A stretch of 64,000 nucleotides of DNA from Phycisphaerae bacterium (lineage in GTDB: Bacteria; Planctomycetota; Phycisphaerae; JAJVII01). Both the position numbers and the translations under genes were made by a program. Shown here in pieces: positions 1 through 64,000 of the stretch. The notes under the pieces were generated by a model. That model was not told the DNA's origin, made no database searches, and saw only the letters and a list, made by a program, of their open reading frames with translations. Each line of letters starts with the position of its first letter. Positions within the stretch are counted from its first letter, which is position 1. The stretch covers positions 1 through 64,000 of the forward strand of contig JAJVII010000051.1 of assembly GCA_022072085.1 (NCBI GenBank), in the 5' to 3' direction.

Positions 1-108
1 CACCATGCCCGCACGCTGCGGCGAACGCGTCGGTGGGTGGACCTGAAGATCATGGTCTTCTTCGCTCATCAGTCCTTCTCGCAGCAGCAGTTAGAGAACG
101 CAGCGTGA
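1..108 (+). CDS. possible 3' end of a gene cut by the window edge
   Basis: Reading frame 1 is open from the first base to a TGA at 106-108 and encodes 35 residues ending in QQQLENAA. The segment has a basic stretch (RRTRRW) followed by a short hydrophobic run (IMVFF). This would fit the C-terminal tail of a membrane-associated enzyme, but it is too short to recognise. A chance open frame of this length is common in GC-rich DNA. Confidence 0.3.
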   Translation, partial: HHARTLRRTRRWVDLKIMVFFAHQSFSQQQLENAA

Positions 109-118
109 TTATGAAAAA

Positions 119-140
119 TCCTGTGTCTCTGTGGTGAATC
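119..140. repeat. fragment of the CACAGAG-type intergenic repeat
   Basis: The run TGTGTCTCTGTGGTGAAT matches, in reverse complement, the start of the large intergenic inverted repeat at 45666-45932, which contains ACCACAGAGGCAC and GGCACAGAG. Only one arm is visible here. Confidence 0.4.
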
Positions 141-153
141 CCTGGGCGCCGGC

Positions 154-723
154 TCAGGTGCGGGCGCGTTCGAGGTATTCGCCGGTGCGGGTGTCCACGC
201 GGATGACCTCGCCGTTCTCGATGAACGGGGGCACGCGGACCTTGGCGCCGGTCTCGACGACGGCGTCCTTGTACTGGTTGGTCGCGGTCGCCCCCTTGAT
301 GCCCGGCGGCGTGTCGGTCACCGTCAGCTCGACGGTGTTGGGCAGCTCGATCATGATGACCTGCCCGTTGGTCAGCATGGCCATCACCTGCTCGTTGGGC
401 TTGAGATACTGGAGCATCTCGCTCGGCAACACGTCCGCGCCGACTGTGAGCTGCTCGAAGTTGGCCAGGTCCATCAGGACGTGCTGCTCGGGCCCGGAAC
501 TGTACAGATACTCCATCGGCTTCTTGTCGAGGTAGGGCGACTCGAGCTGCTCGTCGACGCGCAGCCGCTGGTCGATGAGCTGGCCGGTCTGGAGGTTCTT
601 CAGCCTGGCCTGGATGTAGCTGCGCCAGTTCCCCTTGGACACCTTCTGGACCTCGTGGACGATCCAGATGTTGCCTTCGTAGATGACGGCCGTTCCCTTC
701 CGCAGGTCGATCGCTTTGATCAT
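154..723 (-). CDS. efp: elongation factor P
   Basis: EF-P binds the ribosome between the P and E sites and relieves stalling at polyproline stretches. The 189-residue product has the three beta-barrel domains of the family: an N-terminal KOW-like domain, a middle OB domain (MEYLYSSGPEQHVLMD) and a C-terminal OB domain with the family signature ending in EVIRVDTRTGEYLERA. The start at MIKAID gives the normal family length; an upstream extension would add non-homologous residues. The loop tip that carries the modified lysine or arginine in characterised EF-Ps reads SKGNW here, with Lys30 at the tip and Ser in place of the usual Pro. A promoter-like sequence lies about 160 bases upstream. No modification enzyme gene is nearby. 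Confidence 0.95.
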   Translation of the reverse strand: MIKAIDLRKGTAVIYEGNIWIVHEVQKVSKGNWRSYIQARLKNLQTGQLIDQRLRVDEQLESPYLDKKPMEYLYSSGPEQHVLMDLANFEQLTVGADVLPSEMLQYLKPNEQVMAMLTNGQVIMIELPNTVELTVTDTPPGIKGATATNQYKDAVVETGAKVRVPPFIENGEVIRVDTRTGEYLERART

Positions 724-883
724 CTCGACATCTCCACCACCAGAAGTAACTCTTGCAGCCCGCGTGCGACGGGAGGGCCCGTGTCGGCCAGTCTGAGCCT
801 CTGCTTCCGGGCCGACGCCGCCGAAGGCGGACACGGGCCTGTCAGGACCGGCCGGCACGATCCGAGCCCCAGCCGGGCCGCAT

Positions 884-912
884 AGTGTAAGGAACATCCG
901 GGAAAATAGCAA
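884..912 (-). promoter_or_regulatory. sigma70-type promoter for efp
   Basis: On the minus strand TTGCTA (907-912) and TACACT (884-889) are separated by exactly 17 bases. The predicted start near 877 would give a leader of about 150 bases before efp. No hairpin with a U-run is evident in that leader. Confidence 0.5.
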
Positions 913-983
913 TGCCCGCCCATCTGCCCGGCTTCGACGCGAGGGGCCGCGCCGGAAGACCGCGAACGGAAGGCGGTTGGGCG

Positions 984-1030
984 CGTTTCAAGTCGCGGGT
1001 TTCAAGTTCCGAGTTCAGAGTTTCAAGCTG
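984..1030. repeat. heptad-periodic intergenic repeat
   Basis: TTTCAAG occurs at 986, 1000 and 1021, so the copies are 14 and 21 bases apart. The units between (TCGCGGG, TTCCGAG, TTCAGAG) keep the same 7-base register. It lies between efp and the carbonic anhydrase gene and resembles the heptad block near 42780-42830. Confidence 0.55.
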
Positions 1031-1048
1031 CGGGTGAAGACGGGGCGC

Positions 1049-1645
1049 TCAGGGGGCGAACTGGCCGGCCTGGACGCGGTAGCCGTCGGCCAGGCTCACG
1101 TTCATCCGGACGACCTGCTGCATGAAGCGGCGGGCTTCGGCGGGGGCGGCGGCCAGGGCGGCGGCGGCCTCGGGCGAGGTGATCGCCCGTCCGGGCGGCA
1201 CCTTGACGCCGTCGCCCAGCACGACATCCTGCACGACGCCCGAAGTGTCGACCAGAACATTGCGGCCCAGCTCGGCCCGGAAGACCACAGCGCGGAACCC
1301 GACGAAGCATCCCTCGCCCAGCCGCGCCGGTCCGTGAACGATGCAGCCGTGGGAGAGGCTGCACTCGCGGCCGACGTGAACTTCCCGGCCGGCCAGAGTG
1401 TGGACAATCACGCCGTCCTGGATGTTGCAGTCGTCGCCGATGACGACGGGGGCGACGCGGCCGTCGCGGTCGTGCTCGTCGGCGCGGATGACGGCATAGG
1501 GTCCGACAAAGACCCGTCGCCCAATGCGGACGTTGCCGATGATCTGCGCGGTCGGATGGATGAAGGCCGTGGGATCGACGCGCGGGCGATCGCCACGCGC
1601 GTTGGGCCGAACGGTCGAGTCGGCTTCTTTCATCATGCAATGCAC
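1049..1645 (-). CDS. gamma-class carbonic anhydrase-like protein
   Basis: This is a left-handed beta-helix (hexapeptide-repeat) protein of 198 residues, expected to form a trimer that interconverts CO2 and bicarbonate. The metal ligands of the gamma class are all present: His82 in VIVH, His99 in SLSH and His104 in VHGPARLG, with the same five-residue step as in the archaeal Cam enzyme. The C-terminal NVSLADGYRV segment also matches Cam closely. The product is cytosolic with no signal peptide. The gene lies 52 bases downstream of a PEPCK-like gene on the same strand and is probably cotranscribed with it, which makes a role in CO2/bicarbonate handling plausible. The exact start is uncertain because Met4 and Met5 are alternatives. 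A ferripyochelin-binding or acyltransferase-like role is less likely given the full ligand set. Confidence 0.85.
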   Translation of the reverse strand: MHCMMKEADSTVRPNARGDRPRVDPTAFIHPTAQIIGNVRIGRRVFVGPYAVIRADEHDRDGRVAPVVIGDDCNIQDGVIVHTLAGREVHVGRECSLSHGCIVHGPARLGEGCFVGFRAVVFRAELGRNVLVDTSGVVQDVVLGDGVKVPPGRAITSPEAAAALAAAPAEARRFMQQVVRMNVSLADGYRVQAGQFAP

Positions 1646-1697
1646 CTGTGTGAAGTCAGCCTGTCCGGCCGGGGCGGCGCGGGCCCGCCCCGCGCGA

Positions 1698-3494
1698 TCA
1701 GGTCGAGGCGGCCTGCGGCGCCGGCTCGTTCTGGCGAGCGGCGGCGCTGCGCGAAATCTGTTCCAGCAATGCGGCGGCGGCCTCCTGCGGGCCGGAGGCC
1801 TCGCAGCCCGGCACGCCCAGCCGCGTCCGCATCTGGGCGACGAAGACGCCCTGCTCGAAGGCGGCGGCGAACACCTCGCGGGCCAGCTTCTCGTGGACCT
1901 CGCGATACTGCGGCGGCCCGAAGATGTTCGCGAAGTAACTGTGCACCAGGCCGGTGGCCGAGGTCGTGCCCTTGGCCATCGCGGCGCCGTGGCGGAAGGT
2001 CTCCAGGGCCTTCTCGGCGTCGGGCAGGCGCTCGAGGATGGGATGGTCCTCGTCCACCTGCTCGTAGTTGTTGGCGTAGAGCAGGATGTCGACCGGATGC
2101 CCGGCCAGGACCTCGTCCAGCGTGGTCACCGGCAACACGACGCGGGCGTTGACCTTCTGCGGGCTCATGATGATCGCCCGGTCGATCTGGCCGAACGCGT
2201 AGCCCTGCTGGAGGTCGTCCAGGCGGATGAACGCCCCGACCTCGGTGCCGTATCCGAGCACGCGCCCGTCGTCGGCGACCTGAAGGGAGCCCATGTCGTC
2301 GGCGACGATGCGCAGGTCGCGGATGTGCTGGCCGGCCATGATCCGCAGGGCTTCGAGCGTCTCGCTCTTGCCGGTCGCGGTGTCGCCGATGAGCAGCAGG
2401 TTGGCGGCGGCGCCGTTCTTGAGGCAGATGCGGCTCATTGCGCCGTGGAAGGGCATCCGCCCGCGCTTCATCATCACGATGTTGTGCAGCGTGAGCGTCA
2501 TCTTCTTGAGGTAGCCGAAGTAGCCGAAGCGGTCCTCCGCCGGCACGGCGCCGACCAGCAGGTCGCTGTCGGGGTCGTCGTAGAAGACGGTCGGCAGGTC
2601 GCCGAACCGGGCCAGCGACTCGGACGGGGCGCCGTAGACGTAGACCGCGTCGGGCCCGGCGGCGATCTGCTCGTCGCGGGCCAGCTCGAAAAGGTTCGCC
2701 AACGCCGTCGCAAGCCCCATGAACCGCTGGTGGAAGTAGATGAAGATCGTCAGCGGGCCGACGCACGCGGGGTAGCACATCCACTTCTCCCGCTCCAGTT
2801 TCATGCCGACCAGCGGGTTCTTGTCGATGCGCTGGAACTGCCCGGTTCGCTTGTTGGTCGGCGGGTCCAGCAGGAGCGGCGGGTGGATGAGCACCTGGCG
2901 CACGAAGGGCAGACCCTCGAGGACCTCGCAACCAGCCGGCACGGTCCAGGGCTTGGGCACGGCGATCAGCCCGACCTGGCATCCGGCGGCCACCTGGCGG
3001 AACACGCGCGGATGATCGGCGGTGATGTTCTCGCAGATGTCGCGGTAGGCCGCCCGCACCACGTCGGTCAGCCGCTCCATCGTCGAGTTGAACGTGCGAT
3101 AGGGCCGCCGGTCGCCGCCGTCGGGCCCGGTGTTCTCTGAGTGGCAAACCATGAACCGGTTGAATCGCCGCCAGTAGTCGTACAGCTCCTCGACCAGCCG
3201 ATGCAGCAACTGCCGTCGGTTGGGGAGGTCGGCCATCCCCGGCACGATCCGCGCGACCCGGTCGATGGGCGAGTCGGCCAGGGCCCGGAGCAGGCTGGCC
3301 AGCCGCGCCCCGTCGTCGTTGGGGGCGATCACCTCCAGCAGCGGCGAGCCCTGCTCGCGCAGCGAGGCGACGTGAAAGCGGACCACCTTCTCGAAGGCCC
3401 GGCTGGTGAGCAGCTCGGCGGCCCCGGTGCAGACGGCGCCCTCGGCGTGCAGGACGATCTGGCTTCCCTCGCGATCCAGGCTTCGGACGGACAT
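1698..3494 (-). CDS. PEPCK-like P-loop kinase-fold protein
   Basis: The 598-residue product carries a P-loop near residues 369-377 (IGDTATGKS) followed by an acidic DDMGSL motif. This is the arrangement of the PEP carboxykinase / HPr-kinase type nucleotide-binding fold rather than of ordinary P-loop GTPases. The downstream block AFGQIDRAIIMSPQKVNA is highly conserved-looking. The N-terminal 360 residues match no domain I can name. The start is fixed by an AAAGGAA Shine-Dalgarno six bases before ATG. I recognise the family as distant PEPCK relatives found in several anaerobic and planctomycete-like bacteria, but the classical PEPCK substrate motifs are not evident, so decarboxylating activity is inferred. 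The adjacent downstream gene is a gamma carbonic anhydrase, which fits a CO2-linked reaction. Confidence 0.65.
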   Translation of the reverse strand: MSVRSLDREGSQIVLHAEGAVCTGAAELLTSRAFEKVVRFHVASLREQGSPLLEVIAPNDDGARLASLLRALADSPIDRVARIVPGMADLPNRRQLLHRLVEELYDYWRRFNRFMVCHSENTGPDGGDRRPYRTFNSTMERLTDVVRAAYRDICENITADHPRVFRQVAAGCQVGLIAVPKPWTVPAGCEVLEGLPFVRQVLIHPPLLLDPPTNKRTGQFQRIDKNPLVGMKLEREKWMCYPACVGPLTIFIYFHQRFMGLATALANLFELARDEQIAAGPDAVYVYGAPSESLARFGDLPTVFYDDPDSDLLVGAVPAEDRFGYFGYLKKMTLTLHNIVMMKRGRMPFHGAMSRICLKNGAAANLLLIGDTATGKSETLEALRIMAGQHIRDLRIVADDMGSLQVADDGRVLGYGTEVGAFIRLDDLQQGYAFGQIDRAIIMSPQKVNARVVLPVTTLDEVLAGHPVDILLYANNYEQVDEDHPILERLPDAEKALETFRHGAAMAKGTTSATGLVHSYFANIFGPPQYREVHEKLAREVFAAAFEQGVFVAQMRTRLGVPGCEASGPQEAAAALLEQISRSAAARQNEPAPQAAST

Positions 3495-3669
3495 GGTGCG
3501 TTCCTTTCGGTGGACTCCAAGTGTCGGCGACCCGAAAAAAAAGGGCCGGGACCTGCACGCCGTCCGGATCGCCGATGCGGTCCGTGGCTGCGCAGGTTCC
3601 GGCCTCACTTCGCGCCGCGCGCTCCACGCGGGGCCCGGGCGCAACTTGAATGCCTTGCGTTGCGGGCAC

Positions 3670-3706
3670 AAAAAAAGCCGCCCAAGCGACCATTGTCGCC
3701 GGCGGC
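3670..3706 (-). terminator. intrinsic terminator after the MpsC-like gene
   Basis: On the minus strand GCCGCC pairs with GGGCGGC around an inner GCGAC/GTCGC hairpin with a four-base loop, followed directly by seven Ts (3670-3676). It lies 78 bases beyond the stop of the upstream gene. Confidence 0.85.
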
Positions 3707-3783
3707 CTACCCCGCGGCCGGCCCGAAGGCCCTCCGCGGCATCTGCCCTGACTCACTATTTGTAACCGCCTCGACCTCCGAGG

Positions 3784-4164
3784 TCAAGTCTCGGCTCGCG
3801 CCAAATCCGGCGGGGCCTCCAGGGTGAAGATAATCACGCGCTCGCCGGCGGTCGTGCTGATGTCGGTGTGCAGGCTGCGGACCCGTCGGCCGGTCAGGGC
3901 CTGGATCACGGCGTCCAGCAGCGGGCGACCCTTTTCCAGCAACTCGATGCGGACCTGCTTGATGAGGTCGCGGCCGCGGGCCCCCTCGTTGGACTGGGCC
4001 AACTGGTGCTCCGCGGGCGTCAGGACGCCCTGAAGCCGCACGATCACCATGTCGTCGACGATATAGGTCCGGGCCTCCAGGGGTCCGCGGCCCATGTATT
4101 CCTTCTCGAACTTGATCAGCGCCTCGCTGATTTCGGCTTCGATCTGTCCGCGGGTCTTGGCCAT
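3784..4164 (-). CDS. MpsC/DUF2294 family protein
   Basis: This 126-residue soluble protein shows the signature of the DUF2294 family, renamed for MpsC, an accessory part of a cation-linked membrane-potential-generating system described in staphylococci. Diagnostic stretches are YMGRGPLEARTYIVDDMVIV, GVLTPAEHQLA, and SLHTDISTTAGERVIIFTL near the C terminus. In many genomes the family occurs as a stand-alone small gene, as here, with no MpsA/MpsB-type transporter beside it. It sits 51 bases downstream of tRNA-Thr on the same strand and may share that promoter. A strong terminator follows it. The biochemical role is not established from sequence. Confidence 0.75.
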   Translation of the reverse strand: MAKTRGQIEAEISEALIKFEKEYMGRGPLEARTYIVDDMVIVRLQGVLTPAEHQLAQSNEGARGRDLIKQVRIELLEKGRPLLDAVIQALTGRRVRSLHTDISTTAGERVIIFTLEAPPDLARAET

Positions 4165-4215
4165 TCGCGTCTTCGGGCAAGGAGTTGCCGGGCGGTCGCG
4201 CCGGCGGGGGCGGAC

Positions 4216-4287
4216 AGCCGATGGAGGGATTTGAACCCTCAACCCCGGCTTTACGAAAGCCGTGCTCTACCGTTGAGCTACATCGGC
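4216..4287 (-). tRNA. tRNA-Thr (anticodon CGU)
   Basis: The minus strand folds as a standard cloverleaf. The 7-bp acceptor GCCGATG/CATCGGC is followed by discriminator T. The D arm contains AGCTCAACGGTAGAGC. The anticodon stem CGGCT/AGCCG encloses loop TTCGTAA, and the T arm is GAGGGTTCAAATCCCTC. Total length is 72 bases and no CCA is encoded. Confidence 0.95.
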
Positions 4288-4300
4288 GGCAGACCCGACA

Positions 4301-4329
4301 CCTATAGCCGAAAGACGCCGTTTCGTCAA
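4301..4329 (-). promoter_or_regulatory. sigma70-type promoter for tRNA-Thr
   Basis: On the minus strand TTGACG (4324-4329) and TATAGG (4301-4306) are separated by 17 bases. The predicted start near 4294 is a few bases before the mature tRNA 5' end. The MpsC-like gene downstream may also depend on it. Confidence 0.65.
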
Positions 4330-4416
4330 GGTTCCCGCGCGCCCGCGGGCATTGACCGGCCGCCCGCAGCCGACGAAGATGGGGCTGGCCCCGCCGCGGG
4401 GCCCGGAGAGACGCCC

Positions 4417-5709
4417 ATGCGAATGCTCGTGATCCTACTGTCGGCGGTGCTGTCGATTCCGAGTCTGGCGCTCGGCCGGTCGCCGACCACGCAGGGCGAA
4501 TCGGCCGACGTGGCGGCCACCCAGCCGGCCGGGGCCGACGCGATCCGTCCGGGGTGGAAGCTCGTCTGGAACGACGAGTTCGATGCGCCCGGCCTGCCTG
4601 ATCCCGCGAAGTGGGGCTACGAGGAGGGCTTCATCCGCAACCACGAATCGCAGTATTACACCAAGGCCCGCCGCGAGAACTGCCGCGTCGAGGACGGCGT
4701 CCTGGTCATTGAGGCCCGCAAGGAGCGGTTCGGCAATGCACGCTACACGTCGGCCAGCATCCACACCCAGGGCAAAGCGTCATGGACCGGCGGACGGATC
4801 GAAATCCGCGCCAGGCTGCCGCGCGGGGCAGGGGTCTGGCCGGCGTTCTGGACGCTCGGCGACAATATCGCCAAGGTCGGCTGGCCCTCCTGCGGCGAGA
4901 TCGACATCATGGAGTTCGTCGGCAAGACGCCCGACCAGGTCTACGGCACGCTGCACTGGAACCGCCGCGGACACCAGCAGAAGGGCGGCAGCCTGAAGGC
5001 GGCCCAGCCGTGGGCAGACTTCCACGTCTACGCGGCCGAATGGTCGGTCGACCGAATGGATTTCTATTTCGACCGGACGCGCTACGCGTCGATCGCGTTG
5101 TCCGACGCCGACATCCGCACTCGCGACGGCGCCGTCGAGAACGCCTTCCGACTCCCGCACCACGTCAAGCTCAACTTCGCGCTGGGCGGCGACTGGGGCG
5201 GGAAGGTCGACGACAGCGCCCTGCCGCAGCGGTTCGTCGTCGATTATGTCCGCGTCTACCAGAAGGCCGACGCACCGACCACCCAGCCCGACGATTACCG
5301 GATCACTTGCAGGAATGCACGGGACCGCGTCGCGGCCACCACGGAGGACGGCTGCACGGTCTTCACCGTGGCCAGTCCCGGCGGGATCGGCCAAGCGGTC
5401 ATCCAGCGTCCGGGGAACGGTTGGCCGAAGGCCGTCGAGCTTCGGCTGAATCTGAAGGGGCTCGAATCGCTGCGACTCTCCAACGGGCAGAAGCGATTGT
5501 CGGTGTCAGTCAATCGCGACGGGGTCAGCCTTTCGTCCGACGGAAAGATGCTGACCGGCCGCCCCGACGGCCCCGCCGACCCGCTCTGGACGAACGTCCG
5601 GTCCCCCGACGACGCGGGACACGGTTTCAGGCTCGTCGTTCCCCCGGCGATGCTCGATGCGAACGCCGCAAGCTTGTCCATCGAATGGATCGACTTCTAC
5701 CGGGGCTGA
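4417..5709 (+). CDS. secreted GH16 family beta-glucanase (laminarinase-like)
   Basis: The 430-residue product begins with a signal peptide (hydrophobic run LVILLSAVLSIPSLALG) and is expected outside the cytoplasm. Residues 45-285 form a GH16 beta-jelly-roll. The catalytic motif GEIDIMEFVG contains nucleophile Glu161, Asp163 and acid/base Glu166. EFDAPGLPDPAKW and GVWPAFWTLG are typical of the laminarinase/agarase-type subfamilies, which hydrolyse beta-1,3(4)-glucans or red-algal galactans. About 140 C-terminal residues follow the catalytic domain and match nothing I recognise; they could be a carbohydrate-binding beta-sandwich. The start is the ATG after CGGAGAG. It is divergent from tRNA-Thr and stands alone. 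Substrate specificity cannot be set from sequence alone. Confidence 0.9.
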   Translation: MRMLVILLSAVLSIPSLALGRSPTTQGESADVAATQPAGADAIRPGWKLVWNDEFDAPGLPDPAKWGYEEGFIRNHESQYYTKARRENCRVEDGVLVIEARKERFGNARYTSASIHTQGKASWTGGRIEIRARLPRGAGVWPAFWTLGDNIAKVGWPSCGEIDIMEFVGKTPDQVYGTLHWNRRGHQQKGGSLKAAQPWADFHVYAAEWSVDRMDFYFDRTRYASIALSDADIRTRDGAVENAFRLPHHVKLNFALGGDWGGKVDDSALPQRFVVDYVRVYQKADAPTTQPDDYRITCRNARDRVAATTEDGCTVFTVASPGGIGQAVIQRPGNGWPKAVELRLNLKGLESLRLSNGQKRLSVSVNRDGVSLSSDGKMLTGRPDGPADPLWTNVRSPDDAGHGFRLVVPPAMLDANAASLSIEWIDFYRG

Positions 5710-5733
5710 GACGACTGGCGCGGATGATCGATT

Positions 5734-6270
5734 TCATGCCGAGGCGCCTGGCTTAGCCGGCTTGGGCGTATAGGAAAAGCGGTAGGCCGGTCCCACCAGC
5801 GTCCGGGTCATCTGCACGATCTCCTGGGCGTGCCCGCGGAAGTGGGGCACCGAGCTGAAGATGGCCTTGATGCCCGAAACCTCCGAGCCCTGGACGTTGC
5901 GCGCTCGCAGCAGGTCGGCGGCGCCGGCGGCCTTCAATGTCGTCGTCGCGTCGCGGACGGCCGCGTCCAGGCGGGCCAGCAGATCGGCACGAGAGATGGG
6001 CCCGCGCTCGGAGAACTCCTTCGGGCGGTCGCGGTCGAATTTCGCCCCGCCCATGCCGGCCACCAGCCACTGCCGCACGTTGCCGCACAGGTGCAGGATC
6101 AGGTTGCCGATGCTGTTGCGGTCCTCGGCGATCCGCGACCAGACCTGCTCGTCAGCCAACTGGTCCAGGCAGTGGCGGATGAGCCTCGCGGCGTCGGCCA
6201 GGGCCGCGGCGGCCTGTTCGGTGACGGCCGACGCGAGTTGGGCGGCTGCGACTTCCTGCGACTTGTCCAT
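5734..6270 (-). CDS. DinB-like four-helix protein (DUF1572 type)
   Basis: The 178-residue product is predicted to be all-helical with the layout of the DinB/YfiT superfamily, which are metal-binding four-helix bundles. Candidate metal ligands are the His in NLILHLCGNVRQW and the two in PHFRGHAQEI. The segment DRDRPKEFSERGPIS, a loop before the third helix, is characteristic of the DUF1572 branch. The chosen ATG lies seven bases downstream of AAAGG; an in-frame upstream ATG would add 17 unconserved residues. It converges on the GH16 gene with only 24 bases between the stops. Thiol transferase or damage-response roles are known for relatives, but none can be assigned here. Confidence 0.75.
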   Translation of the reverse strand: MDKSQEVAAAQLASAVTEQAAAALADAARLIRHCLDQLADEQVWSRIAEDRNSIGNLILHLCGNVRQWLVAGMGGAKFDRDRPKEFSERGPISRADLLARLDAAVRDATTTLKAAGAADLLRARNVQGSEVSGIKAIFSSVPHFRGHAQEIVQMTRTLVGPAYRFSYTPKPAKPGASA

Positions 6271-6792
6271 GACGGATGCCTTTCGACGGTGACCCGGGGT
6301 CGGCCGGCCCGGCCGACACATCGGCCGGCGATCTGACTATTCTCTCACCGATCTGTCGCCAGGCAAGAGCCAGCGTGGCCAAAGGAAAAGCCCCCGCCGG
6401 CGCGAAACGGGGCGCGCCACCGGGGGCATGGTGTTGATCCCGGCCTCGAACGGACGGTCAAGGGATTTCCGATCAGTCAACCTTCGTCGGGCGGATCGGG
6501 ACGCACGCCGCCGATACCGGGCCCCGAGGCCCAGGGCGCGGCCGACAGTCGGCAGAACCTACATCGCCAGTCCGGCCAGGACCGTCATCTTCGTTGTGCG
6601 TCCGATTGCGTGCCCAATCATTCGCATCACCCCTTCCGGGTAATTGCGGCGAACAGTCTTGCTTGTCAGTGCATTGGGTCCGCGGCGGGCCCGGGCAGGC
6701 CCGTCCAGATGGAATGTCCGATTCATTTCGCGGGCAGGCAAATCGGGGCAGACGGGTCGTGAGGCCGGCTGGCAGGTGCCGGCGGCTATGGG
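6271..6792. other. gene-poor interval with a possible 22-codon ORF
   Basis: About 520 bases separate the DinB-like gene from the ACT gene, both on the minus strand. The only structured parts are the terminator at 6386-6427 and a very short minus-strand reading frame at 6559-6627. That frame has ATG preceded by GGAAGGGG and encodes 22 residues beginning MRMIGHAIGR and ending AGLAM. No family match is recognised and it may be chance. Nothing else is evident. Confidence 0.3.
6386..6427 (-). terminator. intrinsic terminator
   Basis: On the minus strand GCCCCCG (6421-6427) pairs with CGGGGGC (6390-6396). An inner GGCGCG/CGCGCC stem lies within it, and TTTTCC follows. It would end transcripts from the ACT gene or from any short transcript in the interval. 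Confidence 0.7.
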
Positions 6793-7251
6793 TCAGGAGA
6801 TTTCCGCTTCACCCAGCAGGGAAAAGCCCTTGCGGCGGAGTACCGTGGCCGCCATTTCCGGCTCGTCGACGTGCAGCGCGACCGCCGACTGGCCCGTCTG
6901 GCGGACGAGCATGGGGTAGGCGTAGTGGATGTTGACCTCAGCCGACACGAGCACCTCGCACAGGTCGCGCAGGGCGTCGGGGCTGCCCAGCTCGGCGACG
7001 ACCATCTCGGTCTCGCTGAAGGCCATGCCGGCCGACCGCAGCATACCGCGGGCCTCGTCGCTGGGGGCCAGGATGCAACGGACGATGGCACAGTCAGCCG
7101 AGTCTACGACCGTCAGGGCCGCGAGCTGGACGTTGGTGCCCAGGAAGAGATTGAGCAGTTCGCGGAGCTTGCCGACGCGGTTGTCCAGGAAGACCGAGAA
7201 CTGGACGACGCGTGGGAATCGGTAGCGCGGATCGGACTCGAACGGCTCCAT
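6793..7251 (-). CDS. tandem ACT-domain protein
   Basis: The 152-residue soluble protein consists of two ACT-like beta-alpha-beta-beta-alpha-beta units. The first spans about residues 14-75 (VVQFSVFLDNRVGKLRELLNL is typical of the ligand-binding beta1/alpha1) and the second about 83-148 (VVAELGSPDALRDLCEVLVSAEVNI). ACT domains bind small ligands, usually amino acids, and regulate linked enzymes. Free-standing double-ACT proteins of this kind occur beside acetate or amino-acid metabolism genes in other bacteria. Here no catalytic domain is attached and no obvious target gene is adjacent, so the ligand is unknown. It lies downstream of the dnaK terminator and therefore probably has its own promoter. 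Confidence 0.75.
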   Translation of the reverse strand: MEPFESDPRYRFPRVVQFSVFLDNRVGKLRELLNLFLGTNVQLAALTVVDSADCAIVRCILAPSDEARGMLRSAGMAFSETEMVVAELGSPDALRDLCEVLVSAEVNIHYAYPMLVRQTGQSAVALHVDEPEMAATVLRRKGFSLLGEAEIS

Positions 7252-7311
7252 GGGTTATATGATAGCCGCAGCCGGTGCGGTGAAAAGGGCGTGCCGCCGC
7301 GATCAGCCCAG

Positions 7312-7371
7312 AAAAAAGCCGCGGGTAGAAACAACGATGTGGAGGGGAGGCATCGCCGAACCACCCGCGGC
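7312..7371 (-). terminator. compound intrinsic terminator after dnaK
   Basis: On the minus strand GCCGCGGGT (7363-7371) pairs perfectly over nine bases with ACCCGCGGC (7318-7326), and TTTTTT follows. Within the long loop, CGATG/CATCG can form a second hairpin. It is 141 bases beyond the dnaK stop. Confidence 0.75.
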
Positions 7372-7511
7372 AAGTCGTCGTCCAGTCAGATATACCAATG
7401 CAACAGTACCAGCGAAGGGGGCCGGCCGTCAAGCCCTAACTCCTTTGCCGCCTGTGAAATGCGGCACGGATAGGGCCTGACGGACGGCTTCGGGCCATCC
7501 GCGGGGGCCGC

Positions 7512-9422
<1,911 letters not shown>

Positions 9423-9804
9423 TGCGTCTCACTCCCTCTTGTGTGCATCTTGCCGGCCGGTCCGACCCGCGGGCCGACACCGGCCTGCCGGTGTATAGAG
9501 CAAACGCCGTGCCATCGCCGCCGGCCCGGGCACAATCGGCATAAATATTGCAGGTATATGGTCTTGCTGCATTCCCCTCCGCCCGCGACCCCCGCCCGCC
9601 CCATGCCATTTTGGCAGCATTCCCGCCCCCGCCCGCCGTCCCGGGGGCCCTGTACGCGCCTGCCCCTGCGCGTCGCCAGACCGTTGACGGGGGCTGGCCA
9701 ACGCGGCGTCAGGCCCGCGAATCTCGCTGTTCCCCCTGCGCCCGCGACCGCGTATCATGTTCGCGCCCTGTGTCGGGGCCATCCGCGAGGAGTATCGAGA
9801 ATCC
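9423..9804. other. divergent intergenic region between dnaK and a transporter pair
   Basis: The 380 bases include a short A+T-rich patch around 9539-9562 (ATAAATATTGCAGGTATAT) within otherwise very GC-rich DNA. This is the likely location of the dnaK promoter on the minus strand. I cannot assign -35 and -10 boxes with confidence. No CIRCE or other inverted repeat is visible. Confidence 0.4.
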
Positions 9805-10698
9805 ATGAGCCTGGTCGGATTGATGCTGGCGATCGGGGCCGGGCTGCTGGTCAGCCTGCTGCCCGTGCTCAGTTGGGCGCAGGGCGAGGGGCTGGAGCGC
9901 CAGCTCTGGATGATCGTCTGCGGTCACGTGCTGGCGCTGTGCGTGCTGGGGTGCTACGCGTTGGGGACCGGCGCGGCGTTCGGCGGGCCGCGGTTCGTCG
10001 CGGTCGCGCTGGTCTCGGGCGTCTGCAACGGGCTGAACGGCTCGATCTACTACGCCGCGGTGATGCGCCGCGGGCCTGTCTCCATCTCCTGGTCGGTCGT
10101 CTGGATGACCGCGGTGGTCGTGGCCATCCTGGGCTGGGTCGTCGTCGGCGAGCCGATCTACGCCGCCCAGCCGGTGGCGCTGGCGTGCTTTGTCGGCTGC
10201 CTGACGGCGATGGGCTGGGCGACCTACCAGGCCAACCGCCAGAAGGGCGCGGTCGCGCCGATCCGCCGCGGCTTCTGGGCCTACCTGTCGGCCGCCATGA
10301 TCGCCGGCGTCGCGGGCGTGCTGGTGGTCAAGGCCCGCCCGACCGACGGCGGCAGCGACGTCGCCTTCGTTGTGCTGCAATTGGCCGGGCTGGTCGCCGC
10401 GCTGGCCGGCTTCGCCCTGTTCCGCCGCCTCCGCCTGCCGCGCGATCGGCGGACGCTCTGGCTATCGCTGGCGTTCGGCGCGGTGATCGGCCCGCACTTT
10501 GTGATGTGGGTTGCGGGCCTGAGGCTGAGCGACGTGTCGGTCTTTCAGCCGGTGCTCTCGGGCGTCGCGCTGGTCGCCGGGACGGCCTGGGCGGTGCTGC
10601 GCGGCGAAAGGCCCAGCCGCCTGGTGCTGGCCGGCGCGGCCCTGGCGATCGCGTCGATCGTCCTCATCAACCTGAAGTTCGGCCTGCTGCGCGGGTGA
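9805..10698 (+). CDS. EamA-like (drug/metabolite transporter fold) membrane protein, copy 1
   Basis: The 297-residue product has about ten predicted transmembrane helices arranged as two five-helix halves, the layout of the drug/metabolite transporter superfamily, and should sit in the inner membrane. Recognisable features are an N-terminal helix beginning LMLAIGAGLLVS, the conserved RRGPVSISWSVVW segment that resembles the GPV-type motif of EamA proteins, and a C-terminal helix followed by INLKFGLLR. The start is the ATG at 9805; an upstream in-frame ATG at 9757 is less likely because GAGGAG lies just before 9805. The next gene is a paralogue, 12 bases away, so the two may form a heteromer. 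The substrate is unknown. Confidence 0.7.
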   Translation: MSLVGLMLAIGAGLLVSLLPVLSWAQGEGLERQLWMIVCGHVLALCVLGCYALGTGAAFGGPRFVAVALVSGVCNGLNGSIYYAAVMRRGPVSISWSVVWMTAVVVAILGWVVVGEPIYAAQPVALACFVGCLTAMGWATYQANRQKGAVAPIRRGFWAYLSAAMIAGVAGVLVVKARPTDGGSDVAFVVLQLAGLVAALAGFALFRRLRLPRDRRTLWLSLAFGAVIGPHFVMWVAGLRLSDVSVFQPVLSGVALVAGTAWAVLRGERPSRLVLAGAALAIASIVLINLKFGLLRG

Positions 10699-10710
10699 CG
10701 GAGCGGTGCG

Positions 10711-11616
10711 ATGTCGATGACCGCGTGGATCTGTGCCATCGGCGCCGGGCTGCTGAACAGTTGCGCCCCGACCATCTCGCAGCGGCAGGGCCCGCAGCTT
10801 GCCCGCCAGCTCGGAATGCAGATGGTGACCGCCCTGCTGGCGGCCTGCGTCTGCGTGGGCTGGCTGGCGGCGAGCGGGGCGGGGATTGGCGGGCCCGAGT
10901 TCCTGCTGATCGCCGCGGCCTCGGGCCTCTGCGCAGCGATCAACGGGCCGACCTACTACATGGCTGTCGTCCATCGCGGGCCCGTCTCCATCTCCTGGGC
11001 CGTCGTCTGGACGGCGGCGGTCGGCGTCGCGATCCTCGGCTGGTCGGTGATGCGCGAGCCGCTGTTCGCCAGCCAGGCGGCGGGGATCGTCTGCTTCCTG
11101 GCCAGCCTGGCGGTGATGGCCGCCGCGATGTATCGCGTCAACCGCCTGGCCGGCGCCGTCACACCGATCCGCCGCGGCTTCGCGATGTTCCTGGGCGTCT
11201 CGCTGCTGACGGGCGTGGCGGCCAGCTTCCTCATGCGGTTCAAGGATGTCGCCCCGGCCCAGGGTGACCACGTCTCCTTTATTCTGCCGCGGTTTCTGAT
11301 GATGCTGATCCTGCTCGGCGGGCTCTCGGGCGCCCGGCGGGTCAGGCCCGTCTTCGACGGCCGCACCTGGCTGACCGGCGCGCTCTATGCGGCCTCGGTC
11401 GTCGGGAACATGATCCTCGTGCTGATCGGGCTGGACCACGCACCGGCGTCGGTCATCTTCCCCATGACCGCGGGCGTGGCCATCATCGGCGGGGTCGCCG
11501 TCGCCCAGTTTCGCGGCGAGCGGACGAGCCGCCTGGCCTGGCTGGGCGTCGCGCTGGCAGTCTCCTCGATCGTGCTGATCAACCTCAAACTCGGCCTGCT
11601 GCGTGCCGGAGCGTGA
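10711..11616 (+). CDS. EamA-like (drug/metabolite transporter fold) membrane protein, copy 2
   Basis: The 301-residue product is a tandem paralogue of the preceding gene. It shares the RGPVSISWAVVWTAAV segment, the PIRRGF turn and the ending INLKLGLLR at equivalent positions, and has the same ten-helix topology. The copies have diverged strongly elsewhere, so the duplication is not recent. Some bacterial DMT proteins work as pairs of adjacent genes, and the 12-base spacing fits a two-gene operon. The transported compound cannot be predicted. It converges on the phosphatase-like gene 36 bases downstream. Confidence 0.7.
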   Translation: MSMTAWICAIGAGLLNSCAPTISQRQGPQLARQLGMQMVTALLAACVCVGWLAASGAGIGGPEFLLIAAASGLCAAINGPTYYMAVVHRGPVSISWAVVWTAAVGVAILGWSVMREPLFASQAAGIVCFLASLAVMAAAMYRVNRLAGAVTPIRRGFAMFLGVSLLTGVAASFLMRFKDVAPAQGDHVSFILPRFLMMLILLGGLSGARRVRPVFDGRTWLTGALYAASVVGNMILVLIGLDHAPASVIFPMTAGVAIIGGVAVAQFRGERTSRLAWLGVALAVSSIVLINLKLGLLRAGA

Positions 11617-11652
11617 TCACCGATTCCCGGGATCGGCGGATCGGACGAAGGC

Positions 11653-12270
11653 TCACGGACGGGTTGGCTCATGACCGTCTCCCTGGGCGACGCTTCCCGG
11701 CAGGCCGGCCTCGCGGCGGAGGCGGGCGACATCCAGGCGGGTGACGAACTCGTCGATCGGCATCACGTCGGGGTTATACCCGAACCCGCCGCGGATCAGC
11801 TCGTCGATCGCCTGCTCATGCGTCCAGCCCTGGACGGCCATGCGGTAGGCGGCCACCATCAGCCCCGTGCGATCGCGCCCAGCCAGGCAGTGGACGAAGA
11901 CAGGTCCGTTTCCGGGCTCGGCGAACAGCCGCAGGAACTGCACGACCGCCTCCTCCCGCGGGTCGAAGGCGTTGCAGGGGATCTGCACGTAGTCCATGCC
12001 GGCGGCGGCGACGGCTTCAGACTCGTCGTGCGCGCCGCGCAGGTCGATCACGGTGCGGACGCCGAACTGCCCGAGGCGGCCGATGCCCTCGTCCGTCGGC
12101 TGGGCCCCGCGGTAGAGGCCGTTGCTGACCTTGAAGAAATTGGGCAACCCGTCAGATTCGATCGGCAGGGCCCATGCGGGCGGCCTGGGGACCGGCGTCG
12201 CCGTCGACGTGCAGCCGGCCAGCGCTGTGCAGGTCAGCAGGAGCGCGGCGGCCGCGGTTCGCGGCGTCAA
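11653..12270 (-). CDS. dual-specificity phosphatase-like lipoprotein
   Basis: The 205-residue product has a lipoprotein signal with LAGC placing the lipidated cysteine at residue 20. It is therefore expected to be anchored outside the cytoplasm. The rest is a cysteine phosphatase domain: YRGAQPTDEGIGRLGQFGVRT is the typical opening, and the P-loop HCLAGRDRTG holds nucleophile Cys128 and Arg134. Such enzymes remove phosphate from tyrosine or other small phospho-substrates. The start codon is TTG at 12270, overlapping the TGA of the upstream phosphatase gene by TTGA, which implies translational coupling. The overlap and shared domain indicate a tandem duplication with divergent membrane anchoring. 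The substrate is unknown; inositol phosphates are possible for this subgroup. Confidence 0.8.
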   Translation of the reverse strand: MTPRTAAAALLLTCTALAGCTSTATPVPRPPAWALPIESDGLPNFFKVSNGLYRGAQPTDEGIGRLGQFGVRTVIDLRGAHDESEAVAAAGMDYVQIPCNAFDPREEAVVQFLRLFAEPGNGPVFVHCLAGRDRTGLMVAAYRMAVQGWTHEQAIDELIRGGFGYNPDVMPIDEFVTRLDVARLRREAGLPGSVAQGDGHEPTRP

Positions 12271-13016
12271 GGACGATCCTCCTGCGTGGTCGGCTCGGGC
12301 AGGCCGGCCTCGCGGCGCAGCGTCGGCACGTCCAGTTCCTGGACGAACTGCCGCAGCGCTGCCGGGTTGCCGTCGAAGCCGAATCCGCCGTCGAGCATCT
12401 CCTCCAGCGCCCGCGCTCTGGACCAGCCTTCGACCGCCAGCCGATAGACCAGCGTCATCGTGCCCGCACGGTTGGCTCCGCTCTTGCAGTGGAAGAAGAT
12501 CGGCCAGTTGGCCCGGTCGGTCGCGACGCGGAGGAACTCGACCATCTGTGCCTGGCTGACGTGCCAGTTGGTCGTGGGGATCTGCCGGTATGCGATGCCG
12601 GCGGCGCGGGCGTCGGCCGACTCGTCCAGCTCGGCCCGCAGGTTGACCAGCGTGCGCACGCCCAGCCGCTCGTGCAGGATCTGGAGGCCATCGAACTGCG
12701 GCTGGCCTCCGCGGTAAAAGTGGTCGTTGATGCGGTGCAGGTTGGGCAGGCCCGGCAGCCTCATCGGCGCGGCGAAGGACGGGTCGCGCGGGTTGGGGTT
12801 GGCTGAGAGGTCCGGCGCCTCCGGGGCCGGCGGCGTTGCGGGGGACGCGGCGACGGGGCAGGGGGCGGCGGGCGCGGCGGCCGGGCGGCGGTCCGCGGCT
12901 CGCTGCCTGAAGATATAGACGCCCATCGCCAGCCCGCCCAGCGCGACGATCGCGAACAGGATGGCGACGACGTTCCGGCAGGCGCAGGGCGATTGCGAAG
13001 GGGTCGGCTCGGTCAT
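12267..13016 (-). CDS. membrane-anchored dual-specificity phosphatase-like protein
   Basis: The 249-residue product has one N-terminal transmembrane segment (about 16-36), a Pro/Ala-rich linker to residue 85, and then a phosphatase domain. The opening YRGGQPQFDGLQILHERLGVRT parallels the downstream gene. The P-loop HCKSGANRAG holds nucleophile Cys177 and Arg183, with the usual Ser/Thr after Arg replaced by Ala, which could lower activity. A single uncleaved anchor would place the domain outside the cytoplasm, like its lipoprotein partner. The ATG at 13016 is chosen because the upstream extension is unrelated. The gene pair looks like a duplicated extracytoplasmic phosphatase unit. Confidence 0.75.
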   Translation of the reverse strand: MTEPTPSQSPCACRNVVAILFAIVALGGLAMGVYIFRQRAADRRPAAAPAAPCPVAASPATPPAPEAPDLSANPNPRDPSFAAPMRLPGLPNLHRINDHFYRGGQPQFDGLQILHERLGVRTLVNLRAELDESADARAAGIAYRQIPTTNWHVSQAQMVEFLRVATDRANWPIFFHCKSGANRAGTMTLVYRLAVEGWSRARALEEMLDGGFGFDGNPAALRQFVQELDVPTLRREAGLPEPTTQEDRP

Positions 13017-13072
13017 GATCGCGCCATTATAAGGCCGCAGCTTCCCGCCCGCCAACCATGCGCCAGGCCCCC

Positions 13073-13402
13073 TTACCACTTGTGAAAGATGACGAACACC
13101 GCCAGCACGATCAGGGCGAAGCCGACGAGGTAGTTCCAGCGGAACTCCTCGCGCAGGTAGAGCACCGAGAATGCCGCGAAGACCACCAGCGTGATGACCT
13201 CCTGGATCGTCTTGAGCTGCGCGGCCGTGAACGTTACGTGGCCGATGCGGTTGGCCGGCACCTGGAGGCAGTACTCGAAGAACGCGATACCCCAGCTCAC
13301 CAGGATGACGATCCAGAGCGGCTTGCTCGTGAACTTGAGGTGCCCGTACCAGGCGAAGGTCATGAAGACGTTGGAGAGGGTCAGCAGGATGATGGTGGGC
13401 AT
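13073..13402 (-). CDS. DUF486 (DMT-like) small membrane protein
   Basis: The 109-residue protein has four predicted transmembrane helices and the recognisable DUF486 sequence pattern, including FMTFAWYGHLK near the N terminus, WGIAFFEYCLQVPANRIG in the middle and FRWNYLVGFALI near the C terminus. DUF486 proteins are related to small multidrug-resistance-type transporters, but their substrate is not known. The ATG at 13402 gives the usual family length. It lies 56 bases before the phosphatase pair on the same strand. Confidence 0.85.
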   Translation of the reverse strand: MPTIILLTLSNVFMTFAWYGHLKFTSKPLWIVILVSWGIAFFEYCLQVPANRIGHVTFTAAQLKTIQEVITLVVFAAFSVLYLREEFRWNYLVGFALIVLAVFVIFHKW

Positions 13403-13481
13403 GGAAGTTCCGGCTCCCGACAGGCCAGCCGCCCGGCCGGTCCGTTCCAACGGTCCCTGTCGCCGGGCGGAATGTGCCCCA

Positions 13482-14048
13482 TTATACCTGCCCCGCCCGA
13501 TCGCCGGAGGCCCGTGCCTGCGCGCGGAGCAGTCCGATCAGCGCAAAGCCGATCGCCACAGCGAGGCCCAGCGTGACGTCCTGCACACCAGGGAACCAGA
13601 AGACGGCCGGGGCGCCGCATCCCCAGATCAGGCCAGCCGCCAGCCAGCCGACGCTGCCGGACATGCCGGCGATGACGAGGCCGGCCTCGCACAATGCCAG
13701 CAGTAGAATCGTGTGGCCCAGGGTGATGTTCCCCGTCAAGCGGATCACCAGGACCGTCATGCCGATGACGGACAGGGTGATTCCCAGGCCCAGGACGGTC
13801 GCTTGCATCCCGGGCGGAACCGAGTCCGCCGACGGAGTGGAGGCCAGACGATCGTACCGCCGGACCAGCCACACGACGGCGACTCCGAAGGAGCCCCAGT
13901 AGATCAGCGGCGTGAAAGACGGCGCCGCGATGCGCGGGTTCGTTCCCCAGAACAGAATCGCTTCCCCGAAATAAAACGAGGCGAAGAACAGCGCGATCCA
14001 AAGCCACGCCTTCTGGCGGCGGTCCTCGATCCACCTGATGCTTCCCAT
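13482..14048 (-). CDS. hypothetical membrane protein
   Basis: I do not recognise this 188-residue product. It has about five or six predicted transmembrane helices: roughly residues 15-34, 46-62, 83-102, 108-126 and 130-170. A short cytoplasmic basic start (RWIEDRRQK) precedes them and a basic tail follows. No catalytic or binding motif is visible. It precedes the DUF486 gene by 80 bases on the same strand, and may be cotranscribed with it. Confidence 0.55.
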   Translation of the reverse strand: MGSIRWIEDRRQKAWLWIALFFASFYFGEAILFWGTNPRIAAPSFTPLIYWGSFGVAVVWLVRRYDRLASTPSADSVPPGMQATVLGLGITLSVIGMTVLVIRLTGNITLGHTILLLALCEAGLVIAGMSGSVGWLAAGLIWGCGAPAVFWFPGVQDVTLGLAVAIGFALIGLLRAQARASGDRAGQV

Positions 14049-14271
14049 GATGTCTGCCAGCCTCCATGGAAGACAGTCCGCGCCTCGGCAGCGAGGGGGC
14101 GGCCGATAAAGAATTCACCGAGGGTCGCCCCGGCAGCATGACGGTACACCAATCCGGCGGTTGCGGCAACGCGCCGTACCGGCGAGGTCGGATGCCGGCG
14201 AGAGCCCGCTTGAAATTGTGCGGGGGATCGGTAAGTTGAACCGTCCATACACCTGCTGCCTGGAGGTTCGG

Positions 14272-16020
14272 ATGGCCAATCGAAAGCCTGCAATCTGGTG
14301 CGCGGACCTGGTCGTTCCCGTTTCGCCGACGGAGCCTCAGGCCCAGGCGACCGCGGAGGGGGACGGGCCCGCCGCCGCCAATGAAATCTGGGACGGGGCG
14401 GCCGCTACGGTTCGGCTGGCTGGGGCCGCCAACGAGGTGCTGGCATTCCAGCTCGTCGTCGAGAAGCGGGCCGGGCGCGTCGAGTCGATCGACCTGGACG
14501 CCGCCGGGCTGGTCGGCGGGCTGTTCCTCAACGTGCCGGTCGCCCAGGGCGAGCGCGTCTGCGACGACGTGCTGGTCCCGCTGGCGTTCGGGCCGGTCGA
14601 CGACGCCGTCGCTGCGATCACCCGCAAGGCGCCGCGGTTCACCGGCCGCGGACGCTGGACCTTCACCGTCGAACTCTACATTCCCCCCGGCACGCCCGCG
14701 GGAGGGCGCGACTTGGCGCTGACCGTGCGGGCCGGCGGGGCGGCCCACCGCGTGAATGTCGCGCTGAAGGTCTACGCCTTCGAACTGCCGGCGGCGGCGA
14801 CCTGCACGGCCGACCTGAACAACTACAGCGTGGTTCCCGGCGCGGGCGTCGAGGAGCAGGATCTCGACTACGCCGCGTCGATCAAGCTGACCGAGGCCTA
14901 CTTCCGGCTGGCCCGCGATCACCGGGCGCTGTTCCACCTGCTGCCCTACTCGCAGGCCGGTCGGATCACAGGCCGATACGCCCCGCTGCTGGCCGGCCGC
15001 GGGCGGGACCGGCGGGTCGTGGACTTCGAGCCGTTCGACACGTTCTGGGGCGGGTTGCTGGACGGCAGCGCCTTTGCGGGCAGCCGCGGCGGCGAGCACC
15101 CGATCGAGTATCTCTATCTGCCGGTGAACGGAAACTGGCCTGCGACGTTCGAGAAGTATCCGAGCCCGGGCTACTGGCACGAGTATCGCCAGGTGATCAG
15201 CCAGATCGCCCGGCACCTTAGCGAGCGCGGCTGGCGGGGGACGAAGTTCGAGGTGTTCTTCAACCACAAGGCCCGCTGGAAATTCTTCCCGTGGGACATG
15301 GACGAGATCCGCTTCGACCGCGACAACTACGCCACCGCGGACTACGGGCGGGCGGCGCTGGAGGCGGCGGCCGTCGCGCCTGACGCCCAGATCATCAACC
15401 GCATCGACAGCTCGTGGATCTTCGACCGCACCGCCTTCGAGCCCTGGGCCAAGGACATCGGCCTGTGGGTGGTCAACCGCGGATCGCATTCGGAGGCGCC
15501 CGACGCGTCGGCCCACGTGCGCAAGCTCGGCGGGGCGGTCTGGTTCTACGGCGGGGCCGGTCCGATCGCGGCGGCTGACCGGCTGGACAACCTGCGCTGG
15601 TCGTGGATCGCGTGGGGCCGCGAAGCCGACGGCTTCTGCTGGTGGAACGGCATCGGTTTCGGCTCGTGGGAGAAGGTCGGCCCGGGCACGGGGCACTGCA
15701 TCTACCCCGGCCAGCGGTTCGGCATCGACGGCCCGCTGCCGAGCATCCGGCTGAAGGTGCTCCACCGCGGCCAGCAGGACCACGCGTACCTGACGGTGCT
15801 GACGCAGCGGACGGGCTCGCGGGCGTCAGCCGACGCGATCCTGGGCCAGACCATCGGCGCGTCCGGGCGCGAGGACTGGTACCAGCGCGGCGAGGGCGTC
15901 GAGGCTGGCGGCGCGGACATCCTGGCCGGCTCGAGCACGGGCAAGGCGTGGAACACGGCTGGGCGCGAGGTCTGGGCGAACGCCCGGGCGCGGCTGGCCG
16001 AGGCGATTGAGAAGGCGTAG
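14272..16020 (+). CDS. DUF4091 domain protein (glycoside-hydrolase-like)
   Basis: The 582-residue product has an N-terminal beta-sandwich-like region (about 1-180, containing the FQLVVE segment typical of the group). A TIM-barrel-like middle follows, then a C-terminal DUF4091 domain with WIAWGREADGFCWW, the YPG motif and SIRLKVLHRGQQDHAYL. Proteins of this family are common in polysaccharide-degrading planctomycetes and Bacteroidetes and are thought to act on glycans, though few are characterised. No signal peptide is evident from the chosen ATG, which follows TGGAGG, so it may be cytosolic; a start further upstream cannot be excluded. It is followed by a small cache-like gene. Confidence 0.75.
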   Translation: MANRKPAIWCADLVVPVSPTEPQAQATAEGDGPAAANEIWDGAAATVRLAGAANEVLAFQLVVEKRAGRVESIDLDAAGLVGGLFLNVPVAQGERVCDDVLVPLAFGPVDDAVAAITRKAPRFTGRGRWTFTVELYIPPGTPAGGRDLALTVRAGGAAHRVNVALKVYAFELPAAATCTADLNNYSVVPGAGVEEQDLDYAASIKLTEAYFRLARDHRALFHLLPYSQAGRITGRYAPLLAGRGRDRRVVDFEPFDTFWGGLLDGSAFAGSRGGEHPIEYLYLPVNGNWPATFEKYPSPGYWHEYRQVISQIARHLSERGWRGTKFEVFFNHKARWKFFPWDMDEIRFDRDNYATADYGRAALEAAAVAPDAQIINRIDSSWIFDRTAFEPWAKDIGLWVVNRGSHSEAPDASAHVRKLGGAVWFYGGAGPIAAADRLDNLRWSWIAWGREADGFCWWNGIGFGSWEKVGPGTGHCIYPGQRFGIDGPLPSIRLKVLHRGQQDHAYLTVLTQRTGSRASADAILGQTIGASGREDWYQRGEGVEAGGADILAGSSTGKAWNTAGREVWANARARLAEAIEKA

Positions 16021-16061
16021 GCGCTGTTTCAAACTGCGGGGCGTCGGAACGAGGAGGCGAC

Positions 16062-16559
16062 ATGGCTCGGATCAAGGCATCGGTGCGGAAGGCGACGGAG
16101 GCCCGGCTGCGGCGTGTGGCCCACGCGGCGACGGTGTTCATCGACGGCGACGACTTCGTGGCCGTCCCGGTCGATCCCAAGCTGAACACCGGCGACGACT
16201 ACCAGGTGAACCACGAGCCGTTCATCCGCGTCAAGCGGACGCTGATGAAACTCAAGCGGCTGGAGGCCGGTGACGTCGGCGTGACGACGTGGCGGCCGTT
16301 CGGCCCGGGCCAGGCCGAGCAGGTTGTCCCGGTGGACATCCACCCGCTGGCGGTTCGGCCGGGGAATCACCCGATCCCGCCGGCGATGGCCGAGGCCTTC
16401 GCCGGGCGGACGGCGGTGCACGAGCAGGCCTACCAGGGCCACCCGATGCTCTCGGTCTGCGCGCCGATCCGCAACAGCATGGAAGAGGTCGTCGGCGTGG
16501 TCGAGGTCAGCGCATCGCTGGAGCCCGAGCGGTTCAAGGTGGACCAGTTGGACTACTGA
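16062..16559 (+). CDS. small soluble protein, possibly Cache/PAS-like
   Basis: The 165-residue product has no signal peptide and no membrane segment. Its C-terminal third (GHPMLSVCAPIRNSMEEVVG followed by VVEVSASL) resembles the end of ligand-binding Cache or PAS-like sensor domains, but no output domain is attached. The central part (RVKRTLMKLKRLEAGDVGVTTW) is basic and matches nothing I know. GAGGAGG six bases before the ATG is a strong Shine-Dalgarno. The gene is bracketed by a short GCTGTTTCAAA match at 16023 and by the MITE-like element at 16582, which carries the same motif in its ends. Confidence 0.5.
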   Translation: MARIKASVRKATEARLRRVAHAATVFIDGDDFVAVPVDPKLNTGDDYQVNHEPFIRVKRTLMKLKRLEAGDVGVTTWRPFGPGQAEQVVPVDIHPLAVRPGNHPIPPAMAEAFAGRTAVHEQAYQGHPMLSVCAPIRNSMEEVVGVVEVSASLEPERFKVDQLDY

Positions 16560-16581
16560 GCGGCGGGAAGATGCGTCCTGC

Positions 16582-16861
16582 TAGAAGCTGTTTCAAAGCC
16601 TACGCGGGTCGCGACGACGGGTATTGCGGTCGCGGCCAAGGAGTCGAGGAGGAGTCGATACGAGATGGAGTATCGTCGACGACGAGCGACGCAGGCCGCG
16701 ACCGCAAGACCCGCCGTCCCGGCGGGTTGGGCCGCAAAGGGCCCGTCTGCGGCGTCGCCGCTCCTGGACGATGCTCTGGCGCATCGACTGCGTCGCGGCT
16801 CCTTGCATCCGGGCCCTTTGCGGCCCAACGCGATCCCGTGTAGGTTTTGAAACAGCTTCTA
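16582..16861. mobile_element. 280-bp MITE-like element with terminal inverted repeats
   Basis: The ends TAGAAGCTGTTTCAAA and, in reverse complement, the same sequence are inverted repeats extending over about 26 bases (AAAGCCTACGCGGG against AAACCTACACGGG). The ends lie at TA, consistent with a TA target duplication. The element encodes no protein but contains nested inverted repeats: a GGGTATTGCGGTCGCGGCC arm with its partner, a GTCGATAC/GTATCGTCGAC hairpin, and GGGCCGCAAAGGGCCC facing GGGCCCTTTGCGGCCC. The terminal motif resembles ends of IS5-group elements (GNGGCTGTTTCA type) as I recall them. No transposase is nearby, so it would be mobilised in trans. Confidence 0.75.
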
Positions 16862-16948
16862 ATCACTCAGATCGGGCTGGGCCGCGTTGGCCCGGGCGCG
16901 ATCAGGGTTGCGGGGCGAGCGATCGCCTCATTCTCAAGGAGGTCGGCT

Positions 16949-17086
16949 ATGGCCGGCAAGTGCGGTTGCTGCGGGTCGAAGGACAAGGGTCAGTCCAAGG
17001 ACAATCAGGCCAGGGACAAGGCCCAGCAGGGCGGCAAGGCCCCGGTGGCCAAGCCCCAGCAGGCCCAGGTGACCAAGAAGGTCTGA
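16949..17086 (+). CDS. small Cys-rich, Lys/Gln-rich protein
   Basis: A 45-residue reading frame follows a perfect AAGGAGG Shine-Dalgarno (16937-16943) at the right distance from ATG, which argues that it is translated. The N terminus MAGKCGCCGSKDKGQSK has a CxCC cluster that could bind a metal or carry a cofactor. The remainder is a charged, low-complexity Lys/Gln/Pro tail with no predicted fold. I recognise no family. It is flanked by the MITE-like element and an aldo/keto reductase gene and may be monocistronic. Confidence 0.6.
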   Translation: MAGKCGCCGSKDKGQSKDNQARDKAQQGGKAPVAKPQQAQVTKKV

Positions 17087-17249
17087 CACCCATCGGCTGG
17101 GGACCGGAGCCGGCGCCCGCCCGCTCCGGCCCCCGGCCCGACACTTCCTCTTCGGACGAATAGAATCCTTTGCGGTGACCTGGCAGGAGAAGCGGGGACC
17201 CGGCGGCAGGCGCACGGGGCGATTATCCCATTCAAAGGAGTCGGCGGCG

Positions 17250-18215
17250 ATGAAACAAGTCAATCTCGGACGCACCGGGCTGAAGGTCAGTGACGTCTGC
17301 CTGGGGACGATGACCCTGGGGCGCGAGGCCGACGCGGCGACCTCCGAAGCCATACTCGACTGCGCCTTCGAGCGGGGGATCACCTTCTACGACACGGCCA
17401 ACAGCTACTCGGCCGGGGCGAGCGAGCGCGTGCTGGGGGCGTGGCTGGCCAAGCGCGGCCTGCGGCGGCAGATCGTGCTGGCGACCAAGGTCCGCTCGCG
17501 GATGGACGATCGGCCCAACGAGGTCGGGCTGAGCCGGCGGACGATCATGCAGCACTGCGAGGATTCGCTGTCGCGGCTGGGCACCGACTGGATCGACCTC
17601 TACCAGTGCCACAGCTTCGACGACTCGACGCCGCTGGAAGAGACGCTGCGGGCGCTGGACGACCTGGTCCGCCAGGGAAAGGTGCGATACGTCGGCTGCT
17701 CGAACTTCGCCGCCTGGCAGGTCGCCAAGGGGCTGTGGATCAGCGACAGGCTGGGGCTGGAGAAGTTCGTCTGCCTCCAGCCGATGTATAACCTGCTCAA
17801 GCGATCGCCCGAGGCCGAGCTGCTGCCGCTCTGCCTGGACCAGGGCATCGGCGTGATCCCCTACAACCCGCTCGCGGGCGGGTTCCTCACCGGCAAGTAC
17901 TCCCGCGACCGGATTCCCGACAAGACTCGGCTGGCCGACAACGACATGTATCGCAAGCGGTTCCTCAGCCAGCGCAACTTCGAGATTCTCGATCGGTTCC
18001 TGGCCGAGGCGGAGCGGCGGGGCGTTTCGCCGGCGGCGCTGTCGCTGGCGTGGGTGCGGGCGCACCCGGCCGTCACTGCGCCGATCGTGGGGGCGCGGAC
18101 GGTGGAGCAGCTCAAGGATTCGCTGGCCGGCGCGGAGATGGAACTGACACCGGACGACCGCGAGTCGATCAGCCGACTGAGCGAGTTCGAGTGGGAAGGC
18201 AACCTGGGACGGTAG
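17250..18215 (+). CDS. aldo/keto reductase
   Basis: The 321-residue protein is a (beta/alpha)8-barrel NADPH-dependent oxidoreductase that reduces aldehydes or ketones. The catalytic tetrad is visible: Asp48, Tyr53 (FYDTANSYSAG), Lys80 (LATKVR) and His121 (QCHSFD). The cofactor motifs IGVIPYNPLAGGFLTGKY and PIVGARTVEQL, near the C terminus, place it with the YajO/AKR11-13-type bacterial enzymes. Length is normal. CAAAGGAG lies ten bases before the ATG. The gene converges with the GlmL-linked operon, the two stops being three bases apart. Physiological substrate is unknown. Confidence 0.92.
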   Translation: MKQVNLGRTGLKVSDVCLGTMTLGREADAATSEAILDCAFERGITFYDTANSYSAGASERVLGAWLAKRGLRRQIVLATKVRSRMDDRPNEVGLSRRTIMQHCEDSLSRLGTDWIDLYQCHSFDDSTPLEETLRALDDLVRQGKVRYVGCSNFAAWQVAKGLWISDRLGLEKFVCLQPMYNLLKRSPEAELLPLCLDQGIGVIPYNPLAGGFLTGKYSRDRIPDKTRLADNDMYRKRFLSQRNFEILDRFLAEAERRGVSPAALSLAWVRAHPAVTAPIVGARTVEQLKDSLAGAEMELTPDDRESISRLSEFEWEGNLGR

Positions 18216-18218
18216 GGG

Positions 18219-18650
18219 TCATTCCTGCTGCGGCGGAGGCGCGTCGGCGCCGGCCGGCGTGTCCGCGACCGACGGGTCGCCCGGCGGCTCGTCGGGGGGG
18301 GCTTTCTTCGCTTTCCCGGCCTGGACGCGCTGGTGCTCAGCCAGTTCGATTCGCTCGATCAGGACGTCGGCGGCGCAGCGCCGCTCCATCAGCCGCTCAA
18401 TCCGCTCATACTCCCTGGTGTCGAAGACGATGCTGACGATCGGCCTGAAGAAGGTCAGGGCCGAGCTGCCCAGGAAGCCGAAGGGCCCGGTGCTTTCCAG
18501 CACGAGGATGGCCGGGGCGACCAGGCGGCGGCGGACGACGAAGGCCGCCACCTTGTCCAGCAGGGCGATGTCCTCGGGGGACATCCGGTCGCGTCCGTCC
18601 TCGACGGCGAAGGCGTGGGCGATGGCGGCCTTGAACTTCTTCCAGCTCAT
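18219..18650 (-). CDS. last gene of the GlmL-linked operon, hypothetical
   Basis: This 143-residue soluble protein has an N-terminal helical part, one hydrophobic patch around residues 55-72 (FGFLGSSALTFFRPIVSIVF) that may associate with the membrane, and a helix with FDTREYERIERLMERRCAADV. A Pro-rich, Asp/Ala-rich tail follows residue 115. I recognise no family. Its ATG overlaps the TGA of the preceding gene (ATGA), so it is translationally coupled and belongs to the same unit. Its role is unknown; from context it may act at the cytoplasmic face of the predicted membrane assembly. Confidence 0.6.
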   Translation of the reverse strand: MSWKKFKAAIAHAFAVEDGRDRMSPEDIALLDKVAAFVVRRRLVAPAILVLESTGPFGFLGSSALTFFRPIVSIVFDTREYERIERLMERRCAADVLIERIELAEHQRVQAGKAKKAPPDEPPGDPSVADTPAGADAPPPQQE

Positions 18651-19090
18651 GGCGTCCCCACGCGTCGGCGGATCAGGTCGATGACGGCGTCGCGGTCGGC
18701 GCCGGGGCCGAACCGGACGAAGTCGCCGCGGAAGCTGTCCAGCCGGGAGGGGGTCGCGTAGGTGGACAGGAACACGCCGTCCCGCTGGATCACGTATCGC
18801 TTGTAGGTGTCCCAGGTGCGGTCGCGGTTGAACATGAAGAAGAACTTCTTCATGCCCCGCTCGGTCAGCTCGTAGCGGCAGGGCAGGAAGTAGGGCCCCA
18901 GCAGGATGAACATCAGCAGCAGGGCCAGGCCGCCGAGGAAGGCCGCCTGGAGGGCGCCGATGACGGCGGTCAGGACGATCAGCCCGACCAGCAGGGCCGA
19001 CTTGGGCCAGGGCTCGTCGCGGATGGGCAGGCTGACCCACCGCAGGACATCGGTTCCGCCCGTCGGACTGGCGGGTTCCTCGGCGGGCAT
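18647..19090 (-). CDS. GlmL-linked operon, two-helix PH-like membrane protein
   Basis: The 147-residue protein has a short cytoplasmic start, two adjacent transmembrane helices (about 31-48 and 50-66), and a soluble C-terminal part with RYELTERGMKKFFFMFNRDR. This layout, with two helices followed by a basic beta-rich domain, resembles bacterial PH-like membrane proteins (YdbS/YcxB type). I infer such a fold but cannot prove it. It overlaps the next gene by ATGA and lies 58 bases after the seven-helix protein gene. No function is known. Confidence 0.6.
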   Translation of the reverse strand: MPAEEPASPTGGTDVLRWVSLPIRDEPWPKSALLVGLIVLTAVIGALQAAFLGGLALLLMFILLGPYFLPCRYELTERGMKKFFFMFNRDRTWDTYKRYVIQRDGVFLSTYATPSRLDSFRGDFVRFGPGADRDAVIDLIRRRVGTP

Positions 19091-19148
19091 GGGCGGTCCT
19101 CTCGGTTCGAGCGAGGGGGAAAAGGCGCCGGGCGCCTCTCCCCCGAGG

Positions 19149-19961
19149 CTATCTTACGATGGCCAGCCAGTCGTGGAAGAGGTAGTTGATCCGCCCCAGC
19201 AGCAGCGAGAGGCGCCCCTGGACGGTGTAGCCGAAGCTGGCGCCGAAGGCGATCATCAGGAACCAGACGCCCACGCGGGAGACGGCCCCGAACGCGCCCT
19301 TGTGCTCGACGGAGAAGAAGAAGTAGACCAGCGTGGCCATGACGCCCACAAAGGCGATCTGGGCGAACAACACGTTCCAGGAATACTGATGCGTCATCGG
19401 GTCGTGCCAGAGGTCGACCATCGTCGCCTGGAGTTGCTTGAGGAGGTTGGCCTGAATCTCGTTGGGGATCGCCAGTCCGACACCGAAGCCGATCATGATC
19501 GCGAAGGGGATGCGGCTGATCCAGGCGTATTTCTTGTTCAGCCGCGTGTACATCATCAGGCCCAGAACGGCCGGCAGGAAGATGGACCAGACGCCCAGGA
19601 GTTGTGGCTTGTTCGCTGCCTCGGCGATCTTCATCGGATGGACGACCGCCTGCCAGCCGTAAGTCTTCAGCGGCGACAGCGCGGGGATGATCTCGGTCAC
19701 CCACATGGCATACCACGTGACCATCAGCCCGTAGGCCAGGGCCGAGCCGACGAGCATGTGCTCGGCCAGCTTGAACAGGGCGTTGTCCTTGTAGAGCTGG
19801 CTCATGACGGCGATGGTGATCGCGGCGGCGACCATGGTGCCCAGGGTCTTGGGGTCGAACCGGCCCACCCAGTGCAGGCGGTGCGTGGCCACCAGGACGA
19901 TATTGATGACGGCCATCACCAGTGCGAAGCCGCCGATCAGGAGAAGATCATTCTTCTTCAT
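19149..19961 (-). CDS. GlmL-linked operon, seven-helix membrane protein
   Basis: The 270-residue product is predicted to have seven transmembrane helices, spread over residues 7-26, 42-58, 66-88, 122-142, 150-166, 195-216 and 224-244. It ends in an amphipathic segment (GRINYLFHDWLAIV). Charged residues inside or at the edges of helices (HRLHW, AEHMLVG) are possible functional sites. No transporter family is recognised. It lies 20 bases downstream of the preceding operon gene. From position it is an integral part of the predicted membrane assembly. Confidence 0.65.
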   Translation of the reverse strand: MKKNDLLLIGGFALVMAVINIVLVATHRLHWVGRFDPKTLGTMVAAAITIAVMSQLYKDNALFKLAEHMLVGSALAYGLMVTWYAMWVTEIIPALSPLKTYGWQAVVHPMKIAEAANKPQLLGVWSIFLPAVLGLMMYTRLNKKYAWISRIPFAIMIGFGVGLAIPNEIQANLLKQLQATMVDLWHDPMTHQYSWNVLFAQIAFVGVMATLVYFFFSVEHKGAFGAVSRVGVWFLMIAFGASFGYTVQGRLSLLLGRINYLFHDWLAIVR

Positions 19962-19981
19962 GGTGTTCCTCTGCTGGACCT

Positions 19982-21220
19982 CTAAATCTGCGAGTGCTTC
20001 TTGCGTCGGGCCCTGTCGTACAGGTAGCAGGCGTTGCCGAACAGGATGGCCACGATCAGCACCACGTGGGCGATCGACTGCGGGGTCATCCAGGTCATCG
20101 CCTGTCCGGCGCTCTGGGCGGCCACCAGGGCCTTGCCGAACTCTTTCTCCACGATCAGCCGCCGCAGGATCTGCGGGGCCCGCTCCTTGAGCTGGCCGTC
20201 AAGCAACGAGGCGACCTGGTGGCCGGGTTTGGCTTTGGACAGCTCGGCGTCGGGGATGACGTCGGTCCGCATGATCACGCGGTTCAGGGCCGCGGCGATG
20301 TCCGTCTTGGCGGCGGCGTTCAGGTTGTCGTAGCCTTCCTTGATGACGTCCCGGACAGCCGCCTGGGTTGCCGGCGAGAGGGCATCCCAGACGTACCTTC
20401 CCAGTCCGTCGGCCTCGGGATCGGACAGCCGTGAACAGAACGAGACCATGTGGGCGGAGGCCAGGTCGGCCGGCGAGAACCGCCGCATCAGGTTGATGCC
20501 CTTGTCCAGGAGTATCTGCTCGTATTGAGCGGCGCCGATCAGCCCGCCCAGCAGGCCCTTGATCTGCCCGGAGTTGGTGTAGTTGGCGACGTCGGGGGTT
20601 ACGTTGCCCAGCACGCCGAAGCCCATGTTCAGGTTGTAGGGGCCCTGGCCGTAGGTCAGCCAGTCGACCACCGTGGTCAGGGACGAGCAGATGATCATGA
20701 CGTAGCCGAAGTCGGCCAGCCGCTGAACGTCGCGGGTGACCTCCAGGTCCGCCAGGTCAGTTCCCCCGACGTCCTGGGGCCAGGTGCTGCGGAGGCTCTG
20801 TCCCAGGTTGATGACCAGGTTGGTGCTGCCGGGCTTGTAGGGGAGGTAGCAATAGTCCGCGCCGTAGGAGCGTCCGTATTCCTGGGCGCAATCAGCCAGG
20901 AGCTGCTGGTGCATTTCCTGCCCCTGCTGCCCGCCGCTCTTGCACATGATGACGGCCTTGCCGCCGCGGGAGAAGATATGCCGCATGACGGCGCGGGCCA
21001 TCGGTTCCTGCTCGGCGGCGCCGGTGGGGTCGTATTCAAAGGAGAGGAATATTTTCTTGCCTCTGCTGATGGCGTCGTCGATGCCGATGTACATGTTCTC
21101 GACGTCTTTGTTGGGCTTGCAGGGCAGGGGGTAAGGCACCAGCATCGGAATCAGCAGCGCCAGGAAGATGCCCACGAAGACGAACCGCCGGTCAACGTCG
21201 AATATGGATTCGAGCTTCAA
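19982..21220 (-). CDS. GlmL-linked operon, membrane-tethered alpha/beta protein
   Basis: I assign a TTG start at 21220, eight bases after GGGAGG and one base after the upstream stop; the alternative upstream ATG would overlap the previous gene by 90 bases. The 412-residue product has one N-terminal helix (about 14-30) and one C-terminal helix (about 380-400) around a large soluble domain. Inside that domain AISRGKKIFLSFEYDP, AVIMCKSGGQQGQEMHQQL and YVMIICSSLTTVVDWL suggest repeated beta-alpha units. The soluble domain resembles in layout the C-terminal domain of the DUF6754-like protein in the same operon. No catalytic signature is recognised. It is expected to lie at the membrane with the bulk of the protein on one side. 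Confidence 0.6.
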   Translation of the reverse strand: MKLESIFDVDRRFVFVGIFLALLIPMLVPYPLPCKPNKDVENMYIGIDDAISRGKKIFLSFEYDPTGAAEQEPMARAVMRHIFSRGGKAVIMCKSGGQQGQEMHQQLLADCAQEYGRSYGADYCYLPYKPGSTNLVINLGQSLRSTWPQDVGGTDLADLEVTRDVQRLADFGYVMIICSSLTTVVDWLTYGQGPYNLNMGFGVLGNVTPDVANYTNSGQIKGLLGGLIGAAQYEQILLDKGINLMRRFSPADLASAHMVSFCSRLSDPEADGLGRYVWDALSPATQAAVRDVIKEGYDNLNAAAKTDIAAALNRVIMRTDVIPDAELSKAKPGHQVASLLDGQLKERAPQILRRLIVEKEFGKALVAAQSAGQAMTWMTPQSIAHVVLIVAILFGNACYLYDRARRKKHSQI

Positions 21221-21221
21221 C

Positions 21222-21896
21222 TCAGTCGCCTCCCATGTAGGAGCGCTCGATGCCGAACATGACCCGCAGGGACGTGCCGACCGAGCCCACGCAGATGCCG
21301 AACAGGATCGCACGCTTCACCGCCATGTTCGGCCAGTTCAGCAGCCAGTTGGACATCCAGGGGATGGCCCCCGAAATGGTGGCCGACAGCGGCACCTGCC
21401 CGAGCATCACGATCAGCGCCGCCACCAGCAGCACCGCGGCCTCGACGGTCTTGGCCCGGAACGTGCGGTAGGCGGCCGAGCAGATGAAGAAGCCCAGCAG
21501 GGAATACTGGGTCGCGCTGGCCGGCCTCTGGATGGCGTTGAAGATCCAATTCACCCCGTCCTTGGTGGCCATGTTGCGGGCCTCCAGGGGCCCCTTGGAC
21601 TTGCCGGTCGCGGTGTCGTAGTTGACGATCGCGCAGGTAATCACCGTGATGAAGAACGCGTAGAGCAGGGCGCTGTAGCCCCAGCCCTTCTGCTGTCGGC
21701 GGATGCGGTTGAAGTGCACCTTCAGCAGGCTGTAGGCCCCGATGAACATCGTCACGCCGCCCAGGACGCGGAACCACACCACCGTCTCCTTCTGGAAGTT
21801 GTCGGAGTAGTGGTGCGGCACGAAGACCGACGTGATGCCGAGGATGGCCATGGCAAAGGCCAGCGAGATCGGCAGATAGAACTTGAAGAAACGCAT
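21222..21896 (-). CDS. GlmL-linked operon, six-helix membrane protein
   Basis: The 224-residue product has about six predicted transmembrane helices (6-25, 42-58, 76-93, 129-146, 152-172 and 193-213). A soluble loop after helix three holds TATGKSKGPLEARNMATKDG. Conserved-looking features are FKFYLPISLAF at the start and GTSLRVMFGIERSYMGGD at the end. No family is recognised. It lies 16 bases after the DUF6754-like gene, and its stop is one base before the TTG start of the next gene, so it is tightly coupled within the operon. Confidence 0.65.
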   Translation of the reverse strand: MRFFKFYLPISLAFAMAILGITSVFVPHHYSDNFQKETVVWFRVLGGVTMFIGAYSLLKVHFNRIRRQQKGWGYSALLYAFFITVITCAIVNYDTATGKSKGPLEARNMATKDGVNWIFNAIQRPASATQYSLLGFFICSAAYRTFRAKTVEAAVLLVAALIVMLGQVPLSATISGAIPWMSNWLLNWPNMAVKRAILFGICVGSVGTSLRVMFGIERSYMGGD

Positions 21897-21912
21897 GGCA
21901 GCACTCCGCGTG

Positions 21913-23463
21913 TCAGTTGGTTAGCGGCCAGAACAGGTGCGCGAATCCCATGAACCCGAACGTCACCAGCACCGCGCCGACGACAATGATGGTCATCATG
22001 ATCGCCTTGACCACGTCCTGGCCCTTGACCGCGCCGACCAGCCGCGGCTCGCGCGACAGGTAGGCGCTGGCGGCGTACATCTCCTCGGCGATCAGCGTGT
22101 AGTCGCAGGTCGTGATGAAGAACGGAATCTGGTTGAAGCTGTCGGTCCCGGCAATCTGGATCGCCTTGGTCACCGCCCCGGTTTCGCTCAGCAGCAGCGA
22201 TTCGCTGCCGAACCGCCCGAAGAAGAACGCTGTCCCGGCCTTCTCGCGCATCATCATGCCGCTGACGGCGGCCGAGTAGGCGAACGTGTCGCCGGTGACG
22301 AAGAACACGTCATCGTCGTTGTAGGCGTCCGGGCGCCCGACGCGGGTGTAGGCGTCGCGGACCATCTCCTGGCTGACCTGCATCACGAGGTAGTCCAGGC
22401 AGGTCACCTTCATCCGGATACCGTACTCGCCCACCCGTTCGGCGATCTTGCCCAGCAGGTTGATCGCCGAGATCGTCACCACCGCCGACAGGTCGCCGGG
22501 CCCGTGGCAGAAGAAGACCGGCTTGCCCATCTCGGCTGCCCGCCCCAGCGCCTCGTCCACCGCCTCCAGCCCGCCGATCCGCCGGATGAACAGCCCCGTC
22601 GGGTTCCGCCGGGCGATCCAGGCGAATGCCATGATGATGATCCCCAGCACGAACATCGCGATCAGCAGGTTCAGCTTGTGCCAGGCGAACCAGTTGTCCT
22701 TCGGCACGGCCGACGCGATCTCGCTTCGCCCGGTCACTACGCCGGCCTCGACCCGCTGGAGGGCGAAATAGTAAGTCCGGTCGTGCTTCGGGGCGTCGGA
22801 GAACTGCTTGAGGTCTACTTTCGTCGTCTCGCCTTCCCCCAGCGGCACGATCTGGTTGACCAGCCCGCGGGCCTCGACCTCCTTGACCAGCTTGCGGGTC
22901 TCGTCGTTGGTCTCGCGGTCGATGTGGAGCACCAGATCGTCGCGCTTGAACTTGATCATCTCGATCGCGTGATAACCGTCATTCTCTTTCTTGAAGCCGA
23001 ACACGGCCGGGTAGTCCGACCTCAGCGGCATCGGCGGGGCGACGGCCGAACCTTCTTTGGGCCTCTCGGACGCCAGCGTTTCCTGCACCCAGAACAGCCG
23101 CTTCTGCCCCGGCCCCGCCCCCAGCTGCCCGAGCAGCTCATCCCGCCGGGCCGCGTCGATCACCTTCAGGTCGACCAGCGCGTCCAGCCGCTCGGCCAGG
23201 TCGTCGCCCATCAGCACCTGGTAGAGCGCGTTGGGCGCTTCCCACCCCTGCCTGGGCCAGGTCAGCATGATGCCCGTGCCGTTGTCGTTGGGCTTGTCCA
23301 TGGCCTGGAGCCCAAGGCCCGTCAACGACTCGGCCGACAGATCGTAGGTCGTCCCGGGCAGGGGCTTGGCGTCGGCCGGGGCGGACGGGTCGGCCCATGA
23401 GCGGGCGGCCGGCAGCATGAGCACCAGCGACAGCGCGGCAATGAATCCCGGATGCCTGTTCAC
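21913..23463 (-). CDS. GlmL-linked operon, DUF6754-like membrane protein
   Basis: The 516-residue product has a cleavable-looking signal (residues 1-24), a region of about 240 residues that would be outside the cytoplasm, and a transmembrane helix near 268-288. A cytoplasmic domain of about 190 residues and a C-terminal helix (about 487-508) follow. The cytoplasmic domain contains FFGRFGSESLLLSETG and the striking block IPFFITTCDYTLIAEEMYAA, which I recall as typical of proteins annotated DUF6754 that recur beside GlmL-like genes. The extracytoplasmic part includes fibronectin-III-like wording (TYYFALQRVEAGVVTGRSEI). Function is unknown. The layout suits a protein linking an outside sensor or ligand domain to an inside partner such as the ASKHA ATPase encoded upstream. 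Confidence 0.65.
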   Translation of the reverse strand: MNRHPGFIAALSLVLMLPAARSWADPSAPADAKPLPGTTYDLSAESLTGLGLQAMDKPNDNGTGIMLTWPRQGWEAPNALYQVLMGDDLAERLDALVDLKVIDAARRDELLGQLGAGPGQKRLFWVQETLASERPKEGSAVAPPMPLRSDYPAVFGFKKENDGYHAIEMIKFKRDDLVLHIDRETNDETRKLVKEVEARGLVNQIVPLGEGETTKVDLKQFSDAPKHDRTYYFALQRVEAGVVTGRSEIASAVPKDNWFAWHKLNLLIAMFVLGIIIMAFAWIARRNPTGLFIRRIGGLEAVDEALGRAAEMGKPVFFCHGPGDLSAVVTISAINLLGKIAERVGEYGIRMKVTCLDYLVMQVSQEMVRDAYTRVGRPDAYNDDDVFFVTGDTFAYSAAVSGMMMREKAGTAFFFGRFGSESLLLSETGAVTKAIQIAGTDSFNQIPFFITTCDYTLIAEEMYAASAYLSREPRLVGAVKGQDVVKAIMMTIIVVGAVLVTFGFMGFAHLFWPLTN

Positions 23464-23491
23464 GCGCGACTTCCTTTCCCCCCGACTCGCG

Positions 23492-24619
23492 TCACTCTTC
23501 GATCAGCTCGATGTTGGCCCGGGGAATAACCTGGAGCGTCCCGTCGGGGAACTTGACCTCCAGCACGCGAGCCATCGTCTCCGACTCGATCTTCTGAAGG
23601 GCCGACGGCAGGCGGCTGACGACGCCAACCCGCCCGAAGTTGGGCTGGCGGATGATGCGGACGCTGGAACCGATGTCGATGGCCGACCCGGTCGCGACCC
23701 CGGCGGCGTCGGCGGTCTGTTCGGTCTTTTCGATGGGAATGATGATCTCCGGCCGCAGCACGCCGGCGCGGATCTGGGTCGCCCCGGAGATCGACGCCAC
23801 GTCGCCCTCGCGCCGCTTCAGTGCGTCCCAGGTGCGGTCGGACATGCGGATCTGCCCGAAGCCCTCGGTCAGGATCAGTGTCAGCCCGACCTGCTCGGCG
23901 CCGGTGATCGCCACGCCCAGGTCATAGCCCAGGATCTGGCGGAGATCCTCGTCGTGGATGCCGCCGACCACTAAGCCCTTGAGCCCGGCCTCGATGGCCC
24001 GCTTGATAGCCGCGTGTCCGGCGAAGGCCCCGCCGACGACGATTGCCCCCTTGTGTTCGCTCTTGACGTGGTCGGGCGTGAGGACCTCGCCCGGGTCCTT
24101 GGCCGCGAACCGCAGCGGGCCGAACGTCTCCCCGCCGATGCCGAAGATGCCCTGGACGAATGTCGCCGGGGTGGAGACCTCGACGCCCTCGCCCTCGATC
24201 ACCGCGGTGACCGTCCCGTTGACGTAGCCGTCGACCTCGACGGGGATCGGCGGGTGCCGCAGGAGCAACTGCCCGGTGACCTTCGAGACCGATTCGATCG
24301 ACCCGTCGATGGGGGACTGGATGCGCGACTTGAACAGGCCCCAGAGGCCCCTGGTCTCGGCAATCAGCTCGCCCTTGGCGACCGGGTCGCCCTCGCCCTT
24401 GCGCAGGACCGAGTCGACCTGGTCGGGGGTGATGCCCAGCCGCCCGACGAGGTTGAGGATCTCGACGCTGCCGGGCAGCTCGGTGCGGGCGACGACCTCA
24501 TCGCGGGCGACGGCGTCGCCGACCTTCTTGAGGACCTTGCCCTTGAGCGGCAGGACGCGCCGCTTGGTGACGGTCGTCCGGTGCGTGACGCGGAGCCCGG
24601 GTGTGTATGCGTGAGCCAT
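23492..24619 (-). CDS. GlmL-linked operon, barrel-sandwich-like soluble protein
   Basis: The 375-residue product lacks membrane segments. The N-terminal 140 residues look like a barrel-sandwich hybrid of the biotinyl/lipoyl or RnfC type: KGKVLKKVGDAVARDEVVA, then IQSPIDGSIESVSKVTGQLL. The central part has a Rossmann-like stretch (AIVVGGAFAGHAAIKRAIEA), and the C terminus (VLEVKFPDGTLQVIPRANIE) looks like a small SH3/KOW barrel. No lysine in the canonical MKM biotinylation or lipoylation context is seen, so the barrel is probably structural. It starts one base after the GlmL-like stop. It may be the soluble partner that couples the ATPase to the membrane proteins downstream. Confidence 0.55.
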   Translation of the reverse strand: MAHAYTPGLRVTHRTTVTKRRVLPLKGKVLKKVGDAVARDEVVARTELPGSVEILNLVGRLGITPDQVDSVLRKGEGDPVAKGELIAETRGLWGLFKSRIQSPIDGSIESVSKVTGQLLLRHPPIPVEVDGYVNGTVTAVIEGEGVEVSTPATFVQGIFGIGGETFGPLRFAAKDPGEVLTPDHVKSEHKGAIVVGGAFAGHAAIKRAIEAGLKGLVVGGIHDEDLRQILGYDLGVAITGAEQVGLTLILTEGFGQIRMSDRTWDALKRREGDVASISGATQIRAGVLRPEIIIPIEKTEQTADAAGVATGSAIDIGSSVRIIRQPNFGRVGVVSRLPSALQKIESETMARVLEVKFPDGTLQVIPRANIELIEE

Positions 24620-24620
24620 T

Positions 24621-26420
24621 CTATTCGTCCGGATACAACTGAAGGGCCCTGTTCCATTCGGTGATCTTGGCGCGGCGATCGGCGAGGTTGTCGGGCAGCG
24701 CCAGCGGCCGCCCGCGCCCGTCCAGCACCAGCCCCACCACGCCGCCGCGGACCGTGCCCTGGATTTCGCGGCCCGAGCCGGCCCCGACGTCCATGCCGCG
24801 CGACGGGGAGAGGACCACCTCGGCCGTCTTGCCCAGGCCCAGCGGGTAGAACTTCATCTCGCCGCTCAGCAGCGTGTCCTCGATCTGCTTGCCGCCCAGG
24901 TTCAGCCGGTAGCTCATGACCTTTGCCCCGGGCTTGGCGGTTCCCCTGGGGGCGATGCAGGTGCCCAGGTAGATCATGCAGTCCTTCTCGAACACCTCGG
25001 TCGCGGCTTGCGGATGGACCTCCGACAGCACGCCCAGGTGCGGCATCATGAAGATGCTGTCCACCGAGATGAACGTGATCCCCTCGGGACAGAAGGCGTC
25101 GATCATCATGGCCATCGACTGGTTCCGGCGCGGGGCGTGCGAAAGCACCCCGCCCGAGCCGACGATCATGTGCAGTTCCATCATCTTGATGAGGCTCTGC
25201 CCGGTCTGGCCCTGCTCGAAGGCATCGGCGATGGAACGCTCCTGCTGCACGCCCTTGAGCCCGACGGCCAGCAGCTTGTGCTGGTCGAAGCTCAGCCGCA
25301 GCGCCTCGCGCGAGATCGCCTGCTCGATCTTCAACTCCTCGAGCGTCTGGGGGATCGTCGTCGGGCGGATCATCTTGTTCTTGATCCGGTCGCGCACGTC
25401 CCGCTCGTCCACGTCGAAGGTCAGCCAGCGCATGATGTTGGGCAGGCCCGCGTCGGCCAGCACGTTCGAGATGCTGTAGCTCATCCCGTAGTTGGCGCTC
25501 ACCGTGCGGTTGAATACCTCGCCGAAGACCGAGAAGACGTCCGTGGTCGCTCCGCCGATGTCGACGCCCACGACGTTGATGTTGTTCAGCTTGGCGATCG
25601 TCTGCATGATCTTGCCCACCGCGGCCGGGGTGGGCATGATCGGCGTGCTGGTCCAGCTCATCAGCTTCTTGTAGCCCGGCGCCTGGGCCATCACGTGCTC
25701 CAGGAACAGCCGCTGGATCTCCAGCCGCGCCGGCATCAGGTTTTCCTTCTCCAGCGTCGGGCGGAGGTTGTCGGTAACCACCAGCTCCATCTTCTGGCCG
25801 AGCATTTCGCTGACGCGCGGCCGCGCGTCCACGTTGCCCGCGTAGAGGACGGGCAGGCGGTATCCGATGCCCAGCCGCGGCTTGGGGTCGGCCGCCGCGA
25901 TGTACTGGGCCAGTTCCTCCACGTGGCTGATCGTGCCGCCGTCGGTCCCGCCCGAGAGCAGGATCATGTCCGGGCGCAGGTGTCGGATGCGCTCGATCTT
26001 CTCGTGGGGCAGCCGCTTGTCGTTGGTCGCCAGCACGTCCATGACGATGGCCCCGGCCCCCAGGGCCGCCCGCTGGGCGCTCTCGCCGGTCATGGCCTTG
26101 ACCGCGCCGGCCACCATCATCTGGAGCCCGCCGCCGGCGCTGGAGGTGGAGATGTACGCGTCCACGCCCGTCTGGCCGTCGGCCGGGGTGATGATGCGTT
26201 CGCCGTCGAGGATCTTTCGGCCGGACAGCTCCTCGACCTCCTGGATGGCGTTGAGCACGCCGCGGGTGACGTCCTCGAAGGGGGCCTCGACCGTGGTGGG
26301 CGATTCCCCGCGGAAAGTCTGGCGGTACTCGTCGCCGACCTTCTCGATGAGAATGGCTTTGGTCGTGGTGCTGCCGCAGTCCGTTGCGATGATGACTCTA
26401 AGCTGATCCGGGATTGCCAC
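24621..26420 (-). CDS. GlmL/MutL-family ASKHA ATPase-like protein
   Basis: The 599-residue product belongs to the MutL (GlmL) family of actin/Hsp70/sugar-kinase-fold proteins, known from glutamate mutase operons where GlmL is an accessory of unknown exact role. The phosphate-1 motif is TDCGSTTTKAILIE (about 14-27) and phosphate-2 is VGVDIGGATTDVFSVF. The block LLSGGTDGGTISHVEEL and the C-terminal RGGVVGLVLDGRGRPL are also family-typical. The start is GTG at 26420 with a weak Shine-Dalgarno. No glmS, glmE or other cobalamin-dependent mutase gene is adjacent. Instead it heads an operon of membrane proteins, so a mutase-chaperone role is unlikely here and an energy-using role for a membrane complex is inferred. 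It is unrelated to the DNA mismatch repair protein also called MutL. Confidence 0.85.
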   Translation of the reverse strand: MAIPDQLRVIIATDCGSTTTKAILIEKVGDEYRQTFRGESPTTVEAPFEDVTRGVLNAIQEVEELSGRKILDGERIITPADGQTGVDAYISTSSAGGGLQMMVAGAVKAMTGESAQRAALGAGAIVMDVLATNDKRLPHEKIERIRHLRPDMILLSGGTDGGTISHVEELAQYIAAADPKPRLGIGYRLPVLYAGNVDARPRVSEMLGQKMELVVTDNLRPTLEKENLMPARLEIQRLFLEHVMAQAPGYKKLMSWTSTPIMPTPAAVGKIMQTIAKLNNINVVGVDIGGATTDVFSVFGEVFNRTVSANYGMSYSISNVLADAGLPNIMRWLTFDVDERDVRDRIKNKMIRPTTIPQTLEELKIEQAISREALRLSFDQHKLLAVGLKGVQQERSIADAFEQGQTGQSLIKMMELHMIVGSGGVLSHAPRRNQSMAMMIDAFCPEGITFISVDSIFMMPHLGVLSEVHPQAATEVFEKDCMIYLGTCIAPRGTAKPGAKVMSYRLNLGGKQIEDTLLSGEMKFYPLGLGKTAEVVLSPSRGMDVGAGSGREIQGTVRGGVVGLVLDGRGRPLALPDNLADRRAKITEWNRALQLYPDE

Positions 26421-26479
26421 GTCGCGTCTCTATCCGGTGCTGTCAGGCAAGTCGGTCCGAAACCGAAAACAGTCCGCGG

Positions 26480-26507
26480 ATTGTAACGGACCTCGCCGGT
26501 AAGTCAA
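26480..26507 (-). promoter_or_regulatory. sigma70-type promoter of the GlmL-linked operon
   Basis: On the minus strand TTGACT (26502-26507) and TACAAT (26480-26485) are separated by 16 bases. The predicted start near 26473 leaves a leader of about 53 bases before the GTG start. Confidence 0.7.
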
Positions 26508-26638
26508 GACGTGCGAAATGCCCGCCGGAGGCGGCGTTGCGGGGTAATCGGCGCCCGGGGCCCCCTCGCCGGCGGGGTCTGCCGGGCCGAAGCCCCCGCC
26601 GGGCCGGCCCAGGCCTCCCGTCAGCCGCCCGGAAACGA

Positions 26639-26666
26639 TGCAAGCCCCCGGTTTCAGGGGCTTGCA
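26639..26666 (-). terminator. hairpin terminator after tRNA-Ser
   Basis: A perfect 10-bp stem, TGCAAGCCCC/GGGGCTTGCA with an eight-base loop, lies 20 bases beyond the tRNA 3' end on the minus strand. It is followed by TCGTTTCC, so the U-run is weak. Confidence 0.6.
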
Positions 26667-26685
26667 GCGTGTTCAGGGGATCCAA

Positions 26686-26777
26686 CGGAGAGGTCGGGAT
26701 TCGAACCCGAGGTACCGGCTTAACACCAGTACAACGGTTTAGCAAACCGTCGCCTTAAGCCACTCGGCCACCTCTCC
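26686..26777 (-). tRNA. tRNA-Ser (anticodon GCU)
   Basis: The minus strand gives a 92-base class II tRNA. The acceptor is GGAGAGG/CCTCTCC with discriminator G. The D arm contains GGCCGAGTGGCTTAAGGC, the anticodon loop is TTGCTAA within ACGGT/ACCGT, a long variable arm follows, and the T arm is CGGGTTCGAATCCCG. No CCA is encoded. Confidence 0.96.
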
Positions 26778-27042
26778 GGAATGTCTGACCCGTCAAAGAT
26801 CGGCTGCTTCCGATGCCCGGCTTAAGCAGGATCGGCCCGCCGATGCTCCGCGCGACGGCCGGTCCCGGCGGCTGCCGGTCCTCTGTCGCGACCGGCCAGT
26901 TTAATCGCCGGTTGAATGACGGTCAAGCTCGTCTGCGAACGCCGCCGGACCCCGTCTGGCGATCTGGACCGGCTGGACCGCATGGGCTATGATCGCGTCC
27001 GCGTCTGGAACCGACAGACCTTCCGGCATCCGAGGGAAACCC

Positions 27043-28047
27043 ATGCCTCGATCCTTCGTCGACTTCCTGGACCGGTACGGCGCCGCCAACCCGCCGGCGA
27101 TGGTCTACCGCGACGGGGAAGACTTCGCGGCCTGGCAGCGGGGGTTTGCCGACAAGGTCCGCGAGTTGCTCGGCCCGCTGCCGCCGCGCGTCGAGCCGGC
27201 GGTCCACGTGCTGGACACCATCGACGCCGGCGATCACGTCCGCCACGTGCTGGAAATCCCCGTCAACGCGTTTTCCACGCTGCCGGCCTACCTGCTGGTC
27301 CCCCGGGGGCTGGCGGCCGGCGAGCGGCGGCCGGGGCTGCTGGCCTTTCACGGTCACGCCGAGTTCGGCATCGACTCGATCTGCGGGCTGCGCGGGATGG
27401 GCAAGGGCGACAATGCCCGGCGGGCCTGCGCCCTGTCGGCGGTGCGGGCGGGCTACGTCGTGCTGGCCCCGGCGTGGTGGGGCTGGCACGGCCGCGACGG
27501 TCACCTGGGCCTGGTTGACGGCCGTGACAAGTGCAACGTCATCCAGATGGCAGCGGGGATGTACGGCCTGTGCGTGCTCCACCTGCACATGCAGGACGCG
27601 GCCGCGGCGCTGGACGTGCTGGCCGGGCGGCCGGAGGTCCAGGCCGATCGCATCGGATGCCTGGGCAACTCCTACGGCGGGCGGACGGCGATGTGGTTCG
27701 CGCTGCTGGATCGGCGCGTGCGGGCGTGCGTCGTCGGCGGGGCGATGAACACGTTCCGCGAGCGGTCGCTGAAGCTGTCCTCCTGCGGCATTCAGTATCC
27801 GCAGGGCCTGCTGGCGTGGGGCGACGTGCCGGAGCTGTTCAGTCTGATCGCTTCGCGCCCGCTGCAACTTCAGGCCGGCAAGGCGGACGACCTGCTTAAC
27901 GCCTCGGACCGCGAGCACATCCACGCCACGGTGTCCGCCGCCTACGGGCGGCTGGGGGCCGGGCGGAACTACGACTACGTCCTGCACGACGGCGGCCACA
28001 TCCTGGTCTGGGAGCCGGCCGAGGCATTCCTGCGCCTGCATCTGTAG
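27043..28047 (+). CDS. alpha/beta hydrolase (dienelactone-hydrolase/acetyl-xylan-esterase-like)
   Basis: The 334-residue protein has an alpha/beta-hydrolase fold. The nucleophile elbow is GNSYGG with Ser210, the likely catalytic His is in DGGHIL near the C terminus, and the oxyanion region is LLAFHGHAEFG. The LPAYLLVPRG strand-turn near residue 80 is typical of the family that includes dienelactone hydrolases and carbohydrate esterases. No signal peptide follows the chosen ATG; an in-frame ATG 54 bases upstream adds a basic stretch and is less likely. It is divergent from tRNA-Ser and converges with the SulP gene. The substrate is unknown; acetylated glycans would fit the neighbourhood. Confidence 0.8.
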   Translation: MPRSFVDFLDRYGAANPPAMVYRDGEDFAAWQRGFADKVRELLGPLPPRVEPAVHVLDTIDAGDHVRHVLEIPVNAFSTLPAYLLVPRGLAAGERRPGLLAFHGHAEFGIDSICGLRGMGKGDNARRACALSAVRAGYVVLAPAWWGWHGRDGHLGLVDGRDKCNVIQMAAGMYGLCVLHLHMQDAAAALDVLAGRPEVQADRIGCLGNSYGGRTAMWFALLDRRVRACVVGGAMNTFRERSLKLSSCGIQYPQGLLAWGDVPELFSLIASRPLQLQAGKADDLLNASDREHIHATVSAAYGRLGAGRNYDYVLHDGGHILVWEPAEAFLRLHL

Positions 28048-28077
28048 AGACGAAGGGCAGGCGTCTTGGCGATTCCG

Positions 28078-29871
28078 CTAGGCCTCGACCGGCCAGTGCA
28101 GGGGGGCCAGCAGGCGGGCCAGGGTGTAGGCCTCCTCGACGTTGTGGCAGAAGAACAGGCGGCTGGCCTGGGGGACGATGCCGCGCTTGGCCAGGCTCCG
28201 CGCCGGCTGCTCGCGCAGGCCCACCAGGATGACGAAGATCCCGTCGCGCTTCAGTCGGCTGAGGACCGATTCGAGGTTCACCAGGCCCGTCGCGTCGATG
28301 GCCGGCACGCCGTGCAGGTCCAGGATCACCACGCGGATCGACTCGTGCAGCGAGTGCAGGGCGGCCATCGCCTTCTGGGCGGCCCCGAAGAACAGCGGCC
28401 CGCCCACCTCGTACAGCAGCACCTCCGGCGGCAGGCGGTGGGTCCGTTCGGCCTGCTCGCCGCTGATGAGCTTGTAGCCGGAGACCTCGGCCATGCGGCG
28501 CATGAACAGCACGGCCGCCAGCAGCACGCCGGCCGACACGGCCGCCACCATGTCGAACACGATCGTCAGCCCCATGCACAGCAGCAGGACCAGCACGTCG
28601 GAGCGCGGTGAGGTGCGGATGGCCCGCACGACGTGCCGGGCCTCGCTCATGTTCCACGCGACCAGCAGCAGCAGCGCCGCCAGCGAGGCCATCGGCAGCA
28701 GCCCCAGCAGCGGAGCGAACAGCAGCACCGTCACCAGCACGAAGGCCGAGTGGAACACCGCGGACAGCGGCGAGGCCGCGCCCGAGCGGATGTTGGTGGC
28801 GGTGCGGGCCAGGGCCCCGGTGGCGGCGAACCCGCCGAAGAACGGGGCGACCAGGTTGCCCACGCCCTGGCCGAGCAACTCGCCGTCGGGGTCGTGCCGG
28901 TCGCCGGTCATGCTGTCGGCGATGACGGCCGACAGCAGCGACTCGATCGCGCCCAGCAGGGCGATGGCGAAGACGGCCGGCAGGAGTTGGCGGATCAGGT
29001 CGAGGTCCAGGTGCAGCGGCGCGCCGCCGGGCCCGGGCAGGCGCCAGGGCAGCAGGGGCATCGGCGGCAGCGAAGGAATGCCCGCGTGGGTCGCGCCGGC
29101 GTGCGTCCAGGAGAAGCGGCTGGCGATGGTTGCGACCTCGAAGCCAGGCACGAACCGATGGGCCAGCCAGGCCCCGGCGGCGGCGACCGTCAGCGCGGGC
29201 AGCGGGCTGGGAATCTTCCGCGTGACGCGCGGCCAGAGGATCAGGATCGCGAGGGTCACGGCGCCGACGGTCAGGTCCGGCCAGTGCGTCGTGGGCAGGG
29301 CGCGGACCAGGGCGATCATGCGGTCGGGGAAGTGCTGGGGCAGGGAAGGCAGGTCCAGGCCGAGGAAGTCGCGGACCTGGAGCAGGGCGATGACCACGGC
29401 GATGCCGGCGGTGAAGCCGATGGTGACCGGGTGGGGGATGAACTGGATGAGCCGGCCCATGCGGGCGACGGCCATGACGATCAGCACGCCGCCGGCAAGG
29501 ACGGACGCGACGGCCAGCCCGGCGACGCCGTACTGCGCGGAGATCGGCGCGAGGATGACGACGAACGCGGCGGTGGGCCCGGAGACCTGGAGCCGGGCCC
29601 CGCCGGTGAGGGCGACCAGGGCGCCGGCGACGATGGCGGTGTAGAGTCCGTGCTGCGGGGGCACGCCGCTGGCGATCGCCAGGGCCATCGACAGCGGCAC
29701 GGCGACGACGCCGACGATGATGCCGGCCATCACGTCGGCGCGCAAGCGGGACCACGAGTATCCCTCGGCCAGCGCGCGGCGAAGGCCGGTTGACACCTTT
29801 AATCTCAACCTGTCCTGTCCCGGGAGTCCCCGACCCTGACCCGACCCGTCCGAACCGCTGCCGAACGCCAT
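28078..29871 (-). CDS. SulP family anion transporter with STAS domain
   Basis: SulP proteins move sulfate, bicarbonate or related anions across the inner membrane. The 597-residue product has 10-14 predicted membrane segments in residues 45-440, including AGIIVGVVAVPLSMALAIA, the conserved SGPTAAFVVIL and the family-typical GGFAATGALARTATNIRSGA. The cytoplasmic STAS domain occupies about residues 455-590 (VVILDLHGVPAIDATGLVNL). I chose the ATG at 29871 over an in-frame TTG three codons earlier. Sulfate uptake would fit the sulfotransferase gene in the polysaccharide locus 28 kb away, and bicarbonate transport would fit the gamma carbonic anhydrase; the sequence alone does not decide. Confidence 0.92.
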   Translation of the reverse strand: MAFGSGSDGSGQGRGLPGQDRLRLKVSTGLRRALAEGYSWSRLRADVMAGIIVGVVAVPLSMALAIASGVPPQHGLYTAIVAGALVALTGGARLQVSGPTAAFVVILAPISAQYGVAGLAVASVLAGGVLIVMAVARMGRLIQFIPHPVTIGFTAGIAVVIALLQVRDFLGLDLPSLPQHFPDRMIALVRALPTTHWPDLTVGAVTLAILILWPRVTRKIPSPLPALTVAAAGAWLAHRFVPGFEVATIASRFSWTHAGATHAGIPSLPPMPLLPWRLPGPGGAPLHLDLDLIRQLLPAVFAIALLGAIESLLSAVIADSMTGDRHDPDGELLGQGVGNLVAPFFGGFAATGALARTATNIRSGAASPLSAVFHSAFVLVTVLLFAPLLGLLPMASLAALLLLVAWNMSEARHVVRAIRTSPRSDVLVLLLCMGLTIVFDMVAAVSAGVLLAAVLFMRRMAEVSGYKLISGEQAERTHRLPPEVLLYEVGGPLFFGAAQKAMAALHSLHESIRVVILDLHGVPAIDATGLVNLESVLSRLKRDGIFVILVGLREQPARSLAKRGIVPQASRLFFCHNVEEAYTLARLLAPLHWPVEA

Positions 29872-30085
29872 CGCGATCAACGCCTTTATGTGCCATTCAC
29901 CCTGCCGCGCGGGCAGGACGCCGTATTCCCTGCGTGGGAACTACAAGTAAGAAATTCAGTACAAAAAGCTTGGACATGATAGCACCGGCGGCCGGCAAGG
30001 CAAGAAATATCGCTCCGAATGGAGGGGCTGAGGGGCTGAGGGGTCAAGGGGCGGAGGGGGGCTTCCTCTCATCCGCTCGGCCGAT

Positions 30086-30739
30086 CTACTTGCCAACCGA
30101 CAGGGCCTCGCGGGCGAAGCGTTGGAGGTCGGCGGCGTCGGCGGGGGGCAGGTCGGCCAGCGTATCCCCGGCGACCGCGATCTTCGCGGGCAGGTCCGCG
30201 GGGGGCAGGCCGGTCAGGACGCCGAAAAAGACGCAGGCGGCCAGGTAGCTCCCGGCGGCCGACGCGTGGCCGCCGTCGGGCTGGTAGAGGTCGATGTCCG
30301 GGCGGCCGGCCAGCGCCGCGTGCCAGGCCCGCGAGACCGGCGCGAGCGTCAGGCCCTGCTCGTCGGCCAGGCGGGTGAAGGCGGCGTCGATCGCCGGCTG
30401 GCGGTCGGCTTCGCCCTTCTTGCACCAGGTCATGAACAGGACGATCCTCGCCCCCGACAGCTCTAGGTGCGGGGCCAGCCGCTCGTAGTCGCCGAGCAGC
30501 CGGGCGTAGCCGGCGAACGGGTGGGTCACCTGCTGGAGCACGATTGCGTCCCAGGGCTGGTAGCGGACGGTCATGGTCGTGGTCGGCTCGACGCCGTGCC
30601 AGGTGAGCGGCTGGCCTCCGGGCGCCGACAGCCAGGCCTGGCACGCGCCGGGGCCCCGGGCGTGGTCGATCATTGCGCGGACCTGGAAGGGCAGGCCGTT
30701 GGCGTAGGTGTGGCTGTTGCCGATGAACAGGACCCGCAT
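30086..30739 (-). CDS. SGNH/GDSL-type hydrolase
   Basis: The 217-residue protein has the SGNH hydrolase blocks. Block I is FIGNSHTYANG with nucleophile Ser9, and block V is DGGHAS with Asp155 and His158. The GNSHT variant with a short N terminus is typical of the DUF4886-like branch found in planctomycetes and Bacteroidetes. No signal peptide is visible because the catalytic Ser is at residue 9, so the enzyme should be cytosolic. It is divergent from the sialidase-like gene, sharing a 98-base intergenic region, which suggests coordinated expression. Deacylation of a sugar or lipid is likely; the true substrate is unknown. Confidence 0.8.
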   Translation of the reverse strand: MRVLFIGNSHTYANGLPFQVRAMIDHARGPGACQAWLSAPGGQPLTWHGVEPTTTMTVRYQPWDAIVLQQVTHPFAGYARLLGDYERLAPHLELSGARIVLFMTWCKKGEADRQPAIDAAFTRLADEQGLTLAPVSRAWHAALAGRPDIDLYQPDGGHASAAGSYLAACVFFGVLTGLPPADLPAKIAVAGDTLADLPPADAADLQRFAREALSVGK

Positions 30740-30837
30740 GGCGTCTCCTTCGTCCGCGGCGCTTGCCAGACAGATCGGTCCGCCCGATGATACCGGCTCG
30801 TCCGACGTGTGCCAACGACTCGAATCGAGGAGGCGAC

Positions 30838-32667
30838 ATGACGACGCAGACGCCTGGCGGGATCCCCGACCCGCGGCACATCGCCAACGGCTGGACGATC
30901 CCGACGGAGAACTACAGCGACCAGCCCTACATCGTGCGGACCGGCGACGGGGCGTGGCTGTGCACGGTGACCACCGGAGGCGGGCGCGAGGGCCAGGCCG
31001 GCCAGCACGTCGTGTCGATGCGCAGCGCCGACCTCGGCCGCTCGTGGTCGCCTCCGGTTGCGCTGGAGCCGGCCGACGGGCCGGAGGCGTCGTATTCCGT
31101 GCTGCTGGCGGCGCCGGGTGGGCGGGTGTTCTGCTTCTACAACCACAACACGGACAACGTGCGCGAGGTGATCGGCGACGACCCGCCGTTCGCGGGCGGC
31201 AAGTGCCGGCGGGTGGACTCGCTGGGGCATTTCGTCTTCCGCTACAGCGACGACCACGGGCGGAGCTGGTCGCCGCGGCGCTGCCCGATCCCCGTGCGCG
31301 AATTCGCGATCGACCGCGAGAACGCCTACGGCGGGAAGCTGCGGTTCTTCTGGAACGTGGGCAAGCCGTTCATCCACGAGGGGGCCGCCTGCGTGCCGCT
31401 GCACAAGGTGGGCGGTTTCGGCGACGGGTTCTTCACGCGGTCCGAGGGGGTGCTGCTGCGCAGCCCGGACCTGCTGGCGCTGGCGGATCCGGCGCGGGCG
31501 ACCTGGCAGACGCTGCCCGACGGCGACGCGGGCCTGCGGACGCCGCCCGGCGGCGGGCCGATCGCCGAAGAGCAGAGCTTCGTCGCGCTGAGCGACGGGT
31601 CGCTCTACTGCGTCTACCGCTCGATCGACGGGTTCCCCGTCTGCACGCACAGCCGCGACGGCGGGCGGACCTGGTCGGCGCCCGAGTATCAGCGCTACGC
31701 CGATGGGCGGGTGATGAAGCACCCGCGGGCGGCCAACTTCATCTGGCGCTGCGCCAACGGGAAGTACCTCTACTGGTTCCACAACAACGGCGGGCGATGG
31801 GTGAGCGAGGGGGCCAACGCCGGCTCGTTCGGCTACCCCTACCAGAACCGCAACCCCGCGTGGCTGTGCGGCGGGGTCGAGGCCGATTCGCCCGCGGGCC
31901 GGGTCATCCGCTGGTCGCAGCCGGAGATCGTGCTCTACGACGACGACCCGCTGATCCGCATGAGCTACCCCGACCTGATCGAGGAAGCGGGGCGGCTGTT
32001 CATCACCGAGACGCAGAAGTTCCGGGCTCGCGTGCACGAGCTGGACCGCTCGCTGGCCGAAGCGATGTGGGGGCAGTTCGACGCCGCGCCGCCGGTGCGC
32101 CGGGGCCTGCTGCTGGAGTTGGCCGACCCAATGCCCGCGGAGGCGGCGATGCCGGCGCTGCCGCGTTTCGTCGAGCGCGACATGGGGCGTTTCGACCACG
32201 GCGCCCGGCCGACGCGACAGGGCTTCAGCATCGAGCTGCTGCTGCGGGCCGGCAGCCTGGCCGCCGGACAGGTCGTGCTCGACTGGCGGCGGGACGACGG
32301 GCCGGGCGGATGCCTGCGGACGACAGGGCGCGGAACGCTGGAGCTGCTGCTGAGCGACGGCCAGACGGTCGCGTCGTGGGACTGCGACCCGGGGGCACTG
32401 TCGCCGAGCGGGCGGCATCACGTGGTGGCGGCCGTCGACGGCGGGCCGGGCATCATCACGTTCGTCGTGGACGGGCGGCTGTGCGACGGGGGCCGGTCGC
32501 GTCAGTTCGGCTGGGGCCGGTTCAGTCCGCACCTGGCCCATGCCAACGGGTCAGACCGCCTGCGGATCGCCCCGAGCTTCGACGGCGCGGTCGAGCGGCT
32601 GCGGCTGTTCGGCCGGGCGCTGCGGACGTCCGAGGCCGTGGGCAACTGCAAGGCCTGCGATCGGTAG
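30838..32667 (+). CDS. BNR-repeat sialidase-like protein with LamG-like C-terminal domain
   Basis: The 609-residue product has a six-bladed propeller-type region with Asp-box repeats SADLGRSWSP, SDDHGRSWSP and SRDGGRTWSAPEY near residues 61, 136 and 272. It is therefore of the exo-sialidase/BNR superfamily. The last 160 residues look like a concanavalin/LamG jelly-roll (GIITFVVDGRLCDGG, then VERLRLFGRALRTSEAV). No signal peptide is seen after the chosen ATG, which follows GAGGAGG by six bases. True sialidase activity is not assured because the arginine triad cannot be confirmed by eye; related glycosidases with other substrates are common in this phylum. Confidence 0.8.
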   Translation: MTTQTPGGIPDPRHIANGWTIPTENYSDQPYIVRTGDGAWLCTVTTGGGREGQAGQHVVSMRSADLGRSWSPPVALEPADGPEASYSVLLAAPGGRVFCFYNHNTDNVREVIGDDPPFAGGKCRRVDSLGHFVFRYSDDHGRSWSPRRCPIPVREFAIDRENAYGGKLRFFWNVGKPFIHEGAACVPLHKVGGFGDGFFTRSEGVLLRSPDLLALADPARATWQTLPDGDAGLRTPPGGGPIAEEQSFVALSDGSLYCVYRSIDGFPVCTHSRDGGRTWSAPEYQRYADGRVMKHPRAANFIWRCANGKYLYWFHNNGGRWVSEGANAGSFGYPYQNRNPAWLCGGVEADSPAGRVIRWSQPEIVLYDDDPLIRMSYPDLIEEAGRLFITETQKFRARVHELDRSLAEAMWGQFDAAPPVRRGLLLELADPMPAEAAMPALPRFVERDMGRFDHGARPTRQGFSIELLLRAGSLAAGQVVLDWRRDDGPGGCLRTTGRGTLELLLSDGQTVASWDCDPGALSPSGRHHVVAAVDGGPGIITFVVDGRLCDGGRSRQFGWGRFSPHLAHANGSDRLRIAPSFDGAVERLRLFGRALRTSEAVGNCKACDR

Positions 32668-32801
32668 ATTCGTGCGGCCTGACGGGGGCGCAGTTTCATC
32701 GGGGCGGCGAGCCACTGGCCTGAGCGACGCGGGGCGCCAAGGGCAGGTGGTGAATTGGCTCCCTGGGCGTTGATTTTCCTCAACATTCTGGCCGCCTTAA
32801 A

Positions 32802-32849
32802 TGGGCATTATTGCCCCAATCGCTCACCACAAATGGGCCATAATGCACA
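32802..32849 (+). promoter_or_regulatory. two phased activator-binding sites upstream of a sigma54 promoter
   Basis: TGGGCATTATTGCCCCA (32802-32818) is a near-palindrome. TGGGCCATAATGCACA (32834-32849) is a diverged copy in the opposite orientation. Their centres are about 31.5 bases apart, three helical turns. They lie roughly 100 and 70 bases before the predicted transcription start, as expected for enhancer-binding-protein sites. Confidence 0.6.
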
Positions 32850-32884
32850 TCTTGTAATTATAAACCCGCTGTGGGGGCAGAATC

Positions 32885-32900
32885 TGGCACGCCGTTTGCA
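32885..32900 (+). promoter_or_regulatory. sigma54 (RpoN) promoter of the PEP-CTERM gene
   Basis: TGGCACGCCGTTTGCA matches the -24/-12 consensus TGGCACG-N4-TTGCA exactly, with GG (32886-32887) and GC (32898-32899) ten bases apart. Predicted start is near 32911, 68 bases before the ATG. Confidence 0.85.
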
Positions 32901-32978
32901 TGTATTGTTAAGGAGTACGGACTTGGGTTTGTGCCCTGGCATTGCCACACGGGCCAGCTCTCACTGCGGAGATAAGTC

Positions 32979-35900
32979 ATGCGTGCCTGCAACGGCAGTT
33001 CAACTGTCGCCGTGCGACTCGTCCTTCTGTTGACGGCTGTCGGGTTGTCGGCGGGACTGCTGCCGGGGGCGGCTCCGGCAATGGCGGCGACGCTCTACTG
33101 GGACGCCAACGGAGCGCTCAGCGGCTCCGGCAACATCGGCGGCAACTGGAACAGCGGGACCAACTGGACCACCGACTCCACCGGCCAGTCCGCGACGGTC
33201 GCCTGGGCCGACAACAGCGACGTGGTATTCTCGGCCGGCACCGACGGCACGGGTTCGTTCAACGTGGTCCGCAGCGGCGGGAACCTGATGATCGCCACGT
33301 CGGTTACCGTTGAGGAAGGCAACCTGACGCTCGGCTACGCCAGCCCCACCAACGCCACCGCCTTTCGGGTGCTGGGCGCGTTCAACGTTGCCAGCGGTGC
33401 GTCAGCAATTTTCAACGGAAACATCGACACGTACGGATTGCTCAAGACCGGCCTGGGCACGCTCTCGCTGGGCGGCCAGGCCAACACCGGCCGCATCGAC
33501 CTGACCGGCTATCTGAACATCCAGGGCGGTACGGTGCGCCAGACCAGCGGAAACGCCAGCCCGACCTCGGCGGCCATACTGGTGGACTCGCTGAATGCGA
33601 GCACCTTTGAACTCCAGACCGGCAGCACGGTCCTGGGGCTGGGCAGCGGCGCCAACGGCGGCGGCACGGTGACCAGCAGCGGGGCGGCGGCCAACACCTT
33701 CACTCTCAACACGCGGGCCGGCGTGGCGTGGAACTTCAGCGGCGCGCTGAACAACGGGACGCAGAACCTGGCGGTCACAAAGACCGGTCAGGGCACTCAG
33801 GTGATCTCCGGCTCGGGGACGTTCACCGGACGGCTGACGCTCAACAGCGGCACGCTGGTTCTGGACTACTCGACGGACAACAGCGCCAAGTTCGGCAGCA
33901 CCAATCCGGTCACGATGCGGACGGGCCTGCTGAAGGTCATCGGCAACGGCAGTGCCGCGACCACCCAGACGCTGGGCGGACTGACGGTTGACGCTCAGGC
34001 CTCCGCGGGCGGGTCAACCTTGCAGGCGGTCAGCGGCAACAACCAGAACCTGACGCTGAACCTGGGGGCGATCACGCGAAACACGGTCTCCAGCAACGGC
34101 GCCGGCACGATCGATTTTGTGCCCGTCAACACCGGCGCGGGCGTGGCCACCCTCAACACGACGAGCCTGAACTCGAACTACGGATTGCTGGCGACCAGCA
34201 CCTCGTCGGGGGCCAACTACCCGGCCTATGCGACGTTCAACGGCGGGCGCGACTGGGCGGTGAAGATCACCGGCCTGACCGTCGGGTCGGCCGCCATCGT
34301 GGGCATGTCCGACCCCGGCTACGGCGGGACGGGCTACACCTTCCAGAACAACGTCGCCGCCTGGGCCGCCGGCCAGCACGTCAGCAGCACGACCGGCGGG
34401 TTCACCGGCACGCTGGCCGGCGACCTGGCGATCAACTCCCTGCGGTTCAACCAGGGCGGCACGGTGACGATCAACTCGAGCAACAAGCTGACGATCAACA
34501 GCGGCGGCCTGCTGGTGACGCCGGAGGTCGGGGCGGCGGCCACCGCGGTCAGCGGCGGCAGCATCACCGGCGGGACGATCAACGAGCTGCTGATCCACCA
34601 GTTCAATACGGCCGCGGAACTGACCGTCGGCTCGAAGATAACCGGCAGCGGAATGTACCTGACCAAGTCCGGCCCGGGCACGGCCGTGCTGAGCAACGGG
34701 TCCAACGACTACACGCAGTTGACCAAGATTGTCGGCGGCGTTCTGGCGGTCGCCGCTGACGGCGCGCTGGGCGGGACGGCCAACGGCACGAACATCTCGG
34801 CCGGGGCGACGCTGGAGTTCCGGGCGGTCAACTACACGGCAGCCGAGTCGATCACGCTCAGCGTCCAGAATGGCGTGGGCATGGGCTACAACGGCAGGGG
34901 CGCGATCTACGCCAGCGGCGGCGTCAGCCAGTTCGCCGGCAAGGTCAACACCGGGTCCAGCCGCTTCGACACCATCGGCGTGGCGGCCGGCAGCGAGCTG
35001 AAACTGGCCGGCGGCATCGGCTACGCCAACGGCGGCGGCCTGGGCAAGATCGGGGCCGGCACGTTGACGATCAACCAGGCGGCCCCCAACAACTCCGCGA
35101 CCGGCGGCTTCACTTATACCGTGTGGGAAGGCGCCTTCCGCATCGCCGAGGCCAACGGCTCGACGCTGGGCAGCACGTCAAACCCGATCTACGCCGTCTA
35201 CCAGAACGCCATGCTCAAGCTGGACAACAGCGGCGCGGGCAACAACAGCAGCGACCGCATCGGGAACGAAGTCCGCCTGAATGCCGGGCGATTCCTCTTC
35301 CAGGGCAACGAGTCGGTCAACTCGACCGAGACCACCAGCAAGCTCACGATGGACGCCGGCGATTCGGTCGTGGACATTCAGCGCGGCGGCAGCCAACTGG
35401 CGGCGATGACCTTCACCTCCGCCCCGGCCCGCAACAACAACGGCACCGCCCTGATCCGCGGCGCCAACCTGGGCGCCAGCTCCGGCAGCAACAGCTCCAA
35501 CCTGCTGTTCGGCGCCAATCCGACCCTCACCGGGGGGACCAGCGCCCTGGCCGGCTACACGCCGGGCACGCTGAACTACCAGATCGTCCCCTACTTCCTC
35601 GGCCGGGATGGGTCGTCCGGGGGGGGCAACACGTTCGTGACCTACAACACGGCCCGCGGCGTGATCCCGCTGAACCTGGCGACCGACTTCGACGTGAGCA
35701 TCGCCTCGGCGACGGCGACGACCAACAACGTGCTGCGCGCCGCGGGCGAGGACGTGGGCACGGCGACGCGGACGATCAACTCGCTGATCCTGGCCAATGC
35801 AGGCGCCTCACAGAGCGTCACCGCCGGCGCCGGCGGGCTGGTGGTGCTGACTTCCGGGGCGCTGCTCAGCTCGGGAGCGGGCGACTTCCAGGTCTCGGCG

Positions 35901-36719
35901 CCCGTGCGGTTCGGCGCCGGCGGCACCGAGGGCGTCGTCTCGGTCACCGGCGACGGCGTGCTGACGCTGGGCCAGATCCAGGGCACGACCTCCGCGCTGA
36001 CCAAGGCCGGCGCCGGCACGCTGGCCCTGACCGGCGGGACCACCACGATCACCGGGGCGGTCAACGTCAACGGCGGCAAGCTGCTGATCAACGCCGCCGG
36101 GGCGGCCGGGACGGGCAACATCAACGTGTGGTACGGCGCGACCCTTGGCGGCTCGGGCTCGACCACCGGGACGATCTACGTCGCCAAGGGCGGCAGTCTG
36201 TCCCCGGGCAACAGCCCCGGCATCCTGAGCGTCGGCAACCTGGGCATGGACGCGGGCGCTAACTTCGTGGTCGACATCACCGGCAGCGACAACACCAACC
36301 TGGCCCTGCCGCAATACGACTCGCTGGTCGTCACCGGCACGGTCAACCTGCTCCGCGACCTGGGGCTGAACAACTACGATCCGAGCCTGGGCGGCACGGT
36401 GCTGGTCCTGAACGTCGCGCCCAATCCCAACCTGACCGTCGGCGCGATCCTGACCCTCATCCGCAACGACGGGTCGGCCGACCCGGTGCTGGGGACCTTC
36501 GCCGGGCTGGCCCAGGGCGCGACGGTCTCGACGGTCAACGGATACCAGTTCCAGGTCAGCTACGTGGGCGAGAACGGCGTCTTCACCGGCGGCAACGACG
36601 TCGTGCTCAAGGTGACCGGCGCGCCGACGAGCGTTCCCGAGCCGGCCACCTTGGCGCTGCTGGCCCTGGGCGGCGCGGCGATGGTCGGCGGGCGCGCCGC
36701 CAGGCGTCGCGGCCGCTGA
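32979..36719 (+). CDS. large PEP-CTERM protein with autotransporter-associated (PATR) repeats
   Basis: The 1246-residue product has a signal peptide (residues 1 to about 36, ending APAMA) and then a long Gly/Thr/Asn-rich beta-helix-like region. This contains repeats of the PATR type, T(K/G)xGxGTxxLxG..., near residues 267 (TKTGQGTQVISG), 561 (TKSGPGTAVLS), 689 (GKIGAGTLTIN) and 1007 (TKAGAGTLALTGG). At about 1218-1246 it ends in a canonical PEP-CTERM tripartite signal: VPEPATLALLALGG, a hydrophobic helix and a RRRGR tail. Exosortase-type processing and delivery to the cell surface or extracellular matrix are therefore expected. No exosortase is in the window. The Shine-Dalgarno GGAG precedes the ATG. 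A sigma54 promoter with two activator sites controls it. It is probably a matrix or adhesion protein. Confidence 0.9.
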   Translation: MRACNGSSTVAVRLVLLLTAVGLSAGLLPGAAPAMAATLYWDANGALSGSGNIGGNWNSGTNWTTDSTGQSATVAWADNSDVVFSAGTDGTGSFNVVRSGGNLMIATSVTVEEGNLTLGYASPTNATAFRVLGAFNVASGASAIFNGNIDTYGLLKTGLGTLSLGGQANTGRIDLTGYLNIQGGTVRQTSGNASPTSAAILVDSLNASTFELQTGSTVLGLGSGANGGGTVTSSGAAANTFTLNTRAGVAWNFSGALNNGTQNLAVTKTGQGTQVISGSGTFTGRLTLNSGTLVLDYSTDNSAKFGSTNPVTMRTGLLKVIGNGSAATTQTLGGLTVDAQASAGGSTLQAVSGNNQNLTLNLGAITRNTVSSNGAGTIDFVPVNTGAGVATLNTTSLNSNYGLLATSTSSGANYPAYATFNGGRDWAVKITGLTVGSAAIVGMSDPGYGGTGYTFQNNVAAWAAGQHVSSTTGGFTGTLAGDLAINSLRFNQGGTVTINSSNKLTINSGGLLVTPEVGAAATAVSGGSITGGTINELLIHQFNTAAELTVGSKITGSGMYLTKSGPGTAVLSNGSNDYTQLTKIVGGVLAVAADGALGGTANGTNISAGATLEFRAVNYTAAESITLSVQNGVGMGYNGRGAIYASGGVSQFAGKVNTGSSRFDTIGVAAGSELKLAGGIGYANGGGLGKIGAGTLTINQAAPNNSATGGFTYTVWEGAFRIAEANGSTLGSTSNPIYAVYQNAMLKLDNSGAGNNSSDRIGNEVRLNAGRFLFQGNESVNSTETTSKLTMDAGDSVVDIQRGGSQLAAMTFTSAPARNNNGTALIRGANLGASSGSNSSNLLFGANPTLTGGTSALAGYTPGTLNYQIVPYFLGRDGSSGGGNTFVTYNTARGVIPLNLATDFDVSIASATATTNNVLRAAGEDVGTATRTINSLILANAGASQSVTAGAGGLVVLTSGALLSSGAGDFQVSAPVRFGAGGTEGVVSVTGDGVLTLGQIQGTTSALTKAGAGTLALTGGTTTITGAVNVNGGKLLINAAGAAGTGNINVWYGATLGGSGSTTGTIYVAKGGSLSPGNSPGILSVGNLGMDAGANFVVDITGSDNTNLALPQYDSLVVTGTVNLLRDLGLNNYDPSLGGTVLVLNVAPNPNLTVGAILTLIRNDGSADPVLGTFAGLAQGATVSTVNGYQFQVSYVGENGVFTGGNDVVLKVTGAPTSVPEPATLALLALGGAAMVGGRAARRRGR

Positions 36720-36745
36720 GTTCCTCTTCACAGCATGGGGCTTGT

Positions 36746-36780
36746 GCCGATCCCGGCCGCCTGGCCTGGGCGTGATCGGC
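36746..36780. terminator. possible bidirectional hairpin between convergent genes
   Basis: GCCGATC and GATCGGC form a 7-bp stem around a GC-rich 21-base loop, between the ends of the PEP-CTERM gene and pstB. No strong U-run follows on either strand, so it is a weak candidate. Confidence 0.35.
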
Positions 36781-36800
36781 TTTGCGCCGGCGGGCTCCGG

Positions 36801-37748
36801 TCAGCCGAATCGGCCGGTGATGTAGTCCTCGGTCTGCTTCTCGACCGGGTTGGTGAAGATCTGCGTGGTTTCGCCGAACTCGACGATGCGGCCCTTGAAG
36901 AAGAAGGCCGTGTAGTTGGAGACGCGCGAGGCCTGCTGCATGTTGTGGGTGACCAGGACGATGGTGTAGCGGCGGGCGAGCTGCTCGATCAGCTCCTCGA
37001 TCTTGGCGGTGGCGACCGGGTCGATGGCCGAGCAGGGCTCGTCCATCAGCAGCACCTCGGGCTCGATGGCGATGGCCCGGGCGATGCACAGCCGCTGCTG
37101 CTGTCCGCCGGACAGCGAGGTGCCCGGGGCGCGCAGCTTGTCCTTGACCTCGTCCCAGATAGCGGCCCGCCGCAGGGCGTCCTCGCAGCGGTCGCTCAGC
37201 TCGCTTCGGCTGAGCCGGTAGTGCAGCCGCAGGCCGGAGGCGATGTTGTCCAGCACGCTCATGGGGAAGGGGCTGGGCTTCTGGAAGATCATGCCGACGC
37301 GCTTGCGGAGTTCGAGCAGGTCGACGCCCGGGGCCAGGATGTTCTGCCCGTCCAGCAGGACCGTGCCGGTGGCCCGCTGGTCGCGGTAGAGTTCGAAGAT
37401 GCGGTTGTAGACCCGCAGGTGGGTGCTCTTGCCGCAGCCCGACGGTCCGATGATGGCCGTCACGCGGTTGGTGGCGATGCTCAGGTTGTTGTCGAACAGG
37501 GCCTGGGTCGCGCCGTAGAAGAAGCTCAGGTTCTGGACGACGATCCGCGGGGGCACGCCGTCGGCCGACGGGTCGGGGGCCGGCGACTGCGTCCGGACCA
37601 CGGGGACCGCGGGGCTCACCTGCCGGCGCGCGGGCGCGTCGTCGGGCGCGGGGTCCGCCGCCGGGTTCCGCCCGGGCTTCGGCGTCGACTCGGATATCCT
37701 GGGCCGGGCGGTGTCCATTCGCTCTCCGTTGATTATAGTCCGCGTCAT
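36801..37748 (-). CDS. pstB: phosphate ABC transporter ATP-binding protein PstB
   Basis: PstB hydrolyses ATP to drive high-affinity phosphate import through PstC-PstA. The ABC core shows Walker [10 protein letters not shown], the Q-loop [10 protein letters not shown], the signature LSGGQQQR, Walker [12 protein letters not shown] and the switch His in [10 protein letters not shown]. The start at 37748 overlaps the pstA stop by ATGA and gives 315 residues. The first 70 are a Pro/Ala-rich extension not seen in typical 250-260 residue PstB proteins; a later start at the ATG of MDTARP is possible. It is the last gene of the operon and no phoU follows. Confidence 0.95.
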
Positions 37749-38656
37749 CGCCTGGCTCCTCGGCCTCGTCCGGTCAGCAGGATCAGCCTGGCCCCCAGGG
37801 TGGTCACCAGCACGCCCGCGGTGATCAGCAGCGCCGCGCCCCAGGCCTGCTGCTGCCAGTCGGGATAGGGCGACTTGGCATACTGATAGACGGTCATGGT
37901 CAGGTTGGACATCTGCTCGTTCATCGTGTCGGGCCAGTAATTGCTGTTGAGCGCCGTGAACATCAGCGGCGCGGTTTCGCCGCTGACCCGGGCGACCGCC
38001 AGCACGATGCCGGTGATGATGCCCGCCTTGGCAGACCGGAACAGGATCGTCAGCGTCACCCGCCAGCGGGGCATCGCCAGCGCCATCGCCGACTCGCGCA
38101 GCTCGTTGGGCACCAGCCGCAGCATCTCCTCCGCCGTCCGCGCCACCAGCGGCAGCATGAGGATCGCCAGGGCGATCGCCCCGGCGTAGCCGGAGAAATG
38201 TGGCGGCCGTGTCTGGATCACGATCACCGTGTAGATGAACAGGCCAATCAGGATCGACGGCGTGCCCATCAGCACGTTGCAGAACATGCGCACGATGCCG
38301 GCCAGGCGGCTGTCGCGTCCGAACTCCGACAGCCACACGCCCGCGAGCAGTCCGATCGGGACCGCCAGCAGCGTCGCCAGCAGGGTCATCAGCAGCGTGC
38401 CCACGATCGCGTTGCCGACGCCGCCGTCCTCCGCGCCCGGCGGGGCAAGCCGGTGCGTGAAGAACGTCCAGTTGATCGCCGCCGCCCCGCGGTGCATCAC
38501 CGTCCAGAGGATCCACGCCAGGAACAGGAGGCCCACCGCCGCCGAGGCGATCGAGAACGCGCAGACCCCTCGGTTCAGCAGGCGGCGTCCGCGCCGCCCG
38601 CGCGGCCGCATGGGACCGGCCTGCTCGATGTGCCAGGATAGCGCCTTGGGGTCCAT
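37745..38656 (-). CDS. pstA: phosphate ABC transporter permease PstA
   Basis: PstA is one of the two inner-membrane channel subunits for phosphate import. The 303-residue product has six predicted helices and the ABC permease EAA-like loop ([21 protein letters not shown]). Conserved stretches include [10 protein letters not shown] and [15 protein letters not shown], which identify PstA rather than other permeases. The N-terminal 25 residues are strongly basic. The ATG at 38656 overlaps the pstC stop by one base (TGATG), showing translational coupling. Confidence 0.95.
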
Positions 38657-39762
38657 CAGAGCGCTCCCATCGACTTGCCCAGACGCTTGAGCCACAGGTC
38701 GGCGATCACGTTGATCGCCATGGTCATCACCAGCAACACCAGGCCCAGTTCCACCAGCGAGCTGTAATAGATGGGGTCGGTCGCCTCGATGAACTCGTTG
38801 GCGATCGTCGACGAGATCGTGTTGCTCGACGAGTTCAGCGACGTGGAGATGTGATGGTTGTTGCCGATGACGAAGGTGACGGCCATCGTCTCGCCGATCG
38901 CGCGTCCCAGCCCCAGGAACAGCCCGCCGGCGATGCCGCGGGCGCCGTAGCGCAGCGTGACCTTGCGGGTCACCTCCCAGGTGGTCGCCCCCATGCCGTA
39001 GGCCGACTCCTTGACCACCGCCGGCACCATCTGAAACACGTCGCGGGCCACCGCGGTGATGAACGGCAGGATCATCAGCGCCAGGATGATGCCGGCCGGC
39101 AGCAGCCCGATGCCCAGCGGCGGTCCGCTGAACAGGCCCGTCCACCCGAGCCAGCGGTTCATCGCCGGCTGGATGTGGTTCTGGAGGTAGGGGGCGAAGA
39201 TGAACATGCCCCACATGCCGTAGATGATCGACGGAATCGCCGCCAGCAGCTCGATCGCCCCGCCGACAATCCGCGACATCCACGGCGGCGCCAGTTCCAC
39301 CAGGAACAGGGCGATCAGCAGTGCCAGCGGACCGGCCAGCAGCATCGCGATCAGCGTGCTGGCCAGCGTGCCGAAGATCGAACTCACCGCGCCGAAGTGC
39401 CCCGTGATGTGGTCCCACTGGGTGGAGAAGAGGAAGCCGATTCCGAACTTGCGGATCGACGGCATCGAGTTGGCCACCAGCTCGGCCAGGATCGCCAGCA
39501 CCAGCAGCACGATGCCCACCGCCGCCAGCCGGCAGACGGCCCGGAAGACGCGGTCCCCGCCGGCCAGCAGGCCCGAGGCGACCATCAGCAGCACGATGCC
39601 CGAGCCCAGCGACACGACCCAGGCCGCCAGCCCTTCCCACGGATAGCCGCGCGACTCCAGCGCCCCGGCCGCCCAGCCGAGCACGACGGTCGCGATCAGC
39701 AGACCGGCCGCCGGTTTCCACCTGGCCAACCCGCGGCGTCGAATTGAAAGTGTCAGCTCCAT
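38656..39762 (-). CDS. pstC: phosphate ABC transporter permease PstC
   Basis: PstC pairs with PstA to form the phosphate channel. At 368 residues it is longer than the common 300-320 because of two or three extra N-terminal hydrophobic segments (residues 18-75). The core has the PstC pattern [20 protein letters not shown], the [13 protein letters not shown] motif, and the EAA-type loop [16 protein letters not shown] followed by [20 protein letters not shown]. The gene lies 78 bases downstream of pstS. Confidence 0.95.
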
Positions 39763-39840
39763 GGTGGCGCCTGATCGGGTCGGGGGGTCCGCTGGTTCGG
39801 TCGGTCAGGCCCGCGGCCCGAGTCTTGACGTCGGCCAGGC

Positions 39841-40938
39841 TCACTTGACCGGCCAGACGGGCTTGCCGTCGCAGGCCAGATCCTTGATCCAGGACTCCTC
39901 GACCATCTTGACGACGTTGGCGGGAATCGGCACGTAGTCGAGCTTCATCGCCTGTTCCTGTCCGCTGGTGTAGCACCAGCTGAAGAACTTCAGGCACGCC
40001 GGGACGGTCCGGGCCCGCTCGGCCGGGATTTTCTTGTGCAGGAGGATGAAGCTGGCGCCGACGATCGGCCAGGAGGCGTCGCCGGGCTGGTCGGTCAGGA
40101 CCATGTAGTAACCGGGGGCGTGGGCCCAGTCGGCGTTGGCGGCGGCGGCCTGGAAGGCGTCCGCGGTCGGCGAGACCCACTTGCCGGCCTGGTTCTGGAG
40201 CTGCACGTAGTTCATCTTGTTCTGGATGACATAGGCGTATTCGACATAGCCGATAGACCCCGCGGCCAGATTGACGCGGCTGGCGACGCCCTCGTTGCCG
40301 TTTCCGCCGACGGCGGTCTTGGCCGGCCAGGAGACGGACTTGTTGTTGCCGACGCGCGTCTTCCAGTCGTTGGAGACCTTGGAGAGGTAGTTGGTGTAGA
40401 TCCAGGTCGTGCCCGAGCCGTCGGAACGGTTGACCGGGATGATCGCCAGGTCAGGCAGGGCCAGGTCGGGATTGCTGGTCTTGAGGTCCGCGTCGTTCCA
40501 GTTGGTGATCTCGCCGAGGTAGATCCTGGCCAGTTGGGTCGGGGTCAGCTTGAGCTGCCCGGGGGCCACGCCCTTGAGGTTCACCACGGGCACCACGCCG
40601 CCGATGATCATGGGGAACTGCATCAGCCCGCCCTTGTCCAGTTCCTCGGGGGTCAGCGGGGCGTCGGACGCGCCGAAGTCGACGGTGTTGTCGTTGATAG
40701 CCTTGATCCCGCCGCCCGAGCCGATGGACTGGTAGTTCATCTTCACGCCGCCGGAGACGTCGTGATACTTATCGGCCCACTTGCTGTAGACGGGGAACGG
40801 GAACGTCGCCCCCGCGCCGTTGATCGTGACGTTGGTCTTGGCGTTGGCGTCCCTCTTGCAGCCGGTGAACACCACCGGAATCAGCAGCGCGAGGGTCAGG
40901 ACGAGGCTCATCATGGCGACAGTCTGCTTGCGGCTCAT
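39841..40938 (-). CDS. pstS: phosphate-binding lipoprotein PstS
   Basis: PstS is the periplasmic high-affinity phosphate receptor of the Pst system. The 365-residue product has a lipoprotein signal with FTGC placing the lipidated cysteine at residue 27. It shows the PstS phosphate-binding blocks GAGATFPFPVYSKW, IGSGGGIKAI, DFGASDAPLT and NRSDGSGTTWIYTNYL. AAGGAG lies eight bases before the ATG. A Pho box with 11-bp periodicity precedes the promoter, so induction under phosphate limitation by a PhoB/PhoP-type regulator is expected. Confidence 0.97.
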   Translation of the reverse strand: MSRKQTVAMMSLVLTLALLIPVVFTGCKRDANAKTNVTINGAGATFPFPVYSKWADKYHDVSGGVKMNYQSIGSGGGIKAINDNTVDFGASDAPLTPEELDKGGLMQFPMIIGGVVPVVNLKGVAPGQLKLTPTQLARIYLGEITNWNDADLKTSNPDLALPDLAIIPVNRSDGSGTTWIYTNYLSKVSNDWKTRVGNNKSVSWPAKTAVGGNGNEGVASRVNLAAGSIGYVEYAYVIQNKMNYVQLQNQAGKWVSPTADAFQAAAANADWAHAPGYYMVLTDQPGDASWPIVGASFILLHKKIPAERARTVPACLKFFSWCYTSGQEQAMKLDYVPIPANVVKMVEESWIKDLACDGKPVWPVK

Positions 40939-40964
40939 AGAATCGCTCCTTATTTGTACGTTAG

Positions 40965-41005
40965 CCTATACCCGCACTGCTAAGGCGCGATTAAGAAGCG
41001 GTTAA
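40965..41005 (-). promoter_or_regulatory. Pho box and -10 element of the pst operon
   Basis: On the minus strand TTAAC (41001-41005), TTAAT (40990-40994) and TTAGC (40979-40983) start exactly 11 bases apart, the repeat spacing of PhoB/PhoP half-sites. TATAGG (40965-40970) follows eight bases after the last half-site, in place for a -10 box. No good -35 is present, which is typical of activated Pho promoters. Confidence 0.7.
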
Positions 41006-41204
41006 CATCCGGATAGCTCTATCAGGGCCCCCAAGCCGCACTTCTCCCGGCAGATACGCGAATTGTAAAGATTGCGATAACGTCGTTCAGCCCCCCTGCG
41101 GACCGCGTTTACAAAGTCCTGCGCTCGGTTGATGCCGCCGGTGTCGGGCGGCCTGACGAATTGACCGACGGTCTCGGGGCCTGCGGACGGAGCGGGATTG
41201 CAGC

Positions 41205-42071
41205 TCAAGCTCGCCCCTTGGGCGTGCGGGATTCCCCGTCGTGCCCGCGCGGGACGGCGCCGACCCAGCGCTCGTCCACCGGCTGGTTGGCCAGTTGATA
41301 GCGCGTGTCGCAGCTCAGGCGGTATTGCCCGCCGGCGTTGTTCAGCGACCCGTGCATCGTGAACATGCCGAAGACCATCGCGTCGCCCATCGCGAACTCG
41401 GCTGTCTGCCACTGCCCGCCCCACTTGGCGACGACGTCCAGCGGGTCGCGGCTGTACCAGCCGTCCGACTTGTCGCGGTCCACGTCGCTGCGTCCGTAGG
41501 TGTCGCGCAGGCCCGCGAAGCGGTGGCTGCCGACCAGCACGGCCAGCGGCCCGCGGTCGATGCCCACGTCGCAGAATGGCGTCCAGCAGGTGAACAGTTC
41601 CAGCGTGCCGCGGCCCATGTAGACCACGTCATAGTGGGCCCCGGTGTTGCTGCCCGGCGGCACGGCCCGCAGCCACTTGTAGGGGAAGGTGAAGACCTCG
41701 CCGCCGAGCAGGTCCGCGAAGAAGCTCATCACCCGCTCGCCTTCGAGCACCGAGAGCACCTCGTCGCTGCCGGCCACCTCCGGTACGCGGCTGAGCAGCC
41801 CGCCGCCCTTGACTGCGGGGTGGGCCCAGGCCTCGTCGAGCGGCCGGCTGCGGTCGAGCTGCCCCTTGCCGTCGAGGTAGCGGATCACCACGTCGCGGGC
41901 GGCCCGCACCCTGGCCGGGTCGTGCAGCCCGCGGATCAGCAGGTAGCCGTCCTCCGCCAGCCGCTCGTGCAGGCCCGCGCGATCGCCCAGAAGCCCGTTC
42001 GCGTCGCGCAGCCGCCCGAGCTGCGGCGAGTCCAGTGTCAACGTCTCATTCCCCATCGTGACGGTCTTCAT
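41205..42071 (-). CDS. phytanoyl-CoA dioxygenase (PhyH) family protein
   Basis: The 288-residue protein is a Fe(II)/2-oxoglutarate-dependent dioxygenase of the PhyH family. The metal triad is His146 and Asp148 (GAHYDVVYMG) with His240 (FTMHGSLNN), and Arg251 can bind 2-oxoglutarate. Tryptophan- and glycine-rich stretches around GPLAVLVGSHRF match bacterial PhyH proteins. The start at 42071 gives MKTVTMGNE; the second Met six codons later is possible. The substrate is unknown; bacterial relatives hydroxylate small secondary metabolites or amino acids. It stands alone and is divergent from nothing close. Confidence 0.85.
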   Translation of the reverse strand: MKTVTMGNETLTLDSPQLGRLRDANGLLGDRAGLHERLAEDGYLLIRGLHDPARVRAARDVVIRYLDGKGQLDRSRPLDEAWAHPAVKGGGLLSRVPEVAGSDEVLSVLEGERVMSFFADLLGGEVFTFPYKWLRAVPPGSNTGAHYDVVYMGRGTLELFTCWTPFCDVGIDRGPLAVLVGSHRFAGLRDTYGRSDVDRDKSDGWYSRDPLDVVAKWGGQWQTAEFAMGDAMVFGMFTMHGSLNNAGGQYRLSCDTRYQLANQPVDERWVGAVPRGHDGESRTPKGRA

Positions 42072-42152
42072 GTGCGCCTCGCTTGACGATTGTCGATGCG
42101 GACCGGCGTGAAAACTCGAGGGGATTCTAGGCGCACCGATGCGATGCGGCGA

Positions 42153-42569
42153 TCATCTGCCGGCGCGATCGAACGTCGCGAGTTGCGCGATCAGCGAAGC
42201 GTTGGCGGGCGGGAAGTTGAAACGGGGCAACTCCGTCGGCAGCACCCAGCGCAGTTCGCGCCCGTCGGGGGCCCGGGCCGGTTCGCCGGGTCCACGCAGC
42301 CGGCAAGTCACCGGAAAGAAGCACAGCCGCGCATGTGGATAGTCCCAGTCGAACGGGGGCAGGGCGGAGGCCGGGTCGGCCGCCAACCCGGTCTCCTCCA
42401 TAAGTTCCCGTATTGCAGCCTCTTGCGGAGATTCGCCCGGCTCGATCTTACCCCCGGGAAGTTCCCACAGCCCCCCCAGATCGGCTTCGGCAGGCCGCTT
42501 CACGATGCAAATTCGCCCGCTGTTACCAAAGCAGACGGCGAGTGCGATTTTCTTCCGAGAATAACGCAT
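42153..42569 (-). CDS. Nudix hydrolase, MutT/8-oxo-dGTP-type
   Basis: The 138-residue protein has a complete Nudix box from Gly40 to Leu62 (GKIEPGESPQEAAIRELMEE then TGL), with the metal-binding REx2EE core. The opening ALAVCFGNSGRICIVKR and the central GLWELPGGKIEPGE are typical of MutT-like enzymes that hydrolyse oxidised nucleotides such as 8-oxo-dGTP, removing mutagenic precursors. Length and fold are normal. It is divergent from the small-RNA promoter region and pyrK. The exact substrate cannot be fixed from the box alone. Confidence 0.88.
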   Translation of the reverse strand: MRYSRKKIALAVCFGNSGRICIVKRPAEADLGGLWELPGGKIEPGESPQEAAIRELMEETGLAADPASALPPFDWDYPHARLCFFPVTCRLRGPGEPARAPDGRELRWVLPTELPRFNFPPANASLIAQLATFDRAGR

Positions 42570-42602
42570 AAGATAAGCTACATGCTATACTTAAAAGAAT
42601 CA

Positions 42603-42631
42603 TTGACAGCCCGGAATTCCACCAGTATAGT
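42603..42631 (+). promoter_or_regulatory. strong sigma70-type promoter
   Basis: TTGACA (42603-42608), a 17-base spacer and TATAGT (42626-42631) form a near-consensus promoter, the best in the window. Predicted start is near 42638. No start codon with Shine-Dalgarno follows before the terminator at 42754. Confidence 0.85.
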
Positions 42632-42637
42632 GATTTC

Positions 42638-42754
42638 TGAGTCGCCTATTTCGAACATCCACCCCGGCCCCCGCGCCGGGGTTCAACAACTATACGGCTG
42701 CCTCTTAGCCGTGGCAACTTCCGGACGGTTCACAAGCTGCCCGGAAGTTTTTTT
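42638..42754 (+). ncRNA. probable small non-coding RNA (about 117 nt)
   Basis: The interval between a near-consensus promoter and a perfect terminator holds three consecutive hairpins. The first is ACCCCGGC/GCCGGGGT with a six-base loop (42661-42682). The second is ACGGCT/AGCCGT with loop GCCTCTT (42694-42712). The third is the terminator AACTTCCGG/CCGGAAGTT plus seven Ts. The second loop contains CCTC, complementary to Shine-Dalgarno GAGG, as in several target-binding sRNAs. No open reading frame of useful length lies inside. An alternative is a pyrK leader with premature termination, but pyrK has its own promoter further downstream. I do not recognise a known RNA family. Confidence 0.7.
42716..42754 (+). 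terminator. intrinsic terminator of the small RNA
   Basis: AACTTCCGG (42716-42724) pairs with CCGGAAGTT (42741-42749), with TTTTTTT running from 42748 to 42754. Strong stem and U-run in ideal arrangement. Confidence 0.9.
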
Positions 42755-42857
42755 GCGCGCGTCGCGCGGCCGCGCGCCTCTGAAACTTCGCACGCGCAAT
42801 GCGAAGTTGAAGCTGAGCTTGAAGTTGAACCCGCTTCCCGGTTCCTCGCGCAAACGC

Positions 42858-42886
42858 TTGGACGCCTCGCGCGGGCGCGGTATTAT
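42858..42886 (+). promoter_or_regulatory. pyrK promoter, start point at the ATG (leaderless)
   Basis: TTGGAC (42858-42863), a 17-base spacer and TATTAT (42881-42886) place the transcription start at about 42893-42894, which is the A of the pyrK ATG. No Shine-Dalgarno precedes that ATG, consistent with a leaderless mRNA. Confidence 0.6.
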
Positions 42887-42893
42887 CCCGGCG

Positions 42894-43865
42894 ATGAGCG
42901 CCACGACCCATCCGCGCGGCCTGTTCGACGCGCAGGTCATCTCGAATCGCCAGATCTGTCGCGAGCATTTCCGCCTCGTGCTGTCGGTGAAGGATTTCCC
43001 CGCGGCTGCGCCCGGCCAGTTCGTCCAACTCGGCTGCCGCGATCCGCACGCGCCGCCTGACGAGCCCGATGAGCATGAGTGGATCGACGCCGACGACCCC
43101 GGCCTGCGGACGCGCTCGCTGGTCGCGCCGACGCCGCTGCTGCGAAGGCCGTTCTCGCTCGCGGGCGCCGAGCCCGATCCGCAGCGCCCCGGCTGCACGC
43201 TGCTGGAGATCATCCATCGCGTCGTCGGCCTGGGGACTGCCCGGCTGGCGGGCCTGCGCGAGGGGGACGCGATCGACCTGCTCGGCCCGCTGGGCAACGG
43301 GTTTCCCCTGCCGCGCGCGGGGCAGCGGGCTGTCCTGGTCGGCGGCGGCGTGGGCATCCCGCCGATGATCTACCTGGCCCGGGCGCTGGGCGCCGCGGAC
43401 GTTGGCGGCGTCGCCGTCTGCGGCGTGACGACGGCCGACCTGCTGCCGCTGACCTGGGCCGACGGCGTTGCGGCCGACCCGCAGGGCCTGCCGACCCGCT
43501 GCATCCGCGAGTTCGCCGACTTCGGCATCGACGCGGTGGTCGCCAGCGATGACGGCAGCGTCGGCGTGCCCGGCCGCGTCACGGTCGCGCTCCAGCGCGT
43601 GCTGGACCATCTGGCGCTGCCGGCCGGCGACGTGGTCGTCTACACCTGCGGGCCCGAGCGGATGATGCGGGCGGTGACCGAGATGTCGCAGGCCCGCGGG
43701 CTGACCACGTGGGTCTGCATGGAGCGTTCGATGGCCTGCGGCATGGGAACCTGCCAGAGTTGCGTCTGCCGCGTGAACGACAAGTCGTCCGACGACGGCT
43801 GGCGCTACCGCCTGGTCTGCACCGACGGCCCGGTCTTCGACGGCCGTGTGCTGATCTGGGACTGA
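42894..43865 (+). CDS. pyrK: dihydroorotate dehydrogenase electron-transfer subunit PyrK
   Basis: PyrK passes electrons from dihydroorotate dehydrogenase B to NAD. The 323-residue product has the FAD-binding LLRRPFSLAG motif, a NAD-binding GGGVGIPPMIYLAR motif, and a C-terminal 2Fe-2S cluster site with Cys282, Cys287, Cys290 and Cys309 (MACGMGTCQSC, then VCTDGPVFDG), matching well-studied PyrK proteins. An insert of about 35 residues near residue 50 (rich in Asp/Glu/Pro) is longer than usual. The start is the ATG at 42894; the promoter places the transcript start on it. pyrD follows after 52 bases, as expected for a class 1B enzyme. Confidence 0.93.
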   Translation: MSATTHPRGLFDAQVISNRQICREHFRLVLSVKDFPAAAPGQFVQLGCRDPHAPPDEPDEHEWIDADDPGLRTRSLVAPTPLLRRPFSLAGAEPDPQRPGCTLLEIIHRVVGLGTARLAGLREGDAIDLLGPLGNGFPLPRAGQRAVLVGGGVGIPPMIYLARALGAADVGGVAVCGVTTADLLPLTWADGVAADPQGLPTRCIREFADFGIDAVVASDDGSVGVPGRVTVALQRVLDHLALPAGDVVVYTCGPERMMRAVTEMSQARGLTTWVCMERSMACGMGTCQSCVCRVNDKSSDDGWRYRLVCTDGPVFDGRVLIWD

Positions 43866-43917
43866 ACGCGAACGCGGATTGTGCTAGAATGGGCCCGCCC
43901 GGACCCGAGCCGACGGA

Positions 43918-44916
43918 GTGCAACCGATTTTGACTGACGCCGCGACACAACCCGACGTTGACCTCTCGGTCGATTTCTGCGGGATTGCGATGAAGAACCC
44001 GCTGACCACGGCCAGCGGGACTTCCGGCTACGCGTTCGAGTACGGCGACTTCGTCGACCTGCGGCTGCTTGGGGCGTTCGTCACCAAGTCGATCACGCTG
44101 CACCCGCGCAAGGGCAACGCCCCGCCGCGGATCATCGAGACCCGCGCGGGCATGCTCAACGCGATCGGCCTGGCCAACGTCGGGCTGGAGGCGTTCGTCG
44201 CTGAGAAGGTCCCCCAGCTCCGCGAGATGGGCCTGCCGGTGTTCGTCAACGTCGCGGGCACCGCGATCGACGACTACTGCCAGGTGGCCCGCCGCCTCAA
44301 CGAGGTGGACGTCGTCCGCGGGCTGGAGCTGAACATCAGTTGCCCCAACGTCAAGGAGGGCGGCATCAGCTTCGGCACCGACTGTGGCCAGGTGGCCGGG
44401 ATCACGTCGGCCATCCGCGCTGCGGCCCCCGACAAGGTGCTGGTGGTCAAGCTCTCGCCCAACGTGACCGACATCGCCGCGACGGCCGCCGCCGCCGTCG
44501 ATGCCGGCGCCGACGCCCTGAGTCTGGTCAACACTTTCACCGCGATGGCCGTCGACGTGGACCGCCGCCGCCCGATGCTTTCCAACGGCAACGGCGGGCT
44601 GTCGGGACCGGCCATCCGCCCGATCGCCGTCTATATGGTCCACCGCGTCTACTCGCAGGTGGCCCGCAAGCACAACATTCCGATCATGGGCATGGGCGGC
44701 ATCCAGACCGCCCGCGACGCCCTGGAGTTCCTGATCGCCGGGGCGACCGCCCTGAGCGTGGGCACGGCGCTGTTCGTCGATCCGACCGCCCCGGTGAAGA
44801 TTCTGGACGGGCTGGCGGACTACTGCCGCCGGCACAACCTGTCGGCCCTTCGCGAGGTCATCGGCTCACTGCAATTCCCCGAGCCGGGCAAGGGCTACAA
44901 GTCAACGTACGCGTGA
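43918..44916 (+). CDS. pyrD: dihydroorotate dehydrogenase B catalytic subunit PyrD
   Basis: PyrD oxidises dihydroorotate to orotate in pyrimidine synthesis. The 332-residue FMN barrel has NPLTTASGTSGYAFEY, the active-site loop ELNISCPNVKEGG with catalytic Cys (class 1B), SLVNTFTAMAVDVDRRRPML and GMGGIQTARDALEFLIAGA for FMN binding. The class fits its partner pyrK just upstream. The start is uncertain: GTG at 43918 is used here, but TTG at 43930, 11 bases after GGAG, is also reasonable. A -10-like TAGAAT lies upstream, so some independent transcription is possible. Confidence 0.95.
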   Translation: MQPILTDAATQPDVDLSVDFCGIAMKNPLTTASGTSGYAFEYGDFVDLRLLGAFVTKSITLHPRKGNAPPRIIETRAGMLNAIGLANVGLEAFVAEKVPQLREMGLPVFVNVAGTAIDDYCQVARRLNEVDVVRGLELNISCPNVKEGGISFGTDCGQVAGITSAIRAAAPDKVLVVKLSPNVTDIAATAAAAVDAGADALSLVNTFTAMAVDVDRRRPMLSNGNGGLSGPAIRPIAVYMVHRVYSQVARKHNIPIMGMGGIQTARDALEFLIAGATALSVGTALFVDPTAPVKILDGLADYCRRHNLSALREVIGSLQFPEPGKGYKSTYA

Positions 44917-44985
44917 CGGCGCGTTCGCGTCGCCGCGCTTTCGACAGACGGTCGCTCGTTTCATCTCTGCCGGAAGGAGGCAAAC

Positions 44986-45597
44986 ATGTTGCGCTGTCTG
45001 ATCGCCGGTGTGCTCGGCGCCGTCGTGGCGTTTGCCTGGAGCTGGTTCTCCTACGAGGTGCTGACCTGGCACAACATGACGCTCTGGGAGCTGCCCCGGC
45101 ACGCGGAGTTCCAGGCCGAGCTGATCCGCCAGTTCCCCCCCAAGTCGAACGACGAAATCTACGAGCCCGGCGTCTACATGTTCCCCTACCGCGACAAGGC
45201 CAAGAGCGAAGACTGGCAGAAGGCCTACGCCTCCAGCCCGGCCGGTCTGCTGTTCGTCTATCCCAGCGGCGGGCCGCCGATCACCCACCGCACCCATGTC
45301 AAGTTCGGCCTGGGCTGCCTGGCCTGCGCCCTGCTGGCGGCGGTGCTGCTGTCGCTGGCGTCCGGGTCGCTGCCGGGATATTTCCAGCGCGTCTTCTTCG
45401 TGATGGTGCTGGCGCTGTTCGCGGCGGTGGCGGCCTACCTGCCGCTGTGGGATTACCTCTTCCATCCGGCGCCCTACGTACTGGCGATGGTGACCGACCT
45501 GATCGCCGCCTGGCTGCTGGCGGGCCTGGTCATGGCGGCCGTCATCGGGCCCAGGGCCAAGCCGTCCGCCCAGCCCGAAGCCAAGCCCGCGGCCTGA
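44986..45597 (+). CDS. hypothetical four-helix membrane protein
   Basis: I do not recognise this 203-residue protein. It has an N-terminal helix (about 4-22), a soluble loop of about 75 residues with PGVYMFPYRDKAKSEDW, three more helices (about 106-124, 132-150, 164-185) and an Ala/Lys/Pro tail. The loop would be outside the cytoplasm. GGAAGGAGG lies close before the ATG. It follows pyrD by 69 bases and may be read through from that operon, but its role is unknown. Confidence 0.6.
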   Translation: MLRCLIAGVLGAVVAFAWSWFSYEVLTWHNMTLWELPRHAEFQAELIRQFPPKSNDEIYEPGVYMFPYRDKAKSEDWQKAYASSPAGLLFVYPSGGPPITHRTHVKFGLGCLACALLAAVLLSLASGSLPGYFQRVFFVMVLALFAAVAAYLPLWDYLFHPAPYVLAMVTDLIAAWLLAGLVMAAVIGPRAKPSAQPEAKPAA

Positions 45598-45665
45598 CGG
45601 CGCGCCCGGCTGCCCTTGGACGGTTGCGGCGGGGGGCCGTGGACGCGCGCGCCAAGAGGGGTCTC

Positions 45666-45932
45666 ACCACAGAGGCACCGAGGCACAGAGAAGAAGAGAG
45701 GGCATCCGCAGATTACGCAGATGACGCAGATTCGTAAGAGAAGAGGGGAGAGCCGCGAATGGACGCGAATCGACGCGAATGGAAGAGAGAGAGTTCTGAA
45801 TTCTCAATCCTGATTTCTGATTCGCGTTCATTCGCGTGAATTCGCGGTTCTCCGTTCTTCTCCTCTATCCCATCTGCGTAATCTGCGGATGTATTCTTCT
45901 TCTCTTCTCTGTGCCTCCGTGCCTCTGTGGTG
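45666..45932. repeat. long intergenic inverted repeat built of short periodic units
   Basis: The left arm (45666 to about 45783) and right arm (about 45821-45932) are imperfect inverted copies over about 115 bases. Each contains the same ordered phrases: CCACAGAGGCAC and GGCACAGAG (8-base period), CCGCAGATTACGCAGAT (9-base period), and GCGAAT...ACGCGAAT (10-base period). No gene lies in the 430-base gap between the membrane-protein gene and proC, and the predicted proC promoter begins just after the repeat. Confidence 0.8.
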
Positions 45933-45973
45933 GATATTCTTCTTGCAGGATTCAGTAGACGCTCGCCTGCGCC

Positions 45974-46002
45974 CTGCCATCGCCCGGCGAATCCGCTATA
46001 CT
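45974..46002 (+). promoter_or_regulatory. sigma70-type promoter of proC
   Basis: CTGCCA (45974-45979), 17 bases, TATACT (45997-46002). Predicted start near 46009 gives a short leader with TTTGGAGG as Shine-Dalgarno. Confidence 0.55.
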
Positions 46003-46027
46003 CGGGTGTCCTGTTTGGAGGTGTGCG

Positions 46028-46840
46028 ATGGCGGACTGCGAACTGGCGATCGTCGGCGCCGGCAACATGGCCGAGGCCATCGTCCGCGGCGTGCTGGGCG
46101 CGGGCCTGCTGGCGCCCCAGCAGATCGTGGCGGCTGACCCCGACGCCAAGCGGCGCGAACTGTTCGGGCAGATGGGCGTCGAGGCTGTCGAATCGGCGAC
46201 GGCGGCCGTGCGGCCGGCGTCGCGGATCCTGCTGGCGGTCAAGCCCCAGACGATGTCCGCGGTGCTGGCTGAGCTGGCCGGCGTCGCCCGGCCCGACGCG
46301 CTGATCGTCTCGATCGCCGCGGGCGTCTCGACCTGGCGGATCGAGTCGGCGCTGCCCGGCCAATCGCGCCGCGTGGTCCGTGTCATGCCCAACACGCCGA
46401 TGCTGGTCGGCAGGGGGATGTCCGTGCTGGTCAAGGGGTCGCACGCGACCGACGAGGACCTGCACTGGGCCCGGCGGCTGTTCGACGCCGGCGGCGAAAC
46501 CCTGGTCGTCGACGACGAGGCCCTGATCGACGCGGTGACCGCGGTGTCCGGCTCCGGTCCGGCCTACTTCTTCTACCTGATCGAGAACATGGTGGCCGCC
46601 GGGCAGGCCGAGGGGCTCAGCGAAGCCGACGCGGTGAAGTTGGCCGCGGTCACCTGCCAGGGAGCCGCGATGCTGCTGCTGGAGTCCGGCCAGCCGCCGC
46701 GCGAGCTCCGCCGCAAGGTGACCAGCCCCGGCGGCACGACGCAGGCGGCCTGCGACCTGCTGGACGCCCGCGGCGTGAAGGAAGCGATGATCGACGCCGT
46801 CCGCGCCGCGGCCGCCCGCAGCCGCGAACTGGGCGGGTGA
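46028..46840 (+). CDS. proC: pyrroline-5-carboxylate reductase
   Basis: ProC reduces pyrroline-5-carboxylate to proline with NAD(P)H, the last step of proline synthesis. The 270-residue product has the Rossmann motif IVGAGNMAEAIVRG, the conserved RVMPNTPMLVGRG, and the signature VSGSGPAYFFYLIENM followed by KVTSPGGTTQAACDLL. Length is typical. GGAGG lies seven bases before the ATG and a promoter just upstream. putA, which makes the same intermediate in the other direction, lies 2.2 kb downstream on the same strand. Confidence 0.97.
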   Translation: MADCELAIVGAGNMAEAIVRGVLGAGLLAPQQIVAADPDAKRRELFGQMGVEAVESATAAVRPASRILLAVKPQTMSAVLAELAGVARPDALIVSIAAGVSTWRIESALPGQSRRVVRVMPNTPMLVGRGMSVLVKGSHATDEDLHWARRLFDAGGETLVVDDEALIDAVTAVSGSGPAYFFYLIENMVAAGQAEGLSEADAVKLAAVTCQGAAMLLLESGQPPRELRRKVTSPGGTTQAACDLLDARGVKEAMIDAVRAAAARSRELGG

Positions 46841-46848
46841 TGAGACTT

Positions 46849-46943
46849 GCCACAGATGTACGCAGATGAACACAGATAGGATTCAAGAAGTCCGACGATC
46901 CGAAATCTGATTTCATCTGTGCGTATCTGTGTCCATCTGTGGC
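46849..46943. repeat. intergenic inverted repeat, CACAGATG type
   Basis: The left arm (46849-46879) carries GCCACAGATGTACGCAGATG and then AACACAGAT. The right arm (46911-46943) is its inverted copy, ending CCATCTGTGGC. Units recur every 10 bases. The spacer contains GATCCGAAATCTGA, which also resembles part of the 55.7 kb repeat. It occupies nearly all of the gap between proC and the next gene. Confidence 0.8.
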
Positions 46944-46964
46944 TGATCTCTTTGGATGAGACCC

Positions 46965-47729
46965 ATGCGTATCCGAGCGATCGTCTGCGAAGTGCTCCAC
47001 CGCGAGTTCTGCTGCTGCGCCGCGCGGTCGCGGAACGTCGTGGACCTGGAGTTCCTCAGCCAGGGCCTGCATGACCTGGGCGCCGCCCGGATGCAGGCCC
47101 GCATCCAGGAGCGGATCGACGCCGCCGACGCCAGCCGATACGACGCGGTCGTCCTGGGCTTCGCGCTGTGCAACAACGGCGTGGTCGGCCTGCACAGCCG
47201 GTCGCTGCCGCTGATCGTGCCCAAGGCCCACGACTGCATCACGCTCTTCTTCGGCAGCCACCGGCGTTACATGGACTACTTCAACAGCCACCCGGGCACT
47301 TACTTCATGACCACCGGCTGGCACGAGCGCGACCACGACAACCTCGAGGACTTCGGCGGCGGCGTGATGGGCCAGCTCGGCATCAGCCGGACGTATCAGG
47401 AATATGTCGAGAAATACGGCGAGGAGAACGCGAAGTACCTGATGGAGACCCTCGGCGACTGGCGGCGGAATTACCGGCGGATGACGCACATCGAGATGGG
47501 CGTCGCCGACGAGACGCCCGCCCGCGAGCACGCCCGGGCCGAGGCGGCCAGGCACGGCTGGGAGTTCGAGGCCGTCCCCGGCGACCTGGCGATGATCCAG
47601 CGCCTGCTGGACGGGCCCTGGGACGCGGGCGAGTTCCTGCGCCTCGAGCCCGGCCGATCCGTCCGCGCCACCGGCGACGACAACGTCCTGGGCGAGGAGC
47701 CGCCGCAACCACCGGCGAGTGACACATGA
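46965..47729 (+). CDS. DUF1638 family protein
   Basis: The 254-residue soluble protein has the DUF1638 pattern: a start with a Cys-rich segment (EVLHREFCCCAARS), YDAVVLGFALCNNGVVGL, PKAHDCITLFFGSHRRYMDYF and HPGTYFMTTGWHE. The cluster CCCAA, the Cys-Asn-Asn and the HDC motif could bind a metal or corrinoid, and the family is often seen near corrinoid-dependent methyltransferases, but no such gene is here. I chose the ATG at 46965, after GGATGAG, over the one three codons earlier. The gene overlaps aroA by ATGA. Its function is not known. Confidence 0.8.
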   Translation: MRIRAIVCEVLHREFCCCAARSRNVVDLEFLSQGLHDLGAARMQARIQERIDAADASRYDAVVLGFALCNNGVVGLHSRSLPLIVPKAHDCITLFFGSHRRYMDYFNSHPGTYFMTTGWHERDHDNLEDFGGGVMGQLGISRTYQEYVEKYGEENAKYLMETLGDWRRNYRRMTHIEMGVADETPAREHARAEAARHGWEFEAVPGDLAMIQRLLDGPWDAGEFLRLEPGRSVRATGDDNVLGEEPPQPPASDT

Positions 47730-49015
47730 ACCTGACCGTCCATCCCAGCCGGGGCTTGAGCGGGCGCATCGCCGCGCCGGCCAACAAGAGCCACTCCTTC
47801 CGCGCCCTGGTGCTGGCCGGCCTGGCCCGCGGGCAGAGCACCATCCGCCGGCCGGCCGACAGCGGCGACTGGCGCCGCGGCGTGCGGGCCCTGCGGCTGA
47901 TGGGCGCTGACGTGGAGGAGGGGCCCGGCAGGGCGTGGCGGATCGTCGGCCTGCCCGGGCGCGAGCAGCCGATCTGGTCGCCGGCCGACGTCATCGACTG
48001 CGGCAACAGCGGGCTGATCCTGCGCTTCTTCACCGCGGCCGCGGCGCTGCTGCCCGGCTACACCGTGCTCACCGGCGACGAGTCGATCCGCACGATCCGG
48101 CCGATCGGCCCGCTGCTGGAGGGGCTCAACCAACTCGGCGCCTGGGCCGTCTCGACCAAGGAGGACGGCCACGCCCCGGTGATCGTCCGTGGCCCGCTGC
48201 GCGGCGGGCAGGCGTTCATCGACGGACCCGACAGCCAGTTCGTCTCGGCGCTGCTGATCGCGGCGGCGGCGTCCGGTCACGCGGCCGAGCTGCACGTGAC
48301 CAACGCCGGCGAGAAGCCGTGGGTCGGGCTGACGCTGCACTGGCTGGCCAACCTCGGTGTCGCGGTCGAGCATGAGAACTTCGAGCGCTACCGCGTCCCG
48401 GCCGGCTCGGCGTGGAGCGGCTTCGACGTCACCGTGCCAGCCGACTGGTCCGCGGCCATGTATCCCATCGTCGCGGCGCTGCTGACCCCCGACAGCGAGG
48501 TCACGGTGACCGGCATCGACCCGAACGACCCCCAGCCCGACCGGCTGGTGCTCGACGTGCTGCGCGACATGGGCGGCGACATCGAGATCGGCCCGGACTA
48601 CGTCACCGCACGGACCAGCCGGCTGGCCGGCCGGCGGATCGACTGCAACGACTTCATCGACCAGTTCATGCTGCTGGCCGTCGTCGGCGCGGCGGCCGAG
48701 GGCACGACCGAGCTGGTCAACGCCGAGATCGCCCGGCACAAGGAGTGCGACCGCGTCAGCGAAATGGCCCGGGCCCTGGCGGCGATGGGGGCAGCCGTCG
48801 AGGAGCGGCCGGACGGCCTGGCCGTCTCGCGGTCGCCCCTGCGCGGTGCGGCTCTGGACAGCCGGGCCGACCACCGCATGGTGATGACGCTGAGCGTCGC
48901 CGGCCTGATCGCCGACGGGCCCAGTGTGATCCGCGACGCCCAGTGCGTGGAGAAGACCTTCGCCGACTACCCGCGTGCGATGGCGGGGCTGGGGGCGCGA
49001 TTCGACGTAGAATAA
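47726..49015 (+). CDS. aroA: 3-phosphoshikimate 1-carboxyvinyltransferase (EPSP synthase)
   Basis: AroA transfers enolpyruvyl from PEP to shikimate-3-phosphate in chorismate synthesis. The 429-residue product has the two-domain fold with the motif PANKSHSFRALVLAGLARG, the phosphate-binding DCGNSGLILRFFTA, and the late RHKECDRVSEMARAL with the family's conserved Lys-Glu-x-Asp-Arg. Residue SHRMAM of common enzymes reads DHRMVM here. Its ATG overlaps the DUF1638 stop, so the two are translationally coupled, an unusual pairing. Confidence 0.95.
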   Translation: MNLTVHPSRGLSGRIAAPANKSHSFRALVLAGLARGQSTIRRPADSGDWRRGVRALRLMGADVEEGPGRAWRIVGLPGREQPIWSPADVIDCGNSGLILRFFTAAAALLPGYTVLTGDESIRTIRPIGPLLEGLNQLGAWAVSTKEDGHAPVIVRGPLRGGQAFIDGPDSQFVSALLIAAAASGHAAELHVTNAGEKPWVGLTLHWLANLGVAVEHENFERYRVPAGSAWSGFDVTVPADWSAAMYPIVAALLTPDSEVTVTGIDPNDPQPDRLVLDVLRDMGGDIEIGPDYVTARTSRLAGRRIDCNDFIDQFMLLAVVGAAAEGTTELVNAEIARHKECDRVSEMARALAAMGAAVEERPDGLAVSRSPLRGAALDSRADHRMVMTLSVAGLIADGPSVIRDAQCVEKTFADYPRAMAGLGARFDVE

Positions 49016-49030
49016 TCTGCGGAGGCGCGG

Positions 49031-52000
49031 ATGCCGGCGGTCCTGGAACAGGATGACGCACTGGAGCGGCGGACGCGGGAGATCGGGCGCGAGCTGTTCG
49101 CCCGCTCGCAGGCGCTGGCCCCGGGGATGCTCAACCCGCGCTGGTGGGAAGAGCATCTCATGCAGTGGTCGATGAACGCGGGGGGGCTCAAGGGGCGGCT
49201 GTTCCGGCTGGTCGACGTGCTGCCGGCGCTGGCGGGGCGCGACCAGGTTCACGAACATCTGAAGGAGTACCTCGGCGACCCGGGCGGCGACGCGCCGCGC
49301 TGGATCCGCCTGGCGCCGGCGCTGCTGGGGGCGGCCCATTCGGCGATGGCGCGGTTCTCCTCGGCGGCGGTCCTGCGGGCGGTGCGGCGGCTGGCCCGGC
49401 GGTTCATCGCCGGCGGCACCGCCGACGAGGCGGTCGAGACCATCCTCGCCCTGCGGCGGCGGCGGCTCACCTTCTCGCTCGACCTGCTGGGCGAGAAAGT
49501 TCTCTCCGAGCCCGAGGCCGACGACTACGCCCGCCGCTACTGCGAGCTGATCGAATCGCTGACGGCGCGGGCGGCCGGCTGGCCCGGCGATCCGCTGCTG
49601 GACGCCGCCGACGGCGGGCGGGCCATCTCGCGGGTCAACCTCTCGATCAAGCTGACCAGCCTCTACTCGCAGTTCGACCCGATCGCGCCGCGGCGGTCGG
49701 CCGACGAGGTCGTCGCCCGGCTGGCGCCGATCCTGCGGCTGGCGCGGCGGCGCGGGGCGTTCATCCATTTCGACATGGAGGACTACGCCGTCCGCGACAT
49801 CACGCTGGATCTGTTCGAGCGGATCACCGGGGCGGGCGAGTTTGCCGACTGGCGCGACGTCGGCATCGTCATCCAGGCCTACCTGCGCGATTCGCGGGCG
49901 GACCTGGAGCGGATGATCGCCCTGGGCCGACGCCGCGGGCTGCCGTTCACCGTCCGCCTGGTCAAGGGGGCCTATTGGGACTACGAGAGCGTCATCGCCG
50001 CCCAGCGCGGCTGGCCGCTGCCCGTCTTCGACCGCAAGAGCGACAGCGACGCGAACTTCGAGGCGCTGACGCGGCTGATGACGGCCGCCCCCGACGCGCT
50101 GGACCCCGCGGTCGCGTCGCACAACGTGCGGAGCCTGGCGCACGCGCTGGCCTGCGCCCAGCGCCTGGAGCTGCCGCTCGGCAAGCTGGAGCTTCAATTG
50201 CTCTACGGCATGGGCGACCCGATCAAGGCCGCGCTGGCCGACCGCGACCTGCGCGTCCGCGTCTACGCCCCGTTCGGCGAGCTGATCCCCGGCATGGCCT
50301 ACCTCATCCGCCGACTGCTGGAGAACACCTCCAACGAGTCGTTCCTGCGGCAGGGGTTCGTCGAGCACGAGGCGGCCGACAGGCTGCTGGGCGACCCGGC
50401 GAGCCATCCGACCGCGGCGCTGCACATGACCGGCCGCGTTCCTGGCGACGCCGGCGATTTTGCCAACGCCGCGAGCACCGACTTTTCGAAGGAGGCCAGC
50501 CGCATGGCCGTCCACCAGGCGATCCGGGATGTGCGCGGGCTGCTGGGGCGCGAGTATCCGCTGGTCATCGGCGGGCAGGAGGTGCGAGGCAGGACCGTTC
50601 GCCCGCGCGAGAACCCGGCCAACCCCGCCGAGGTCGTTGGCAGGGTGCACCAGGCCGACCCGGCCGCTGCGGACCGGGCGGTGGCGGCGGCGGCCGAGGC
50701 CTTTCCTGCTTGGCGCGACACGCCGGCGGCCGACCGGGCGGCGCTGCTGGAGCGGCTGGCCGACGCGCTGGAGTCGCACCGCCACGAGCTGGCGGCGTGG
50801 GAAACGCTGGAGTGCGGCAAGCAGTGGCGCGAGGCCGACGCCGACGTGAGCGAGGCGATCGACTTCTGCCGCTACTACGGCCGCGAGGCGGTGCGGCTGA
50901 CCGGCGAGCCCCGGCGGTGGGACGCGCCCGGCGAGACCAACGCCCACACCTACCGCCCACGCGGCGTCGGGGCGATCATCGCGCCGTGGAACTTCCCGCT
51001 GGCGATCCTGGCCGGCATGAGCACCGCGGCGGTGGCGGCCGGCAACTGTGTCGTCCTCAAGCCCTCGGGCCAGTCGGCGGTGGTCGCGGCCCAGTTCATG
51101 CGGCACGTGCGGTCGGCCGGCTTCCCGCCCGGCGTGTTCAACTACCTGCCCGGCCCCGGCCGACAGGTCGGCATGCACCTGGTGACGCATCCGGGCGTGG
51201 ACCTGGTCGCGTTCACCGGCTCGCTGGAGGTCGGGGCGGCCATCTACGCGGCGGCGGCGGCCGCCGGTCCGGGCCCGCGCGGAGTTAACTTCAAGCACGT
51301 CGTCGCGGAGATGGGCGGCAAGAACGCGATTGTCGTCGACGAGGACGCCGACCCCGACGACGCGATCCGCGGGGTGATCGCCTCGGCGTTCGGGTACAAC
51401 GGACAGAAGTGCTCGGCCTGTTCGCGGGTGATTGTGGTGGGCCCGGGCTACGAGCGGTTCTGCCGGCGGCTGGTCGAGGCGGCGCGGAGCCTGCGGGTCG
51501 GTCCGCCCGAGGAGCCGGACACGACCGTCGGCCCGCTGATTGATCGCGAGGCCCTGGAGCGCGTCCGCCGCTACATCGAGATCGGCCGCCGCGAGGGGTG
51601 CGTGCTGCTGGAGACCGACGTGTCGCACCTGGGGGCGGGCTACTACGCGGGCCCGACGATCATCGCGGATGTCGGGCCCGACGCCCGGATCGCGCAGGAG
51701 GAAATCTTCGGCCCGGTGCTGGCGGTGATGCGGGCGAAGGACTTCGACGAGGCGCTGCGGCTGGCCAACGGGACGCGGTTCGCCCTGACCGGCGGGCTCT
51801 ACTCGCGCAGCCCGCGGCACGTCGAGCGGGCCCGGCGGGAACTGGAGGCGGGCAACCTCTACATCAATCGCAGGATCACCGGCGCGCTGGTGGGACGGCA
51901 GCCGTTCGGCGGGTTCCGCTGCTCGGGGCTGGGCAGCAAGGCCGGCGGGCCGGACTACCTGCTCCAGTTCCTCCTGCCGGTGACGGTGACCGAGAACACG

Positions 52001-52033
52001 CTGCGGCACGGTTTCGCCGGCGACGAGGGGTAA
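49031..52033 (+). CDS. putA: bifunctional proline dehydrogenase / P5C dehydrogenase
   Basis: PutA oxidises proline to glutamate in two steps: an FAD-dependent PRODH barrel, then an NAD-dependent aldehyde dehydrogenase. In the 1000-residue product the PRODH domain covers about residues 140-450 (FIHFDMEDYAVRDIT, VRLVKGAYWDYE, YAPFGELIPGMAYLIRRLLE). The ALDH domain covers about 500-985, with Glu760 (VAEMGGKNA) and catalytic Cys794 (GQKCSACSR). The N-terminal ribbon-helix-helix repressor domain of enterobacterial PutA is absent, and the C-terminal extra domain of the longest forms is also lacking, so it is a minimalist PutA. It follows aroA by 15 bases. Confidence 0.97.
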   Translation: MPAVLEQDDALERRTREIGRELFARSQALAPGMLNPRWWEEHLMQWSMNAGGLKGRLFRLVDVLPALAGRDQVHEHLKEYLGDPGGDAPRWIRLAPALLGAAHSAMARFSSAAVLRAVRRLARRFIAGGTADEAVETILALRRRRLTFSLDLLGEKVLSEPEADDYARRYCELIESLTARAAGWPGDPLLDAADGGRAISRVNLSIKLTSLYSQFDPIAPRRSADEVVARLAPILRLARRRGAFIHFDMEDYAVRDITLDLFERITGAGEFADWRDVGIVIQAYLRDSRADLERMIALGRRRGLPFTVRLVKGAYWDYESVIAAQRGWPLPVFDRKSDSDANFEALTRLMTAAPDALDPAVASHNVRSLAHALACAQRLELPLGKLELQLLYGMGDPIKAALADRDLRVRVYAPFGELIPGMAYLIRRLLENTSNESFLRQGFVEHEAADRLLGDPASHPTAALHMTGRVPGDAGDFANAASTDFSKEASRMAVHQAIRDVRGLLGREYPLVIGGQEVRGRTVRPRENPANPAEVVGRVHQADPAAADRAVAAAAEAFPAWRDTPAADRAALLERLADALESHRHELAAWETLECGKQWREADADVSEAIDFCRYYGREAVRLTGEPRRWDAPGETNAHTYRPRGVGAIIAPWNFPLAILAGMSTAAVAAGNCVVLKPSGQSAVVAAQFMRHVRSAGFPPGVFNYLPGPGRQVGMHLVTHPGVDLVAFTGSLEVGAAIYAAAAAAGPGPRGVNFKHVVAEMGGKNAIVVDEDADPDDAIRGVIASAFGYNGQKCSACSRVIVVGPGYERFCRRLVEAARSLRVGPPEEPDTTVGPLIDREALERVRRYIEIGRREGCVLLETDVSHLGAGYYAGPTIIADVGPDARIAQEEIFGPVLAVMRAKDFDEALRLANGTRFALTGGLYSRSPRHVERARRELEAGNLYINRRITGALVGRQPFGGFRCSGLGSKAGGPDYLLQFLLPVTVTENTLRHGFAGDEG

Positions 52034-52118
52034 AAACTTTCCTCCGGCGTGCGGTTTAAGTATTATCGCGACGGCGCCCGCGGCCGATGACGTGGCTGCT
52101 TGTCCCAGTGGAACCGGC

Positions 52119-54314
52119 ATGTCGATTCGCTCCATTCTCGCGCGACGCTCAACGCTGCTGATTACGGCGCTGCTGGCCGGCCTCTGCTGCGCGGTCGGGT
52201 GCAAGCCCCCCGCGCCGCCCACGCCCCAGACGCCGGCGGCCGTCCCGCCGGCCGGCGATCTGCCCGCGGCGCAGCTCTACGCCCAGGCCCAGGAGCTCGA
52301 GCACGTCGCCTGCGACGGCGACGCGATCCTTCTGGCCCGCGGCGTCAACGTCGAGGACGACGGGCCTGCGTTCGGGCTGTTCGATCCCGACGCCGAGGCC
52401 GGCCGCGTCGTCCGCAAGGACCTCTCCGACCCGTCGCTGGGTCCGTACTTCGAGTCGCTGACCGCCGCCGTCCAAGCCCGCAAGAAGCTGCTGGTCCCCT
52501 CGCTGTCGGCCGACTCGGCGAGCCTGCTGCTGTTCGCCGCCCGCGCCGGCGGCGGTCCGCTGCTGATCCGCGTCAACGGCCAGCCGGTTCGGTTCGATCC
52601 GCGCGACGCGTCCGCGACGACCCAGCCGGACCGCCCGGTGGTCGGCCCGCGCTGGTGGCAGATCCCCGTCGCTGCGGCGCTGCTGACGGTGGGCGAAAAC
52701 GCGATCGAGCTGCGTTCGGCCTCCGACGCGCCGGGCTGGCGGCTGATGATCGCCCCCAAGGCCGGTTTCGGCCAGGGCACGGGCGAGCGGGCGTTCCCCG
52801 GACTCAGCGAGCGCAGCGCCGACGGAGGGGCGACTTGGACGCCCGAGAAGCTCGGCCACGAGGGCAAGGCCGCCGGCGAATACTGCGTCCGCCTGCTGCT
52901 GGGCCAGTACGAGCTGGCCGGTCGCTGGACCGGCCCGGTGGTGGACCTGGCCCGCGACGCCGACACCGACCGCATCCGCCACGCCGTGACGGTCGGGGCG
53001 ATCCGCGGGCGCATCGTCCAGCGCACGCCGGCCGGCACGAAGATTCAGTGGTGGGTGCGCAGCGGCCGACTGGCCGTCGCCGAGGGCGACCGCTGGAGCG
53101 ACTGGGCCCCGGTCCAGCCGGACGACGCGGGTGAATTCACCGTGCCCCGCCCGGCCGGCCGCTTCGTGCAGATGCGGGCCCGGCTGTCCACCGAAGACCC
53201 CGCCGGCAGCCCGCGCATCCTGGGTCTGACGCTCGTCGGCATGGACGTCAAGGCCGCCCCCGAGCCGCCCGGGCGCATCGACGTTCACGAGTTCCCCTCG
53301 GCGCGGGTGTGGCGCCCGGCGCTGAGCTTCGAGGCCGGCCCGCTGCCCGGCCGGCAGGCGGCCGCGCTTACGCGTCGCTACGGCCTGTCCGACGCGGTGC
53401 GCAACGCGAGGACCGAGTTCGAGCTGGTCCTGCGGGTGATGCGCTGGACGCGGCAGGTCGGCAGGCAAGGTCTGCTGATGCCCGACTCGCGGTGGATCGC
53501 CGGGACGATCCTGGCGACGCGGACCGATCAGCCGCAGTCGCTGCCCTGCCAGGTCGTGCTGTGCGAGGGGCTGGCGACGGTGGGCGTGCCGGCGCGGATC
53601 GTGGGGTTCATGCCGCCCGACGCCCCCGGCGGACCGATCCTCCACGCGGTCGAGTTCTGGTCGTGCGACTACGACAAGTGGGTGCTCGCCGACGCGATGG
53701 CGGGCGATTACTTCATCGACGAATCGACGGCGGCGCCGCTGGGCGCAATCGAGCTTCAGCGCCGGTTCGTGCAGTGCGGATGCCGCCCGGGCCTGACCGG
53801 GGCGGACCTGAAGCTGCGGGTGATCCGCGACGGGCGGCAGTTGCCCGCGGACCAGGCGGTCCCCTGCTGGGCGGCCGGGGCGCTGCTGCTGGTGCCGCGA
53901 AGCGACTTCACCGGCAAGCCGGGCACGACGCCGCTGAACGCGGTCTACTCGCCGGCCGGCTGGAGCGGCTACGTCGCCTGGGCCGGTCCCGAGGCGGTGT
54001 CGGCCGGTCCGCAGGTGATCCGCCGGGTCGATCGGCTGGGCGATTTCAATTGGCCGCTCTGCCGCGTGCAGGTCGAGGTCGAGCACGGGACCGAGCCCGG
54101 CGAACTGCTGGTGTATCTCTACACCCAGACCCCCTCGCTGGACACGTTCCTGGTCAGCGTGGACGGCTCGGAGTGGAAGCCCTGGACCGCCGACTTCCGC
54201 TGGCAGCTCGTGCCCGGACCCAACTGCCTGCGCATCTGCGAACGTAACAAGGCCCGGCGTATGGGCCCGGTCTCCACCCTTACCGTCAACTATGTGCCGC
54301 CCGTCGAACAGTGA
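52119..54314 (+). CDS. lipoprotein with transglutaminase-like domain
   Basis: The 731-residue product has a lipoprotein signal with AVGC placing the lipidated cysteine at residue 28, then a Pro-rich linker. It is expected at the outer face of a membrane. Residues 60-440 look like one or two beta-sandwich domains (SADGGATWTPEKLG). A transglutaminase-like (papain-fold) domain follows with a plausible triad Cys482 (VVLCEGLATVGVPARIVG), His509 (ILHAVEFW) and Asp525 (WVLADAM). Such domains act as proteases or transglutaminases, or are inactive binding folds. I chose the ATG at 52119; an earlier in-frame ATG adds nine residues. It follows putA but is probably separate in function. Confidence 0.7.
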   Translation: MSIRSILARRSTLLITALLAGLCCAVGCKPPAPPTPQTPAAVPPAGDLPAAQLYAQAQELEHVACDGDAILLARGVNVEDDGPAFGLFDPDAEAGRVVRKDLSDPSLGPYFESLTAAVQARKKLLVPSLSADSASLLLFAARAGGGPLLIRVNGQPVRFDPRDASATTQPDRPVVGPRWWQIPVAAALLTVGENAIELRSASDAPGWRLMIAPKAGFGQGTGERAFPGLSERSADGGATWTPEKLGHEGKAAGEYCVRLLLGQYELAGRWTGPVVDLARDADTDRIRHAVTVGAIRGRIVQRTPAGTKIQWWVRSGRLAVAEGDRWSDWAPVQPDDAGEFTVPRPAGRFVQMRARLSTEDPAGSPRILGLTLVGMDVKAAPEPPGRIDVHEFPSARVWRPALSFEAGPLPGRQAAALTRRYGLSDAVRNARTEFELVLRVMRWTRQVGRQGLLMPDSRWIAGTILATRTDQPQSLPCQVVLCEGLATVGVPARIVGFMPPDAPGGPILHAVEFWSCDYDKWVLADAMAGDYFIDESTAAPLGAIELQRRFVQCGCRPGLTGADLKLRVIRDGRQLPADQAVPCWAAGALLLVPRSDFTGKPGTTPLNAVYSPAGWSGYVAWAGPEAVSAGPQVIRRVDRLGDFNWPLCRVQVEVEHGTEPGELLVYLYTQTPSLDTFLVSVDGSEWKPWTADFRWQLVPGPNCLRICERNKARRMGPVSTLTVNYVPPVEQ

Positions 54315-54350
54315 CCTAACGGCGGGCGAGCAGGCCCCCAGGAGCATCCG

Positions 54351-55385
54351 ATGGCCGACGAGACGATCAATCTTTACAGCGACACCCAGACGCTGCCCAC
54401 CGAGGCGATGTACGAGGCGATGCGGCTGGCGCCCCTCGGCGACGACCAGCAGCAGCTCGACCCGACGGTGAACCGGCTGGAAAAGATGTCGGCCGACCGC
54501 TGCGGCAAGGCGGCCGGGCTGTTCGTGCCCTCGGGCATGATGGGCAACCTGTGCGGCATGATGAGCCTGGCCGCCCACGGCGACGAGGCGATCATCGACG
54601 CCGACGCCCATTTCTGGTGGTACGAAGCCGGCTCGATGTTCTCGGTCGCCGGCGTCGCCCCGCGCATGGTCCCACTGCACGACGGGCTGCTCGACCCGGC
54701 CGAGGTCCGGGCGTCCGTCCGTCCGCCCGACGCCCACCTGCCGCGGCCGCGCGTGCTGTGGCTGGAGAACACGCACAACCGCGGGGGCGGCTGCGTCACG
54801 CCGATCTCCCTGCACCGCGAGCTGTGCGCCGTCGCCCGCGAGCACGGGCTGAAGGTCCACCTCGACGGGGCCCGCATCTGGAACGCCTCGGTTGCAACCG
54901 GCACGCCGGTGCGCGACTACGCCGCCGAGGTTGACACGCTGACCTTCTGCTTCTCCAAGGGGCTGAGCTGCCCGGCCGGCTCGGTCATCGTCGGCAGCGA
55001 AGAGGTCATTGCCCAGGCCCGCCGGGTGCGCAAGCGGCTGGGCGGGGCGATGCGCCAGGCGGGCGTGCTGGCGGCCTGCGCGATCGTCGCGCTGGAGCAG
55101 CAGATCGAGCGGCTGGCCGACGACCACGCCAACGCCGCGCGGCTGGCCGGCCTGCTGGGGGAGCTGCGCGGGGTGAAGGTGATCAACCGCGTCCAGACGA
55201 ACATGGTCTTCGCCGACGTCGCCGACACGGGCGTGGGCGCCCGCGATCTGGCGGCGCGGTTCAAGGCCGCCGGCGTGATGGTCAGCGTGACCGGCCCGAC
55301 CACGATCCGCCTGGTGACCCACCGGCACATCACCGCAGCCGCCGTGGACGAGGCGGCCAGGCGGATGCGGAAGGCGATCGGATAG
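54351..55385 (+). CDS. ltaE: low-specificity L-threonine aldolase
   Basis: This PLP enzyme cleaves L-threonine or L-allo-threonine to glycine and acetaldehyde. The 344-residue product matches the family in NLYSDTQTLPTEAM, the cofactor-ring region (FVPSGMMGNLCGMM), HLDGARIWNAS, and the PLP-binding Lys203 in FCFSKGLSCPAGS. Length is normal. The start is the ATG 12 bases after AGGAG. It follows the transglutaminase-like gene by 36 bases. The beta-elimination family is a less likely alternative. Confidence 0.92.
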   Translation: MADETINLYSDTQTLPTEAMYEAMRLAPLGDDQQQLDPTVNRLEKMSADRCGKAAGLFVPSGMMGNLCGMMSLAAHGDEAIIDADAHFWWYEAGSMFSVAGVAPRMVPLHDGLLDPAEVRASVRPPDAHLPRPRVLWLENTHNRGGGCVTPISLHRELCAVAREHGLKVHLDGARIWNASVATGTPVRDYAAEVDTLTFCFSKGLSCPAGSVIVGSEEVIAQARRVRKRLGGAMRQAGVLAACAIVALEQQIERLADDHANAARLAGLLGELRGVKVINRVQTNMVFADVADTGVGARDLAARFKAAGVMVSVTGPTTIRLVTHRHITAAAVDEAARRMRKAIG

Positions 55386-55472
55386 CGCGGCCGCCGGTTC
55401 GCGCCCCCCGAGCATGGCCAGCCCGATCAGGGCGATCAGCCCGAGCCGACTGAACTTGAAGATTCCGGACAT
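55386..55472 (-). pseudogene. possible truncated small membrane-protein gene
   Basis: On the minus strand a strong GGGAGGAG Shine-Dalgarno is correctly spaced before an ATG at 55472. It opens a frame starting MSGIFKFSRLGLIALIGLAM, a plausible signal or single-helix membrane segment. The frame then runs without a stop antisense through the threonine aldolase gene, which is not credible coding. The best reading is the surviving 5' end of a gene whose remainder was lost. It could equally be chance. Confidence 0.35.
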
Positions 55473-55668
55473 CGCGGCTCCTCCCGGCCGGGGCCGTCGC
55501 GCGACGAGCCCCGCTCGTAAGAGGGGGCGAATGTCCGGGTTTGTGTCGTACTTCTCGGCGCGGATTCCCGTAAGTCGTTGAAGAAGCAGCGCTGAGGAAT
55601 TTCGGATTCTTCAAAGTGCCCGTACAAATTGTGCGCGCCGAAAAACGGGATTCATCACGGAGGGGTGG

Positions 55669-55774
55669 GATTCTCGATTGGAGAGTTCAGATTGGAGATT
55701 GATGAGGCCGGCGCCTCGGAACGCCACGTCGGACTATCCGAAATCTCAAGTCTGAAATCTCAAATCCAAAATCC
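55669..55774. repeat. intergenic inverted repeat, GAGATTTCAGA type
   Basis: The left arm (55669-55703), containing TTCAGATTGGAGATTGATG, and the right arm (55738-55774), containing GAAATCTCAAGTCTGAAATC, are imperfect inverted copies over about 34 bases. The spacer is about 34 bases. It lies upstream of the flippase gene, in a 470-base gap that otherwise shows only the truncated frame at 55472 and a TATGAT -10-like box at 55801. Confidence 0.7.
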
Positions 55775-55855
55775 TTGTCCGTCCCGGCCGGCCTGGGGGT
55801 TATGATGCGCACGTCGCGTCGCGACCGTCCGATCGCTCATCCAGGCCCGGAGCCC

Positions 55856-57526
55856 ATGACCCAGCCGACGCCTTCGCCCCCGCCGCCCCCGCCCCAGGAC
55901 GAGCCGCCGAAAAGCTGGCTGTTCGAGGCCCGCTCGCTGGGCGCGAGCCTGCGCATCTACCTGCCGATGGTCGTGCTGGTGCGGTTCCTGGGCCTGGTGC
56001 GGATCGTCGTGCTCGGCGTGCTGATGACCTCGCCGGAATACGGCCTGCTGCGGCTGGCGATGCTGATGGTCGGGCTCTGCTGGATGCTCACGACGCTGGG
56101 CCTGGTCGCGGGGCTGGACCGCTACGTGCCGATGTACGAGGCGGCCGGCCAGCTGCGCCCGTTTGCGCGGCGGGCGGTGGGGCTGTGCGCGCTGGCGGGG
56201 GGCGTGCTGATCGGGGCGTTCCTGGCCGGGGCGCCGTGGCTGGCGCAGATCGCGCTGTCAGGCTCCGACGCCGACGCGCTGGGGGCGGGCGGCGGATACC
56301 TGCTGGGCCTGATGCTGCTGGTGGTGCTGTCGATGGCGCTGTCGGCGGCGTACTTTGTGGTGCAGGGACTGCTGCGCGGGCTGCGGATGTACCGGGCGAT
56401 CTCGATCATGGAGATGCTGCACGGGGCGGGGTTCCTGGCGCTGGCGGTGGCGCTGCTGCTGACGGCGCCGGGCGGGACGGTCGGCCAGGCGTCTAGCGGG
56501 GCGCTGCGGGTGATGTGGGCGTACGCGGGCAGCCTGGCGCTGGCGGTCGTGCCGGCGGGCGCGGGGCTGTGGCTGCACCTGCGGCGATGGCAGAGTCAGC
56601 GGACGCCGCTGGCTGAGCGGTGGGGCGAGACCGCGGGCAAGCTGCTGCGTTATTCAGGATTCCTGCTGGTGACGGTGCTGCTGACGCAGGGGCTGCTGAT
56701 GTTCGGTCCGTGGCTGCTGAACAAGCGCTACGGGGCGGGACCATCGGGGCTGTTCAGCTACCCGCGGGACCTGATGCAGTTCCTGCCGCTGCTGGGCGGG
56801 GCGGTGTGGGCGACAGCGCAGAACGCGGCCAACCGGCACTGGGAGCGCGGGGCGCGCGAGGTGGCGCTGCGGCAGTTGGGCCTGATCTTCCGCGTCAGCG
56901 GGTGGCTGTTCTGGCTGTCGTCGGCGGCGGTGGTGCTGGGGCGCGGCCCGCTGGTGCGGCTGCTGCGTGCGGACTACGCGTCGGCCGGTCCGCTGCTGGC
57001 GTGGTTCCTGGTGTCGTATCTGCTGGCGCTGCACGTGGCGCTGCCTCACGCCAGCGCGGTGCTGCTGGAGAACACGCGCGTGCGGATGTGGTCGGCGGTG
57101 CTGGGGCTGGCCGTGCACGTCGGGGCGGCCCTGTGGCTGCTGCGCGGGGTGACCGCGGAGGAGGGGGCCTACCTGGCCGCGCTGCGGATGGCGCAGGCGG
57201 GGGCGCTGGCGATGGCGGCGACGCTGGTGTCGCTGTGGGTCATGGTGCGGGCAATCGGGGGCGGCATCCGGTGGAGCCGGGGGCAGGACCTGGTTGTGGC
57301 GGCGTCGCCGCTGGTGCTGCTGCTGCCGTGGGCGTGGCCGGCGGGCGGGGACTGGCTGCTGGGCGGGGCGACTGTGGCGGCCTGCGCGCTGCTGCTGTGC
57401 AGCTCGTGGCTCTGGACGGCCGACGACCGCCGCACGCTGGGCGCCTATGTCCGCGAGAACGTCGGCCTCCTGCTGGGCCGCCGCGGCAACGCCGCCGGGC
57501 CCTCCGGTCGCGACGATCACTCGTAG
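55856..57526 (+). CDS. polysaccharide flippase (Wzx/MVF-type)
   Basis: The 556-residue product has about 12-14 predicted transmembrane helices and the pattern of oligosaccharide flippases of the MOP superfamily. Typical features are RFLGLVRIVVLGVLMTSPEYGLLRLAM in the first third (with conserved Arg and Gly), YFVVQGLLRGLRMYRAISIMEML in the middle, and DRYVPMYEAAGQLRP. It would move lipid-linked repeat units across the inner membrane. An N-terminal Pro-rich stretch of about 20 residues precedes helix one. The start is the ATG at 55856, the Shine-Dalgarno being weak. Its 3' end overlaps the convergent sulfotransferase gene by ten bases. Confidence 0.8.
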   Translation: MTQPTPSPPPPPPQDEPPKSWLFEARSLGASLRIYLPMVVLVRFLGLVRIVVLGVLMTSPEYGLLRLAMLMVGLCWMLTTLGLVAGLDRYVPMYEAAGQLRPFARRAVGLCALAGGVLIGAFLAGAPWLAQIALSGSDADALGAGGGYLLGLMLLVVLSMALSAAYFVVQGLLRGLRMYRAISIMEMLHGAGFLALAVALLLTAPGGTVGQASSGALRVMWAYAGSLALAVVPAGAGLWLHLRRWQSQRTPLAERWGETAGKLLRYSGFLLVTVLLTQGLLMFGPWLLNKRYGAGPSGLFSYPRDLMQFLPLLGGAVWATAQNAANRHWERGAREVALRQLGLIFRVSGWLFWLSSAAVVLGRGPLVRLLRADYASAGPLLAWFLVSYLLALHVALPHASAVLLENTRVRMWSAVLGLAVHVGAALWLLRGVTAEEGAYLAALRMAQAGALAMAATLVSLWVMVRAIGGGIRWSRGQDLVVAASPLVLLLPWAWPAGGDWLLGGATVAACALLLCSSWLWTADDRRTLGAYVRENVGLLLGRRGNAAGPSGRDDHS

Positions 57527-58461
57527 CCGAAGAACTTTCTCGCCCGCGCCGTCCGCGCCATCACGTAGCGCACCTGCTCAGCCGACAGCTCACGCTTCCA
57601 TCGCTCGTCGTGCACGATCCCGTCGCCGGGCCGGTAGGTCAGAGGATTGCCGAGAAGGTGGTGGTCGCCGCTGCGATAGGCGATCGGCCAGGTCGGCCAC
57701 GGCTGGACGCTGGCGAACGCGGCGATCCGCCGCAACTGCCCGGGCGGATCGGCGCACAGGTCTTCGTAGCGCAGCGTCATCGTCCGCGCGGGGTCCATCG
57801 AGTCGGCCACGCGGCGCACTTCCGCGAACCGCCTGCGATAGGTGCCCGTCGCCCGGGACATGGAGATCGGCCGCAACTGAGCGTGCCCGCCCCTGCGGAC
57901 CTGCGACGCCAGGTATCCGCGCGGATCGCGGACCAGGTGAATCAGCCGCAGGTCCACCCACGGCAGCCGCGCCAGGAATCCCGCCCGGCTGGCGTTCTTG
58001 GAGGTGTCGGCCAGTATCGTCTTGCCGCTCATCTCGAGCAGCACTTCCATCAGCGCCCGGTTGCGTCGCTCCAGGTCGCGCACGCGGCCGGCGGTCCACG
58101 GCAGCCGCCGCACCCACCAGTCGCGCACGCGCTCGGCCTGGCCGTTGCCCAGCGGACCGCTGAACAGCCGCCACAGTCCGTAATTGGCGCCGATCCGGTA
58201 GTCGATCCGCCAGTTGCCGGCCGCGAAGCCCAGCCCGCGCCCGGCCATCCGCCGCGACACCTCCGCCCAATACGGGCATTCGTGCAGGCTCGCCTTGCAG
58301 GAGCAGAGGCCCGCGTGCCGCGCGCGATACCGCTTGTAGCCGGCCATCTCGCCCGGCGAGCAGATCTGCGGGTGCGAGTTCAGGAGCAACGCCAGGAGTG
58401 TGCTGCCCGAGCGGCCGATGCCGGCCACGTAGATCACCGGGATTGCCGCGGGTTGGCTCAT
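57517..58461 (-). CDS. sulfotransferase
   Basis: The 314-residue protein is a PAPS-dependent sulfotransferase. Its 5'-phosphosulfate-binding loop is AGIGRSGSTLLALLLNSHP with Arg17, Ser18 and Ser20. The 3'-phosphate-binding motif is LIHLVRDPRGYLASQ, with the conserved Arg-Asp-Pro-Arg. It transfers sulfate to a hydroxyl or amino group, most probably of a sugar given the neighbouring flippase and ligase genes. No signal peptide or membrane helix is present, so modification would occur in the cytoplasm before export. It lies on the opposite strand to the flippase and next to the methyltransferase. Confidence 0.9.
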   Translation of the reverse strand: MSQPAAIPVIYVAGIGRSGSTLLALLLNSHPQICSPGEMAGYKRYRARHAGLCSCKASLHECPYWAEVSRRMAGRGLGFAAGNWRIDYRIGANYGLWRLFSGPLGNGQAERVRDWWVRRLPWTAGRVRDLERRNRALMEVLLEMSGKTILADTSKNASRAGFLARLPWVDLRLIHLVRDPRGYLASQVRRGGHAQLRPISMSRATGTYRRRFAEVRRVADSMDPARTMTLRYEDLCADPPGQLRRIAAFASVQPWPTWPIAYRSGDHHLLGNPLTYRPGDGIVHDERWKRELSAEQVRYVMARTARARKFFGYE

Positions 58462-58518
58462 ACGGTTCCGACGAACGCGCTCAGCGCGCCGCCATCATAC
58501 CGATCGCCGGGCGACCTG

Positions 58519-59178
58519 TCATCGGGCATCGTCCGGCCCGCCGCCGAGCGCCCGGCCGATCCACGCCCGCGCCCGCCGGCGCAGCGGCGCCCACCACGGC
58601 CGCAGCGTCCGCGGCAGCCGCACCCCCTCGCGCCCGATCGCCGCCAGCAGCACCTGCTGATGCACGTGTGCGACGCGGCGGTTGGCGAACCGCGGCCGGT
58701 CGAAGTCCTGCGCCCGCCACAGCGACCGGTGCCGCTCGTGCTCGTTGCCGCACTCGGCGTCCTGCTCGATCCACCGCGCCGGCGTCGCAACCACGACGGC
58801 CAGCCGGGCCCGGTCGAACATCGCGTCCAGCAGCGCCTCGCCCGCGGGCTTGTCCAGGTGCTCGATCATGTCGCCGCAGAAGACCAGGTCGTATTGCCCC
58901 AGCGTCGGCAGGACAGCCGACGCGTCGCCGACGTGGATCGCGTCGTAGATCGCCCGGTGCCGCGGCGTGAGATAGTCGGCGTGGACCTCGACGGCCTCGA
59001 CGCGGCCGGGCCCGCCGTCGGCCGACGCCGCCCGGGCCGACGGGTGATAGTCCAGGTACTCGCGGAACAGGAACCCGTATCGCCCCGACCCGCAGCCGAC
59101 ATCCAGGAAACTCCGCGGGCCCAGGTGGGCCACCAGGTCCATCACCCACGGGATCGTCATCGTGAAGCTGGTCGGCAC
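58519..59178 (-). CDS. SAM-dependent methyltransferase (class I)
   Basis: The 219-residue protein has a class I Rossmann methyltransferase core. Motif I is SFLDVGCGSGRYGFLF, the acidic post-I residue is in VEAVEVHADYL, and motif IV is YDLVFCGDMIEHLDKP. The opening MTIPWVMDLVAHLGPRS and the ending are less conserved. It may methylate a sugar residue or lipid intermediate of the polysaccharide, from context. It is 57 bases upstream of the sulfotransferase on the same strand, and the two are likely cotranscribed. The acceptor is unknown. Confidence 0.85.
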   Translation of the reverse strand: MPTSFTMTIPWVMDLVAHLGPRSFLDVGCGSGRYGFLFREYLDYHPSARAASADGGPGRVEAVEVHADYLTPRHRAIYDAIHVGDASAVLPTLGQYDLVFCGDMIEHLDKPAGEALLDAMFDRARLAVVVATPARWIEQDAECGNEHERHRSLWRAQDFDRPRFANRRVAHVHQQVLLAAIGREGVRLPRTLRPWWAPLRRRARAWIGRALGGGPDDAR

Positions 59179-59235
59179 GGGCGTCTCCGGCGGACAGGTG
59201 CGCCCAGCCTAGTCCGGGCAGCGACGGCGGTCAAT

Positions 59236-59367
59236 GCGGGGATTCAACACGAAGGACCACGAAGAGGGGAGAAGGGCCACGAAGGGGAGAAGGATTTCAC
59301 ATTGGAGATTGAGGAAGACTTTCCATCGCCTCTTCAATGACCAATGACCAATGACCAATGATCAATG
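59236..59367. repeat. intergenic repeats: ACGAAG type and CAATGAC tandem heptads
   Basis: ACACGAAGGACCACGAAG (59241-59258 region) and GGCCACGAAGGGGAGAAGG form a dispersed direct repeat. CAATGAC then occurs in tandem at 59335, 59342 and 59349, followed by CAATGAT at 59356 and a partial copy. This gives 4.7 units of a strict 7-base period. The 315-base gap holds no gene. Confidence 0.7.
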
Positions 59368-59493
59368 TGGAGTTTCTCTCTCAAGACCAGCTTCCCGCGG
59401 GAGCCAACTTCACTCGCGGGTCTCGCGAACAGCCGCGGAGGCGTCCATCCCCTGCGTTGACAGCCCGGCGGCGGCGGGGTACAGGCGGGGGCG

Positions 59494-61203
59494 ATGGATG
59501 CGCAATCCCCACTGCCGACGGCGGACGAGGCGGCGGCGCGGCGGGCCCGGCGGGCCGGGCTGGCGGCGGTGCTGCTGGCGGCTGGAGCGATCCGGCTGGC
59601 GGCCATCTTCCTGGGCGACCTGCTGCCGTGGGACGGGGTCTACCGGTTGCAGAACGCGATCCGCTGGGCGCACGCGCCGCGATGGCAGGGGCTCTCGGGC
59701 GTGTGGGAGCCGGCGCATTGGTATGCGATCGGGGCCCTGCTGCGGCTGTATGACGCGCCGCTGTTCTGGGTCGATCTGCTCGGCTGGCTTTGCGGCGTCG
59801 GGGCCTGCTGGATGCTCTACTCGGCGGTGTTGCGATGGTCCGGCCGCGTGGCGACGGCGACGTGGGCGGGCCTGCTGCTGGCGGTCTACTACGGGCACAT
59901 CTACCTGACCGGCAGCAACTCGGTGGAAACCTACTACCTGTTCTTCCTGCTGGGGGGCGTGAACACGGCGCTGGCGGCCGGGCTGCCGGCGGCGAGGAAA
60001 GCGTCGGGTGCGATCGTCCGTCGGCCGACGGCGCGGGCGACGCTGGCGGGGCTGGCGATCGCGGCGGCCATGCTGCTGCGGCACGAGGCCAAGGTCGTCG
60101 CGATTATCCTGGCAGCCTGGCTGGCGCTCCAGGCTCGGCGGGCCGCCCGCGGGCGTGCGGACGGGCGGCGCGCAGATGCCCCCTCTCCCTTCCAGGGAGA
60201 GGGTTGGGGTGAGGGTTCTTCCGGCGCGGCGGGTGCGCTGCAACCTGGGGGCATCCCTGCCGACAGCCACCCTCACCCGGTCCCGACTGCGTCGGGCCCA
60301 CCCTCTCCCTCGCAGGCGAGGGAGAGGGGAGGAGTCGCCGCGGCGGCGTTCGCGCTGATCGTGCTGCCCGTGCTGGGCTGGCTGCTGGTCGAGCCGATGG
60401 TGCTGCGCGGCCAGGGGTTCTTGTCGCAGTTCCAGTCGGTGGCGACGCAGAAGGGCGAAGAGGACGCGTTGGCGGGGCTGGGGCGGCGGGACCTGCTGCT
60501 GCGTTGGGCGCTGATCCCTGGCGCGACGCCGTCGGCGGTGGTGCTCGCGCTGGCGGCGGGGGGGCTGTGGATGCGGCGGCGCGGGCTGGGTCGCGATCCG
60601 TTCGCGTGGATGTTCCTGCTCCAGGCCGGTCCGTATTTCGCGATGACGCTGTGGGCCGGCTGGGCGCTCCAGGTGCGCTACTGGCTGATCTACTCGGTGA
60701 ACCTGCTGCCGTTCGCGGCGGTGGCGCTGGCGGGCGTCTGGCGGTGGCGGCGGGCGGCCGGCGCAGTGCTGCTAGCGGCGGCGGTGGCGATGCAGGCCGG
60801 GGCGTGGTGGGCCGGCTACAATGCCCGCCGCCCGCTCGGCTGGCTGCCGGTCTACCGGGCGGCGCCGGAGCAGGCGGAGCTGACGCGCTGGATGCGTCAC
60901 GCCCCGCCCGGCTGGCGCGTGCTGGTGCTGCCGTCGGAGAAATTGTGGGATGCGGACGTCGCGCGGCTGCTGGCGGCGGGGGAGGCGGATCGGCCGGCGC
61001 TGGTGTACCTGTCGGCGGCCGACCGGCTGGCGCTGCGGCGCGGGGCGGCGGCGGACCTGGCGGGCATCGACGCGGTGATCCTGGACCCGCAGACGCCGGC
61101 CGGCGGGGCGATGTGGCGGCAGCTTGCCCGCCGCCCGCGGCGCGTGCTGCTGCACAGCGTGCGCGTGATGGTCATCGAGCTGATCGGGCCGGCGAGCGAC
61201 TGA
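59494..61203 (+). CDS. multi-spanning glycosyltransferase (GT39-like) carrying an inserted repeat
   Basis: The 569-residue product has about 10-12 transmembrane helices and the layout of dolichyl- or undecaprenyl-phosphate-sugar mannosyltransferase-like (GT39/83) enzymes. Features include LGDLLPWDGVYRLQNAIRW near the start with an acidic residue pair, and a conserved SVETYYLFFLLGGV. It would transfer a sugar from a lipid carrier to an outside acceptor. Residues 230-280 (starting PSPFQGEGWGEG and ending PSQARERGG) are not protein-like. They are the translation of a palindromic intergenic repeat inserted in frame between two predicted helices. The gene remains open throughout. It lies alone on the plus strand between minus-strand genes of the locus. 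Confidence 0.7.
   Translation: MDAQSPLPTADEAAARRARRAGLAAVLLAAGAIRLAAIFLGDLLPWDGVYRLQNAIRWAHAPRWQGLSGVWEPAHWYAIGALLRLYDAPLFWVDLLGWLCGVGACWMLYSAVLRWSGRVATATWAGLLLAVYYGHIYLTGSNSVETYYLFFLLGGVNTALAAGLPAARKASGAIVRRPTARATLAGLAIAAAMLLRHEAKVVAIILAAWLALQARRAARGRADGRRADAPSPFQGEGWGEGSSGAAGALQPGGIPADSHPHPVPTASGPPSPSQARERGGVAAAAFALIVLPVLGWLLVEPMVLRGQGFLSQFQSVATQKGEEDALAGLGRRDLLLRWALIPGATPSAVVLALAAGGLWMRRRGLGRDPFAWMFLLQAGPYFAMTLWAGWALQVRYWLIYSVNLLPFAAVALAGVWRWRRAAGAVLLAAAVAMQAGAWWAGYNARRPLGWLPVYRAAPEQAELTRWMRHAPPGWRVLVLPSEKLWDADVARLLAAGEADRPALVYLSAADRLALRRGAAADLAGIDAVILDPQTPAGGAMWRQLARRPRRVLLHSVRVMVIELIGPASD
60181..60331. repeat. palindromic repeat inserted in frame within a gene
   Basis: CCCTCTCCCTTCCAGGGAGA followed by GGGTTGGGGTGAGGG (60181-60215) faces an inverted relative, CACCCTCACCCGG to CGAGGGAGAGGGGAGG (about 60267-60331), with the inner GACGCAGT hairpin between. 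I recall CCCTCTCCC...GGGAGAGGG...GGTGAGGG palindromes as dispersed intergenic repeats in several GC-rich bacteria. It is in frame with the glycosyltransferase gene and has no stop codon. Confidence 0.8.
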
Positions 61204-61212
61204 GAGCCGCGG

Positions 61213-62742
61213 TCAGCGGGCAGCGACGGGGCGCGGACGGGCGGGGAGCACACGGGGCAGGGGCGGCAGGCGGACCGGCTGCGGGCGAAGGGCATGCCAG
61301 CAGGCGACGATCAGTGCGCCGGTGAGCAGGAACATGCAGTTGGGGAAGGGGGCGTCGGTGGTCAGGCGGAAACTGGAGTTGGTGAAGAAGACGACCCAGA
61401 CGATCCAGTAGAAGACGATGAACCGTCGGTCGAGGTAGCCCAGGGCCATGTTGGGGATCATCCGGTAGAGACGGATCGAGACGATCAGCAGGCCGAACGT
61501 CACCCCCGCATAGAGCAGCACGCCGGGCAGGCCGGTCTCGGCGAGCAGGGAGATGAAGTTGTTGTGCTCGACGGCGCCGCGGGCGTAGGTGTAGGCGGCC
61601 GATCCGATGGCGGTCATCGTCTGGGTGTGATAGGCCTCGACGGGGTAGTGCCCCAGCCCGACGCCGCGGAGCGGGTGGCTGCGGATGATCTCCATCGCGA
61701 TGTAGGTCTGCTGAATGCGCGAGATGGCCGGGGCGGCATCGGCGACGCCGCCCTGTTCGCGGCGCGAGCTGGTGATGTTGGACCAGAAGACGGCTGCCAG
61801 CACCAGCAGCGACGCCAGCAGCAGGCAGGAGAGCACCACGCTGATGCGTCGGGATCGCGGCCAGAACCAGACGGCGATCACGACGGCCAGCAGGAAGGCG
61901 ATCCAGATCGAGCGGGTCAGCGTGAAGTAGATCAGGAAGGGCATGGGCAGGCTGATGAGGATCAGCAGCAGGCCCAGGGCGCGGTTGGCGTGCGACGCCA
62001 GCAGCAGGTTGGCGAAGAAACAGATCGTGAGCATCATGCCCATGTCCGGGCCGTTGAGGAAGGGCCCGCGGACGCGGCCGTAGTGGATGCCGACGGCCTT
62101 GTCGAGGATGACTCGCGGCCAGACCAGGAAGTCGGCGCCGTACTTGGCGGCCAGCCCCACGACCGTGAGATAGAGCCCGAACAGCGAGAAGCAGACGAGC
62201 AGCGTTCCCAGGTCGCGCGGCCCGCGGAAGACCGACATCGCCAGCAGGAACAGCACGAAGGGGGCGAGGAAGCCGGCGTAATACTGGTAATAGGGCGGCA
62301 CGAGGTGCAGTTTCTCGGTGAAGAACGGCGCCAGCGTCCAGCCGGAGTGCTGGGTCGCGATCGCCACCCAGAGCAGCAGCGCCGCCAGCAGCGGGCCAAG
62401 CACCGGCGGGATGTGCACCTTCCACCGCCCGGCCAACAGCCCGACGCCGAACGCCGCGACCACGCCGGCGAGCACGAGGCGGTCGATGGTCAGGTTGGGC
62501 CAGCCGGGCAGGTCCAGACGCCACACGTCGCCGCCCAGCAGGACGGTCGCCAGCAGGGCGGCCAGCAGCAGCCAGACCATGTCGGCGTAGAACGCCGTCA
62601 GCACCACCGCGATGGCTGCCAGCAGCGCCGCCATCACGTAGGGCTGATAGGCCGCCGGCGACAACAGGATGGCCGCGACGGCCGGGCCTGCCAGGAACAG
62701 GACGGCCAGCGGGTTGAACGATCTGTGAGCGACGGCCTGCAT
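61213..62742 (-). CDS. O-antigen ligase family (Wzy_C) protein
   Basis: The 509-residue product has about 12 predicted transmembrane helices and the Wzy_C-type pattern. A large outside loop before the later helices carries SHPLRGVGLGHYPVEAYHTQ and AVEHNNFISLLAETG, where the PxxGxGxG and His-Asn motifs are typical of O-antigen ligases and polymerases. It should join or polymerise polysaccharide repeat units at the outer face of the inner membrane. The C-terminal 25 residues are Pro/Arg-rich. It is on the minus strand, 29 bases after the kinase-like gene, and so cotranscribed. Confidence 0.88.
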   Translation of the reverse strand: MQAVAHRSFNPLAVLFLAGPAVAAILLSPAAYQPYVMAALLAAIAVVLTAFYADMVWLLLAALLATVLLGGDVWRLDLPGWPNLTIDRLVLAGVVAAFGVGLLAGRWKVHIPPVLGPLLAALLLWVAIATQHSGWTLAPFFTEKLHLVPPYYQYYAGFLAPFVLFLLAMSVFRGPRDLGTLLVCFSLFGLYLTVVGLAAKYGADFLVWPRVILDKAVGIHYGRVRGPFLNGPDMGMMLTICFFANLLLASHANRALGLLLILISLPMPFLIYFTLTRSIWIAFLLAVVIAVWFWPRSRRISVVLSCLLLASLLVLAAVFWSNITSSRREQGGVADAAPAISRIQQTYIAMEIIRSHPLRGVGLGHYPVEAYHTQTMTAIGSAAYTYARGAVEHNNFISLLAETGLPGVLLYAGVTFGLLIVSIRLYRMIPNMALGYLDRRFIVFYWIVWVVFFTNSSFRLTTDAPFPNCMFLLTGALIVACWHALRPQPVRLPPLPRVLPARPRPVAAR

Positions 62743-62771
62743 GTCGGCTGCACCCGGTGGCGCCAGGGGGA

Positions 62772-63467
62772 TCAGCTCCGCCGGTAGAGGAAGCGCGGGA
62801 CGGGGTAGCGGCGCTTGTTGAGGATTACGCCCAGCACGCGCCCGGCGCCCTGCTCGACGCGCTTCTTGGCCTGGGCGAGCGATTCGCGCCGCGTCGCGCC
62901 GGCCTCGGCGACCAGCACCACGCCGTCAAACAGCGGGGCCAGCACCTGCACGTCGGGGTAGAGGTTGGCGGCGGCGCAGTCGCACAGCACGTATTCGTGC
63001 CCCGAGAGGATCTGCCGCACGAGGTCGCCCAGCGCCGGGTTGCGGAGCATGGCCGACGCGGCCGGTCCGCGTCCGGCGGGGTAGAACAGCAGGTTGGCCG
63101 ACCCGACCGGGCGGGCGATCTGCTCCAGCGTCGCATTGCCGCCCAGCACGTCGGCCAGTCCCGGCTCGGGCGTGACGCCGAGGAAGCCGGCCAGCCGCGG
63201 CGTGCGGACGTTGAGGTCCACCAGGGCGATGCGCTGGTTGGGCATGAGCGACGCGCCGGTGAGGGCGGCGCCGGCCAGCAAGGTCGAGACGCCCTCGCGG
63301 CGTCCGGCGGCGGTCATCATGACCGAACGGGCGGCGCCGGGGGCAGCCGAGGCAAACAGCGACGCCCATATCTCGTCGCAGACGGGCTGGGCGAAGCGTT
63401 TGACCGACGCGCTGGCGGGCGTGCGGTCACCGACGGTCTGCTGCTGCGTGTTGGTCTGGTCAGCCAT
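62772..63467 (-). CDS. CpsD/CapB-like protein with degenerate nucleotide site
   Basis: BY-kinase domains (CpsD, CapB, Wzc C-terminal) phosphorylate tyrosines to control polysaccharide chain length. The 231-residue product has the fold: an N-terminal helix (DEIWASLFASA), a P-loop position, Walker A-prime ALVDLNVRTPRLAGFLGV, and a VLCDCAAANLYPD Walker B region. But the P-loop reads GRREGVST at 55-62, with Val60 where the essential Lys should be. Walker A-prime lacks the usual second Asp (DxD) and Arg-Arg-Pro. No tyrosine-rich tail is present beyond RYPVPRFLYRRS. It is probably catalytically weak or inactive, perhaps a scaffold. It follows the Wzz-type gene by 35 bases. Confidence 0.75.
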   Translation of the reverse strand: MADQTNTQQQTVGDRTPASASVKRFAQPVCDEIWASLFASAAPGAARSVMMTAAGRREGVSTLLAGAALTGASLMPNQRIALVDLNVRTPRLAGFLGVTPEPGLADVLGGNATLEQIARPVGSANLLFYPAGRGPAASAMLRNPALGDLVRQILSGHEYVLCDCAAANLYPDVQVLAPLFDGVVLVAEAGATRRESLAQAKKRVEQGAGRVLGVILNKRRYPVPRFLYRRS

Positions 63468-63502
63468 GTTCGCGTCCTGCACAAGAGGTCGCCCGCGGGC
63501 GG

Positions 63503-64000
63503 CTATCGGCGAATCGGGTGGCGCATGCGGCGGACCGAAGTCAGCACCGGCACGCCGAGATAACGCTCGACCTCGTCGGTCGAACGGACCGAGTGGTCGT
63601 AGAAGTCGGCCAGGAACAGATACGCCAGCGCCAGCAGCAGCGCGACGGCAGCCCCGATGGTCAGGTTCAGCCAGACGATCGGGCGGTCGGGGCGGTCGGG
63701 CAGCGGGGCCAGCTCGGGCGCGGGGATGCTCGGCTCGACGCGGGCCGACGCCAGGGTCGCGTCGGCGTTGGCCACGTCGGCGGTCGCCTTGGTCCACTGG
63801 TCGGTGTAGGTCTTCTGCCCGGTGCGGATGTTGCGGAACTCCGCGAGCAGCTTGCCGAAGTCGGCCGGCAGCCCGCCGCCCTGGCCGCGCTGACGGTAGT
63901 TGGCCAGGGCCGCATCGGCCTGGTCGATGTCGGCCTGGAGCTGGGCGTTGCCCTCGACCAGGGCCGAGCGGATCTGCCCGAGCATGGCGGCGATCTCGCG
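63503..64000 (-). CDS. Wzz/GNVR-type chain-length determinant, 3' part
   Basis: This is the C-terminal part of a polysaccharide co-polymerase; the frame continues past the window edge. The visible 165 residues include a coiled-coil (about the first 90, with LIDQADAALANYRQRG-like heptads), a Pro-rich linker ending in APLPDRPDRP, and the second transmembrane helix (IVWLNLTIGAAVALLLALAYLFLADFYDHSVRS). The short cytoplasmic end carries VERYLGVPVLTSV, the usual link to the kinase domain. In this organism the kinase-like domain is encoded separately by the next gene. The protein would set polysaccharide chain length. Confidence 0.85.
   Translation of the reverse strand, partial: REIAAMLGQIRSALVEGNAQLQADIDQADAALANYRQRGQGGGLPADFGKLLAEFRNIRTGQKTYTDQWTKATADVANADATLASARVEPSIPAPELAPLPDRPDRPIVWLNLTIGAAVALLLALAYLFLADFYDHSVRSTDEVERYLGVPVLTSVRRMRHPIRR

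Follow-up and report, generated by a model that had tools for sequence, protein, structure and literature searches.

A predicted small non-coding RNA with a core conserved across the class Phycisphaerae

Between a divergent Nudix hydrolase gene and the pyrK-pyrD genes of a Phycisphaerae bacterium, the window (the whole 64,000-nt stretch of DNA that was analyzed) very probably carries an independent gene for a small RNA of a new family, trans-acting or protein-binding and belonging to the class Phycisphaerae. The bases for an independent gene are a conserved core, a near-consensus sigma-70 promoter, the usual occurrence as a single copy and the persistence of the RNA as its neighbors change. 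The location had been proposed in a first-pass annotation made from the letters of the DNA, and matches of the flanking genes to PF00293 on one side and to PF10418 and PF01180 on the other agree with it (Table 1).

Judged from its sequence, the RNA is the founding member of a new family within a known kind of RNA, the small non-coding RNAs. The first-pass annotation recognized no known RNA family, and our searches of Rfam 15 with the window RNA and 18 homologous loci, at gathering and at permissive thresholds, likewise retrieved no family match. The top Rfam score of the window RNA was 21.2 bits, for ncS54 (RF02871), a Burkholderia sRNA model with a gathering score of 43; this match rests on the terminator stem, and the cores of the homologues had no Rfam match. 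We found no description of the RNA in Rfam or in the literature, subscription and unpublished literature lying outside the scope of the search, and the literature on genome-scale discovery of non-coding RNAs that we found makes no mention of planctomycetes. Catalogued sRNAs are very scarce in the Planctomycetes-Verrucomicrobia-Chlamydiae group as a whole, for which only 8 distinct annotated ones have been tallied (PMC9029176).

Table 1. Features of the putative RNA gene and its surroundings (window coordinates)
Feature	Position	Strand	Details
Divergent Nudix hydrolase gene	42153..42569	-	PF00293, E 5.7e-23
Sigma-70 type promoter	42603..42631	+	TTGACA-N17-TATAGT; 11/12 consensus bases
Predicted full transcript	42638..42754	+	~117 nt; taken from 6-7 nt past the -10 box to the final terminator T
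Variable 5' domain	42638..42689	+	species-specific hairpin 42661-42682 (CCCCGGCCCCCGCGCCGGGG); diverged in genome G001
Core hairpin H1	42694..42712	+	ACGGCUG-CCUCU-UAGCCGU; CGGC/GCCG stem nearly invariant, loop variable (69 loci)
GCCGUGGC (end of H1 plus linker)	42708-42715	+	invariant, save in two loci of family f4
Linker	42713..42716	+	UGGC; shared by nearly all of the 69 loci
Intrinsic terminator	42717..42754	+	stem ACUUCCGG...CCGGAAGU plus U7 (42748-42754)
Separate pyrK promoter	42857..42886	+	TTGGAC-spacer-TATTAT; ~7 bases 5' of the ATG at 42894
pyrK, dihydroorotate dehydrogenase electron-transfer subunit	42894..43865	+	pyrD next; matches of the pair PF10418, E 3.3e-14, and PF01180, E 6.6e-78

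Transcription unit and predicted fold

When both strands of positions 40000-46000 were compared, the promoter named in the first-pass annotation did rank best, and the region held 4 promoter-like sites versus 0.4 expected. In the other genome of the same family (G001), the -35 and -10 hexamers are identical to those of the window. Within 130 nt upstream of the core, 54 of 70 homologous loci have a promoter that agrees with the consensus at 10 or more of its 12 bases, versus 34 of 1440 random 130-nt control segments of the same loci (2.4%). The terminator of the first-pass annotation is present too and reads ACTTCCGG...CCGGAAGT followed by seven Ts, ending at 42754; an internal mismatch in its stem hid it from a simple terminator scan. 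By sequence, a promoter of its own and an intrinsic terminator bound a short non-coding transcript, as in trans-encoded sRNAs. Transcription would be strong and fairly constitutive, and the transcript would end at its own terminator.

Predicted transcripts of relatives have a median length of 110 nt (range 74-152). The first-pass annotation saw no plausible reading frame between promoter and terminator. Relatives differ by one-base indels in the H1 loop, which excludes a conserved reading frame, and they share no start codon; on these two grounds coding potential was ruled out.

The RNA (42638-42755) is predicted to fold with a minimum free energy of -47.3 kcal/mol, compared to -32.3 kcal/mol in dinucleotide shuffles (z -4.75; 0/200 shuffles as good). 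All three hairpins reported earlier are present in the predicted fold of the window (42661-42682, 42694-42712 and 42717-42748), but relatives do not generally have all three, since conservation of the 5' C/G hairpin fails even inside the same family. Comparison with G001 showed a core conserved around a diverged 5' domain. The length of this domain varies widely among relatives, and in some of them the predicted RNA begins almost at H1, with next to no 5' domain. The variable 5' domain may be dispensable for the shared function.

Conservation of the core and its distribution

When 60 relatives were searched at the DNA level, one clear match came from the same family, and a series of weak ones all fell on the same 3' part of the query. 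Each match, when read, consisted of TTGACA-17-TATAGT, a variable 5' stretch, CGGCU-loop-AGCCG, UGGC and a terminator ACUUCCGG..CCGGAAGU-UUUUUUU. Covariance models, which the first-pass annotation had suggested for finding homologues, found them class-wide. Model R1, built from eight loci, matched 152/298 class genomes at E <= 0.01; model R2, built from 69 aligned loci, matched 158 of the 298 sampled Phycisphaerae genomes at E <= 0.001, nearly always in one copy and over ~21 family-level groups. Applied to a phylum-wide sample of 392 genomes, R2 gave 20 matches in the same class; outside it there were only four, all weak and close to the threshold (E 4e-4 to 1e-3), which suggests that the rest of the Planctomycetota lacks the core almost entirely. 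A pattern scan of named genomes yielded 96 stretches; among the 80 of these that were listed, the titles read Phycisphaerae, Phycisphaerales, Sedimentisphaerales, Tepidisphaeraceae, Humisphaera or Planctomycetota, and a few look misassigned. Contigs of Anaerohalosphaeraceae and Sedimentisphaerales are among those that carry the core. Families f2, f5, f11 and f13 had no convincing R2 match, and we recognized no such RNA on reading their regions upstream of pyrK, where some loci are of uncertain orientation. Weak second R2 matches of 28-29 bits were seen in three species of one genus in family f16 (G034:C50:12320-12380, G041:C7:6272-6332 and G048:C17:37559-37619), each of which may be a paralogue or just a terminator that resembles the one in the model.

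In the alignment of 69 sequences, 95.6% of cells hold standard pairs versus 81.0% in shuffles, and the covariation score of 0.425 exceeds that of shuffles (0.156 +/- 0.009) and of slid pairings (0.05-0.11). Fitting the sequences to the model structure makes the alignment lean towards it; despite this lean, the comparison with slides and shuffles puts the predicted terminator helix beyond doubt, its stem being paired in 97.6% of cells, with 10 of 11 pairs varying on both sides. The conserved RNA structure typical of trans-encoded sRNAs is hence seen in the terminator helix, invariant H1 being uninformative in this respect. The CGGC/GCCG stem of H1 is paired in 96.4% of cells across the 69 loci and changes mainly from C-G to U-G. 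Since compensatory changes are absent and the stem is mostly invariant, the evidence for its pairing comes from conservation and folding rather than from covariation. Because CGGC/GCCG hardly varies, the sequence of the stem itself seems to be under constraint while the loop is free. In the two exceptional f4 loci, the linker reads UAGC and GCCGUAGC takes the place of GCCGUGGC.

The first-pass annotation singled out the C-rich loop GCCTCTT, which contains the CCUCU loop of the second hairpin, as a possible anti-Shine-Dalgarno (anti-SD) site. This proposal did not survive comparison, as the loop is not conserved: it reads CUUUUC in G001, is U-rich in most loci, UUCG or GCAA in f4, and carries long inserted hairpins in f9. 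C-rich anti-SD sRNAs, such as the cuckoo RNAs of alphaproteobacteria and AbcR, share a C-rich loop with the RNA in the window's genome alone, and differ from it in that this loop is not kept in its relatives. A conserved C-rich loop complementary to the SD sequence is therefore not a property of this family, whose loops are variable and mostly U-rich. In f9 (L044, L083 and L084) the extra hairpin in the H1 loop measures 20-35 nt, so the loop tolerates large insertions.

The terminator loop GGAUCGGAGCC or GGAUAGGAGCC is common to f4, f7, f15 and f18 (for example L091, L100 and L038), and CAGUGGAUGA occurs in f16 and f22. A pseudoknot between the linker UGGC and the terminator loop was considered on inspection of the alignment and set aside, being feasible in a few families only.

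Candidate modes of action

We propose that the RNA would act in trans without Hfq, through GCCGUGGC at the foot of H1, and that this element would pair with a few mRNAs or, about as likely, bind a protein. We lean slightly towards base pairing with few mRNAs, which is favored by precedent, although the constrained stem sequence argues for protein binding.

It is quite possible that the RNA is a trans-acting, base-pairing sRNA, in which H1, being weak, opens and frees GCCGUGGC to seed pairing with a single mRNA or a small number of them, independently of Hfq. At 8 nt, the invariant stretch is as long as sRNA seeds usually are, the H1 loop and 5' domain are free to vary, and promoter and terminator are laid out as in trans-encoded sRNAs. 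In predicted ensembles the linker is partly accessible, but the seed-like part of GCCGUGGC is mostly paired, and the stable UUCG and GCAA loops of f4 would hinder the opening of H1. We also looked for pairing sites in 400-kb samples of G055 and G242 (~0.8 Mb in total), with a crude ORF-based gene call. Neither GCCACGGC, the complement of GCCGUGGC, nor its 6-7-mers were enriched near the starts of ~600 genes, which counts against base pairing and led us to reject broad, as opposed to few-target, mRNA seeding by GCCGUGGC. There was also no enrichment of GCCACGGC in the 5' regions of pyrK or the Nudix gene, and these two genes were rejected as pairing targets with a duplex z of about 0. If base pairing is the true mode, a target site might be expected to read GCCACGGC in most families and to change to GCUACGGC wherever an f4 genome carries GCCGUAGC.

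With its sigma-70 promoter, length of 75-150 nt, hairpin plus intrinsic terminator and lack of an ORF, the RNA resembles the trans-encoded intergenic sRNAs of enterobacteria, which are built from a promoter, 5' module, seed region and Rho-independent terminator. It differs from them in belonging to a class without detected Hfq, in that no target was found, in a conserved element that lies partly in a stem and in its restriction to the Phycisphaerae. Hfq was found in 0/41 class genomes by a search that does score in control genomes, E. coli and others; an Hfq-dependent sRNA would require its presence.

A tentative alternative is that H1 and UGGC, possibly with the terminator hairpin, are bound by an RNA-binding protein or by RNA polymerase, and that the abundant RNA titrates or guides this partner in the manner of 6S RNA or CsrB, though with a different partner. 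The paired stem has an invariant rather than covarying sequence, near-consensus promoters suggest abundance, and the RNA is usually single copy throughout the class; the negative searches for base-pairing partners and for Hfq point the same way. However, we saw no repeated protein-binding motifs, and the RNA does not stand in for 6S RNA, since the genome has a true one at a separate site (G000:C5:39779-39962). The RNA is like 6S RNA (RF00013) in being usually single copy and broadly kept with a strong promoter, but the long bulged duplex is missing from it, and neither the window RNA nor its homologous loci matched RF00013 in Rfam 15. A role as a CsrA sponge was rejected on inspection, since GGA occurs in some terminator loops but never as ANGGA and not in all families. 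Possible, but less likely than not, is the wider proposal of an abundant, housekeeping-type Phycisphaerae RNA that binds a dedicated protein via CGGC..GCCGUGGC and, in this Hfq-lacking group, would serve as a lineage-specific global regulator with a role like that of 6S RNA or CsrB but an unrelated structure.

Because Phycisphaerae have no detectable Hfq, an RNA kept over ~21 family-level groups would offer an entry point to Hfq-independent RNA regulation in the Planctomycetota. The alignment and covariance model can be used to annotate the RNA in many metagenome-assembled genomes and to seek it in existing metatranscriptomes.

Gene order and alternatives involving pyrK or 16S rRNA

A divergent Nudix neighbor was detected at 20/72 RNA loci, and pyrK and/or pyrD lie downstream of the RNA at ~40 of the 72, for which reason Nudix-RNA-pyrK is probably the ancestral order. 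Either neighbor is absent at some loci. The downstream gene, identified by reading translations and not from a family search, encodes a DegT aminotransferase in f12, lysyl-tRNA synthetase (LysS) in f6, a HAD hydrolase in f10 and panC in G044; in f4 and f15 it is a convergent carbon-starvation gene (CstA).

Pyrimidine operons are classical targets of attenuation, and pyrK follows closely in many families, so that the RNA could be a cis-acting pyrKD leader in which conditional read-through of the terminator controls pyrimidine synthesis. We consider this unlikely. In the window, pyrK appears to be leaderless and not to depend on read-through, and several relatives have an equivalent promoter directly 5' of the leaderless pyrK start. 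Some other families keep the RNA although the genes downstream of it are unrelated or convergent, and a number of the RNAs offer hardly any 5' domain with which to sense. PyrR-binding and other pyr operon attenuators share with the RNA a terminator that precedes a pyr gene. A leader of this kind would be expected always to lie upstream of, and be transcribed into, the pyr gene that it regulates; here the gene that follows is served by a separate promoter, and loci without pyrK retain the RNA. These differences argue for the independent gene that we prefer. An antisense RNA to the 5' flank of the 16S rRNA 530 loop (GGAAG..GCCACGGCUAAC), an attractive idea in view of the striking resemblance of the core's reverse complement to this segment in some families, is extremely improbable and was rejected, along with 23S rRNA as a partner, because the RNA stays GCCGUGGC while the 16S segment varies by family (GCCACGGC, GUCACGGC, GCCUCGGC, GGGCCGGC and others), and because the RNA's own genome reads GCCUCGGC in its 16S rRNA and its own rRNA operon stretch lacks GCCACGGC.

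Many pyrK genes of Phycisphaerae have a -10 box 6-12 bases ahead of the ATG (42857-42896 in the window; also L094, L117, L120 and L138) and thus appear to be leaderless. In L120, the -35 hexamer of pyrK, TTGACA, overlaps the end of the T run of the RNA gene. An SD-like motif was seen within 20 bases upstream of ~40% of the crudely called genes in stretches L304-L343 (114/289 in G055 and 119/322 in G242), a low share that fits frequent non-SD or leaderless starts. Finally, L006, L014, L052, L053, L061 and L063 have a tRNA gene on the opposite strand, ~0.7-1.0 kb upstream of the RNA, which suggests a wider conserved neighborhood.
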